Shown here: positions 1-42,388 of the stretch, in pieces
Numbering within the stretch: position 1 is the first letter of the stretch
How the letters are laid out: every line of letters starts with the position of its first letter
Assembly: GCA_001798715.1 (NCBI GenBank)
Contig: MGSF01000076.1
Span: 1-42,388 of the forward strand
Source: Deltaproteobacteria bacterium RIFCSPLOWO2_02_FULL_50_16
Lineage (GTDB): Bacteria; UBA10199; 2-02-FULL-50-16
Direction: 5' to 3'
Length of the DNA: 42,388 bases
Position numbers and translations under genes: made by a program
The notes under the pieces: model-generated
Databases searched by the model: none
Seen by the model: only the letters and a program-made list of their open reading frames with translations
What the model was told of the DNA's origin: nothing

Positions 1-18
1 ACACGGTAAACCTCCTTT
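1..18 (-). other. tuf: Ribosome binding site and first codon of the next gene, probably tuf (EF-Tu), cut by the window edge
   Basis: On the minus strand AAAGGAGG (18 to 11) is followed after six bases by GTG (4 to 2) and one more T at position 1. This is a strong Shine-Dalgarno with good spacing. Four tRNA genes in the order Thr, Tyr, Gly, Thr lie upstream, the order that precedes tuf in many proteobacteria, so tuf is the expected gene. GTG-T would fit a Met-Ser start. Identity is inferred from gene order only, since almost nothing of the coding sequence is inside the window. Confidence 0.5.
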
Positions 19-21
19 TAG

Positions 22-68
22 AGCCTGTTAGTCTCAAGTCCGTTGAAGGACTTGAGGCGTTACAGGCT
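22..68 (-). promoter_or_regulatory. Long hairpin in the leader just upstream of the probable tuf start
   Basis: AGCCTGT (22-28) pairs with ACAGGCT (62-68), and inside it CTCAAGTCC pairs with GGACTTGAG around a six-base loop. The stem ends a few bases before the AAAGGAGG ribosome binding site. A second hairpin (CCCGA...TCGGG, about 74-103, with TCGTTTC/GAAACGA arms) follows. There is no U-tract, so these are not typical terminators. They may be RNA-processing or translational-control structures between the last tRNA and tuf. Confidence 0.6.
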
Positions 69-120
69 TTTATCCCGACTCGTTTCAAAGAAACGAATCG
101 GGGTTAAAAATTAAATTGTT

Positions 121-230
121 ACTAACAGTCCCGAAATTGTATAGACATTTGGGAACTGTTAGTATTACAGGACCGGCTGTTAGCCCTATTGGGCTGTCCA
201 TATTATTTCGGTCCTGTTAATAATTTAATT
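121..230 (-). repeat. Structured repeat, copy A (downstream of tRNA-Thr GGT)
   Basis: This stretch is nearly identical to 1528-1637, with about five differences over roughly 103 bases. It contains two stem-loops: AACAGT/ACTGTT arms with an AAATTG...-rich loop, and a perfect nine-pair stem ACAGGACCG/CGGTCCTG(T) enclosing an inner AGCCC/GGGCT stem. Several differences between copies fall in loops or change a mismatch to a pair. Each copy lies 160-230 bases downstream of a tRNA-Thr gene. Confidence 0.75.
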
Positions 231-397
231 CTTCATCTCGTCCCAAATCTATTTTTCTGCACCGTTTCGCTCCCGCGAAACGGTGCGGCGACGTACAGTC
301 TCCGCAAACTTAACTCTTATCTTGGTACCAACTCGCTCCCTTCGCGCCTCTGGCGCTTCAGGGTCTCAGCGCTCTGCGCTGGGATCGTTCGTTGGTA

Positions 398-455
398 CAG
401 CACTTTTCTACACTTTGCGGCGACGTACAGTCTCCGCCAAGTGTGAAAAGTGCTG
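398..455 (-). repeat. Hairpin abutting the 3' end of tRNA-Thr(GGT)
   Basis: CAGCACTTTTC (398 onward) pairs with GAAAAGTGCTG (to 455), continuing through CACTT/AAGTG to a GC-rich apex containing GGCGACGTACAGTC. It ends at the base next to the discriminator position of the tRNA. It is one of four equivalent hairpins, one behind each tRNA of the operon. Confidence 0.7.
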
Positions 456-528
456 AGCCGACACGCGGAATCGAACCGCGGACCTTCTCCTTACCATGGA
501 GATGCTCTGCCAACTGAGCTATGTCGGC
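456..528 (-). tRNA. tRNA-Thr, anticodon GGT
   Basis: The minus strand folds as a complete cloverleaf of 73 bases: acceptor GCCGACA/TGTCGGC, D arm GCTC...GAGC, anticodon stem TCTCC/GGAGA with loop ATGGTAA (anticodon GGT, reading ACC), and T arm GCGG-TTCGATT-CCGC. The discriminator is T and CCA is not encoded, so the CCA end must be added. It is the last tRNA of the operon and reads toward the probable tuf gene. Confidence 0.96.
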
Positions 529-591
529 GCAAATTAATCTCCTTGCCCCATCTCGTTTCACGAGACGAAACCAGCTCTCGTACGATTTGCG
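528..591 (-). repeat. Hairpin at the 5' end of tRNA-Thr(GGT)
   Basis: CGCAAAT (528-534) pairs with ATTTGCG (585-591), and the interior holds TCTCGT/ACGAGA. The outermost pair uses the first base of the mature tRNA. This matches the layout at the other tRNAs, where the base of the leader helix also takes in the first tRNA nucleotides. Confidence 0.5.
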
Positions 592-642
592 TGCGTTCTC
601 CGAAGGAGAACCCTATAACACCCACTTCCTTACACTGTCCCG
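584..642 (-). repeat. 59-bp direct repeat in tRNA spacer, copy 1
   Basis: Positions 584-642 recur almost unchanged at 835-893 (offset 251). Both include a GTTCTCC-GAA-GGAGAAC hairpin followed by an identical tail ending TACACTGTCCCG. Both copies lie between tRNA-Gly and tRNA-Thr(GGT). Confidence 0.75.
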
Positions 643-708
643 TGAAGCCGTTTGGTTTCGACGAGTTCAACGAGGAAGAAACCATTACGGATTCACGCAC
701 CGTTTCGC
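637..708 (-). repeat. 72-bp direct repeat in tRNA spacers, copy 1
   Basis: Positions 637-708 recur at 1654-1725 (offset 1017) with only a few changes. The unit forms a stem in which CGTGAA, CCGT and GGTTT on one side pair with TTCACG, ACGG and AAACC on the other. One copy is in the Gly-Thr spacer and the other in the Thr-Tyr spacer. Confidence 0.75.
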
Positions 709-834
709 CCATCGCGCCTCGTATCGCATCTCTGATGCTTCAAATGCACTTGAGCACTGCGAAAGTGCTGGCGCTTCGACGTAGTCGTCCCAGCACTCTG
801 TGCTGGGGTTGTTCAACGGTGCCAGCTTCCGTAA

Positions 835-893
835 GATTTGCGTGCGTTCTCCGAAGGAGAACCCTATAATACCCACTTCCTTACACTGTCCCG
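835..893 (-). repeat. 59-bp direct repeat in tRNA spacer, copy 2
   Basis: This is the second copy of the unit at 584-642. It is followed by a different short hairpin (TCCCGC-AAA-GCGGGA) and by another copy of the GCCGGCGTAAAGCCG apex module, which shows the modules are combined in different orders. Confidence 0.75.
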
Positions 894-963
894 CAAAGCG
901 GGACGCCGGCGTAAAGCCGTCGCAAATTGATCTCCTCGCCCCGTCTCGTGAAACGAGACGGGA

Positions 964-1019
964 CCAGCTCTCGTACGATTTGCGAGGACGCAGGATCCTC
1001 GCAAATCAACGGAAGCTGG
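964..1019 (-). repeat. Hairpin abutting the 3' end of tRNA-Gly(TCC)
   Basis: CCAGCT (964-969) pairs with AGCTGG (1014-1019), continuing through CGTACGATTTGCGAGGA against TCCTCGCAAATC with small internal mismatches. The helix ends two bases from the tRNA. Its 3'-side lower arm (AACGGAAGCTGG) is the same sequence used behind tRNA-Thr(TGT), but the opposite arm differs. Confidence 0.7.
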
Positions 1020-1020
1020 G

Positions 1021-1093
1021 AGCGGGAGACGAGGTTCGAACTCGCGACCCTCAGCTTGGAAGGCTGATGCTCTACCAACTGAGCTACTCCCGC
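1021..1093 (-). tRNA. tRNA-Gly, anticodon TCC
   Basis: The 73-base minus-strand cloverleaf has acceptor GCGGGAG/CTCCCGC, anticodon stem TCAGC/GCTGA with loop CTTCCAA (anticodon TCC, reading GGA), and T arm CGAG-TTCGAAC-CTCG. The discriminator is T, as is usual for bacterial tRNA-Gly, and CCA is not encoded. Both ends are flanked by long hairpins. Confidence 0.96.
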
Positions 1094-1196
1094 AAATCCG
1101 TTCGGTTTCTGCAAGCCTAGCGTCCCGAAGTCAGAGACTTCAGGACCTGATGGGCCAGAGGCCCTGATCCGAGCAAGAAACCGTTACGGATTTGCG
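1091..1196 (-). repeat. Long hairpin at the 5' end of tRNA-Gly
   Basis: CGCAAATCCG (1091-1100) pairs with CGGATTTGCG (1187-1196), extended by CGGTTTCTGC against GCAAGAAACCG. Smaller stems sit inside (GAAGTC/GACTTC and GGGCC/GGCCC). The first three bases of the tRNA, GCG, form the bottom of this helix, so leader and acceptor stem would compete for them. Confidence 0.65.
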
Positions 1197-1274
1197 TCCC
1201 ACATGCTTCATAATTACAAGCATGTGGGACGCGTGGCCTTCTTCGCGGCACCGATTCGCTCCCGCGAAACGGGG

Positions 1275-1330
1275 CCTTATTCCGTACGCCTTGCGCCGAC
1301 GTAAAGTCGTCGCAAGGCTACGGAATAAGG
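1275..1330 (-). repeat. Hairpin abutting the 3' end of tRNA-Tyr
   Basis: CCTTATTCCGTA (from 1275) pairs with TACGGAATAAGG (to 1330), topped by GCCTTGCG...CGCAAGGC and the apex CGACGTAAAGTCG. It is almost perfectly paired and ends next to the tRNA discriminator base. The apex differs from the one behind tRNA-Thr(TGT) by a paired change: CGGC-GTAAA-GCCG there, CGAC-GTAAA-GTCG here. Confidence 0.75.
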
Positions 1331-1413
1331 TGGAGGGAGAAGGATTCGAACCTTCGAAGGCATACGCCGGCAGATTTACAGTCTGCTCCCTTTGGCCTCT
1401 CGGGCATCCCTCC
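1331..1413 (-). tRNA. tRNA-Tyr, anticodon GTA
   Basis: The minus-strand sequence is a class II tRNA with a long variable arm. It has acceptor GGAGGGA paired with TCCCTCC, anticodon stem GCAGA/TCTGC with loop CTGTAAA (anticodon GTA), a variable arm before the T arm, and T arm GAAGG-TTCGAAT-CCTTC. Discriminator A, CCA not encoded. Confidence 0.96.
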
Positions 1414-1470
1414 AGCAGTTCGTTAGTTTTGCGGCGATCTTGCATCGACGCAAAACTTATGAACTGCTGG
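1412..1470 (-). repeat. Hairpin at the 5' end of tRNA-Tyr
   Basis: CCAGCAGTTC (1412-1421) pairs with GAACTGCTGG (1461-1470), extended by AGTTTTGCG against CGCAAAACT. The bottom two pairs use the first two G residues of the tRNA. Confidence 0.7.
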
Positions 1471-1527
1471 TCCTCAGCCGAAGGCTGAGGGCCCGGAAGT
1501 CAAACGAATCACTCCCCACCAGATCTT

Positions 1528-1637
1528 ACTAACAGTCTCAAAATTGTATAGACATTTGGGGACTGTCAGTATTACAGGACCGGCTGTTAGCCCTATCGGG
1601 CTGTCCATATTATTTCGGTCCTGTTAATAGTTAACTT
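1528..1637 (-). repeat. Structured repeat, copy B (downstream of tRNA-Thr TGT)
   Basis: This is the second copy of the element at 121-230, with the same two stem-loops. The ACAGGACCG/CGGTCCTGT stem is unchanged between copies, and the inner loop differs by one base. A run of A/T bases (1637-1653) sits on its promoter-proximal side. Confidence 0.75.
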
Positions 1638-1653
1638 TTAAAAAAACTTTTTT

Positions 1654-1725
1654 GTCCCGTGAAGCCGTTTGGTTTCGACGAGTTCAACGAAGAAAAAACC
1701 ATTACGGATTCACGCACCGTTTCGC
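1654..1725 (-). repeat. 72-bp direct repeat in tRNA spacers, copy 2
   Basis: This is the second copy of 637-708. It is directly followed by a compact hairpin (CACCGTTTCGC/GCGAAACGGTG, about 1716-1740), variants of which also occur near 260-285 and 1246-1272. Confidence 0.75.
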
Positions 1726-1740
1726 TTCCGCGAAACGGTG

Positions 1741-1796
1741 CCAGCTTCCGTAAGATTTGCGCCGGCGTAAAGCCGTCGCAAATCAACGGAAGCTGG
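1741..1796 (-). repeat. Hairpin abutting the 3' end of tRNA-Thr(TGT)
   Basis: CCAGCTTCCGT (1741-1751) pairs with ACGGAAGCTGG (1786-1796), and GATTTGCG with CGCAAATC, capped by CCGGCGTAAAGCCG. About 23-25 pairs with one small internal loop. It ends one base from the tRNA 3' end. There is no U-tract after it and the operon continues, so it is unlikely to be a terminator. Confidence 0.75.
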
Positions 1797-1797
1797 G

Positions 1798-1870
1798 AGC
1801 CGACGCCCGGAATCGAACCGGGGACCTACTGATTACAAATCAGTCGCTCTACCTACTGAGCTACATCGGC
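1798..1870 (-). tRNA. tRNA-Thr, anticodon TGT
   Basis: The 73-base minus-strand cloverleaf has acceptor GCCGATG/CGTCGGC (one T-G pair), D arm GCTC...GAGC, anticodon stem ACTGA/TCAGT with loop TTTGTAA (anticodon TGT, reading ACA), and T arm CCCGG-TTCGATT-CCGGG. The discriminator is T and CCA is absent. It is the first gene of the tRNA operon, about 165 bases after the predicted transcription start. Confidence 0.96.
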
Positions 1871-2041
1871 GTGCATCATTTTCCAAATTACTGCACCGCC
1901 TCCTGAAAAAAAATAAACTCTTCCCTCGCGACCGGATCGTTAAAAAAACAAATTGCATCACAGCGACCTAGTCCATTGGAATTATTACAGTCTTCGAGCT
2001 TTGGTAAACCCTTTAATTTTGAAAATCGAAAAAGCCGTGGA

Positions 2042-2070
2042 TATATAATGGCATTCCCAACAATTGTCAA
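2042..2070 (-). promoter_or_regulatory. Sigma-70-type promoter of the tRNA operon
   Basis: On the minus strand TTGACA (2070-2065) is followed by a 17-base spacer and TATATA (2047-2042), giving a start near 2035. This is a perfect -35 with near-consensus -10 and ideal spacing, as expected for a strong stable-RNA promoter. It lies just after the rlmB stop codon. Confidence 0.8.
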
Positions 2071-2079
2071 TAAGTTTTG

Positions 2080-2853
2080 TCAAGAAGGTTTGTGGATTTT
2101 TTCCAACAGTTTTAAGGACTTAAAGATCTCGTACATTCCAATGGCCCCGGCGACAGAGGCATTGAGTGACTGAATCCATCCCATCGTTGAAAATGTAAGT
2201 AAAAAGTCACATTTTTCCTGAACAAGTCGCCGAATCCCCTTCCCCTCACTCCCCACGACCAGGGCCACCCGGTCTCCGAATTCTTGCTCGGAAAAATCCC
2301 CTCCCCCCTGGGGCACTAATCCATAAATCCAAAATCCTATTTCCTTCAAAAAATCAATGGTTTGAGCTAGATTTGTGACAGAAACGATGGAGAGGTATTC
2401 GGTGGCCCCTGCCGATGCCTTAACCACTGAGGCCTCCAGGGGTGGGGTCCTTTGAGAAGGGAGGATGACCCAGCGAACCCCAAAACAAGAGGCCGAACGT
2501 AACAAGGCCCCGAGATTTTGTGGGTCTTGGATCTCATCCAATATGAGGATAAAATGGACCTTTTTTTCAACCTTGATGGCCGAGGCAAGATCCTCAAGAC
2601 CGAGTAAAGGACAGGGATCCACTTGGGCCATAACCCCTTGATGGACCTCAATAGGAGATGTCTTCTGGAAAAAAGACCTCGGATACCATTGAAGTGGGAT
2701 GTTGGCCTTAACCGCCAATTTTTCAATCTCCCCATCGATCGCCCCCTTCCCCTTTGACCCCTCCTTCTCTAGTAAGGCTATTTGATAGGTCTTTCGCCGA
2801 CCTGCCCGTAGGACCTCAAGGACAGGATGATATCCTGCAATCCAAGATTTCAT
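2080..2853 (-). CDS. rlmB: 23S rRNA 2'-O-methyltransferase, RlmB/TrmH (SpoU) family
   Basis: This 257-residue protein is a SPOUT-class methyltransferase, which moves a methyl group from S-adenosylmethionine to a ribose 2'-OH in RNA. RlmB proper modifies a guanosine in 23S rRNA. The N-terminal substrate-binding domain opens with the typical IAGYHPVLEVLRAG. The three SpoU motifs are in order: DEIQDPQNLGALLRSA (motif 1, with the RNA-binding Asn/Arg), VVGSEGKGIR (motif 2) and SLNASVAGAIGMYE (motif 3, knot and SAM binding). The length is normal for the family. AGGA precedes the ATG by a few bases. RlmB is preferred over other TrmH members because of the N-terminal domain, but the exact target is inferred. 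Confidence 0.9.
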   Translation of the reverse strand: MKSWIAGYHPVLEVLRAGRRKTYQIALLEKEGSKGKGAIDGEIEKLAVKANIPLQWYPRSFFQKTSPIEVHQGVMAQVDPCPLLGLEDLASAIKVEKKVHFILILDEIQDPQNLGALLRSASCFGVRWVILPSQRTPPLEASVVKASAGATEYLSIVSVTNLAQTIDFLKEIGFWIYGLVPQGGGDFSEQEFGDRVALVVGSEGKGIRRLVQEKCDFLLTFSTMGWIQSLNASVAGAIGMYEIFKSLKLLEKIHKPS

Positions 2854-2859
2854 AAATCC

Positions 2860-2976
2860 TATGGTTTATTAACTTTCAATGAGTACAATTTAAAATAACC
2901 AACCATAAGTACCTGCAAAATTGATAAGCAGGCTTTTTATCCGCACTACCCGTACGAATAAAAAGTTGAAATGCTA
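2860..2976 (+). repeat. Dispersed intergenic repeat, copy 1
   Basis: The first ~50 bases (TATGGTTTATTAACTTTCA... to AACCATAAGTA) and the last 16 (AAAGTTGAAATGCTAT) match the intergenic element at 17526-17626, while the middle differs. TATGGTT and AACCATA form an inverted repeat within the left half. It has no coding potential and lies in the rlmB leader region. Confidence 0.65.
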
Positions 2977-3012
2977 TATAAAGCCGATGAGGTCCTTTTC
3001 GTCAAGAGGGGA

Positions 3013-3049
3013 TAAAAAAAGCCCTCATCCGGTTAAAGCCAGATGAGGA
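3013..3049 (-). terminator. Rho-independent terminator after the 111-residue unknown gene
   Basis: On the minus strand CCTCATCTGG-CTTTAA-CCGGATGAGG forms a stable stem (one mismatch) directly followed by GCTTTTTTTATC. It separates the upstream gene group from rlmB. Confidence 0.9.
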
Positions 3050-3082
3050 CTCAAAGGGGCATAGGGAAGGAAATAAAAAAAA

Positions 3083-3418
3083 TTAAGCGTGATGTCCGAT
3101 GTGAAAAAATTCTCTTTTTTGCGCCTCTAAATCAGCCTCAATGTCTACAACAGATTGAGGGGCCTCATTCCACAATTTCTTTCGGGCATGGAAATAGGCA
3201 TCCCGAAGGGCCTCCATCCGAATAGACAATTCCTCTTGTTTCATCAGACAATCCGTCTTTTCATATTCTAATTGTGTATAGGCGTGATTTAAGGAACTAT
3301 TCAACATGATCATCTTGAGATTGGTGTGATGGGTCTTCTCCTCCGCCGAAACAACAATCTTGACGATATGGGTCTCTTTCTCTTCTTCGAGGATGGAGTC
3401 TTTAACTTCGAAATCCAT
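3083..3418 (-). CDS. Small protein of unknown function, helical and charged
   Basis: I do not recognise this 111-residue protein. There is no signal peptide or membrane segment. The sequence is rich in Glu, Lys and Leu. An N-terminal portion (residues 1-35) has alternating polar and hydrophobic residues, and a central part (about 40-100) could form a long helix or coiled coil (LEYEKTDCLMKQEELSIRME). It ends with a His-containing tail, FHIGHHA. GAAGGGG lies upstream of the ATG and a clear terminator follows, so it is expressed as a short unit. The neighbouring metabolic genes give no hint of function. Confidence 0.65.
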   Translation of the reverse strand: MDFEVKDSILEEEKETHIVKIVVSAEEKTHHTNLKMIMLNSSLNHAYTQLEYEKTDCLMKQEELSIRMEALRDAYFHARKKLWNEAPQSVVDIEADLEAQKREFFHIGHHA

Positions 3419-3547
3419 AATGTTTAAGCCCCTTCATTAATAGATGTAAGCAAACTCCTTGCCAAAACCCCTCTTTAAGTACATCCTCTGTAATATATTG
3501 AAATCATTTGATAATTTACAAAAAACTATCAAATCTCTTAAAAAGGG

Positions 3548-3606
3548 CTTGAGGGAAATTGGGGGGGGCCATACCCCATTTTGGGGGGGTGGCGCCTCAC
3601 TCAAGG
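3548..3606 (-). terminator. Possible terminator or 3' structure after ispG
   Basis: On the minus strand CTTGAG and CTCAAG close a GC-rich inner stem (CCACCCC...GGGG...GG), followed by CCCTTTTT. The plus strand shows runs of eight and seven G here. The pairing is imperfect, so this is a tentative terminator. Confidence 0.4.
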
Positions 3607-3626
3607 GTCATGATTAAGGGGGAGGA

Positions 3627-4784
3627 CTAAGTGATCAATCGCTTAATTTCGGTCTTGAGACGGGGCAAAATGTCCTCGTAGGAAAAACGCCCTAAGAATT
3701 CATCCTTGCGTTTTAGATTCACAAAGGTAGGGGAACACCACAAACCCAGATCCGCATCATCTGTCTCTCCAGGACCATTCACTCGGCATCCCATGATAGC
3801 AATGGTCAATTTGTGACTTTTGGCAAAAACAGCCATGTCTTTCACCTTCTGAGCCAATTCAACAAACTTCTCATTTTCCACACGGGAACAAGAAGGACAT
3901 GAAATAATATTCAGACCCGCATTCTCATAATAAGAAACCGATCGAAAACGCCCATTTTGGATATCCTCGATGATCCCACGAGCCACATAAATCTCCTGCC
4001 CTTTCTCCTCAAAAGGGACCGTCAAGGAGACGCGGACGGTATCTCCGATCCCCTGAGAGAGAAGCTGCTCAAAGGCAACACGTGTCTTGATCACCCCTTC
4101 CGGAGGCAAACCGGCTTCGGTCACACCCAGATGGAGGGGAACAGAAGGACAGAGGAGATGAAAACGTTTATTGACCGCAACAACCCTGTTGGGATCCGAA
4201 TCTTTTAGGGAAACAAGATAATTTTTAAATCCAAGCTTGTCCAATATTTCACAATTTTCTATGGCAGAACTGACAATGGCCTTTTCATGATCCTTGGGAT
4301 AGCGCTCCAACCATTCGGGGTCCACGGACCCGCAATTGACACCCACTCGGAGGGCACAGTTGTGTGGGGCAACCTTTTCTACAATCCAGGCCACCTTGTC
4401 TTGTTTGCTCTTTCCCTTTTCATGATGATGGAGATGTCCGGGATTATAACGAATTTTTTGGACTAATGGAGCCAGGAATTCTGCTAAACGATAACTTTCC
4501 TGCAAATCAACCACCAAGGGGGTCTTTGCCTCCTCCCTCAATATCTTCAGGGCCTCAACATCTTTCTGACTGTCAATGGCTATGCGAATGAGATCCGCAC
4601 CGGCCTTCTCCAAAATCGCTATTTGACGCCTGGTCCCCTCAATATCCTGCGTCCTGGTCGCTGCCATACTCTGGACCAAGATGGGATTCTGTCCCCCCAA
4701 CTTCACGGATCCTATTTTAATTTCACGACTCTGGCGCTGCATAGATGTTTTCTTAGTGGGAGAGAGGGGGTTCGCCATTTTCAT
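3627..4784 (-). CDS. ispG: 4-hydroxy-3-methylbut-2-en-1-yl diphosphate synthase (IspG/GcpE)
   Basis: IspG converts 2-C-methyl-erythritol 2,4-cyclodiphosphate to HMBPP in the non-mevalonate isoprenoid pathway, in the cytosol, using a 4Fe-4S cluster and reduced ferredoxin or flavodoxin. The 385-residue protein has the TIM-barrel part ([17 protein letters not shown], then GADLIRIAI) and the C-terminal cluster domain. The likely cluster ligands are Cys296 and Cys299 (ISCPSCSR) and Cys333 (GCRVNGPGE), with Glu340. Length is normal for the short bacterial form. The gene overlaps the end of pyrF by 32 bases. No clear Shine-Dalgarno precedes 4784, so Met3 (4778) or Met15 (4742, just after the pyrF stop) could be the real start. 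Confidence 0.95.
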
Positions 4785-5730
4785 CTATTTTCAATGTCGT
4801 CTCCTCTTTAGTCACAGAATCCTCAGTCGTCTCTACTGGGGATGCCGAAGGAGTCCCCTCGGGAACAGGGATTTCGGGGGTCTCCCGAATTTCAATCGGT
4901 CGATCTTGCGGTGTCATCTGTTGGGAGGAGACAGCATTGTCGCCCCCCTCTTCTTGAAGACCTTCTCCTTGAGAAAGCACTTGATCAGAAACTTCTTCTT
5001 CTTTCACAGGAGGGGTCCACCCTTCCATATCATGAATGGAGGCATTAATGATTTGCACGACCCGTAAGGGATCTTCCGCCTTAGTAATGGGACGACCCAC
5101 CACAATATAATCGGCACCCGCCTTGATGGCAGCCGCTGGGGTGGCAATGCGTTTTTGATCATCCGGCTCCTGATCGGGGAGGCGAATCCCCGGGGTCACG
5201 ATGACAAAGTTGTCTCCACATTCACGCCTGACCGCCTCAATCTCCTGTGGGGAACATACCACTCCATCAGCACCGGCCTCCTTGGCCATCAAGGCCAATT
5301 TCAACACCAAATCCTTTGTCTCTGCAGCAAGTCCAATCTCGCCGAGATTGCTCGAGCTGGTGAGAACAGTCACGGCTAGGAGGAGAGGTTTGCGAATCTC
5401 CAATTTTTCTGCGATATTTCCCGTGGCATCCACGGCCCGCTCGATCATCTCCCGCCCTCCCAGGGCATGAACGTTGAGCATGGATACGCCCTTTTTGGTC
5501 GCCTCCATGCAAGCCTTGCCCACCGTTGCAGGGACATCAAAAAATTTAAGATCCAAAAACGTTTTCAGATGACTCTTGTGTAAATAGCTAATAATCTTCG
5601 AACCTGCAGAAGTAAAGAGCTGGAGACCCACCTTAAAAAAAGTGACATCCTTCTTCAACTGGCGAATCAACTCCTTGGCATCGTCTTCTGTAGAAACATC
5701 GAGGGCCACTATTAATTTTTCACTACGCAT
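4753..5730 (-). CDS. pyrF: Orotidine 5'-phosphate decarboxylase with a long acidic C-terminal tail
   Basis: PyrF converts OMP to UMP, the last step of de novo UMP synthesis. Residues 1-235 are a complete class I enzyme: the N-terminal strand LIVALDVS, Lys33 (FFKVGLQ), the catalytic array [11 protein letters not shown] (Asp60, Lys62, Asp65), the VTPGIRL phosphate-binding strand and [11 protein letters not shown]. Family members are normally about 230-245 residues. Here about 90 extra residues follow, rich in Glu, Pro, Thr, Ser and Gln, with no predicted fold or membrane segment. The tail is in frame and its last codons overlap ispG. The start overlaps the proS stop by eight bases, so the three genes are tightly coupled. 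Confidence 0.94.
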
Positions 5731-7438
5731 TCAAAACCTCCACTATTTTATCGACGACCATTTTTACCGAGAGGGTCTGTTTTTGACCCGTCCGTCTTTC
5801 CTTAATTTCGACTTCTTGTCGGGCCAGGGATTTGGCCCCAATGATAATCACCCAAGGAATCCCAATAAGATCTGCATCCTTAAACTTGACACCCGGGCTT
5901 TCGTTTCTGTCGTCTATTAAGACATCGATACCCTTTTCTGTCAACTTCTCATAGATCTTTTGGGCCTCCCTTAAGACTTCATCCTCCCCTTTATGGAGGG
6001 ACAGGATTTCCACGGAAAATGGGGCCATGGGAAGGGGCCAAATGATCCCATGCTCATCGTGATTCTGCTCGATGGCCGCAGCTGCTGTGCGCCCCACCCC
6101 AATCCCATAACATCCCATAAAGGCGGTCTTTTCTTTGCCATTTTCATCAAGAAAGCGCACCCCCATGGGTGTGGAATACTTGGTCCCCAAATAAAAAACC
6201 TGCCCGACTTCAATCCCACGGTGGCTTTGATAACGTCCCTTCTCACAACGGGGACAGGAATCCCCTTTTTGAACCCGGCGAAGATCGGCAAATCTTTCCA
6301 CCTTAAAATCACGATCTAAGTTGGCATTGACCCAATGGACCTCTGCCTCATTGGCCCCGACGACAAAATTTTTCATCGACCGCACCGATTCATCGGCATA
6401 AAGTGAAATCCCTTTTAGACCTATCGGACCCGAATAACCACAAGGACCTCCCGTCACCTTCTGAACAGTCTTCTCATCAGCGAGCTGCATGGTGGCCCCA
6501 TTTAGCAAGGACTGCAGTTTTCCCTCACTCACCTCATGATCGCCGCGAATGAGAACAGCCACCGCCGATTGATCCTGTTCCAAGACATAGATAAGGGTCT
6601 TCACCAAATGATAGGGTTTCAAATTGAGAAACTGCGCCACTTCCTCGACAGATGTCTTTTGGGGTGTGGTTACTTTTTCACAAACCAACAACTCCGATGT
6701 CTTCTGACCCTGGGCCTCTGATCGGACCTGGGCCTTGTCGGCATTGGCCGCATAGTCACAATGATCGCAAGAGAGGATTTCATCCTCCCCGGAAGAGGCC
6801 AAGACCTGAAATTCATGGGAGACATTGCCTCCAATCGCCCCCGATAGGGCCTCCACCGAACGATACTGCAGGCCACATCGATCAAAAATGCGCCGATAGG
6901 CCTTCTCCATCTGCCGATAGGTCTCCATGGCCTTTTCCTCACTCACGTCAAAACTGTAGGCGTCCTTCATGATAAACTCGCGTCCCCTCATCAATCCAAA
7001 ACGAGGGCGGATTTCATCGCGAAATTTGGTCTGGATTTGATAAAGATTCAAGGGGAGTTGGCGATAGGATCTCAATTCCCCAGCCACAAGTGAGGTGATG
7101 GCCTCCTCGTGGGTCGGACCCACGCAATAATCGCGTTCATGGCGATCCTTGAGTCGCAAAAGCTCCTTGCCATAAACCTTCCATCGGCCGCTCTGATCCC
7201 AGAGTTCACGGGGCATAATGATGGGCAGCAAGACCTCGGTGGCCCCCGCCGCATTCATCTCTTCACGGATAATATCTTCGATTTTACGAAGGACACGCAG
7301 GCCCAGGGGAAGATAATTATAGATCCCCGCTGCCACCTTCCGGATAAAACCGGCCCTCACCATGAGCTGATGGCTCACGACCTCCGCATCGGAGGGTGCC
7401 TCGCGCAAGGTCTGAATAAAGAACTGGGACCACTTCAC
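5723..7438 (-). CDS. proS: Prolyl-tRNA synthetase, bacterial type with editing domain
   Basis: This class II aminoacyl-tRNA synthetase charges tRNA-Pro. The 571-residue protein has motif 1 (IIREEMNAAGATEVLLP), motif 2 (FRDEIRPRFGLMRGREF) and motif 3 (GCYGIGVGR). Between motifs 2 and 3, at roughly residues 235-395, lies the YbaK-like insertion that deacylates mischarged Ala-tRNA-Pro. A C-terminal anticodon-binding domain follows. The length is the usual one for the bacterial form. The start is GTG at 7438 with AAAGGAG six bases upstream, which decides it. pyrF follows with an eight-base overlap. Confidence 0.97.
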   Translation of the reverse strand: MKWSQFFIQTLREAPSDAEVVSHQLMVRAGFIRKVAAGIYNYLPLGLRVLRKIEDIIREEMNAAGATEVLLPIIMPRELWDQSGRWKVYGKELLRLKDRHERDYCVGPTHEEAITSLVAGELRSYRQLPLNLYQIQTKFRDEIRPRFGLMRGREFIMKDAYSFDVSEEKAMETYRQMEKAYRRIFDRCGLQYRSVEALSGAIGGNVSHEFQVLASSGEDEILSCDHCDYAANADKAQVRSEAQGQKTSELLVCEKVTTPQKTSVEEVAQFLNLKPYHLVKTLIYVLEQDQSAVAVLIRGDHEVSEGKLQSLLNGATMQLADEKTVQKVTGGPCGYSGPIGLKGISLYADESVRSMKNFVVGANEAEVHWVNANLDRDFKVERFADLRRVQKGDSCPRCEKGRYQSHRGIEVGQVFYLGTKYSTPMGVRFLDENGKEKTAFMGCYGIGVGRTAAAAIEQNHDEHGIIWPLPMAPFSVEILSLHKGEDEVLREAQKIYEKLTEKGIDVLIDDRNESPGVKFKDADLIGIPWVIIIGAKSLARQEVEIKERRTGQKQTLSVKMVVDKIVEVLNA

Positions 7439-7510
7439 AATCGACTCCTTTTATTAACAGGATGTAGCCCATATAATAGAAGAATGCAAGGGCAGGAATG
7501 GAGGACGGTT

Positions 7511-8935
7511 CTACTGAACCCATTGAAGAATCGAAGACTTGAGATAAACCCAATATTCACTCCAGGTCATTTTTTGAATAGGGTTTTTTTGGAAAATATA
7601 GTGCGGATCGGCACCTTGAGGAAGAAGGCTTAATTGACAACCACTCGAAGAACTGTCATCCGTATCATCACAGGCATCCCCTGTGCCATCGCTATCATCA
7701 TCGGCTTGGTCGGCATTCGCCGTTGTGGGACAATTATCGCTCCCATTGGCGACACCATCACCATCGGTGTCGGCGGTGGCAGTATCTCCTCCCACATTAT
7801 CACTGGTACTGGTAAGGGTGAAATTCATCCCCGAGACGGTCTCTCCCCCAGAGCCCGATACCGTTTGGGCATGAGTCTGAGAGTCAAAAGTCGGGGCCGT
7901 CGGATTTCCACTGGCCCCATTACAGGGGATGATCCCTGAGGAACCTGTAAAGGAGGCCTCAATATCCTCGACTTCAATGGAGTAGGTTTGTCCGGGCTCA
8001 ACATAGAGTTCATAATCCCCATCGAAACTCGCCGCTGGAGACTGCATCCCCGAGACAAAGGCCACGGCATCACTGCGAGAAAGTGTGGAATCCGAGTTTC
8101 TGGCAATCACGTTGGCACACTGAAACTCCGTCACCCCATCCGTGTCATAGATCGTCCCCGTCACCTTGACCTTGCTGGACAAAAAAGAACCCGAGGGATA
8201 AAGAAAGGCTATCGCCACCTGGTCATCAACATTGAGTGTCTTGATAAAGGCCCCCGTCCCCGGGGTAAAAAACGAATACATGGTGGGCACGACGCTGCGT
8301 GAGGCGATGGAACTGGAACTGGCCTCGGAGACATTGAGTTGTACGTGATTGACACCAAAAAAGTGGCCCAGCTCGTGTGTCACAATCGCTGAAAGATCAT
8401 CATCACCAAAACTCAATGAACCACACCCCGCACTCTCAATACCTGTCAGGCAGGCCGCATTAAAGACCCCCTCTCCCTTCACCACCGTCCCCGTCGTGGA
8501 ACTGTAACTCACGATGCCAGCGAAACCCAAGACGGCGTATTGATTCGGGGTGCCAAAAAATTGGGCAATAATACTTCCATCTTCGTCAAAGACGATGGGA
8601 TTAGTCCCGTCAGAAGTGGGACCACTAGGACAGGCCGAGGCATCATACAAATAGGTGCAGACATTGGAGGTATCCACCGCCACTCCCAAGGATCCCTCGC
8701 TGGCACTCAGACTCGTCCCCGACGCCGTCGTCCAGGTCGTCAAGGCATCCGACACAAAAGAGGTGACATCCTTTCCTCTCACATCCAGATCGGTCTCCAC
8801 ATGAACCGTCACCGTCCCGCTCCAGCGGACAATACTGCCCCCGCTCGTCACCGCATTAGGCCCAAAGGCCCACACCGGCGAGGAAACCCACACCATCATA
8901 ATAATACCCAGCCACAGGACCTTCTTTTGTGCCAT
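7511..8935 (-). CDS. Secreted matrixin-type zinc metalloprotease with calcium-binding repeats (module 2)
   Basis: A signal peptide (residues 1-23, ending VWA) is followed by a matrixin-like catalytic domain. The metzincin zinc site is HELGHFFGVNH (His187, Glu188, His191, His197 from this start), and the Met-turn is VPTMYSF about 28 residues after Glu. A beta-sandwich domain resembling carboxypeptidase regulatory domains follows (KVKVTGTIYDTDG... to about 340). Next come Asp-rich repeats of thrombospondin type 3 character (DTDGDGVANGSDNCP, DDDSDGTGDACD) that should bind calcium. The end has a Ser-rich linker and SGCQLSL, then about 35 residues. No cysteine-switch prodomain is visible. ATG at 8935 with AGGAG seven bases upstream is preferred over GTG at 8938. 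It is a paralogue of the protein at 9591-10937. Confidence 0.85.
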   Translation of the reverse strand: MAQKKVLWLGIIMMVWVSSPVWAFGPNAVTSGGSIVRWSGTVTVHVETDLDVRGKDVTSFVSDALTTWTTASGTSLSASEGSLGVAVDTSNVCTYLYDASACPSGPTSDGTNPIVFDEDGSIIAQFFGTPNQYAVLGFAGIVSYSSTTGTVVKGEGVFNAACLTGIESAGCGSLSFGDDDLSAIVTHELGHFFGVNHVQLNVSEASSSSIASRSVVPTMYSFFTPGTGAFIKTLNVDDQVAIAFLYPSGSFLSSKVKVTGTIYDTDGVTEFQCANVIARNSDSTLSRSDAVAFVSGMQSPAASFDGDYELYVEPGQTYSIEVEDIEASFTGSSGIIPCNGASGNPTAPTFDSQTHAQTVSGSGGETVSGMNFTLTSTSDNVGGDTATADTDGDGVANGSDNCPTTANADQADDDSDGTGDACDDTDDSSSSGCQLSLLPQGADPHYIFQKNPIQKMTWSEYWVYLKSSILQWVQ

Positions 8936-8945
8936 CACTCTTCTC

Positions 8946-9554
8946 CTAGGGCATCAGCTGTTTCACCAAGGGGACAAAATCGCCATAACGGATTTGTTGG
9001 GGCGCCTTGTGAACCATAGACGATTGTTGGGAAGAAAGGGTTTTTGCCTTCAAGACAGGGGAGTTGGAAAGATCTCTAAAAAGACCTGCATTATTGATGT
9101 CGTTGGCAATAAATTTTTGTCCCGAACCATCCTCACGAACACAAAAACGTCCCTGACCCAAACCGATGGGGGCCGCCAATCCCAAAGAACTCTCTTCACT
9201 CAGAAAGACGACACATTCCTCACCCACACTATAAGTGGGCATCCCTTCAAAGGCGGAACCCAAACCGATTTCCCTCAAATCTTTATCGGGGGGGGCCAAC
9301 TGATTAAAAGTGACCGTTGAGCCCACGGATCCCTTAATCACCTCATCGACCTTGAAGGAAACCACAAGGACGTCCCGACCCCCTTGAATCTTGCGATCGA
9401 CCGATGTGCAGTAGCCTCGAAAAATAATGGGGGCCATTTCGGTGAGTTGGAGAAGATTGAGCTGCACGATTGTCATCGCCCCCACCCACGAAAAAGGCAA
9501 CCCTACCAAAATAACAACTCCTAAAATTAGAAATTTTACTCTTTTTCTCATCAT
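8946..9554 (-). CDS. Small secreted protein paired with a matrixin protease (module 2)
   Basis: This protein of about 202 residues has an N-terminal signal or anchor helix (VKFLILGVVILVGLPFSWVGA). It is a paralogue of 10947-11543. Shared features are an N-terminal QLNLLQLTEMAPIIFRGYC segment, a strand-rich centre with VSFKVDEVIKGSVGSTVTF, and a VGEECVVFL...IGLGQGRF block. The family is not one I can name with confidence. Its layout, a small secreted beta-rich protein encoded directly before a secreted zinc protease, suggests an inhibitor, chaperone or partner of that protease; this is inference. It ends ten bases before the protease start. ATG at 9554 or 9551 is preferred; the extended frame would need a TTG start. 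Confidence 0.75.
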   Translation of the reverse strand: MMRKRVKFLILGVVILVGLPFSWVGAMTIVQLNLLQLTEMAPIIFRGYCTSVDRKIQGGRDVLVVSFKVDEVIKGSVGSTVTFNQLAPPDKDLREIGLGSAFEGMPTYSVGEECVVFLSEESSLGLAAPIGLGQGRFCVREDGSGQKFIANDINNAGLFRDLSNSPVLKAKTLSSQQSSMVHKAPQQIRYGDFVPLVKQLMP

Positions 9555-9590
9555 AAAAAACCCGCGCAATTAATAATCGTATATATTTTT

Positions 9591-10937
9591 CTACCTGTCA
9601 ATTGGTATTAAGGAACATCCCCCCGATGATTGACCGGATCCTGAGCTTGACGCATTTTTGGTGGTCACAATATCGGTCGTCACTGCCGTCCCTGTTGCAA
9701 TGACCTGCCCGCCCGTATCACAACTGAAACGCCCCTCCAAAATCGCCTCATCAAAACCGCTCGCCGGGGGATCGCAAGGCTCAATACTGGACCCCCCAGT
9801 AAAAACCGATGAAATGCGCTCCACCTCGAGGGTATAAGAAACCCCAGGGACCAATCCTTGAATAACATAATCCCCATTGGCGGCACTGCAATTGGACGAC
9901 GATCCTGTATAGTGAGCCCCCGAGACAAAACTGGTGGCCTCTACAACCCCATTCTCCACTCTCCGGGCCACCACATTGACTCCCTGCATGGGTGTCGTCC
10001 CATCCGACTCGAAGACCGTTCCTTGAATCGTGCAAAAGCGGTTGGCAAAACTGGTATTTCCATAAAGAAGCCCCATGGCGATCTTGTCGTCATGATGCAG
10101 GGAGAGCTGGGCCTCACCATCGACAAAGAGTGGAAACATGGTGGGAATCCCGGCCAAGGCCACTTCATCCCCCCCCGCAGCATTCGTCACCAGATCCAAA
10201 TTGACCTGGGTATGATCGAGCCCCAAAAAATGACCCAGCTCGTGAAAAATGGCCCCCTTAAAGGCATCGATGGAAACCTCGGGATCCTGACAAGCATCAT
10301 TGCTTGCCGCTCCATCAGGGCAATCGATAAAAAGACCATTTAAAACAGCTTGAGCCTCTGTAATAAAAAGAACACTCCCTATACGCTGCACGACTCGAGG
10401 ACCGGCAAATCCCAGGACAGATTGATTCGCCCCTTCTCCCTGAATCAAGTCGACAATGGAACCATCTTCATCAAAAATGATAGGACTCTGCCCTGATCGC
10501 GCCGAACCCAAGACAAAGGGGTCCTCGTCCGTGCTCGAACAATACTGGCCGGAGGGACAATAGGTGAAATGATCGTCGATATTGTCTTCATCCACATTCC
10601 CCAGCCCCTCTCCCTGTGTGATCGTCAACTCAATGATGTTAATATCCGAACTCCCGTCATTTAAGGTAACCACCGACCAACCCGAAAAGAGCTCCTCTAA
10701 TAATTCCAGGGTCTCGGCATTGGAAAGTCGCCCCAAAGTCCCCCCGACTTGTGTCGTGCCTGATGTGGTTTCCGGATTATAATTGATGGTGTTTTGAAGG
10801 ACGCCATTGCCACTGGGAATCCCCCAACCGACCGGTTCACCCGTCGAACTCGAATCGACCAAGATAGCCCCCGCCGCCCAAACGAAGTGGGGCAAAAAAC
10901 ACAAACCGGCAATAATGATGAAATATCGGATTCCCAT
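9591..10937 (-). CDS. Secreted matrixin-type zinc metalloprotease (module 1)
   Basis: The 448-residue protein has a signal peptide ending near VWAAG (residue 22). The catalytic domain carries HELGHFLGLDH (His232, Glu233, His236, His242) and the Met-turn IPTMFPLF (Met267). A block shared with the downstream paralogue (PIIFDEDGSIVD, then VLGFAGP) lies before the zinc site. A beta-sandwich domain follows (FCTIQGTVFESDGTT to FTGGSSIEPC). Unlike its paralogue it lacks the calcium-type repeats. It ends in a Ser/Gly-rich stretch and GGCSLIPIDR. The gene starts nine bases after the small gene upstream without a clear Shine-Dalgarno, which suggests coupled translation. Confidence 0.87.
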   Translation of the reverse strand: MGIRYFIIIAGLCFLPHFVWAAGAILVDSSSTGEPVGWGIPSGNGVLQNTINYNPETTSGTTQVGGTLGRLSNAETLELLEELFSGWSVVTLNDGSSDINIIELTITQGEGLGNVDEDNIDDHFTYCPSGQYCSSTDEDPFVLGSARSGQSPIIFDEDGSIVDLIQGEGANQSVLGFAGPRVVQRIGSVLFITEAQAVLNGLFIDCPDGAASNDACQDPEVSIDAFKGAIFHELGHFLGLDHTQVNLDLVTNAAGGDEVALAGIPTMFPLFVDGEAQLSLHHDDKIAMGLLYGNTSFANRFCTIQGTVFESDGTTPMQGVNVVARRVENGVVEATSFVSGAHYTGSSSNCSAANGDYVIQGLVPGVSYTLEVERISSVFTGGSSIEPCDPPASGFDEAILEGRFSCDTGGQVIATGTAVTTDIVTTKNASSSGSGQSSGGCSLIPIDR

Positions 10938-10946
10938 GTTAAAAAT

Positions 10947-11543
10947 TTAATCTTGGATTCGAATCGTTGGTAATCGCCTTAGGGTCTCAATAAAATTTTC
11001 ATAATAAATGCCTTGGGCCTGTATGGATAAGGCGCTAGAAATCGTTCTTTGTCCCTCCGTACCTTCAGAAACAATAAATTTTCCCTGGCCCAAACCCACA
11101 GGAGAAGTAAAACCCCAATCGCTATCCCCGTATAAAAAGAGAATGACCTTCTCCCCTTTTTGAAATGAGGGCCGTGAGAAACCTTTTGTTGCCGGTATAA
11201 TGTAGGATCCCGGCCCCATGCCAAAAAAGGCCTCCCCCTCTTCTCTCGGCTTCACTCCAAACTGCTTGATCGTCACGCTTTTCCCCACACTCCCCTTGAA
11301 GACGCGATACACTGAAAAGGTCACATAAGTGACGGCCAAACCATTCTCATCAAGATCCTCCTGAAGACCCAAACACTCTCCCTCAAAAACACGATTGGCC
11401 ACCACAGCCATCTGATGCAACGTAAGCGGGAGAACCATGGAGGCATGGGTGACATTTGAAAAAGCCAATCCAATAAACACGGTCAGGCCTATAAATGTGA
11501 AACGTAATGTTTTTGAAAGGTGTCTCGAGAAGGAGGATCTCAT
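10947..11543 (-). CDS. Small secreted protein paired with a matrixin protease (module 1)
   Basis: The 198-residue protein has a basic N-terminus, a hydrophobic helix (TFIGLTVFIGLAFSNVTHA) and a probable cleavage after Ala34. The mature part matches the 8946-9554 protein in order: LTLHQMAVVANRVFEGEC, VTFSVYRVFKGSVGKSVTI, FQKGEKVILFLYG, and VGLGQGKFIV. It is the first gene of a four-gene minus-strand unit (small, protease, small, protease). Function is unknown. The repeated pairing with a metalloprotease is the main clue. No Shine-Dalgarno is visible, but a promoter with a perfect TATAAT lies just upstream. Confidence 0.77.
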   Translation of the reverse strand: MRSSFSRHLSKTLRFTFIGLTVFIGLAFSNVTHASMVLPLTLHQMAVVANRVFEGECLGLQEDLDENGLAVTYVTFSVYRVFKGSVGKSVTIKQFGVKPREEGEAFFGMGPGSYIIPATKGFSRPSFQKGEKVILFLYGDSDWGFTSPVGLGQGKFIVSEGTEGQRTISSALSIQAQGIYYENFIETLRRLPTIRIQD

Positions 11544-11572
11544 ATGTATTTTTAGCCGCGTGTTAAAAAAGA

Positions 11573-11602
11573 ATTATACCTTAGGGAGAGTGTCTCTCGA
11601 AA
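11573..11602 (-). promoter_or_regulatory. Promoter of the secreted protease unit
   Basis: On the minus strand TATAAT (11578-11573) is preceded at 18 bases by TTTCGA (11602-11597), a modest -35. The predicted start near 11566 leaves a leader of roughly 23 bases before the ATG at 11543. Confidence 0.55.
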
Positions 11603-11629
11603 GATAATTATGGGTTTTCTAAATTATTC

Positions 11630-11657
11630 TTGAAAAGATCACTTGTTCCAGTAATAT
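11630..11657 (+). promoter_or_regulatory. Promoter of the S41 protease-ribF-aroE unit
   Basis: TTGAAA (11630-11635), a 16-base spacer and TAATAT (11652-11657). The start would be near 11664, about 57 bases before the GTG at 11721. It is divergent from the protease-unit promoter. Confidence 0.55.
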
Positions 11658-11720
11658 CAGCCCGCTTTCACGATAACATTCTGTTTTTTGATCAGTCTTC
11701 ATGTACCTTAGGAGTAGAGA

Positions 11721-14453
11721 GTGCTTTCTCAAAGCCAAGATAAGACCCTGACATTTAAGAAGATCTTTGGGCTGACCTTGGTGATCCTGGCTATTTCGAT
11801 TTTTTTCAACTTCCCCTATCCGGGATCTTCGGGACGATCCAAGACACCCCAATACCCCTTGACCATCTTGGGAAAAGCGCTTTTCTACATCCAAAACGAT
11901 TACGTGGATCCTGATCTCGTGGATACAGAAAAAATGCTTAAGGGATCTCTTAAGGCCCTAGAAAAAGGTCTGCCCCCTGTATTGGTCCAATGGAAAAAAA
12001 GGGGTTTTGTGCTTCAGGTACAAAACAACACTGAACAATTCGATCTTCCTCAACCCCTCACCTTCTCTGAAATAAAGACCTTGATGAGCCAGGTTTTGGG
12101 TTTTATCAACCATCACTACAACGGGGATACGGGACTCCTGGAGAGGGAACATATCGCCACCGCAGGCCTCCTCGAAAGCCTAGATCCCCATTCCAATTTT
12201 CTCCCCCCCGAGGTTTTTTCAGAATTCAAGGTCAGTACAAAGGGGACCTTTGGTGGCTTGGGGATTGTCATCGGTCTCCGCGATCGTGGGCTGACGGTCA
12301 TCTCAGCCCTGGAGGGAACCCCTGCCCACAAGGCCGGTCTCAAGGCGCAAGACAACATCACACAAATCGATGGAGAATCGACTATTAACATGTCACTCAC
12401 GGAGGCCGTCGGAAAATTAAGAGGAAAGGTAGGCACCACAATCCAAATAGTCGTCCAAAGGGCCAATACTGCCGAACCCCTTTCTTTCACGCTGACAAGG
12501 GCCTTGATCGAGATCAAGAGTGTGGATGGTAAATATCTGAAAAAGAGCAATGCAGGTTTGATCAAAATTAAAACCTTTCAGCAAGACACCCTTTCCGAAG
12601 TTAAAAAATACATCAATAAAATAAACCAGCAGTCTCCCGATCTCAAAGGCTGGATCCTCGATCTTCGTAACAATCCAGGAGGTCTCCTGGACCAAGCTGA
12701 AAAAATTGCGGATCTCTTTTTGAGCTCAGGAGTGATTGTCTCGACGGTGAGCAAAAATCAGATGTTTCGCGAATCTGAATCCGCCAATCCCGGAGATCTG
12801 GAAGAAAAAAAGCCTTTGATTGTTCTCATCAATGAAGGGAGTGCCTCGGCCTCGGAAATCATTGCAGGGGCCCTCCAAATTCATGGGCGCGCCTTGGTGA
12901 TCGGCCATCAGACGTTCGGAAAAGGTTCTGTCCAGACAGTTTATGACCTGCGCGACGGTTCCGCCTTAAAACTCACCATTGCCAAATATTTGCTCGCCAA
13001 TGACATCCCCGTACAATCCATTGGGATTACGCCTGACATCCTCCTTCAGCCAGCCATCATTAGCGAAAAAATCGTCGATCTTCTTGAAAATGAGATGAGA
13101 AGCGAAAAGGATTTGGAACAGAGTTTTAAAGAAGAACCTCTTTTTAAAAATCACTCATTCTACCAAATGAGTTATCTCACTGAAGACGCTCCAGATGAGG
13201 AAACCCTGGAAACAGGACAGGTCAATATTGATTTTGATTTTCCCGTGTTACTTTCTCAGGAGATTTTAGACCATCAAACAAAGGAAATGATCTCCGGCCG
13301 CCTTGATCTCCTGAATGCCGCCAAGCAGGTCCTCCCAAAAATGGAGAATAAAGAATCCGAGAAGATCAAGGCCGCCCTTCTCAAAAGAGAGGTGGATTGG
13401 TCACTCTCAAATGTAGGGGGAAAGCCAAAGGCCGAAATAAGTGTTTGGATCACCAACGAGCAGGGCGAAAAATTGCAAGAATTAAAACCAGGTTCTACAG
13501 CCCACCTTCACCTTACAGTGAAAAATACCGGAAAAGGCCCCTTTGAACAACTCATCGGGGTGATTAAAAGCAAAAACAATTTTTTTAATAATCAGGAGTT
13601 TATTTTGGGACGTATTGAAGCCGAAAAAAACAAATCATGGAAAATCCCCCTAAAAGTCCCCGGATTCATGATAAAACGCAATGAACCCATCACCATCAAT
13701 TTTCAGGAGGGCCATGACCATGCCCCTCCACCCTTTACAACAACCCTCCGCATCGCCGAACCCTCACAACCCAGTTATGCCTTTTCTTATCACCTCCTCG
13801 ACAATGGGGAGGAAGGCTCCAAGGGCAACGGCGACGGCCTTGCCCAGCAGGGAGAAACAATTATCTTGGCTATCAATATCAAAAACACGGGGGGGGTTGA
13901 GAGCAAAGAAACCGTCATCAATCTCGTCAATAAACAGGGAAAAGACATCTTTATTGATAGCGGACGTGTTTCTGTCAAACCCCTTGCTGCCAAATCAGAG
14001 GCTAAAGCCTCCCTCAAGTTTAAGATCGATGGTGATATCATTAAAAAAGAGTTGAAATTTAATCTGGTTTTTCTTGATGCAGATTCCAGCTACTCACTCC
14101 CCTTTAAGCTCAATCTGCCCATCAACGAAGTCCCCCATGAGCCGCCTATAAATACCTGGTATTATCCCCCTCATATAGAGATATCTCAGGGAGACCAAAC
14201 ACTGATCACCAAAAAATCAGAAGCCACTCTTGAAGGAATAGCCAAAGACGATATCGCCATCAAAAACATCATCGTTTTTAATGATGACAGCAAGGTCTAT
14301 TACAAAAGTTATTCTCAGGGTGAAGACAACCAAAATGCAAGGGAGTTTTCCGTCACCTTCCCTCTCCACAAAGATTCCAATACAATCACGGTGCTCACAG
14401 AAGATTACCAGGGGTTAATCTCCCAAAAGCAATGGGTCCTTTGGAAACAATAA
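11721..14453 (+). CDS. S41 C-terminal processing protease with a long C-terminal extension
   Basis: This is a CtpA/Prc-type serine protease, which cleaves proteins from their C-termini in the periplasm. It has an N-terminal membrane anchor or signal (residues 14-31), a helical domain with the LDPHSNFLPP signature, a PDZ domain (about 172-250; GGLGIVIG, then GLKAQDNITQIDG), and the S41 domain with the catalytic pair Ser376 (GSASASEI) and Lys401 (FGKGSVQ). Typical CtpA proteins stop near 400-550 residues. This one has 910, and the last 400 look like two or more Ig-like beta domains (LHLTVKNTGKG near 590; AINIKNTGGVES near 725) plus a terminal domain. The start is GTG with AGGAG seven bases upstream. 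ribF begins on the base after its stop. Confidence 0.9.
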   Translation: MLSQSQDKTLTFKKIFGLTLVILAISIFFNFPYPGSSGRSKTPQYPLTILGKALFYIQNDYVDPDLVDTEKMLKGSLKALEKGLPPVLVQWKKRGFVLQVQNNTEQFDLPQPLTFSEIKTLMSQVLGFINHHYNGDTGLLEREHIATAGLLESLDPHSNFLPPEVFSEFKVSTKGTFGGLGIVIGLRDRGLTVISALEGTPAHKAGLKAQDNITQIDGESTINMSLTEAVGKLRGKVGTTIQIVVQRANTAEPLSFTLTRALIEIKSVDGKYLKKSNAGLIKIKTFQQDTLSEVKKYINKINQQSPDLKGWILDLRNNPGGLLDQAEKIADLFLSSGVIVSTVSKNQMFRESESANPGDLEEKKPLIVLINEGSASASEIIAGALQIHGRALVIGHQTFGKGSVQTVYDLRDGSALKLTIAKYLLANDIPVQSIGITPDILLQPAIISEKIVDLLENEMRSEKDLEQSFKEEPLFKNHSFYQMSYLTEDAPDEETLETGQVNIDFDFPVLLSQEILDHQTKEMISGRLDLLNAAKQVLPKMENKESEKIKAALLKREVDWSLSNVGGKPKAEISVWITNEQGEKLQELKPGSTAHLHLTVKNTGKGPFEQLIGVIKSKNNFFNNQEFILGRIEAEKNKSWKIPLKVPGFMIKRNEPITINFQEGHDHAPPPFTTTLRIAEPSQPSYAFSYHLLDNGEEGSKGNGDGLAQQGETIILAINIKNTGGVESKETVINLVNKQGKDIFIDSGRVSVKPLAAKSEAKASLKFKIDGDIIKKELKFNLVFLDADSSYSLPFKLNLPINEVPHEPPINTWYYPPHIEISQGDQTLITKKSEATLEGIAKDDIAIKNIIVFNDDSKVYYKSYSQGEDNQNAREFSVTFPLHKDSNTITVLTEDYQGLISQKQWVLWKQ

Positions 14454-15389
14454 ATGAACGTCATTTTCGGAACAGAAAAGCTCAAATCCCCCATCAAAAA
14501 TCCTATCATCACCCTCGGTGTCTTTGATGGAGTTCACAGGGGACATCAACACATCTTTGAACTTATAAAAAAACAGGCCAAGAAAAATCGTGGCAAAAGT
14601 ATTGTTTACACCTTCAATCCTCATCCGGTGCGTCAATTGGCCCCTGATGCGTGTCCTCCCATGCTCCTCACCCTCGAGCAGAAAATTGAGACCATTCGTC
14701 GTCAAAAAGTGGATTATCTCATTATTGAGGCCTTTACTCCCGTCTTTTCCAAGCTTTCTCCTGACAAGTTTTTTCAAAAAGTGATTGTCGACCGAATCCA
14801 GGCACGGGAAATTTATGTTGGCTATGATTTTACATTTGGTTGCCAGCGAAGCGGCACTATTGAAACCTTAGAACAGCTTGGGAAAAACCATGGGATCGGC
14901 ATTCATATTGTCCCTGCCTTCTTTTTGGATAACACACTGGTATCGAGCACGCGAATTCGCCAGCTTATTGCCGAGTCAAAAATGTCTTCTGCCTCATATT
15001 TACTTGGAAAACACTACTGTATCGAAGGACATGTCGTGACCGGGCGCGGCATTGGAGGCAAAAAGCTGGGCTTTCATACTGCCAACATAGAAACCCTCAA
15101 TGAACTGATTCCCCCCAATGGAGTCTATGCCACCTTTGTCAAAATCAAACACAAGCGACACTTCAGTGTCACCAACATCGGCACCAATCCAACCTTTGGA
15201 GGAAAAACACTTTCCATCGAATCTCATATTCTCAATTTCAGGAGAAATATTGTTGGTCAAAAAATTTGTCTTGAATTTGTAGAAAAAATCCGTGAAGAAA
15301 TCAATTTTTCAAATGCAATGGATTTGTCGCATCAAATTCAATCCGATATTGAAATCGCCAAATCCCATCTAAGGCGGACACGATGGTAA
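14454..15389 (+). CDS. ribF: Bifunctional riboflavin kinase / FAD synthetase
   Basis: RibF makes FMN from riboflavin and ATP, then FAD from FMN and ATP. The N-terminal adenylyltransferase domain (about 1-180) has GVFDGVHRGHQ (nucleotide-binding HxGH-type site) and FNPHPV, with SSTRIR near its end. The kinase domain (about 185-305) has VVTGRGIGGKKLGFHTANI and the PPNGVYA and NIGTNPTFGG motifs. The 311 residues are the usual length. The ATG directly follows the stop of the protease gene (TAA-ATG) and the end overlaps aroE by seven bases, so the three are one transcription unit. Confidence 0.96.
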   Translation: MNVIFGTEKLKSPIKNPIITLGVFDGVHRGHQHIFELIKKQAKKNRGKSIVYTFNPHPVRQLAPDACPPMLLTLEQKIETIRRQKVDYLIIEAFTPVFSKLSPDKFFQKVIVDRIQAREIYVGYDFTFGCQRSGTIETLEQLGKNHGIGIHIVPAFFLDNTLVSSTRIRQLIAESKMSSASYLLGKHYCIEGHVVTGRGIGGKKLGFHTANIETLNELIPPNGVYATFVKIKHKRHFSVTNIGTNPTFGGKTLSIESHILNFRRNIVGQKICLEFVEKIREEINFSNAMDLSHQIQSDIEIAKSHLRRTRW

Positions 15390-16228
15390 AATTTGTAGGC
15401 GTTATTGGAGATCCGATCCATCATTCCCTCTCTCCTTCGATGCACAATGCCGTCTTTAAAAAGTACAAAATGGATTACCTTTATTTGCCCTTTCATGTCA
15501 CGCCACGACAACTTAGCGATTTTGTAAAGCATGCCAACCTCTGGGATCTTAAGGGATTTAATATCACTATTCCCCACAAAAAAAGCATCATGCGCTATTG
15601 TCATCAACTCTCTTGCGAGGCCAAGCTGATCGGTGCCGTCAATACGGTTGTCATCCGGTCGGGTCAGTGGAAAGGACATAACACGGATTATGAAGGTTTT
15701 TTAACGGCCTTAAAAAAATCTCATTGCCATCCTCAAAACAAGAATGTTGTCCTTATAGGTGCCGGTGGAGCAGCCCACGCCGTTCTCTATGGACTTTGCC
15801 TCCAAAAAGCTCGTTCTGTTATCGTTGTCGATCTTTACAAAAAAACGGCTCAGGGACTGGTCCGCCATTTTCAAAAAAAATTCCCAAAAACATCTCTACG
15901 AGCCCTTTCTTGGAAGGAAGTTGATTTAAAAAAAATATTGGGCGAGACATTTTTGTTGGTCAACGCCTCCCCCATAGGCCTCAATGGCACCTCGTTTAAA
16001 AATCTACCCCTCTCCCATATGCCTCCAAAAAGCTTTGTCTATGACCTGGTCTATACCCCCCTTGTCACGCCTTTACTGCGGCAAGCCCGTCGTCATGGGT
16101 TGAAAACGATTCCGGGCATCGACATGTTTATCCATCAGGGGGCCCGTGCCTTTTACCTGTGGACCCGTCGTCGACCCGATGTGAGACTCATGAAATCCAC
16201 CATCCTCAAATATCTCAAAAAAGCCTAG
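15383..16228 (+). CDS. aroE: Shikimate dehydrogenase
   Basis: AroE reduces 3-dehydroshikimate to shikimate with NADPH in aromatic amino acid synthesis. The 281-residue protein has the substrate domain motifs GDPIHHSLSPSMHN and FNITIPHKK (catalytic Lys in the last), then GAVNTVV and HNTDYEGF (catalytic Asp). The nucleotide-binding loop is GAGGAAHA, followed by NASPIGL and the closing PGIDMFIHQGARAF. All expected residues are present. The start overlaps ribF by seven bases. Confidence 0.96.
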   Translation: MVKFVGVIGDPIHHSLSPSMHNAVFKKYKMDYLYLPFHVTPRQLSDFVKHANLWDLKGFNITIPHKKSIMRYCHQLSCEAKLIGAVNTVVIRSGQWKGHNTDYEGFLTALKKSHCHPQNKNVVLIGAGGAAHAVLYGLCLQKARSVIVVDLYKKTAQGLVRHFQKKFPKTSLRALSWKEVDLKKILGETFLLVNASPIGLNGTSFKNLPLSHMPPKSFVYDLVYTPLVTPLLRQARRHGLKTIPGIDMFIHQGARAFYLWTRRRPDVRLMKSTILKYLKKA

Positions 16229-16264
16229 GTTGACCCCCCCTATTTTTTTTGATACCTTTTTTCG

Positions 16265-16816
16265 ATGGGGTTTCCGAAAAAAGACAAAAAAAAACTCCTG
16301 GGCTTTACCCTCATAGAACTCATGGTGGTCATCGCCATTTTAGCGACGATTGCTGCCGTCTTGATCCCGCGTTTTGTGAGACACCGACTTCAGCTAAAGC
16401 AGGCCGAATGCCGACAGTCTCTTACGGAAATCCTTGAGGCTGAACACTCTTTCTACAATCAACACGGCTCTTACACCAATGACCTAAGGCAACTGGGATG
16501 GACCCCAAAAGGCACTCCCCGTTATCTTTACGGTTTTTTTGACGCCCCCGATGACATCCCTCATACAACAGCGGACCCGGCCATTATCTCAAACTGTAAC
16601 TCCCCTCCCTGCTATTCGACAAAACTGATGACGAAGGGCGAAAAAGGCCCCTTGTATGGCCCCCTAACCCCCCAAGATCTCCCACACACGACCCACGCAA
16701 AAGACCTCACCTTTAAGGTGGGCTGCGTGGCCCAAATAACAAATGATTCTCGATTGGACCAGGCCACCATGGATCAAGAAGGTCATTTTGAACCACTGAT
16801 TCAATTCTATCCTTAA
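16265..16816 (+). CDS. Type IV pilin-like / pseudopilin protein
   Basis: A short basic leader (MGFPKKDKKKLLG) is followed by the class III signal FTLIELMVV, with cleavage expected after Gly13 and the conserved Glu at mature position 5. The hydrophobic helix extends to about residue 40. The rest (to 183) is a globular domain with four or more Cys and Pro-rich segments (NCNSPPC) that I do not recognise. It should be processed by a prepilin peptidase and assembled into a pilus or a type II secretion pseudopilus, but no other pilus gene is in the window. It follows aroE by 36 bases. Confidence 0.85.
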   Translation: MGFPKKDKKKLLGFTLIELMVVIAILATIAAVLIPRFVRHRLQLKQAECRQSLTEILEAEHSFYNQHGSYTNDLRQLGWTPKGTPRYLYGFFDAPDDIPHTTADPAIISNCNSPPCYSTKLMTKGEKGPLYGPLTPQDLPHTTHAKDLTFKVGCVAQITNDSRLDQATMDQEGHFEPLIQFYP

Positions 16817-16958
16817 ACCGTCAAAATTCAGACTGCTTTAACTACTTAAATTTGTTTGTTATTTTTACATATCCACACTATGTCGATCTAGGAGGGGGGT
16901 AAAAATAACCCCTTTTCACCCCCATTCCACCTATGAGACCCTTTTTCTCTTTGAAAAA

Positions 16959-16981
16959 AACAATTGTGATTTCAAATTGTT
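16959..16981 (+). promoter_or_regulatory. Inverted repeat upstream of the sigma-54-type promoter
   Basis: AACAATT and AATTGTT are separated by nine bases, centred about 58 bases upstream of the -12/-24 element. The position would suit an enhancer-binding-protein site, but it is a single copy and AT-rich, so chance is possible. Confidence 0.3.
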
Positions 16982-17018
16982 ACAAGTTTTTTGTCAAATC
17001 TTTTCAAATGGGCGGGTA

Positions 17019-17034
17019 TGGCATTGAATTTGCT
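17019..17034 (+). promoter_or_regulatory. Sigma-54 (RpoN) -24/-12 promoter of the response regulator
   Basis: TGGCATTGAATTTGCT matches the sigma-54 consensus TGGCAC-N5-TTGCW, with invariant GG and GC exactly ten bases apart. The expected start is near 17045, followed by a GAGG ribosome binding site and ATG at 17074. No competing sigma-70 promoter of similar quality is visible. Confidence 0.65.
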
Positions 17035-17073
17035 CTGATAATCCTAGAGAAGGGAAAAAAGAGGCGAACCACC

Positions 17074-17517
17074 ATGTCCAAACAGAGGATCCTTATTGTT
17101 GATGACAATACGATGATGCTCAAGTTCTGGCAGCGTCTCCTTGCGGGGGAGGCCTATGAGTGCCATACCACCCCTTCTGCCGAGGAGGCCCTTGAGATGA
17201 TGGAGGCCCTTACCATTGACGTCCTCATTACCGATCTTGTGATGCCCCACATGGACGGTTTTCAGCTGATGCGCCAAGTGCATCAACTCTATCCCCATGT
17301 TCAAATCGTTATGACAACGGGTTATTTCTATGATTTCGAAAAATTGCCCCTCCAAAAGACCGATTTGCACAAACTGCCGATCATCCTCAAGCCCTATCAT
17401 GACATCAACAATGTGCAAAACTTTCTTCATTACCTCCTGGAGGTGGAGGGGGGCTTGAAAAGCTATCCCCCCCATGTCACCACATCGGACGGCCGCGTCC
17501 AGTTGTGGACCTTATAG
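17074..17517 (+). CDS. Single-domain response regulator (CheY-like receiver)
   Basis: Residues 1-120 form a complete receiver domain: acidic pair Asp10-Asp11 (ILIVDDN), phosphorylation site Asp54 (LITDLVMPHMDG), the Thr in MTTG near 84 and the Lys in ILKPYH near 108. About 25 residues follow without a recognisable output domain, so it probably acts by protein contact. The reading frame extends upstream to 16933, but ATG 17074 starts the domain exactly, has GAGG about nine bases before it, and lies downstream of the predicted sigma-54 promoter. No histidine kinase gene is nearby, so the partner is unknown. Confidence 0.88.
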   Translation: MSKQRILIVDDNTMMLKFWQRLLAGEAYECHTTPSAEEALEMMEALTIDVLITDLVMPHMDGFQLMRQVHQLYPHVQIVMTTGYFYDFEKLPLQKTDLHKLPIILKPYHDINNVQNFLHYLLEVEGGLKSYPPHVTTSDGRVQLWTL

Positions 17518-17525
17518 ACACACTT

Positions 17526-17626
17526 TATGGTTTATTAACTTTCAGTGAGTACAGCTTAAATGACCAACCATAAGTATTTCTAACTTTGAATGAGCACATG
17601 AGTACTCATTCAAAGTTGAAATGCTA
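17526..17626 (+). repeat. Dispersed intergenic repeat, copy 2
   Basis: This copy has the same left end (TATGGTTTATTAACTTTCA, ACCAACCATAAGTA) and right end (AAAGTTGAAATGCTAT) as 2860-2976 in the same orientation. Its unique middle contains a 13-pair hairpin, AACTTTGAATGAG/CTCATTCAAAGTT (17582-17616). The rest of the gap to 17760 shows only small hairpins and no gene. Confidence 0.65.
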
Positions 17627-17760
17627 TCTCAGGACATCTTTAAGGAGACCTTTTCAGAACTCTTGGAATCGGCCTTGTCCCTCCTTTGTCGGGACCGCGA
17701 AAGGAAGATTTGATTGTATTTTTCACCTCCGGTGAAAGGCTGGCCGGAAGTAGCAACCCC

Positions 17761-19905
17761 TTAGAACTTGATGAGTTCGAGGCGGGCATGTTCCAATGAA
17801 AGGGTCTTCACTCGACCATCCGTAAAATAGACCGTCACCTTTTGATGGGGAGCCTTTCCCTGTTTTCTCCTCACAATTCCCATCCCGAAGGTCGGATGAC
17901 ACACTTGAGAGCCGATACGTAATGAAGATCGTTCTTCCAAAGGACGTTGGTCAAAATCAATATCAAAGGCCTCTTTTTTCTCCATTGACCGACTCCCGAC
18001 ACATTCCAAATAATCTTGAGGAATCTCTTCCAAAAAACGGGAGGGGAGATTGTATTGTTCACCTCCGTAAAGACGTCTTTTATGAGCCCTGGTAAAAAAA
18101 AGTCGCTCCTTGGCCCGTGTCATGCCGACATAGCAAAGACGCCTTTCTTCCTCTAGCTCACCGTCATTCCCCAAAGAGCGGGAGTGCGGAAATAGTCCCT
18201 CTTCCATCCCCCCCATAAAAACAACCGGAAACTCCAGGCCCTTAGCCAAGTGAATCGTCATCAGGGACACAACACCCCCCGACCGATCGATCTCATCGGA
18301 GTCCTGAACCAATGAGACCTGGTCTATAAATCGTTCCAAAGTGGGCTCTTCCTCACGACTTTCATAATCGCTGATGACATTTAAGAGTTCGTCCAAATTT
18401 TCCAGACGACTCTCCGCCTCCAAGGTCTTTTGTTGTTTCAGATCATCAATATAACCCGACTCTTCCATGACTGACTTGACAAAAAGGGTCACGCGGGAAC
18501 CGCTATACTGTTTTTTTAGCCTTTCCATCATTTTAAAAAAATCCAAGACCTTCTTTTTCAATCCCTGATTTAACCCTGCGATTTGATCGGCTCGACCCAT
18601 CACTTCATACAAAGAAAGATTTTGTTGGCTGGCATAATCTTCCAAGACGCCTATCGTCTTGTCTCCAATGCCGCGTGCAGAAACGTTAATAATCCTTTTG
18701 AGATTAATGGAGTCGCAAGGATTAATAATAACCCGAAGGTAGGCCATGACATCCTTGATTTCACGACGCTCATAGAATTTGACCCCACCATAAATAGCGT
18801 AGGGGATATTGTGTTTCCTTAATTCATCCTCAAAATTCCTGGATTGGGCGTTTGTCCTATAAAAAATGGCAAAATCAGACAACTTTCGCCCCTCCAAAAC
18901 CTTAAGCTCCTGTACCTGTTGAACAATAAAACGGGCCTCATCCCAATCATCATTGGCCTCATAAAGGACTGGGGCCTTCCCTTCTCCTCGATCCGTCCAT
19001 AATATCTTCCCTTTTCGATGTCTGTTGTGCTCAATCACCTTCGTGGCCGCCGAGAGAATTTTTTGGGAAGATCGATAATTCTGTTCCAGTTTTATCAGCA
19101 GGGTCCCTGAAAAATCATTCTCAAAATTTAATATGTTATTAATATTGGCCCCACGCCATCCGTAAATCGACTGATCTTCATCACCCACCACACAAATATT
19201 ATTACGAGGTTTTGACAACAGGCTGATGAATCGATATTGAGCCTGATTGGTGTCTTGATATTCATCCACCATAATATAGCGAAAAAGATCCCGATAAGAT
19301 TCCAATACCAGAGGATGTTCTTCAAAAAGCTGGACGGTCTTGACCAAAAGGTCGCCAAAATCAAGGGCATTATTCTCAAGAAGTTTCTTTTGATAAAGCT
19401 GATAAAGACCCGCAATAATCTCCTCAAAGGTGTCCTGGGCATGATGAGAATATTTTTCCGGCATGACAAGGGAATTTTTAGCGGCATCGATGCGCGAAAG
19501 TGCCGCCTGGGGTTTGATCACACGATCTGTTATCTTTTTTTCCTCCAGACATCGTTTCATCAAACTTGTTTGATCCATGGTGTCATAAATGACAAAATCA
19601 TTTGAATAACCTATCTTCTCAATGTGTTTTCGTAATAGGCGAAGGCAGGTGGAATGAAATGTGCTCACCCAAATGGAACGGCTCTGTTGATTGAGGATGC
19701 CTTCTATGCGATGCCGCATTTCTTCCGCGGCCTTGTTGGTGAATGTCACCGCCAAAATATTCCAGGGCGGTACCCCCCGATGAATCAAATGGGCCACACG
19801 GGCAGTAATCACCCTCGTCTTTCCACTCCCTGCCCCTGCCAGGATCAGAAGAGGCCCTTCACAATGTTCCACGGCCCGCTTTTGTTCGGGATTTAAATTG
19901 AGCAC
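17761..19905 (-). CDS. uvrD: ATP-dependent DNA helicase, UvrD/PcrA type
   Basis: This superfamily 1 3'-5' helicase is used in excision repair and replication-fork clearing. The 714 residues contain motif I AGAGSGKT, motif Ia (VTFTNKAAEEM), motif II VDEYQDTNQAQ, motif III GDEDQSIYGWRGA, motif IV QNYRSSQ, motif V (MTIHLAKGLEFPVVFM) and motif VI VGMTRAKERL. The C-terminal HPTFGMGIVRRKQG...VTVYFTDG is the small RNA-polymerase-binding domain of PcrA/UvrD. The start is GTG at 19905 with AAGGAAGGG upstream, 18 bases after glmS, so it is probably co-transcribed with glmU and glmS. Confidence 0.95.
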   Translation of the reverse strand: MLNLNPEQKRAVEHCEGPLLILAGAGSGKTRVITARVAHLIHRGVPPWNILAVTFTNKAAEEMRHRIEGILNQQSRSIWVSTFHSTCLRLLRKHIEKIGYSNDFVIYDTMDQTSLMKRCLEEKKITDRVIKPQAALSRIDAAKNSLVMPEKYSHHAQDTFEEIIAGLYQLYQKKLLENNALDFGDLLVKTVQLFEEHPLVLESYRDLFRYIMVDEYQDTNQAQYRFISLLSKPRNNICVVGDEDQSIYGWRGANINNILNFENDFSGTLLIKLEQNYRSSQKILSAATKVIEHNRHRKGKILWTDRGEGKAPVLYEANDDWDEARFIVQQVQELKVLEGRKLSDFAIFYRTNAQSRNFEDELRKHNIPYAIYGGVKFYERREIKDVMAYLRVIINPCDSINLKRIINVSARGIGDKTIGVLEDYASQQNLSLYEVMGRADQIAGLNQGLKKKVLDFFKMMERLKKQYSGSRVTLFVKSVMEESGYIDDLKQQKTLEAESRLENLDELLNVISDYESREEEPTLERFIDQVSLVQDSDEIDRSGGVVSLMTIHLAKGLEFPVVFMGGMEEGLFPHSRSLGNDGELEEERRLCYVGMTRAKERLFFTRAHKRRLYGGEQYNLPSRFLEEIPQDYLECVGSRSMEKKEAFDIDFDQRPLEERSSLRIGSQVCHPTFGMGIVRRKQGKAPHQKVTVYFTDGRVKTLSLEHARLELIKF

Positions 19906-19923
19906 AGGACAATCCCTTCCTTT

Positions 19924-21756
19924 TTACTCCACAGTCACACTCTTGGCCAGATTACGAGGCTGATCCACGTCCGTCCCTTTGTAATCGGCCATATAATAAG
20001 CCATCAACTGAATCGGGATGGAGAAAAGAAGCGGGGATAAAAACCACTGTGTCTTGGGGATAAAGATCGTCTCCTTGGCTATCTTGGGAATCAATTTGTC
20101 GCCCTGAGTGGCCAAGGCAATGAGATCGGCCCCTCGCGTTTGGACTTCCTCAATATTGCTATAAGTCTTGTCATAATGTTCATCCTGAGGAATGAGGACC
20201 ACAACAGGAACCCCCTCATCAATCAGGGCAATGGGACCGTGCTTCAATTCTCCAGCGGCGTACCCTTCCGCGTGAATATAGGAGATCTCCTTCAATTTTA
20301 GGGCCCCCTCCAAGGCAATCGGCGCATTGATACCGCGGGCAAAATACAGGAGACTCGGGCAGTGGGCATATTTTCTGGCAATCCTCTGATAGACGGCATC
20401 GGGCCTAAGGATCTTTTTCATTTGACTGGGGATCTTGGACAAAGACTCGATGGCACTGATCACATCCTTACGGTTTAAGTTTTTCGTAAGATCTCCCAAA
20501 AACAGGGAAAAGAGAGAGAGGACCACCAATTGGGCCGTAAAGGCCTTGGTCGAGGCCACCCCGATCTCCGGACCCGCATGGGTATAAAGGGTGGCCTCCG
20601 AGATCCGCGGGATACTGGAATCCATGACATTGCAAATGGAGACGATCTTGGCCTTTTTCTGGCGCGCCATCTGGACAACCGCCAAGGTATCCGCCGTCTC
20701 TCCAGACTGGGAGATGACAACCATCAAACACCTGGAATCTAGCACGGGTTGACGATAGCGAAATTCTGAGGCCAAATCGACAATCACGGGAATCCTGGCC
20801 ATGGACTCCATCATATACTTCCCCACCATTCCGGCATGGTAGGATGTGCCACAGGCCACGATATAAATCCTCTCAAAGGGATTTTTCTTACGAGGAAAGA
20901 GAGGCTCCAATTCCGGCAAATCAATGCGCTGGTGCCCATTTCCCAATCGTCCGCTCAAGGTGTTTTGAACAGCCATGGGTTGTTCATAGATCTCTTTGAG
21001 CATAAAATGCCTAAACCCGTCTTTTTCCGTTGTTGCCAAGGACCATTGGATCGTCTTGAGAGATCGCCGGATCGGCTGGCCTTTTAGATTAAAAATGCGA
21101 ATATTGTCTTTTTCCAGAAAACCCCATTCCTGATCCTCTAGGATCAAAATGGTGCGCGTCTGATTCAAAATCGCGGGAATATCGGAGGCGACAAAATTCT
21201 CCCCCTGTCCCTTTCCGACAACCAAGGGACTCGCGTTTTTTGCCACGTAGATACGATGGGGCTCTTTTTCGTAAAGAACAGCCAGGGCATAGGAACCCCT
21301 GACCTGACACAGGGCCTTTGGAAAGGCCTTCTCCATTTTTAAACCCTGATCCAAATACATCTGGATCAAGTGGCAAATGATCTCCGAATCCGTCTCAGAC
21401 TTGCAAACATATCCCTTTTTCTTCAATATCGGGACCAAGACACGATAATTTTCGATGATGCCGTTATGAACGACGGTGATATCCTTAGAATGGTGGGGAT
21501 GGGCATTGAGCTCTGAGGGGCGTCCGTGGGTGGCCCAGCGCGTGTGACCAATCCCAATAGTCCCTTTAAGACGCAGTTTGTTGAGGATTTTTTGCAGATC
21601 CGCAATCTTTCCCTTGACCTTTTGTATCTGAACGATTCCATTATCGATGATGGCCACCCCTGCCGAGTCATAACCCCGATACTCCAAGCGACGCAGCCCC
21701 TCGATGAGGATCTCTGAGGCTTCTTGCCCACCCACACATCCGATAATGCCACACAT
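19924..21756 (-). CDS. glmS: Glutamine-fructose-6-phosphate aminotransferase (isomerizing)
   Basis: GlmS makes glucosamine 6-phosphate from fructose 6-phosphate and glutamine, the first committed step to UDP-GlcNAc. The N-terminal glutaminase domain begins MCGIIGCVGG, with Cys2 as nucleophile after Met removal, and has GHTRWATHG. Two SIS sugar-isomerase domains follow (VACGTSYHAG, VVISQSGETADT, ELKHGPIALID), ending KSVTVE. The frame is open to 21789, but ATG 21756 is certain because Cys2 must be N-terminal and AAAGGAG lies nine bases before it. No glmS ribozyme is expected here, since only four bases separate it from glmU. Confidence 0.97.
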   Translation of the reverse strand: MCGIIGCVGGQEASEILIEGLRRLEYRGYDSAGVAIIDNGIVQIQKVKGKIADLQKILNKLRLKGTIGIGHTRWATHGRPSELNAHPHHSKDITVVHNGIIENYRVLVPILKKKGYVCKSETDSEIICHLIQMYLDQGLKMEKAFPKALCQVRGSYALAVLYEKEPHRIYVAKNASPLVVGKGQGENFVASDIPAILNQTRTILILEDQEWGFLEKDNIRIFNLKGQPIRRSLKTIQWSLATTEKDGFRHFMLKEIYEQPMAVQNTLSGRLGNGHQRIDLPELEPLFPRKKNPFERIYIVACGTSYHAGMVGKYMMESMARIPVIVDLASEFRYRQPVLDSRCLMVVISQSGETADTLAVVQMARQKKAKIVSICNVMDSSIPRISEATLYTHAGPEIGVASTKAFTAQLVVLSLFSLFLGDLTKNLNRKDVISAIESLSKIPSQMKKILRPDAVYQRIARKYAHCPSLLYFARGINAPIALEGALKLKEISYIHAEGYAAGELKHGPIALIDEGVPVVVLIPQDEHYDKTYSNIEEVQTRGADLIALATQGDKLIPKIAKETIFIPKTQWFLSPLLFSIPIQLMAYYMADYKGTDVDQPRNLAKSVTVE

Positions 21757-21760
21757 GGAC

Positions 21761-23149
21761 TCAACTCCTTTGGCGCCGGATCCAGCCACGGATCACCTTT
21801 TGATCAACACGTGAGAGGGCCAGGGACCCAGCCGGGACATTTTTTGTGATGGTGGATCCCGCCCCGATATAGGCCTGCCTTCCTATAGTCACAGGGGCCA
21901 CAAACTGGGTATCGCTTCCGACAAAGACATCGGGGCCTAGTATTGTCCTGTGTTTTTTTTGCCCGTCATAATTACAGGTAATGGTCCCAGCACCTATATT
22001 AGAGCGCTCTCCAATAACGGCATCTCCCAAATAGGAAAGATGATTGGCCTTGGCCTTTTTACGAATCCTGGTTTTTTTCAGTTCAACAAAATTTCCAATA
22101 TGGACCTCGGCTTCCACAACGGACAATGGCCGCAGATGGGCAAAGGGACCAATATGGGCCCTAGAGGCAATACGACTTTCCTCAATCACACAATAGGGCT
22201 GAATAGAAACATCCCTGCCCAAGACAGAATCCACAATCACCGAACCCTGATCAATGATCGTCCCCGATCCAATCCGCGTCTTTCCCCTCAATGAGACCTG
22301 AGGCCCAATGACGACATCCGAGGATAACTGAACCCCACTCTCCAGCTGAGTGGAGGCCCCATCTATAAAAGTCACCCCCTTCATCATCCACTCCTCCTTC
22401 ATCCTTTGCTGCATCCAATGACCTGCCTCCGCCAACTCCTTGAGGGAATTAATCCCCTGAACCTCCCTAGAATCCCCCCAATGAAAAACCCCGACACCCT
22501 CTCCCTCTTCAAGGGCCATCGCGATCAAATCCGTCAAATAATATTCCTTTTTAATCTTATTTTTTTTGATGTGAGAAATCCTTGAAAAAAGATAAGAAGC
22601 CTTAGCCACCATAATACCCGAGTAGATCTCGCCTATCTTTTTTTGATCGGGCTTAAGATCCCTTTCTTCCACGATTCCCATAAGCGACCCATCCTGGAGG
22701 CGAATGAGTCGCCCATATCCTGTGGGATTCTGAACCGTCGTCGAGAGCAAGGTCATCGCATTTCCCTCTTGGCGATGGAGAGAAAGCAGGGTCCGCACTG
22801 TCTCAACCCTCACCATGGGAACATCCCCATAAAGAATAAGGATATCTCCTAAAAAATGTTTAAGAAAAGGGGTAGCCTGTCTCACGGCATGAGCCGTTCC
22901 GAGTTGGGGTTTTTGTTCTACACATTGAATATTCTTTGAATTTTTGACCTTGGAGACCACCTCATCTTCCACCTGCTTATGGCCATATCCCAAGACAACG
23001 ACAATCTTCTTGGATTGGAGCCTCATGGCCACTCGAAGGGGATAGTGGAGCATTGGCTCGCCAGCAATACGATGAAGGACCTTGGGTCGGCGAGAGGCCA
23101 TGCGAGTCCCCTTGCCCGCCGCCAAAATAATTGTCGATAAAGACACCAT
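21761..23149 (-). CDS. glmU: Bifunctional GlmU: GlcN-1-P acetyltransferase / UDP-GlcNAc pyrophosphorylase
   Basis: GlmU performs the last two steps to UDP-GlcNAc, feeding peptidoglycan and lipopolysaccharide synthesis. The N-terminal uridylyltransferase domain has LAAGKGTRMASRRPKVLH (G-loop, Lys), QLGTAHAV and GDVPMV. From about residue 250 a left-handed beta-helix of hexapeptide repeats carries the acetyltransferase part (IGPFAHLRP, HIGNFVELKK, GAGTITCNYDG, YIGAGSTI). The 462 residues are normal. No Shine-Dalgarno is visible before 23149, and the best promoter lies very close, so the transcript leader may be only about ten bases. Confidence 0.96.
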   Translation of the reverse strand: MVSLSTIILAAGKGTRMASRRPKVLHRIAGEPMLHYPLRVAMRLQSKKIVVVLGYGHKQVEDEVVSKVKNSKNIQCVEQKPQLGTAHAVRQATPFLKHFLGDILILYGDVPMVRVETVRTLLSLHRQEGNAMTLLSTTVQNPTGYGRLIRLQDGSLMGIVEERDLKPDQKKIGEIYSGIMVAKASYLFSRISHIKKNKIKKEYYLTDLIAMALEEGEGVGVFHWGDSREVQGINSLKELAEAGHWMQQRMKEEWMMKGVTFIDGASTQLESGVQLSSDVVIGPQVSLRGKTRIGSGTIIDQGSVIVDSVLGRDVSIQPYCVIEESRIASRAHIGPFAHLRPLSVVEAEVHIGNFVELKKTRIRKKAKANHLSYLGDAVIGERSNIGAGTITCNYDGQKKHRTILGPDVFVGSDTQFVAPVTIGRQAYIGAGSTITKNVPAGSLALSRVDQKVIRGWIRRQRS

Positions 23150-23164
23150 AAAAAAGATGGCTGC

Positions 23165-23194
23165 TTATACTTGAAATGGGGGGGTGGGGTCAAG
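23165..23194 (-). promoter_or_regulatory. Promoter of glmU-glmS-uvrD
   Basis: On the minus strand TTGACC (23194-23189), an 18-base spacer with a C-run, and TATAAG (23170-23165). The start would fall near 23158, only about nine bases before the glmU ATG. Confidence 0.5.
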
Positions 23195-23209
23195 TAGACT
23201 ACACACCTT

Positions 23210-23920
23210 ATGACAAATCCCTTATCTCTTGGATGGATGATGATCGCACTTTTTTTTCTTCAATCGTGTTCCCATATCGCCCAAAATTTTCCCTCCTATC
23301 CCGTAAATCAGGAAAATATTGATGATCTCCTCAAAGCCACCACGGACGCTTATCACCTGGCCGAAAAGGTCAAGGCCCGTGGCGATCAAATGTTGGTCGC
23401 CAAAAAAGGGATGCGCTATGCCGATCTCTGCCTCCAAAAAAATAAGTCCCTGCCCGACTGTCATTACTATAAGGCCTTAAACACGGGCCTTTATTATGAG
23501 GCCCGCGTCGTGGGCTATCACAAGGGTCTCAAGATTATCGTGGAGGAGGCCCAAAAGGTAATCGATCTGGATCCTTCGTACGATTATGGTGGAGGCTACC
23601 GAGTTCTTGGGCGCTTGTATGCCAAAATACCGGCCTTTGCCGTCGGCAAAACAGCTGTCAGAAGGGATCTTGACAAATCGATTGATTATCTCCAAAAGGC
23701 CATCACGATCGCGCCTCATTATCCGGAAAATTATCTCTTCCTCGCGGATTCCCTCTATGAATCCAACAGACTGAAAGAGGCCTTAAAAATCCTTCACCAA
23801 ATGTGGTCCCATCCCCTCCAACCAGAATGGAGACCCATGATGTCCCAATGGAGGAGGGAGGGAGACAGGCTCTTAAAGGCCATCCACAAATCCATCCCTC
23901 TCCCTATTATAGTTTATTAA
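23210..23920 (+). CDS. Predicted lipoprotein with TPR-like repeats
   Basis: A type II signal peptide ends in the lipobox LQSC (Cys20), so the protein should be a lipid-anchored envelope protein. The mature 217 residues are helical with TPR-like pairs (ADLCLQKNKSLPDCHYYKAL; SIDYLQKAITIAPHYPENYLFLADSLYESNRLKEAL). The segment YDYGGGYRVLGRLYAKIPA resembles the TatT-type TPR proteins linked to TRAP transporters, but no transporter gene is here. The exact role is unknown. It is divergent from glmU with 60 bases between. Confidence 0.75.
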   Translation: MTNPLSLGWMMIALFFLQSCSHIAQNFPSYPVNQENIDDLLKATTDAYHLAEKVKARGDQMLVAKKGMRYADLCLQKNKSLPDCHYYKALNTGLYYEARVVGYHKGLKIIVEEAQKVIDLDPSYDYGGGYRVLGRLYAKIPAFAVGKTAVRRDLDKSIDYLQKAITIAPHYPENYLFLADSLYESNRLKEALKILHQMWSHPLQPEWRPMMSQWRREGDRLLKAIHKSIPLPIIVY

Positions 23921-23993
23921 GGTAGGGATGGCCCCTTACCTTTATGAATATAATGAGGAGAGGGGCTAAAGAAAAAAGTGAGGACAATTCATC

Positions 23994-24022
23994 TTGACGC
24001 CCCCCCTTCTTTTCTCTATAAA
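23994..24022 (+). promoter_or_regulatory. Promoter of ssb
   Basis: TTGACG (23994-23999), a 17-base spacer beginning with a C7 run, and TATAAA (24017-24022). The start near 24029 gives a leader of about 25 bases to the ATG at 24055. Confidence 0.7.
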
Positions 24023-24054
24023 GTCAAACCTCGAAGGGAAAAAACCATCACAAT

Positions 24055-24492
24055 ATGGCTGGAATCAATAAAGCTATTCTCATTGGGCATCTAGGCGCTG
24101 ACCCGGAGGTGCGTTATACACAGAGTGGGCAGTGTGTCTGCAATTTTAATATCGCCACATCAGAGCGTTGGAAGGACAAAGAAGGAAATCAACAAGACCG
24201 TACCGAATGGCATCGTATCGTTGTCTGGGGCAAACTAGGCGAGCTTTGTAAAGAATACCTCTCCAAGGGCCGGCAGGCCTTCATTGAAGGCCGCATCCAA
24301 ACCCGTCAGTGGGAAGATAAAGAAGGCAATAAGCGTTATACAACTGAAATCGTGGCACAAAATGTCCAGTTTTTAGGCGGCCCCGGACAGTCGGCGGCTT
24401 CTCAAGGGATTTCCCAAGGAGCCCCTCAAGCCACCCCTGCCGAAACACCCCTCCCTGACACCCTCGCAGGAGATGATGATATCCCCTTCTAA
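24055..24492 (+). CDS. ssb: Single-stranded DNA-binding protein
   Basis: SSB coats single-stranded DNA during replication, repair and recombination. Residues 1-105 form the OB-fold ([50 protein letters not shown]). A short Gln/Ala/Pro-rich linker follows, and the acidic tip DDDIPF is the docking site for partner proteins. At 145 residues it is on the short side of normal. It has its own promoter. Confidence 0.97.
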
Positions 24493-24547
24493 CCCGTGAT
24501 TGCGCCATGGCGCGAAACAAAGCAGATAGGCCTTTGTCAACAACCTG

Positions 24548-25603
24548 CTAACGAGACATCAAACGCCCGTGGCCTTCGAGAATCATTGCCTCCGTATCCT
24601 TCCAACCCAAACATTGGTCGGTCACAGAAACACCGTATTTGAGCTGACTGAGATCTTGGGGGATCTTTTGACTTCCCTCTTCCAAATAACTCTCCACCAT
24701 AATGCCCACAATGCTCTTATTACCCGCCAAGATCTGATCGATACAGGATTTAAAGACCTGGGGTTGCTTTTTGTGGTCCTTGCCTGAATTGCCATGACTG
24801 CAATCCACCATGATCCTCTTCTCAAGATTCGCCTTGACCAGGGCCTCCTCACATTCCTTGATGTCCCGAGGATTATAATTGGGCCCATTGTCCGCGCCTC
24901 TTAAAACAACGTGACTATGAGGATTGCCCTTCGTCATAAAGACTGAAATCTGCCCCTCTTTATTAATACCCAAAAAATGATGGGGCGTGAGAGAAGACTG
25001 CATCGCATTGATGGCCACCTGGATATTGCCGTCCGTTCCATTTTTGAAACCCACGGGCATGGAGAGACCGCTGGCCATTTCACGATGGGTCTGGGACTCC
25101 GTCGTCCTGGCCCCGATGGCGGCCCATGAAATCAGGTCGGACAAATACTGGGGTGTAATGGGATCCAAGGCCTCCGTGGCCGTCGCCAGCCCTATCTGGG
25201 TGATGTCGAGCAAAAGCCTGCGGGCCATCTTGAGTCCCTCTTCAATATGAAAGGAATCATCCATGCGAGGGTCGTTGATCAGTCCCTTCCAACCCACGGT
25301 CGTCCTGGGTTTTTCAAAATAGACACGCATCAAAACAAACATCGTCTGATCCACCTTCTGAGAAAGGGCCTTCAATTTTTTCGCATAATCTATGGCCTCC
25401 TTGATATCATGAATAGAACAAGGCCCGACAACGATAAAGAACCTTGGGTCCTGACCGGCCAAGATGCGGCGGATGGTCTCGCGTCCCTGTAGGACAGTCT
25501 TGAGGCTTGCGTCAGAGGCCGGAAGTAGATTTTGGATCTCTTCCGGGGTGGGGAGGAGATAGCTTCCCTTGACATTGATATTAACAAGCTTTTTAAAATC
25601 CAT
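24548..25603 (-). CDS. aroG: 3-deoxy-D-arabino-heptulosonate 7-phosphate (DAHP) synthase, class I
   Basis: This enzyme condenses phosphoenolpyruvate and erythrose 4-phosphate, the first step of the shikimate pathway. Class I (AroF/G/H) signatures are clear: VVGPCSIHD, MRVYFEKPRTTVGWKGLIND, SWAAIGARTTESQTHRE, PVGFKNGTDG, MVDCSHGNSGK and GIMVESYLEEG. The frame opens at 25681, but Met at 25603 aligns with the start of E. coli-type enzymes residue for residue (both have TPE at position 19-21) and is preceded by AGGGA; this gives 351 residues. Which aromatic amino acid inhibits it cannot be read from sequence. aroE is about 8 kb away, so the pathway genes are scattered. Confidence 0.93.
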   Translation of the reverse strand: MDFKKLVNINVKGSYLLPTPEEIQNLLPASDASLKTVLQGRETIRRILAGQDPRFFIVVGPCSIHDIKEAIDYAKKLKALSQKVDQTMFVLMRVYFEKPRTTVGWKGLINDPRMDDSFHIEEGLKMARRLLLDITQIGLATATEALDPITPQYLSDLISWAAIGARTTESQTHREMASGLSMPVGFKNGTDGNIQVAINAMQSSLTPHHFLGINKEGQISVFMTKGNPHSHVVLRGADNGPNYNPRDIKECEEALVKANLEKRIMVDCSHGNSGKDHKKQPQVFKSCIDQILAGNKSIVGIMVESYLEEGSQKIPQDLSQLKYGVSVTDQCLGWKDTEAMILEGHGRLMSR

Positions 25604-25680
25604 GGGTCCCTGACTTACCATATCGCTAGGATTTTCAGCAACATTTTTCAAGCCTTGACGATAAGGCCTTCGCAAAATCA

Positions 25681-25762
25681 TGGCGGGCGTCTGTTGAGCT
25701 CCTGTTGCCTTGCGTAACAGGAGCGATTACAGGCGCCAGTCCTAAATACGAAGTCTTTAGGG
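25681..25762 (-). promoter_or_regulatory. Hairpin cluster upstream of aroG
   Basis: TGGCG (25681-25685) and CGCCA (25734-25738) enclose a perfect nine-pair hairpin GCTCCTGTT/AACAGGAGC (25698-25724). Next to it CCTAAA/TTTAGG forms another stem. The cluster lies 80-160 bases upstream of the preferred aroG start on its leader side. It could be an attenuator-like leader or simply the boundary with the divergent gene at 25788. No aromatic-rich leader peptide was seen. Confidence 0.4.
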
Positions 25763-25787
25763 CAGGGGTAACGATAATTGGGATGGC

Positions 25788-27233
25788 ATGGCACCTATCA
25801 ATGGTTCAGGTATTTCTACAGGACATCCAGAGACAAGATGGTCCCGAGAGGATTTAAGATCACGACCGGGGCGTTTTGATTCCATCAGATCCTCCGGTCG
25901 CAGACCACGAGAGGTCCGCTCCCTCCGAGGTACTTCTCACGTCTCATCCTCTTCACCAGTGGATGACGTCTATACCGGAACCGGGGCTCCTTTATCGCCC
26001 CGTCTTCCCCTACGGGCCATGGGGGCAGAAGTCCCCTTGATTCGACAGGGTCCTGGGCAACCCTTCTCCCTTGGCGGCGACTTGCCACCCGAATTGCCGA
26101 GTTTTACCCAAAGGGCCGATTGGCGCTGGTGGCGAGAATGGCCCGTCACAGAGGAGGTCAATCGTGAGATAGCCTCTGTGTGGAGCCAAGATATCCCCTT
26201 AGAAGATAGGGTCCGCCAATCCTCTCAAGCCCTCCTCCGCTGGCGGGTGGCCACGATGACAAACAGAGACGCCCAATTTGACGCCGAGCACTTGGTCACT
26301 ATCCAACCTTTTTTTTCAAAGGTCCTGGGTATCAACGTACGCAGTTCTCTGGAAATGGAATTCGCCCTCAACCGCCTCCTCTCCATCCTTCCTCGCTCAG
26401 TAGATAGCCCCTCGATTCCCAGTCGCGAAATAACACTCGGCCAATTTGCCAGGATGGCACGCATCGCCCATCGGGACCATGGAGTCCCTCGAAGGGATCT
26501 CCGCGAGGCCTTTCATCTCTTATCCGCCTTTCGGCAACTCTACATGGGGACATGGGGGGCCTACAGTGGCCGTAGCGGTGAGATCTGGGTCAATCCCCCC
26601 ATGAGGGTTGTGCCTCATGGGATCGGGACGGCGGCCATCCTGGCCCACGAATTGGGGGGACACATGGCGACTAATGGAGGGGCCTCAGGTCCCGTTGCTC
26701 GTGCCTTTCATTGGGCCGCCATGAATCCAGTCACTCACCTCCTCGATCCCTTGACCCCCGTCACCGAGAGGGTCTTAACCGTCCTGGCAGAAAGTGAGGC
26801 CATCGGGGCCGAATGGGAATATTTATCCCGCATCCCCGAAGACGGCCGTACGACACTCAAGCGCAGTATCGAAGAACAACTAGGGGAACACAGAGACCTC
26901 CTTCGCATCCCCAGGGATCGATTGAGACAAGAGTTGAGATCCAGATTCAAAGGCGATGAGGACCTCCTTTTTCATGGAAGCCATGTGACCGCCTACCACA
27001 GTCTGGAGATCGCCGGCCTCCCCAAACCAGAGTTTATCAGACGAGAGCGTCACAATATCGGATACGCCCCCTCCCAGCAAATCTTAAAACCCATCCAAAG
27101 GAGTTGGAGGTGGGCCCGACATGAAGAATATTACAGAGACTTTATAGCCGAAAGGGCCCTGTATGTCGCCAAACTGGGTCTTTATGGGGCCCTCACGTAT
27201 CTCGGATATCAGTGGCTGGCCTCCGACGATTGA
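25788..27233 (+). CDS. Predicted zinc metallopeptidase with an HExxxH motif (DUF1704/MATCAP-like)
   Basis: The 481-residue protein has a disordered Arg/Ser/Pro-rich N-terminus (1-105) without a signal peptide, then a helical domain. The centre reads SGEIWVNPPMRVV followed by AILAHELGGHMATNGG. His287-Glu288 and His292 form HExxxH rather than the usual HExxH. About 43 residues later comes VLAESEAIGAEWEYL, with Glu335/337 as possible third ligand. The order (strand, HExxxH, NG, then an E-rich helix) is what I remember of DUF1704 proteins and the eukaryotic tubulin tyrosine carboxypeptidase MATCAP. A weakly hydrophobic helix (LGLYGALTYLGYQWLA) closes the protein. Its end overlaps the convergent gene by 25 bases. 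Family assignment is tentative. Confidence 0.65.
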   Translation: MAPINGSGISTGHPETRWSREDLRSRPGRFDSIRSSGRRPREVRSLRGTSHVSSSSPVDDVYTGTGAPLSPRLPLRAMGAEVPLIRQGPGQPFSLGGDLPPELPSFTQRADWRWWREWPVTEEVNREIASVWSQDIPLEDRVRQSSQALLRWRVATMTNRDAQFDAEHLVTIQPFFSKVLGINVRSSLEMEFALNRLLSILPRSVDSPSIPSREITLGQFARMARIAHRDHGVPRRDLREAFHLLSAFRQLYMGTWGAYSGRSGEIWVNPPMRVVPHGIGTAAILAHELGGHMATNGGASGPVARAFHWAAMNPVTHLLDPLTPVTERVLTVLAESEAIGAEWEYLSRIPEDGRTTLKRSIEEQLGEHRDLLRIPRDRLRQELRSRFKGDEDLLFHGSHVTAYHSLEIAGLPKPEFIRRERHNIGYAPSQQILKPIQRSWRWARHEEYYRDFIAERALYVAKLGLYGALTYLGYQWLASDD

Positions 27234-28306
27234 TTTTTTCGTGGCGTTATATCCCAGTGATACCCCACAACAAAGGTCGTGGTAAAATCAATCGAGGGGC
27301 CGTTGATATCGGGATCTTCTGTAAATCCAAACTGCCAAAAGAACCGATCTCCCACCCTCCCAGAAAGTCCGACCACGAGATCTAATGAACCATGGCTGAG
27401 TTGAGCAACTCCCGTCCCTGTAAAGAGGGCGCTATCGCCATTTAATTGAAGAGTGACATTTAAATATTTTTCGATCGCCATCAGTTCGGCCCCCAGCATC
27501 CATGTGACGAGGGCGGGCCTCAAGATGGGATCGAGATCAGCCTGCCCCCCCAGGATAACAAGTCCCAGATTGAGATAGGTCCCCATTCGCCAAAAACTCT
27601 TGTCCGAAGAAAAATTAAACCCGAGATCGGGACGCCCACTCCCCAACCCCTCACTGCGCATCCCCGTGGGAATCTTGAGATAAGCGGTCGCCGCCAGCCC
27701 CGGGGAATATTTTCCAAATTTTTCCTCTTTAAAAAGATGCCTCTTCAGGTGAAAAGTGATGTCCGAAAGACCAAAGGGTTGATCATCCACCTGATAATTT
27801 ACCCCATCCCTGGACTCGACACGATACTCAAAGGCCCCATTGCGCCGGTTTTCACGTCCCCCATTGGGAAAATTAAAGACATCGTGAAAACCCTGAATAA
27901 AGGGATCCAGGAAACCCCCACTAAATTCCAAAAAGGGGAGCTCAGCCCCCGCCTCCCAATCTTCCCTGAAACCATATCGAAAAAAGAAGGCCGGGCGAAA
28001 GATCTCCATATCCAGGATCAAATTTGTCCCTGAAGAGATGTTAAATGGATTTTCATAGAGATTAGAGTAGGGCGCCGTAAATGTCAGATTGAGATGCCCC
28101 TTGGGGACAACACTCGAATCCTCGGCCCGGGGCATCAAAAACTGCAAATAAAGGGGGTTTTGATTCCGAACCTGAAGGGGACCCAATAAGGAATAGTCCG
28201 TCACGGCCTGGACCAAACTCCCTTTTAAAATGATCCCAAGAAAAACGATGAGTGATGTTTTTTTCAAGAAAAAGGAGGTCGTCTTTTTTTGGTTGCCAAA
28301 AAGCAT
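27209..28306 (-). CDS. DUF3187-type outer-membrane beta-barrel protein
   Basis: From Met at 28306 the protein has 365 residues with a signal peptide (KKTSLIVFLGIILKGSLVQA). The mature start GPLQVRNQNPLYLQFLMP resembles the DUF3187 signature. The rest has alternating hydrophobic strands with aromatic ends (LDMEIFRPAFFFRYGF, AAYLKIPTG, WQFGF), ending near FTTTFVVGYHWDITP, consistent with an outer-membrane beta-barrel. Function of the family is unknown. The frame continues upstream to 28369, but that would overlap the divergent trxB start. No good Shine-Dalgarno decides between 28306 and 28321. Confidence 0.75.
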   Translation of the reverse strand: MLFGNQKKTTSFFLKKTSLIVFLGIILKGSLVQAVTDYSLLGPLQVRNQNPLYLQFLMPRAEDSSVVPKGHLNLTFTAPYSNLYENPFNISSGTNLILDMEIFRPAFFFRYGFREDWEAGAELPFLEFSGGFLDPFIQGFHDVFNFPNGGRENRRNGAFEYRVESRDGVNYQVDDQPFGLSDITFHLKRHLFKEEKFGKYSPGLAATAYLKIPTGMRSEGLGSGRPDLGFNFSSDKSFWRMGTYLNLGLVILGGQADLDPILRPALVTWMLGAELMAIEKYLNVTLQLNGDSALFTGTGVAQLSHGSLDLVVGLSGRVGDRFFWQFGFTEDPDINGPSIDFTTTFVVGYHWDITPRKNQSSEASH

Positions 28307-28346
28307 GGGGCCCCATAGCATGTCTCGACCCAGGAGACAACCCCCT

Positions 28347-29267
28347 ATGGCAGAAAAAGTCATCATCATTGGTTCTGGTCCGGCCGGCCTGACGGCGGGG
28401 CTTTATACCGCCCGGGCCGATCTCAAACCGCTCCTACTTGAGGGTTATCAGGCCGGGGGACAGCTCATGCTGACAACGGAGGTAGAAAATTTCCCGGGAT
28501 ACCCCGAGGGAAGAATGGGACCCGATCTCATTGCCGACATCCGACAACAAGCCAAGCGCTTTGGGGCCCGATTGATCACAAAAGATGTGACGAGGGTCAA
28601 CCTTTCAAAAAGACCTTTCCAGATTGAAGTCGGAAAGGAATCCTATGAAACCGAATCCGTCATCCTCTCGACGGGGGCCTCAGCACGCCTTTTGGGGCTT
28701 GAAAATGAAAAACGCCTCATGGGTAAGGGGGTCACCACCTGTGCCACCTGCGATGGGGCCTTTTTTCGGGGGATGGAGGTGGCCATGGTGGGGGGGGGTG
28801 ACTCGGCTCTGGAAGAGGCCATCTTTCTCACCCGATTTGTCAAAAAGGTCTCCGTCATCCATCGGCGGGATCAACTGCGGGCCTCTAAAATCATGCAAGA
28901 ACGGGCCAAGAAAAATGAAAAAATCTCCTTTGTCTGGAATTCGATCATTGAAGACGTTTTAGGGGATAAAGAAGTTACGGGTATCCGACTCAAAAATGTC
29001 AAAACAGGCCATGTCCAAAATTTTTCGTGTTCGGGACTCTTTGTCGCTATCGGCCACACCCCCAATACCACGCTTTTTAAGGGGCAAATTGATCTTGATA
29101 AAAACGGCTACATCCTGACCCACGAGGGGAGCTCTACCAATATCCCCGGGGTCTTCGCCTGTGGGGACGTCCAGGATCACACTTATAGGCAGGCGATCAC
29201 GGCCGCGGGCTCGGGATGTATGGCGGCCCTTGACTGTGAGCGCTATCTCCAATCCCTCGAAGGCTAG
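28347..29267 (+). CDS. trxB: Thioredoxin-disulfide reductase
   Basis: TrxB reduces thioredoxin with NADPH through FAD and a redox-active disulfide. The 306 residues have the FAD-binding GSGPAGLTAGLYTARA, the active site CATC (Cys132, Cys135) in TTCATCDGAFF, the NADPH-binding GGGDSALEEAIFLTRF and HRRDQLRASKI, and the closing GVFACGDVQDHTYRQAITAAGSG. Length is normal. ATG 28347 is preceded by AGGAGA, nine bases upstream; the longer frame has no such site. Confidence 0.96.
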   Translation: MAEKVIIIGSGPAGLTAGLYTARADLKPLLLEGYQAGGQLMLTTEVENFPGYPEGRMGPDLIADIRQQAKRFGARLITKDVTRVNLSKRPFQIEVGKESYETESVILSTGASARLLGLENEKRLMGKGVTTCATCDGAFFRGMEVAMVGGGDSALEEAIFLTRFVKKVSVIHRRDQLRASKIMQERAKKNEKISFVWNSIIEDVLGDKEVTGIRLKNVKTGHVQNFSCSGLFVAIGHTPNTTLFKGQIDLDKNGYILTHEGSSTNIPGVFACGDVQDHTYRQAITAAGSGCMAALDCERYLQSLEG

Positions 29268-29336
29268 TGGTGTGTCCCATAAATCTCTTTATGCTTCGTC
29301 GTCAGCAAGCTCGGAGGGAGCCATCATACTATCGCA

Positions 29337-29370
29337 GCCGCTGCGACAGTCCACAGGACTGTCGGTCGGC
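29337..29370 (+). terminator. Hairpin after trxB, weak terminator candidate
   Basis: GCCG...CGACAGTCC-ACA-GGACTGTCG..CGGC forms a strong stem of nine plus four pairs, followed only by TTTGATTG. It lies in a 243-base gap between trxB and comM, in which I see no gene; a second smaller palindrome (CGTACGATCCAGTACG) is near 29394. Confidence 0.4.
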
Positions 29371-29510
29371 TTTGATTGTCAGGCCGCCTCAACGTACGAT
29401 CCAGTACGCCTCGGCAGCCTTCCTCAAAACTCCTCTTCAATTTTCCCTGAGAAGTCGCAGGGATGATGGATCCTCCCTCCGTGGCACTGACTTTGCAGGA
29501 AATCTCGTCA

Positions 29511-31052
29511 ATGCTCTCCAAGGTCAACAGTGCCACACTGCATGGCATCGATGCCATTCCCATAGAGGTGCAGGTCGATATCGCCAAGGGTTCCCTCCCC
29601 TCGTGGCAAACCGTGGGCCTCCCGGAAAGTTCTGTCCGAGAGAGTCGCGACCGGGTCATTGCCGCCATAAAAAACTGCGGCTATTCCTTCCCTCGCTATC
29701 GAATCACCATCAATCTGGCCCCGGCCAATATCAAGAAGGCTGGTACGGCCTTCGACCTTCCCATTGCCCTAGGGCTCCTTGTTTCAGGAGAAATTGTGAC
29801 ACAGGAAAAGATCTCTTCGTGGCTCGTGGTCGGTGAACTCTCACTGGATGGCTCCCTGAAACCCATTGAAGGGGCCCTGGCCATGACCCTCATGGCCCAG
29901 GAAAAAAAATACAAAGGCATCATCCTCCCCCAGTCTAATCTCCGTGAGGTCTATCTGCTTCGAGACTACAATATTCAAGGGGCTCATAACATTGTCGAGG
30001 TTGTTGAATATTTCACCGGTCATCGCCTAGAGCTTTGTCTCCCTTCTGGTGAACCCAGTGAAGAACCCCCTCCTTCTTACCCACTGGACTACCAAGACAT
30101 CCGGGGGCAGGATCATGCCAAAAGGGCAATGATGATCGCGGCGGCAGGAGGACACAATCTCCTGATGACGGGGACCCCGGGGGCCGGCAAAAGCATGTTG
30201 GCAGAACGTCTCCCCACGATTCTCCCTCCCCTCTCTTTCCAGGAGACCTTGGAGACAACCAAAATTTACAGCATCACGCCCCAAACAAGGACGCAGAATA
30301 AAAACAACTTCCTTCTCTCCCGCCGGCGTCCTTTTAGGGCCCCCCATCATACTATTTCAGAGGTGGGTCTCGCCGGGGGTCGTTCTCATCCCCGTCCCGG
30401 GGAGGTGAGCCTCGCCCATAATGGAGTCCTTTTCCTGGATGAGCTCGCAGAATTTAAGAGGAATGTCCTGGAGGTTTTACGCCAACCCATGGAGAATCGT
30501 GAGGTCACGATCGTTCGCAGCCAGGCGGCCGTCACCTTCCCGGCCTCATTTATCCTGGTGGCCGCCATGAACCCCTGCCCCTGTGGACGCCGCTACTCTC
30601 CAAAAGAAGAATGCTATTGCACCCCTGGCGACCTGCAAAGATATTTTAAAAAAATTTCCAGCCCGCTATTGGACCGCTTTGATCTCCATGTGCCTATCAC
30701 CGCGGTCAGCTATGACAAACTCCACACCCCTCCCTTGGGAGACAATTCCTACACAATGGGGGAAAAAGTCCTGTGTGCCAGAAAGAGACAACTCACTCGT
30801 CTCAAAGAAACCCCCTATTCCTGCAACGCACAACTCCCTCCAAGACTCACCCGCGAGATGTGTCCCCTTCCCCCCGAAGGGGAGGCGCTCCTCTCTCGGG
30901 CCATTGATTCTTTGGGTTTTTCAGCACGAGCCTATGACCGCATCTTAAGGGTCTCACGCACCATCGCTGATCTTGAAAACATTGAGAAGATTAATAAGGA
31001 ACATGTGGCCGAAGCGATCGCGCTCCGACATCTAGACAAAATAGTCTTTTAG
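29511..31052 (+). CDS. comM: ComM/YifB-family AAA+ ATPase (Mg-chelatase-like)
   Basis: ComM is a hexameric helicase that promotes branch migration during natural transformation; many non-competent bacteria also carry it. The N-terminal Lon-like domain is intact (KVNSATLHGIDAIPIEVQVDIAKG, GLPESSVRESRDRV, NLAPANIKKAGTAFDLPIALG). The Mg-chelatase AAA domain has Walker A GTPGAGKS, Walker B VLFLDELAEF and sensor region ILVAAMNPCPCG with a Cys cluster (CPCG, CYC). A C-terminal lid ends in EAIALRHLD. ATG 29511 matches the family start and has AGGA upstream, whereas the open frame begins at 29463. The 514 residues are normal. Confidence 0.94.
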   Translation: MLSKVNSATLHGIDAIPIEVQVDIAKGSLPSWQTVGLPESSVRESRDRVIAAIKNCGYSFPRYRITINLAPANIKKAGTAFDLPIALGLLVSGEIVTQEKISSWLVVGELSLDGSLKPIEGALAMTLMAQEKKYKGIILPQSNLREVYLLRDYNIQGAHNIVEVVEYFTGHRLELCLPSGEPSEEPPPSYPLDYQDIRGQDHAKRAMMIAAAGGHNLLMTGTPGAGKSMLAERLPTILPPLSFQETLETTKIYSITPQTRTQNKNNFLLSRRRPFRAPHHTISEVGLAGGRSHPRPGEVSLAHNGVLFLDELAEFKRNVLEVLRQPMENREVTIVRSQAAVTFPASFILVAAMNPCPCGRRYSPKEECYCTPGDLQRYFKKISSPLLDRFDLHVPITAVSYDKLHTPPLGDNSYTMGEKVLCARKRQLTRLKETPYSCNAQLPPRLTREMCPLPPEGEALLSRAIDSLGFSARAYDRILRVSRTIADLENIEKINKEHVAEAIALRHLDKIVF

Positions 31053-31387
31053 TGGGCAAACCATTTTTTATAAAACGAATCTGCCATGGCGGCGTCCGTC
31101 AGACGAACGGTGATTTCATCCACAACATCGTCCCGATCATAGGCCTTGATGATGTTTTCCTTGACGCGCTTCCGCGCCCGCCTCTTTACATCGGAGCATT
31201 GTCTTTCGACGCTATGATTTTGCAATAACTGCCTCATCGCTATATGCATCTCCCTGGCCTTTTCCGCCAGAAAGGTCCCTTCCGCCACATCAATCAGCTT
31301 GGGCTTGGCCTTTTTCTCGAGATAGGTCATGCCCTGACGCGTGGCCTCGACTGTCATTCCAAAAATATTAAAAACCCACGAAATCAT
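31049..31387 (-). CDS. Small protein of unknown function, basic and helical
   Basis: I do not recognise this 112-residue protein. It has no signal peptide. The sequence is mostly helical with clusters of Lys and Arg (SDVKRRARKRVKENIIKAYDRDD) and a central AEKAREMHIAMRQLLQ. A good Shine-Dalgarno (AAGGAAAG) precedes the ATG. It runs convergently into comM, sharing four bases at the stop codons. A nucleic-acid or protein-binding role is possible but not supported by a motif. Confidence 0.6.
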   Translation of the reverse strand: MISWVFNIFGMTVEATRQGMTYLEKKAKPKLIDVAEGTFLAEKAREMHIAMRQLLQNHSVERQCSDVKRRARKRVKENIIKAYDRDDVVDEITVRLTDAAMADSFYKKWFAH

Positions 31388-31581
31388 GACTTTCCTTAAT
31401 AATTACAAATAGTTTAATTGTATCCTCAAGCACCTTTCTTATCGTTTTAGGGCCATAAAAGTTGCTTGGAAAAAAGGAGATTAATATTTACTTTGTCTTT
31501 TCAACATGTTAGAGATCACCCGCTTCTAAGAGGCGGTCGGAAACACGACACTCAAGTCTTCTGAAAGGAAGGTTATTGATT

Positions 31582-32898
31582 ATGATCCAAAAAGGAACAA
31601 AAATTGCCCCTGCTGAGGGTAAATTAGGTGTTTTGTTGGTGGGTTTGGGAGCCGTCAGCACGACATTTATTGCCGGTGTTGAATCCATTAAAAAAGAACG
31701 GGCCAAGCCCATTGGCTCTCTGACTCAAATGGGAACGATTCGTTTAGGCAAACGCACAGAAAATAATAGTCCCAAGATACGGGATTTTGTCCCCCTGGCC
31801 TCTCTCAAAGATATGGTCTTTGGCAGTTGGGATATCTTTCAGGATGATGCCTACCAGGCTGCAAAAAAGGCCGGGGTTTTGAAACCAGAGGACCTCGAAT
31901 CCGTCCGATCGGAGCTTGAGGCCATTCAACCCATGAAGGCCGTTTTTTCCAAGGACTACGTCAAAAAACTGGATGGTCCCCACGTCAAGAAAGGGGCCAA
32001 TAAAAAAGAACTCGCGGCACAACTCATCCAGGACATTACCTCATTTAAGGAAAATAATAATCTTAACCGTCTCGTCGTCATCTGGTGCGGTTCCACCGAG
32101 GTCTTTCAAAAACCGGGACCTGTTCATGAATCCTTGGCGGCCTTTGAAAAGGGTCTGGAGAACAATGACCCCACCATCCCTCCCAGTATGATCTATGCCT
32201 ATGCCGCCTTAAAACTCGGCGTCCCCTTTGCCAACGGGGCCCCCAACCTCTGCGTGGACACAAAGGCCCTTCAAGAGTTGGCCCACCGAACAGGCACCCC
32301 TATCGTGGGGAAAGACTTTAAAACGGGACAAACCCTGATGAAGACCATCATCGCCCCCGGTTTAAGGGCCCGCATGCTGGGGCTTCGGGGCTGGTTTTCC
32401 ACCAACATTCTGGGCAATCGCGACGGCGAGGTTTTAGATGACCCGGGATCCTTCAAGACCAAGGAGGAGTCAAAATTGGGCGTCCTCGATACCATCCTTC
32501 AACCAAAGCTGAACCCCGATTTGTACGGCAATCTGTTTCATAAGGTTTGTATTAATTATTATCCCCCTCGGGGAGATGACAAAGAGGGCTGGGACAATAT
32601 AGACATTTTTGGTTGGCTGGGTTATCCCATGCAAATCAAGATCGACTTTCTCTGTAAGGACAGTATCCTTGCCGCCCCCATTGTCCTTGATCTCGTTCTT
32701 TTCCTGGATTTGGCCAAGAGAAGCGGCATGAAGGGAACCCAGGAATGGTTCTCATTCTACTTTAAGAGCCCCATGACGGCCGCAGGTCTTTATCCGGAAC
32801 ACAACCTCTTCATCCAGGAAATGAAGCTCAAAAACACGCTCCGTTATCTCATGGGCGAGGAGCAGATCACGCATTTGGGTCTGGAATATTATAGCTGA
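31582..32898 (+). CDS. ino1: myo-Inositol-1-phosphate synthase (Bacteroidetes-like form)
   Basis: The enzyme converts glucose 6-phosphate to 1L-myo-inositol 1-phosphate using NAD internally; it is the only de novo route to inositol. The 438-residue protein has the NAD loop VGLGAVSTTF, the NAD/substrate motifs GAPNLCVD and GKDFKTGQTLMKT, FSTNILGNRDGEVL, the SKLGVLD catalytic region, and WDNIDIFGWLGYP. Its length and motif wording resemble the form I remember from Bacteroides rather than the shorter actinobacterial one. ATG 31582 has AAGGAAGG about nine bases upstream; an upstream TTG at 31576 is less likely. The AUR1-like gene at 34595 suggests the product ends in a lipid. Confidence 0.93.
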   Translation: MIQKGTKIAPAEGKLGVLLVGLGAVSTTFIAGVESIKKERAKPIGSLTQMGTIRLGKRTENNSPKIRDFVPLASLKDMVFGSWDIFQDDAYQAAKKAGVLKPEDLESVRSELEAIQPMKAVFSKDYVKKLDGPHVKKGANKKELAAQLIQDITSFKENNNLNRLVVIWCGSTEVFQKPGPVHESLAAFEKGLENNDPTIPPSMIYAYAALKLGVPFANGAPNLCVDTKALQELAHRTGTPIVGKDFKTGQTLMKTIIAPGLRARMLGLRGWFSTNILGNRDGEVLDDPGSFKTKEESKLGVLDTILQPKLNPDLYGNLFHKVCINYYPPRGDDKEGWDNIDIFGWLGYPMQIKIDFLCKDSILAAPIVLDLVLFLDLAKRSGMKGTQEWFSFYFKSPMTAAGLYPEHNLFIQEMKLKNTLRYLMGEEQITHLGLEYYS

Positions 32899-32902
32899 CG
32901 AA

Positions 32903-34537
32903 TTAAATACGCGCGGGGATCTTCACCTTCCTCAAGGCCCGAGACAGACCGAGAAAGACCTTAAAAGACACCCCCTCCTCCCGAAAGGGATCACAGAAAA
33001 GTTCGCGGATCTCCGCCTTACTGATAACCTTATTAATAAAACCATAGTAAAGCCTGTCCCCCAAACCATATCCCAAACCATGAGTCACCGCAAAAAAGAG
33101 CTGGGGATCACTTTTAAGGATCCGCCTGTTGGTGATGGGCCTTCCCCTCTTGGCCATATCATAATGCTCCAGGATCAAATGAGCGGCCTGCCATTCCAAC
33201 TCACGATCCTTCGTCACCTTGGAGGTCTTAAAATAATTGATCAAATCCTTATAATCCTTTTGATGAAAGCACTTGCGTTTATGATTGATAATCTTGGAAC
33301 CAAAAAAACCAAGGCATTCGTTCAAGAGATTGGCATAAAAGGCATCGACAAGGTCCCTTTCAAACTCCTCTCCTGAAAAAAGAAATTTGATATAATGGGC
33401 CGCTTCCTCTGCCGCATGATTGATGGAGAGATCGGACAAATAAACATAACGGGCCTTGGGGATAAAATAACTCTCCGAGTTGAGTATCTGTTTTTTGATG
33501 AGCCTGACCTCATGGGCTGAAAACAGCTCGTTACTTTTAAGTCTCTCCAAAAAAGTCAAATCGTCCGAGGTAAAGACCTCCACTTCATCAGAATTTTTGG
33601 ACAAAGGCAAATCCAAGAATTCTGCAATGCGCTCTACCAAATCCATAAAACTCTGTTTGGCATCATGATAATCAATCCCTTCACCTTCATTTTCAATCCA
33701 ATGGATGTAGGACTGCTGCCAAATGATCGGAGGGGTATTCATAAAACAGAAACTCCGCTCGTTAATGCGAACCACTTCAACCTTTTGCTCCAGATTTTTC
33801 TCTGCGAGTTTCCAATAAATGGATTCGCTATTTTGATAAATGATAAGATCCCTCTTGGCGAGGCCCTCCTTCTTAAGACATTTCTGGACCTCAGCCGGCA
33901 GGTGGGTGGGGGCGATGTGAAGGTCACCCACTAAAATCAGGAGTTTTTTCCTGGGATTTTTTTTGACAAACCGGACAATGACCTGCGCACTCTTTTTGTC
34001 CCGATGTCGCAGACGCGCCATAATGTCCGTCACGGCCTCGATGCCGATGATCGGCAATTGATGATATCGTGCAAAGTCAAATAACAGTTTAAAATTGTCC
34101 CACAAACTGACATCCCAGTATTTTTTAAACTGTGTCTTGTAGAGAAATTCCTCCTCATCGATCGTCTCTTCCAGATAATCCCGCAGGAGTTTTTGATGTC
34201 GTTTTTGAAACAACTCCAAGGCGATGGCCATCTCCGAACTTCGTTGCACAACAAGTCTTAGAAGCCTCAAGAAGAATTTCTGGGATTGGTGATTGGTATG
34301 ATAATCCCCCACATAAATGAGATCGGCCTTGTCGATGGCCTCCAAGACCTCATCAATACCTGACAGACCCTCATAGTGGGCGACCTGCCTCTTATAAGCC
34401 CGCTCATAGGCATCAAACTCTCCTTGTCTAATAAAGGTGTGTTTCCGAATAAAGGCGTTGTTGCGCTTGAAGATCTTTTGTTGAATCCCTAAGAGTTCCT
34501 GGCGGGGGGAGAGCGGTTTTTGCCTTGACACCCTCAT
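32903..34537 (-). CDS. ChaN-like protein with an extra C-terminal domain
   Basis: Residues 60-290 resemble the ChaN/DUF399 fold (same superfamily as EreA-type hydrolases): IYVGDYHTNHQSQ near 75-87, MAIALELFQKRHQ near 103-115, then a YLEE...YKTQFKKYW segment, PIIGIE, and LLILVGDLHIAPTHLP. ChaN of enteric bacteria is a heme-binding lipoprotein, but this protein has no signal peptide. The remaining 250 residues are helical and charged and I do not recognise them. The gene is on the opposite strand between ino1 and the AUR1-like gene, ending four bases from ino1 and starting 57 bases from the other. Confidence 0.7.
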   Translation of the reverse strand: MRVSRQKPLSPRQELLGIQQKIFKRNNAFIRKHTFIRQGEFDAYERAYKRQVAHYEGLSGIDEVLEAIDKADLIYVGDYHTNHQSQKFFLRLLRLVVQRSSEMAIALELFQKRHQKLLRDYLEETIDEEEFLYKTQFKKYWDVSLWDNFKLLFDFARYHQLPIIGIEAVTDIMARLRHRDKKSAQVIVRFVKKNPRKKLLILVGDLHIAPTHLPAEVQKCLKKEGLAKRDLIIYQNSESIYWKLAEKNLEQKVEVVRINERSFCFMNTPPIIWQQSYIHWIENEGEGIDYHDAKQSFMDLVERIAEFLDLPLSKNSDEVEVFTSDDLTFLERLKSNELFSAHEVRLIKKQILNSESYFIPKARYVYLSDLSINHAAEEAAHYIKFLFSGEEFERDLVDAFYANLLNECLGFFGSKIINHKRKCFHQKDYKDLINYFKTSKVTKDRELEWQAAHLILEHYDMAKRGRPITNRRILKSDPQLFFAVTHGLGYGLGDRLYYGFINKVISKAEIRELFCDPFREEGVSFKVFLGLSRALRKVKIPARI

Positions 34538-34594
34538 GGGTTCACTATATCAAAAACCCTTCAAACTCACAACCCTCGGAAATTATTAACCATT

Positions 34595-35503
34595 ATGAAA
34601 AACGCCAAACTCATTATCATTCCCCTTTTTCTTTGCGGTGGTTTTCTCCTTTTGACCCACTTCACCATGGGGTTACGGGCCGAGCATTTTGCCATCGCTT
34701 GCTTGATCTTGATATTGACATGGGCCCATTCAAAGACACGCCGTCTCATGCTCACCCTTCTTCCCCTTGCCCTCTTTGGGGCCCTCTATGACTATTTAAG
34801 GCTCATCCCACAGGATCATGCGGGGACGATCCAGGTCTTCAATCCCTATTTTATTGAATTTTTATTCTTCGCCTTTCCTGTGAATGGGGTCTGGATCCTC
34901 CCGAATGATTTTTTCAGAAACCATCATCACATCATCCTCGACATTTATTTTGCGATCATCTATTCCCTCCATATTATCATTCCCATTGCCTTTGCGTTTT
35001 ATCTTTGGTTGAAAAATGATCCGGCCCGTTATCATTTTGGCTGGATCCTTCTCATCGCCAACATCTTCGCTTTTTTGACTTATGTTTTTTATCCTGCGGC
35101 CCCCCCCTGGTACGTCGAACTTTATGGGATGAGGCCGGGTGATTTCTCCATCCCCGGTTCGGCCGCCGCCCTCCTCCGTGTGGACCAATTTTTAGGGATT
35201 CCTTATTTTGCCGGCATCTATGGCCATGAGGCTTGGATCTTTGGGGCCCTTCCCTCCATGCACGCCGGCATCCCCACCCTGACCCTCTTATATGCCCTCC
35301 GCCTTCGCCTCACCAAAATCAGTCTTGCCGCCCTATTATTCCTCCTCTCCGTTTGGAGCGCGGCCATCTACCTACGACATCACTATATTATCGACTTATT
35401 ATTGGGAGCCGCCTACGGCCTCGTCACATTCTTTGTCTTCGAAATCTGCCCGGCCTCCTTCATCTCCAAGCGGACAAAAACTCTTGAGAAATTGAGGACT
35501 TGA
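34595..35503 (+). CDS. AUR1/inositol-phosphoceramide-synthase-like PAP2 membrane protein
   Basis: The 302-residue protein has about eight hydrophobic segments and the hallmarks of the PAP2 phosphotransferase superfamily in the AUR1-like arrangement: VFYPAAPPWY (family loop), FGALPSMHAGIP (catalytic His in PSMHAG) and YLRHHYIIDLLLG (His-Asp pair near the end). In fungi AUR1 moves inositol phosphate from phosphatidylinositol to ceramide, and bacterial relatives are predicted to do the same. The presence of ino1 1.7 kb upstream supports an inositol-lipid role, which remains inference. Plain lipid phosphatase activity is the alternative. No strong Shine-Dalgarno is seen before the ATG. Confidence 0.8.
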   Translation: MKNAKLIIIPLFLCGGFLLLTHFTMGLRAEHFAIACLILILTWAHSKTRRLMLTLLPLALFGALYDYLRLIPQDHAGTIQVFNPYFIEFLFFAFPVNGVWILPNDFFRNHHHIILDIYFAIIYSLHIIIPIAFAFYLWLKNDPARYHFGWILLIANIFAFLTYVFYPAAPPWYVELYGMRPGDFSIPGSAAALLRVDQFLGIPYFAGIYGHEAWIFGALPSMHAGIPTLTLLYALRLRLTKISLAALLFLLSVWSAAIYLRHHYIIDLLLGAAYGLVTFFVFEICPASFISKRTKTLEKLRT

Positions 35504-35525
35504 CAAAATCCGGGTGATCTGAAAA

Positions 35526-35547
35526 TTTGTAAAAGCCTTTTTACAAA
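35526..35547 (+). promoter_or_regulatory. Palindrome in the leader of the MDR dehydrogenase gene
   Basis: TTTGTAAAA (35526-35534) and TTTTACAAA (35539-35547) form a nine-base inverted repeat with a four-base loop, six bases before the AAAGGA ribosome binding site. TTGACA overlaps the upstream stop codon (about 35499-35504), but the matching -10 is weak. The palindrome could be an operator or an RNA hairpin. Confidence 0.4.
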
Positions 35548-35563
35548 AACAATAAAGGACACT

Positions 35564-36595
35564 ATGCGGGTTGCTGTCTATTACAGTAATAATGACATCC
35601 GTCTTGAAGAGAGACCCACCCCTGTCATCGGTCCAGGAGAGATCCTTCTCCGGACAGAGGCCTGTGGTATTTGTGGAAGCGACACCCTAGAGTGGTATCG
35701 CAAGGATCGGGCCCCGTTGATTCTCGGTCATGAAGTGGCGGGGACCATCGTTGAAATCGGCAGGGGCGTGAGACATTATAAAATCTGGGATCGCGTGGCC
35801 GTTTCCCACCATGTCCCCTGCAACACCTGTCACTACTGCCTCAATGACAATCATACCGTCTGTGAAACCCTGCGCACGACCAATTTTGATCCGGGTGGTT
35901 TTTCGGAATATATTCGCCTCCCTTCCATCAATGTCGATCGGGGTGTCTATAAACTCCCAGACTCCGTCTCCTTTGAAGAGGCCACTTTTATTGAACCCAT
36001 TGCCTGTGTCTTAAGGGGACACCGAAAGATCCAACTCAAAAAGGGGCAAAGCCTTCTCATCCTGGGCTGTGGCATTTCAGGACTCCTCAATCTCCTGGCG
36101 GCCAAGGCCCTTGGCCTTCACCCGATCATGATGACCGACATCGATGAATATAGAATGGAAAAGGCTCGTACCCTTGGGGCCGATGTCATCCTTTCAGCAA
36201 GTGAAGAAGTGCCCCAAAAAGTGCGGCATTCTAACAACGGACGAGGGGCGGATCGAGTTATTTTGACAACGGGGGCCCCTTCCGCCATTGAGCAGGCCCT
36301 GGCTTCTGTTGATCGGGCGGGCGTTATTCTATTTTTTGCCCCCATCAAGGACAACACCCCCTTCCCCCTCCCTATCAACGACATCTTTTGGAGACATGAA
36401 GGCACCCTGACTTCCACCTACGCCGCAGCCCCCGATGACCACAGAGAGGCCCTTGAGATGATAACAGAGAGAAAAATTGACCCCTCCTCCCTCATCACCC
36501 ATCAATTAAAACTGGATGAGACACAAAAGGGCTTTCAATTGACAGCAAAACCCGACAGGTCTTTGAAGGTCATTATCAAACCCCATCTCCATTAA
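35564..36595 (+). CDS. Zinc-dependent MDR-family dehydrogenase (polyol/sugar-alcohol type)
   Basis: This medium-chain dehydrogenase of 343 residues has catalytic-zinc ligands Cys37 (CGICGSD), His56-Glu57 (LGHEVAG) and probably the Glu in TFIEPIAC, and structural-zinc cysteines 86, 89, 92 and 100. The nucleotide fold has ILGCGISGLL, with an Asp (MTDIDEYR) at the end of the second strand favouring NAD. It is closest in style to threonine, sorbitol and other polyol dehydrogenases. Substrate cannot be read from sequence, but an inositol or other cyclitol fits the neighbours. AAAGGA precedes the ATG by about eight bases. Confidence 0.85.
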   Translation: MRVAVYYSNNDIRLEERPTPVIGPGEILLRTEACGICGSDTLEWYRKDRAPLILGHEVAGTIVEIGRGVRHYKIWDRVAVSHHVPCNTCHYCLNDNHTVCETLRTTNFDPGGFSEYIRLPSINVDRGVYKLPDSVSFEEATFIEPIACVLRGHRKIQLKKGQSLLILGCGISGLLNLLAAKALGLHPIMMTDIDEYRMEKARTLGADVILSASEEVPQKVRHSNNGRGADRVILTTGAPSAIEQALASVDRAGVILFFAPIKDNTPFPLPINDIFWRHEGTLTSTYAAAPDDHREALEMITERKIDPSSLITHQLKLDETQKGFQLTAKPDRSLKVIIKPHLH

Positions 36596-36620
36596 TCTTT
36601 ATGCCCCCTAAGAGGAAAAC

Positions 36621-39041
36621 GTGAGTCGTCTTGCTAATATCATCACCCAACTCATCCCCTGGATCCTTCGACACAATCGCCTCGTCCTTTTCTTAGGAAT
36701 ACTTCTCACCCTTATCAGTTTTTATTACACCTCCAAACTTCAAGTTCACAGCAATTTTGACGAACTCCTCCCTGACACCCTTCCGGCCGTTCAAGAATAT
36801 CACCGCCTTGAAAATACCGTCGGAAGCACAAATTTTATTGTCGTCACAGTCGAGAGTTCTTCGGTTGAAAACGTCCAAAAATTTTTCAAGGGTCTGGAAC
36901 TGACCCTCCAAGACAACCCCTCCATCCGCTACGTTGACTATCGTCCTCCTTCAAACTTTTTTCAGAAAAACACCCTTCTCTATATCCCCCTTCCCGAGCT
37001 TAAAGAAATGACAGGAAAAATGAGAAGGATCATCCACCAACGAACACTCAAAAAATCCGGTCTCCTCATGGACTTCACGGACGAACCCAAGGAAGAAATC
37101 AATCTCGATGAGTACGAAAAAAAATATTCCCACCTTTTAAAAAAAGATCGATTTTATCAAAATGAAGAAGGAAACTTTTTTGTCTTCCTGATCAAGCCTA
37201 AAAAATCGGCCTCACAAACCGATTTTACCAAAAACATCGTTCGTCAAGTCAACGATGCCATCACTCAACTCCACCCAGAACATTACCAGCCCCCCCTTAA
37301 GGTCCAATTGACGGGTCCCTACATGAGGACCCTCTACGAGAATCAAATCTTGACCCAAGACGCCTCAAGGATTGTCCTAACAGCCTTGGTCGGCATCATC
37401 TTATTCCTCACCCTCTATTTCCGTCGCAAAAGGACTGTGTTTTTGATCAGCCTTCCCCTCATCATGAGTGTCACCTGGTCCATGGGATTGGCTTATGTCC
37501 TCTTCAAATACTTAAACCTCTTCACGTCATTCGGCTGCGCCATCCTTCTGGGACTGGGCGTCGATCCCTGTATCCATCTCTTCCATACTTATATGCAATA
37601 CCGGAAATCCGGCCTCAACACGGCAGACGCCCTCATCTCCTCTTACGCAAGACTGACTCGTTCCATGATGATGGCCACAATCACCACCTCCTTTGCCTTT
37701 TTTGCCCTCACCATCAGTGGATTTAAGGCCATATTTCAATTTGGGGTCATCTCAGGAACGGGGATTATTTTTTGTTTCATGAGCATGATTTTTCTTTTTC
37801 CTGCCTTTGTCGTTGAATTTGAGAAGATTAAACCCCTTGAACCTCGACCCGAAGGACGGATCCTTAAAAAAATCCTTCCAACGGTCCAGTCCCTTATTCT
37901 TTCAAGGCCGACTTTTATCCTTTCCAGCCTCCTCATTGTCCTCATGATCACCCCCTTGTTTCTCAAAGGGCCAAGTTTTGACTATAACTTTAGCCACATC
38001 ATGGCCCCTCTCAACACAAAGGCCCTCGACAAAAAGGTCGACAGTGTCTTCTCAATGACGGTCAACCCCCAAGCCGCTCGGACAGAGAGCGCCGAAGAGG
38101 CCCAGAGGCTCGCCAAGGCCATTCGAAAGGTCCAAAGTGAGAATAACAAGACAAGCCCCGAAGGAAGTACGATCTTAACCACTTTATCCCTCCTCGACTT
38201 TGTCCCGCCCGATCAACCCAAGAAGATCGCACTGATCGAGGAAACCAACAGACTCTTTACTCCTGCCGTGATAAAAAACATGTCCCCCAAAGAAAAAAGG
38301 TGGTTTACAACCTTTCAGGTCGCCTCCCATCCTCAGTCTTTCACCATGAACGAGCTCCCCGAATCGATCCTCAACAAGTTTCGCGACCTGAAGGGGGAGA
38401 TAGGACGATTTTTATACATCTTTCCCAATATCGACATGAATTCAAAAAAATTCCTCGATCTCGTGAGGGAACTGCGTTCCATTCAATGCAAGGACTGCCA
38501 ATATCCATTTTATTTCTCCGGGGATTCGGTTATTTTCTACGAAATTTTACAAACCCTGATCCACCAAGGCCCCCTTGTCACACTCGCCTCTCTCCTTTTC
38601 GTCCTTCTTATCTTCTCAATCCTCTTTCGCAAAATAAAATCCATTCTCCTCGTCTTCTCCCCTCTCCTCCTGGCCCTCCTTTCCCTCTTAGGAATCATGT
38701 CCTTTTTTAACATCCAGTTCAGCATCGCCAATCTCGTCACCATCCCCGTTCTCATCGGATCCGGAGACGACTACTCCATCTATCTTTTTCAGCAGTATCG
38801 CGAGGCCAACGGTGATATCCGACGCTCCTATCCCCATTCGGCCCCCGGCATCTTCGCCTCTGCCATCACGACCCTTATCGGGTTTTTGTCGCTCCTCGTG
38901 GCCCAAAATAATGGGGTTTTTTCCGCCGGATTTCTGACCTCCCTTGGCATCACCTTGTGTCTCTCTACAACCCTTGTCTGGTTTGCCTCCCTTTTGGGCC
39001 TGAAACGCCCACGCCCACCCTCCCAAGACCTCAACAGATAA
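36621..39041 (+). CDS. RND/MMPL-family exporter, HpnN-like
   Basis: The 806-residue inner-membrane protein has a first helix at about 20-40, a large periplasmic loop, five or six helices around 255-400, another helix near 435-455, a second loop, and a final helix group from about 655 to 795. This is the duplicated RND topology. Motifs such as LLGLGVDPCIHLFH and IGSGDDYSIYLFQQY match the family's helix 4 Asp-containing segments. MMPL/HpnN-type members move lipids such as hopanoids or mycolipids outward, so transport of a lipid made by this cluster is plausible. The start is GTG with AAGAGG upstream, 25 bases after the dehydrogenase gene. Confidence 0.85.
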   Translation: MSRLANIITQLIPWILRHNRLVLFLGILLTLISFYYTSKLQVHSNFDELLPDTLPAVQEYHRLENTVGSTNFIVVTVESSSVENVQKFFKGLELTLQDNPSIRYVDYRPPSNFFQKNTLLYIPLPELKEMTGKMRRIIHQRTLKKSGLLMDFTDEPKEEINLDEYEKKYSHLLKKDRFYQNEEGNFFVFLIKPKKSASQTDFTKNIVRQVNDAITQLHPEHYQPPLKVQLTGPYMRTLYENQILTQDASRIVLTALVGIILFLTLYFRRKRTVFLISLPLIMSVTWSMGLAYVLFKYLNLFTSFGCAILLGLGVDPCIHLFHTYMQYRKSGLNTADALISSYARLTRSMMMATITTSFAFFALTISGFKAIFQFGVISGTGIIFCFMSMIFLFPAFVVEFEKIKPLEPRPEGRILKKILPTVQSLILSRPTFILSSLLIVLMITPLFLKGPSFDYNFSHIMAPLNTKALDKKVDSVFSMTVNPQAARTESAEEAQRLAKAIRKVQSENNKTSPEGSTILTTLSLLDFVPPDQPKKIALIEETNRLFTPAVIKNMSPKEKRWFTTFQVASHPQSFTMNELPESILNKFRDLKGEIGRFLYIFPNIDMNSKKFLDLVRELRSIQCKDCQYPFYFSGDSVIFYEILQTLIHQGPLVTLASLLFVLLIFSILFRKIKSILLVFSPLLLALLSLLGIMSFFNIQFSIANLVTIPVLIGSGDDYSIYLFQQYREANGDIRRSYPHSAPGIFASAITTLIGFLSLLVAQNNGVFSAGFLTSLGITLCLSTTLVWFASLLGLKRPRPPSQDLNR

Positions 39042-39054
39042 CCAATGACCTGTA

Positions 39055-39082
39055 TTGACCTTATAGATATTTTTACTATATA
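39055..39082 (+). promoter_or_regulatory. Promoter of the LsrF-like aldolase gene
   Basis: TTGACC (39055-39060), a 16-base spacer and TATATA (39077-39082), with a start near 39089 and the ATG at 39141. The aldolase gene can thus be transcribed separately from the exporter. Confidence 0.55.
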
Positions 39083-39140
39083 GTCAGTTTTGCCTATAGG
39101 GAGTGGTGGAAAATAACATTTCCTTCAAAAGGGGATGCCT

Positions 39141-39926
39141 ATGAGTTGGGGACTTCAAAATCGACTGAATAGAATTATTCGACCCGATACAAAGCGGACC
39201 GTCATGCTGGCCATCGATCATGGGTATTTTTTGGGACCCACGAGCGGTCTTGAAGAGCCCGAAAAGACCATTGTCCCCCTCCTTCCCCATGCCGATGCCC
39301 TGATGCTCACTCGGGGAATTCTCCGCCAATGCATTCCTCCCACGAGCAACACCCCCATCGTCTTACGTGTCTCAGGGGGTTCCAGTATCCTCGGGAAGCT
39401 GGACAACGAGGGGATTACGACCTCCATCCAAGAGGCCATTCGTCTCAATGTCTCGGCGGTGACCCTCTCAATCTTTGTCGGGGCAGAACACGAAAAACAG
39501 ACGCTCATGAATCTCAGTCAATTGGTCAATGAGGCGGAGGCCTACGACACCCCCGTCCTGGCTGTTACTGCTGTGGGAAAGGATATGGGGCGAGACGCCC
39601 GCTATTTGGGCCTTTGTTGCCGGATCGCTGCCGAGCTCGGGGCCCATTTTGTCAAAACCTATTACTGCGAGGATTTCGAACAGGTTGTCACGGGATGCCC
39701 CGTTCCCATTGTCGTCGCTGGAGGCAAAAAGACACCAGAAAAAGAGGCCCTAGAGCTGGCCCATAATGCCATTCAACAGGGAGCGGTTGGTGTAGACATG
39801 GGAAGAAATATCTTTCAGTCTGAGGCCCCTCACGCCATGATTCAAGCCGTTCGCAAAATCGTCCACAAAAACGCCTCCGTCAACGAGGCCTATGACCTCT
39901 TCCAAACCCTGAAGAATCAAAAGTGA
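39141..39926 (+). CDS. LsrF-like class I aldolase/thiolase (DhnA family)
   Basis: The 261-residue TIM-barrel protein is closely similar, as far as I recall the sequence, to LsrF, which degrades phosphorylated AI-2: VMLAIDHGYFLGPTSGLE, LTRGILRQCIPP, TAVGKDMGRDARY, VKTYYCEDFE (Schiff-base Lys172), CPVPIVVAGGKK and GVDMGRNIFQS. E. coli LsrF is about 30 residues longer at the N-terminus. No other lsr gene is present, so AI-2 breakdown is doubtful. A related aldol or transfer reaction on a sugar phosphate is more likely here. AAAAGGGG lies seven bases before ATG 39141; the ATG at 39135 would be too close. Confidence 0.85.
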   Translation: MSWGLQNRLNRIIRPDTKRTVMLAIDHGYFLGPTSGLEEPEKTIVPLLPHADALMLTRGILRQCIPPTSNTPIVLRVSGGSSILGKLDNEGITTSIQEAIRLNVSAVTLSIFVGAEHEKQTLMNLSQLVNEAEAYDTPVLAVTAVGKDMGRDARYLGLCCRIAAELGAHFVKTYYCEDFEQVVTGCPVPIVVAGGKKTPEKEALELAHNAIQQGAVGVDMGRNIFQSEAPHAMIQAVRKIVHKNASVNEAYDLFQTLKNQK

Positions 39927-39977
39927 ACCGTCTTTATTTTTGCTACTTCCATTACTACCTTAATCAGTTAATAGAAG

Positions 39978-41132
39978 TTAGCGAAGGGCAATAAGAGTGG
40001 AGGCGATAGATAAACTGAAAGTGGCCAATCCCATCGTAAACTGCAACCAACCCAAGGGTTCCATTCTTTTTTCTTTAATAATAACAGTATCCCCCGGATT
40101 GATTTTTTCTTGAGAATCCGCGTTAATTCTGCGGGTATCTCCTGCTTGACTAAGGATATATATTTTCCCTCTCTTGGCCAAGCGGCTAAATCCGCCTGTT
40201 GTCGCAATATATTGCCTGATTGTATAGGAGGGCACATAAGGTGTGGGGCCTGGAGATGAAACCCCCCCAATCACGTAGACCTGATCATCATAGGCGGGAA
40301 GAAACAACTCATCTCCAGGAATATTACTGAGCGTATAATCAAATTTGACACCCTCTACTAATTTTTGAGGTACATAATAAACATCAGCCGCTTTTATTTT
40401 AAACGCCTTTAAGGCAGGATCATTGTTGTCCACATCCAACACCTTTTTATCTCCATTGTCATAACGAATGACTTTAATAGGTTCACTCATCAGCACACCC
40501 TTGGTGTACCCCCCCGCCAGCTTAATAATCTCATACAAACTGGCCTCACGGGTAATTTCATATTGTCTGGGACGTTGAACAGCACCAACAATTTGCACCA
40601 ATCCTTTATTCAGCGGAACAAAAACAACATCATTATCCATTAAGTACGGATTATCTTCTAAGTTGCCAAAATATTGAAAGCGATAGAGATCATAAGTCTT
40701 AGTTTGTGATCCAAAGCGTCTCACTTCGACTCGCCTCTCAGATCCTCGCTCTAAAATCCATCCCGCCATTTGAATGGCCTCGGCCAACCGCGTGGAGGCC
40801 CCGATATGATAGGTCCCCGGACTAATCACCTCACCCAACACATGAATCTGATAAACAATCCCTTGTCCCAACGAACTACCTGGAGCCGTTGTTGAATTTG
40901 AACCTTGGATCCCACTTCTACTATTATCCCTAAAACTACCAGATCTAGTACCGCGTCGAGCCCCCATCCCCCCCAGCACCCTCTCTCCAGGGATGCTACC
41001 CACAAAATTTTGACTATTTAAGAGCAAATTATTCACCTGCTCTAACTCACTCTGAGCCATTACGACAAAAGGTTCAAAAGCAATGGTAATAACTATAAGA
41101 AATATTTGAATTTTTTTTAATACCGATCTCAT
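39978..41132 (-). CDS. SLBB-domain polysaccharide export protein
   Basis: A signal peptide (1-26, ending VMAQ) is followed by a Ser/Gly/Arg-rich linker to about residue 90. Then come three SLBB-type repeats: VLGEVISPGTYHI...LAEAIQMAGW, IVGAVQRPRQYEI...LYEIIKLAGGY, and VIGGVSSPGPTPYV...IRQYIATTGGF. A C-terminal hydrophobic segment (WLQFTMGLATFSLSIASTLIAL) follows. Wza-type exporters carry an N-terminal poly-export domain before the SLBB repeats; I do not see one here. It probably acts in the outer or inner membrane part of an exopolysaccharide exporter. Its position beside EPS-type regulators supports this. Confidence 0.85.
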   Translation of the reverse strand: MRSVLKKIQIFLIVITIAFEPFVVMAQSELEQVNNLLLNSQNFVGSIPGERVLGGMGARRGTRSGSFRDNSRSGIQGSNSTTAPGSSLGQGIVYQIHVLGEVISPGTYHIGASTRLAEAIQMAGWILERGSERRVEVRRFGSQTKTYDLYRFQYFGNLEDNPYLMDNDVVFVPLNKGLVQIVGAVQRPRQYEITREASLYEIIKLAGGYTKGVLMSEPIKVIRYDNGDKKVLDVDNNDPALKAFKIKAADVYYVPQKLVEGVKFDYTLSNIPGDELFLPAYDDQVYVIGGVSSPGPTPYVPSYTIRQYIATTGGFSRLAKRGKIYILSQAGDTRRINADSQEKINPGDTVIIKEKRMEPLGWLQFTMGLATFSLSIASTLIALR

Positions 41133-41197
41133 TCACAGTTTCCTTAGAAAGAAGCGCTTGCGTATACGAAATTTCATAAATCTTGTCAATTTATTGC

Positions 41198-41224
41198 TTG
41201 ACCTCCTATTCATTCTCATATAAA
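41198..41224 (+). promoter_or_regulatory. Possible promoter of the MarR/NusG-like unit
   Basis: TTGACC (41198-41203) and TATAAA (41219-41224) are separated by 15 bases, shorter than ideal. A run of ATT triplets (about 41272-41293) lies between it and the start codon, with little room for a ribosome binding site. Confidence 0.35.
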
Positions 41225-41300
41225 CGTTCGAAAAATGAACAATTAATAACCAAAAAGAATCCTCCTAACTAGTTATTATTATTATTATTATTACTTCTCA

Positions 41301-41876
41301 ATGTTGAAATCTAAAGAACAAATAGTAAATTCCACTGGGCTTAACCCGCACGAGCTTGATTGCCTCAGTCATATCTCTACCTATTCTGGAAGCCTTTCAC
41401 AAAGAGACCTTTCCAGAAAAACAGGTCTCTCCTTAGGACTGATCAATGCCATCCTCAAAAAGCTTATCAATACAGGCTATATCAAGGTTTCCCATCTAAA
41501 CAAAAAGAAACTAAAATACATACTTACCCCAAAAGGGCTGTCCGAACTTGCTTTAAAATCCTACCACTATATCCTAAAAACAGTGAATAATTACAACCTC
41601 ATACAATCACGCATGAAAGAAACCCTTCAACAACTTGTCAACAAGGGACACTCCGTCCTCTTTTACAATGGAAACGGAGAACTCCTCGATTTGCTAAATG
41701 ACATTATTCAAAGCGAATTTAGCACAACCTTGCTGCAACTAAAGGATTTCAGCGATCGCACTTCTATTTTAGCCCGAGATGATGCCGTCGTCATCAATCT
41801 GACTAGCGAACCAATAAATTCAGAAAAGATTCAAGTAATTAATTTATATAGTGAAATAAATTCGTTAAACCAATGA
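41301..41876 (+). CDS. Winged-helix (MarR-type) regulator of an exopolysaccharide locus
   Basis: Residues 15-85 form a winged helix: LDCLSHISTYSGSLSQRDLSRKTGLSLGLINAILKKLINTGYI (helix-turn-helix) and KKLKYILTPKGLSELALKS (wing). The remaining 100 residues contain a mixed alpha/beta part (SVLFYNGNGELLDLLNDI, DDAVVINLT) that could bind a ligand or partner. The arrangement, followed at once by a NusG-like gene, is that of EPS-associated MarR-family regulators. The last codons overlap the next gene (ATGA), so the two are translated together. AT-rich composition sets this region apart from the genes before 39 kb. Confidence 0.82.
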   Translation: MLKSKEQIVNSTGLNPHELDCLSHISTYSGSLSQRDLSRKTGLSLGLINAILKKLINTGYIKVSHLNKKKLKYILTPKGLSELALKSYHYILKTVNNYNLIQSRMKETLQQLVNKGHSVLFYNGNGELLDLLNDIIQSEFSTTLLQLKDFSDRTSILARDDAVVINLTSEPINSEKIQVINLYSEINSLNQ

Positions 41877-42388
41877 ATAAAACCCATCAAAATAATGAAT
41901 GGTACGTCATTCAGACAAAGCCTAACAAAGAGGATTGGGTTGAAAAACAACTCCTACAATCCAACTTTGAAATTTTCTTGCCAAAAATTAAAACTTTTTG
42001 TCCAGTTTTTGGCCGAAAGAAAAGTAGTGAAACAGTTTATATCAAACCGTTTTTCCCCTCGTATATTTTTACCCGAGCAAATCTAAAGGATCCTAGGATC
42101 TTCCGTTTTATTAAATTTACACGGGGGGTAAGCAAGATTTTGAGCTCATCTTCTGGACCTGCCTCACTTCCTGATCAAGCTATCGATATTATCAAGACCA
42201 ATATCAATCAGCACGGAGTACTAGAATACAAGACACTAAAAATTGGAGCTAATGTTCGTATAAAAAAAGGGCTATTAAAAGATCTTATTGGGATTCTAGA
42301 AAAACCTGTTGATGCCATGGGCAGAGTCAAGGTTCTTCTTAAAATGATGAGCAATGATTTCAGGGCGTTACTGCATTGCTCTGAGATT
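41873..42388 (+). CDS. NusG/RfaH-like transcription antiterminator, incomplete at the right edge
   Basis: The reading frame begins with ATG at 41873, overlapping the regulator by four bases, and is open for 172 codons to the window end. The NGN domain is clear: EWYVIQTKPNKEDWVEKQL, FEIFLPKIK, IKPFFPSYIFTRANL, FIKFTRGVSKIL. Then LPDQAIDIIKTNI and a KOW-like part (IGANVRIKKGLLKDLIGILE) follow. RfaH/LoaP-type paralogues let RNA polymerase read through long polysaccharide operons. This predicts that a large biosynthesis operon lies to the right. No ops-type site was found inside the window. Confidence 0.85.
   Translation, partial: MNKTHQNNEWYVIQTKPNKEDWVEKQLLQSNFEIFLPKIKTFCPVFGRKKSSETVYIKPFFPSYIFTRANLKDPRIFRFIKFTRGVSKILSSSSGPASLPDQAIDIIKTNINQHGVLEYKTLKIGANVRIKKGLLKDLIGILEKPVDAMGRVKVLLKMMSNDFRALLHCSEI

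Follow-up and report, generated by a model that had tools for sequence, protein, structure and literature searches.

Bacterial tRNA trailers are commonly viewed as short and featureless. The hairpins described here adjoin tRNA 3′ ends (termed HP1, often followed by a smaller hairpin, HP2), and they share features with several known systems. The RNase III signal T7 R1.1 is ∼60 nt long, has a lower and an upper stem around an asymmetric internal loop, and lies between cotranscribed genes (PMC6121014). HP1 is alike in length and build, and probably also in its setting, but it always sits at tRNA-like ends, has another sequence and a smaller internal loop, and its cleavage is only predicted. With 22 pairs and an internal loop, HP1 has the stem expected of RNase III signals (at least ∼20 bp, often with an internal loop). 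RNase III also cuts the leader:trailer stems of rRNA, which similarly place double-stranded RNA beside the end of a stable RNA, whereas HP1 is a local, one-sided hairpin with no pairing across the RNA. In Staphylococcus aureus, RNase III starts tRNA maturation from rRNA precursors (PMC3386247).

Other likenesses are to DNA repeats. The REP/REPIN sequences, mobilized by RAYT (Y1) transposases, are short two-tier palindromes with many copies per genome, often paired, and HP1 likewise folds as a short imperfect palindrome with an internal mismatch; however, REP sequences are spread through noncoding regions (PMC3390384), while HP1 is tied to tRNA ends. The tRNA-linked repeats (TLR) of Escherichia coli carry 18–19 bp of the tRNA 3′ end (PMC8144298). 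They resemble the elements of this genome in following tRNA genes and in the occurrence of displaced tRNA 3′-end copies, but HP1 carries no tRNA 3′ end, and it lies beyond a TLR-like insert at tRNA-Arg(CCG) and at tRNA-Leu(TAA) of the related genome G019. Among 36 tRNAs, none has a copy of at least 10 nt of its own 3′ end within 150 nt downstream, and the true TLR-like inserts are separate from HP1, and longer. GC-rich palindromes flanking tRNA genes of Neurospora mitochondria are known through work cited in PMC4478555, alongside mitochondrial GC clusters; they share with HP1 the position at tRNA genes and the sporadic occurrence, although they are mitochondrial and the likeness is one of description.

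HP1 appears to be a tRNA-processing signal of a kind not described before, and to spread from one tRNA end to another as well. In a search of Rfam at gathering score, HP1 and HP2 were unmatched and the only matches were to tRNA and rRNA; the covarying two-hairpin module thus lacks an Rfam entry. In two bacterial families it sits precisely where tRNAs and tmRNA end, and the rule for its orientation links it to the acceptor stem. Here it can be tested whether a mobile palindrome has become an RNA-processing signal or whether an integrating element is specific for tRNA ends. HP1 would also mislead terminator and repeat annotation across the phylum.

Hairpins of the tRNA operon in the window

The window (42,388 nucleotides) is the whole of contig C76 from an uncultured bacterium, whose 1.73 Mb genome is 92% complete. 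Its minus strand encodes, in order, rlmB (SpoU methylase), tRNA-Thr(TGT) (1796..1870), tRNA-Tyr(GTA) (1329..1413), tRNA-Gly(TCC) (1019..1093), and tRNA-Thr(GGT) (455..528), after which the contig ends at a ribosome-binding site and its start codon. The tRNAs are ordered as in the E. coli thrU-tyrU-glyT-thrT-tufB operon. The CCA end is unencoded in all four. An earlier, sequence-only reading had called the inter-tRNA spacers unusually long, and this is borne out: they span 235–490 bases, versus 0–144 in five relatives with the same tRNA order. Short spacers in relatives had been named as a point against the hairpins if no matching ones occurred elsewhere; the short spacers are there, yet hairpins that match were found both elsewhere in this genome and in G019.

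The claim that a long hairpin abuts the 3′ end of every tRNA holds for all four, at the positions first reported and with folding energies from −35.2 to −39.5 kcal/mol. On the minus strand, HP1 occupies 1741..1796 at Thr(TGT) (two-tier, offset 1, −39.5 kcal/mol), 1275..1330 at Tyr (−39.3 kcal/mol), 964..1019 at Gly (−35.8 kcal/mol), and 398..455 at Thr(GGT) (−35.2 kcal/mol), with its foot 0–1 base past the discriminator in each case. The covariance model R1 scores these copies at 76.0 bits (1742–1795, a member of the R1 training set), 73.9 bits (1276–1329), 66.3 bits (965–1018), and 66.1 bits (400–453), respectively. The proposed common apex is present in Thr(TGT), Tyr, and Thr(GGT) but not in Gly. 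Three of the four tRNAs also have HP2 on the same strand, at 1714..1741 after Thr(TGT) (CACCGTTTCGC..GCGAAACGGTG, −18.9 kcal/mol; repeat D9), 1248..1275 after Tyr (repeat D9, supported by its fold), and 940..962 after Gly (CCCGTCTCG..CGAGACGGG, −16.8 kcal/mol).

A hairpin had also been proposed before every tRNA, and this is upheld at three of them. The strong 5′ hairpin of Tyr (1412..1470, plus strand, −34.0 kcal/mol) belongs, as an inverted copy, to the HP1 family, and its foot includes the first tRNA bases; R1 scores it at 1414–1468 with 43.1 bits on the plus strand and 25.6 on the minus strand. That of Thr(GGT) is of moderate strength (528..591, minus strand, −20.5 kcal/mol; repeat D8) and includes, as CGCAAATCGTACGAGAGCTGG, the 3′ half of an HP1 of the Gly type, while fold and sequence define a composite hairpin at Gly (1091..1196, minus strand), with a foot (GCAAATCC/GGATTTGC) that includes G1 and C2 of the tRNA. 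At Thr(TGT), the 5′ hairpin reaches only −10.3 kcal/mol and is thus no stronger than those of shuffled flanks (median −10.2). Elsewhere in the window, an HP1 apex fragment gives a partial R1 match (284..306, minus strand, 24.2 bits, E 0.027), and a descriptor search located an HP1-like two-tier hairpin (TTGA..GATTA) at 25686..25737 on the plus strand, with no tRNA near and unmatched by R1 or R2.

Architecture, pairing, and distribution

HP1 begins at the first or second base past the discriminator and consists of a lower stem of ∼8–11 bp, a short internal loop, and an upper stem; the internal loop is either TT/TTA or a tandem GA/GA plus a bulged A. Two sequence types were modeled. Type 1 (models R1 and R3) has the TT/TTA loop, a bulged A in the 3′ strand, and the conserved core TTTGCG/CGCAAA, and type 2 (model R2), with CGGGAG..GCGACCAG, has a bulged A, two pairs, and the tandem GA/GA loop. 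The Phe, Ile, and Asp trailers are of the same build but are matched by neither model. Short TTA-like repeats were sighted by eye at the tier junction. In 29 examples of HP2, which were chosen by eye for a GT-type foot and trimmed by hand, foot pair 1 is G-C in 28/29, pair 2 is U-G in 25/29, and pair 4 is C-G in 28/29, while pair 3 covaries between A-U and C-G. This conserved wobble is limited to a subset, since the HP2 copies of the window have another foot (CACCG..CGGTG).

The base pairing of HP1 is conserved while its sequence changes. The seven sequences of the R1 family are 95% paired with both-side changes in 16 of 22 pairs, which 0 of 500 shuffles reach; compensatory changes occur in 17/22 pairs in a 12-sequence set of the main family, type 2 has 100% of cells paired and both-side changes in 9/15 pairs, and nine copies from G019 are 97% paired with both-side changes in 12/22 pairs, all of these being counts in which copies within one genome are paralogues and not independent samples. 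The covariation signal is lost when partners are slid by 1 to 3 columns. Counted on the tRNA strand versus the other, G-U pairs are in excess, at 37:7 with element boundaries from the sense fold (17:4 here and 20:3 in G019) and 25:11 with boundaries from the antisense fold (14:4 here and 11:7 in G019, where the split is weak, p 0.48). This excess favors RNA over DNA as the selected form, short of proof. Every 3′ copy also lies on the strand of its tRNA, with which HP1 may be transcribed.

Orientation follows a simple rule. With R3, all ten 3′ copies score better, or only, on the tRNA strand, and the 5′ copies (two here and one in the genome G007) score best on the opposite strand. R1, which was trained on 3′ copies only, gives these 5′ copies 43.1 bits inverted versus 25.6 direct at Tyr, 64.0 versus 48.3 at the other copy of this genome, and 31.6 bits inverted in G007. 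Therefore, the same foot always faces the acceptor stem, and at the DNA level the element follows the acceptor 3′-strand sequence at either end. This rule is the best hint of mobility; at the RNA level, no reason for it is obvious.

The genome has 37 tRNA genes that we found and whose flanks we inspected. Hairpins of the same build also flank those for Asp, Phe, Ile, Val(TAC), Trp, two Met, Arg(CCT), Leu(TAA), Leu(CAG), Leu(GAG), and Lys, and the tRNA-Ile with HP1 lies between the 16S and 23S rRNA genes. That the stems exceed those of shuffled sequence is confirmed: a 3′ hairpin of at least 48 nt, with an energy of −24 or lower and a foot offset of at most 1, occurs at 15 of 33 scorable tRNAs, versus 4 of 100 in relatives (seven genomes) and 3 of 66 shuffled flanks. 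In a 394-kb sample (genes hexamer-scored), which is non-random and was chosen in part for the vicinity of tRNAs and repeats, 23 intergenic hairpins reach −35 kcal/mol or better, most of them at tRNAs, versus 0 in one shuffle. Palindromic repeats are also commonly dispersed through this genome.

R1, trained on seven HP1 copies at tRNA 3′ ends, was run genome-wide, and together with R2 it yields 19 sites at E < 0.01; seven sites per model are its own training sequences, so that the independent yield is the remaining five. At this threshold, the 3′ sites of R1 follow the four window tRNAs, Leu(TAA), Leu(CAG), and one Met tRNA, with one more after a displaced copy of the 3′ part of Leu(TAG) (contig C14) and one directly after tmRNA (contig C72, tRNA-like end ..CCACCTCCAC); its inverted sites adjoin Leu(TAA) and Tyr on the 5′ side. 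Of the eight R2 sites, six belong to Arg(CCT), the displaced 3′ end of Arg(CCG), Lys, Val, Leu(GAG), and Arg(ACG). The remaining two lie at the beginning of contig C60, one behind a 3′ half of tRNA-Arg(ACG) and one ∼75 bases further, as a tandem unit. REP-like dispersal was not seen: all 19 whole-genome sites are tied to tRNA or tmRNA ends, and at E < 0.01 no R1 or R2 site in the whole genome lies away from tRNA, tmRNA, or tRNA-like ends (the C60 tandem unit being beside such a copy).

R1 and R3 were also searched over 46 genomes of the class, which are all those available for the phylum; in this set the family has no other genome and the order only one. Matches are patchy, in 2 to 3 of the 46 genomes and none in most others, a count to be read with the sequence-bound nature of the models, which HP1 of a different sequence in relatives can escape. 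In G019, from another family of the class, R1 and R3 match at tRNA-Leu(TAA), beyond an insert. R2 there finds two sites exactly abutting tRNA 3′ ends and a weak third without a nearby tRNA. Among the 45 tRNAs of G019 that were read, HP1-HP2 trailers occur at Thr(CGT), Ala(GGC, TGC, and CGC), Leu(TAG, CAG, and TAA), Ser(GCT), two Met, Phe, Val(TAC and CAC), Ile, and Arg(ACG), and in its rRNA spacer HP1 is present at both Ile and Ala. Since Ile is of type 2 in G019 and type 1-like here, HP1 type is independent of tRNA identity. In G007, R1 and R3 match at the 5′ end of a tRNA-Ser, in three tandem copies. A match in a further genome (G002) was rejected as a long perfect palindrome without a nearby tRNA. 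The covariance search of this genome and its relatives that the sequence-only reading had proposed thus found covarying stems at tRNA ends here and in G019. No HP1 match was found in phages, nor in viral contigs searched with one exact pattern, and among rlmB-region contigs of other lineages (805 kb, 54 loci) the best match had an E of only 0.37. A plasmid source was rejected, as the plasmid matches were just the two tRNA genes of the query.

A possible processing signal or mobile palindrome

Our preferred reading, held tentatively and at slightly less than even confidence, sees in HP1 and its usual partner HP2 a transcribed trailer that serves tRNA processing of the RNase III type and spreads between tRNA ends, both the enzyme and the spread being inferred. 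A double-strand-specific RNase, most likely RNase III, would cut HP1 at the internal loop and free each tRNA from the long precursor, leaving a short trailer that RNase Z or exonucleases would remove ahead of CCA addition. The element would spread within the genome as a palindromic unit, its foot landing at the acceptor-stem end, and such spread would explain the related copies at unrelated tRNAs and the inverted 5′ copies. A processing signal fits the place, strand, pairing, and internal loop of HP1. Of the three ideas in the sequence-only reading, RNase III-type processing agrees best with the covarying two-tier stems, internal loop, G-U excess, rRNA spacer, and tmRNA, with cleavage as its predicted step. 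HP1 is not required, because many tRNAs and nearly all relatives are without it. RNase E/G was found, split into two pieces that lie on two contigs, and so an ordinary processing route probably exists; loss of RNase E as a cause of the hairpins was rejected, RNase E/G being found here and in 28 of 30 genomes. What also counts against the processing view is that inverted 5′ copies are easier to explain at the DNA than at the RNA level.

Those copies bear on a second explanation, plausible although we rather doubt it, in which HP1-HP2 would be purely selfish: a REP- or MITE-like mobile palindrome would target acceptor-stem ends and be of no use to the tRNA, its pairing being kept because a recombinase recognizes the folded single-stranded DNA. 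Related copies sit at unrelated tRNAs, inverted 5′ copies keep the same foot toward the acceptor stem at both ends, type is uncoupled from tRNA identity (Ile), units are in tandem at C60 and in G007, and the distribution is patchy (2 to 3 of 46 genomes). Yet no transposase accompanies the element: the single Y1_Tnp gene (C87:4027) has its own, unrelated inverted repeats at its termini and no R1 or R2 site, and an origin through RAYT was rejected. The restriction of sites (E < 0.01) to tRNA-like ends, without REP-like intergenic spread, and the G-U excess on the tRNA strand also speak against a purely selfish element, as does the match of the distal strand to the first trailer bases (CA, CC, CT, or TA), although in relatives, too, CA is part of the tRNA locus. 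The idea of a palindromic element family at tRNA ends is itself supported by the related copies at unrelated tRNAs, three inverted 5′ copies, displaced tRNA 3′ ends, and the patchy distribution, and it is compatible with processing; the two are not mutually exclusive. A combined form, which we consider possible but on the unlikely side, is a palindromic family that recognizes the acceptor-stem end on either strand, inserts, and is then kept as an RNA-processing module, a mobile supplier of trailers in several families of the candidate phylum.

The remaining explanations are less probable. A strong hairpin directly 3′ of a gene could be a transcription terminator without a U tract, and other tRNAs here do have hairpins followed by T runs. 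However, no such run follows HP1 in the inspected trailers, HP1 sits between tRNAs of one operon in the window, and termination is excluded by its position inside the 16S-23S spacer of both genomes (this genome and G019), so we regard a terminator as very improbable. It is also improbable, though less so, that the hairpins compete with the acceptor stem and in this way act as guards or switches of tRNA folding: the leaders of Arg(ACG), Arg(CCT), and Arg(CCG) use most of the 5′ acceptor strand, and those of Tyr and Gly the first one to three bases, but such leaders are found at a minority of tRNAs only, and HP1 starts past the discriminator, where it can stack on the acceptor stem instead. The guard raised in the sequence-only reading thus fails for HP1, with its foot outside the tRNA, and may fit the three Arg leaders. 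Chance palindromes in a G+C-rich spacer, for which the abundance of dispersed palindromic repeats might speak, are contradicted by tRNA-end specificity, covariation, and recurrence in G019, and we give them next to no weight.

Other structures at tRNA ends

Six tRNAs, Leu(TAG), three Ala, Pro(CGG), and Arg(TCT), are enclosed by a strong leader:trailer helix, and none of them has an adjoining HP1 (chance for 0 of 6, ∼0.009 by hand calculation), so that HP1 and the helix look like an either/or choice. Such helices enclose 6 of 34 tRNAs here; relatives have them at 7 of 101, and shuffles give 7 of 790. The stems of the three Arg leaders are 16 bp long. Downstream inserts ending in a second copy of the tRNA 3′ end were found at Met (three copies), Arg(CCG), G019 Leu(TAA), and others; the displaced copies measure 16–19 nt at Arg(CCG), Met, and G019 Leu(TAA), the last being 16 nt and ∼130 nt downstream of the tRNA. 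In two of these cases, Arg(CCG) and Leu(TAA) of G019, the old HP1 is found past the second copy, and thus the insert came between the tRNA and its trailer.

Dispersed repeats and a Y1 transposase gene

The window carries, at two places, a 112-nt double palindrome (TTAACAGGACC..GGTCCTGTAATACTAACAGTCCC..GGGACTGTTAGTA; window 119-230 and 1526-1637), of which approximately 20 copies are scattered through the genome, with no link to tRNAs. Branched repeats with a GAAG or GGAG linker (CCCAGCGCAGAGCGCTGAGACCCTGAAGCGCC..; window 330-383 and 690-800) likewise have dispersed copies, and in G019, a genome from another family of the class, tRNA 3' inserts end in a module resembling these repeats. In sequence stretch L225 (1421-2460), a gene encoding a Y1 transposase has inverted repeats (AAAGGGGTCAG..TGACATTCGACATT) on both sides, and downstream of it lies a palindromic repeat with the ends AACCTCTAAAAACC.

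Hairpins of leaders and of the downstream gene

A two-tier hairpin (window 20-70; -33.6 kcal/mol) is located immediately upstream of the ribosome-binding site of the gene that follows the tRNA operon. The leaders of three Arg tRNAs (L218 13602-13661, L218 13864-13936, and L032 upstream of tRNA-Arg(ACG)) form 16-bp stems. These occupy the greater part of the 5' acceptor strand, and they have a common inner motif, AAGGAA..CCTTTATG-like.

tRNA 3' ends and arrays

At L220 11660-12330, tRNA-Met is followed by partial copies (12-19 nt) of its own 3' end, with a terminator at each of the first two; this downstream region, in which a unit of ∼150 nt is repeated, resembles the tRNA-linked repeats of E. 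coli. Both here and in relatives of the class, CA directly follows the discriminator in the majority of tRNA genes, although CCA is mostly not encoded. The same-order genome G001 yields 133 tRNA matches; these form dense arrays (L182, L187, L195, L196) that are perhaps phage or contaminating contigs.

RNase E/G

RNase E/G occurs as two pieces on two contigs of the window's genome (C15:13869 and C16:8377), reflecting either a split gene or an assembly break.
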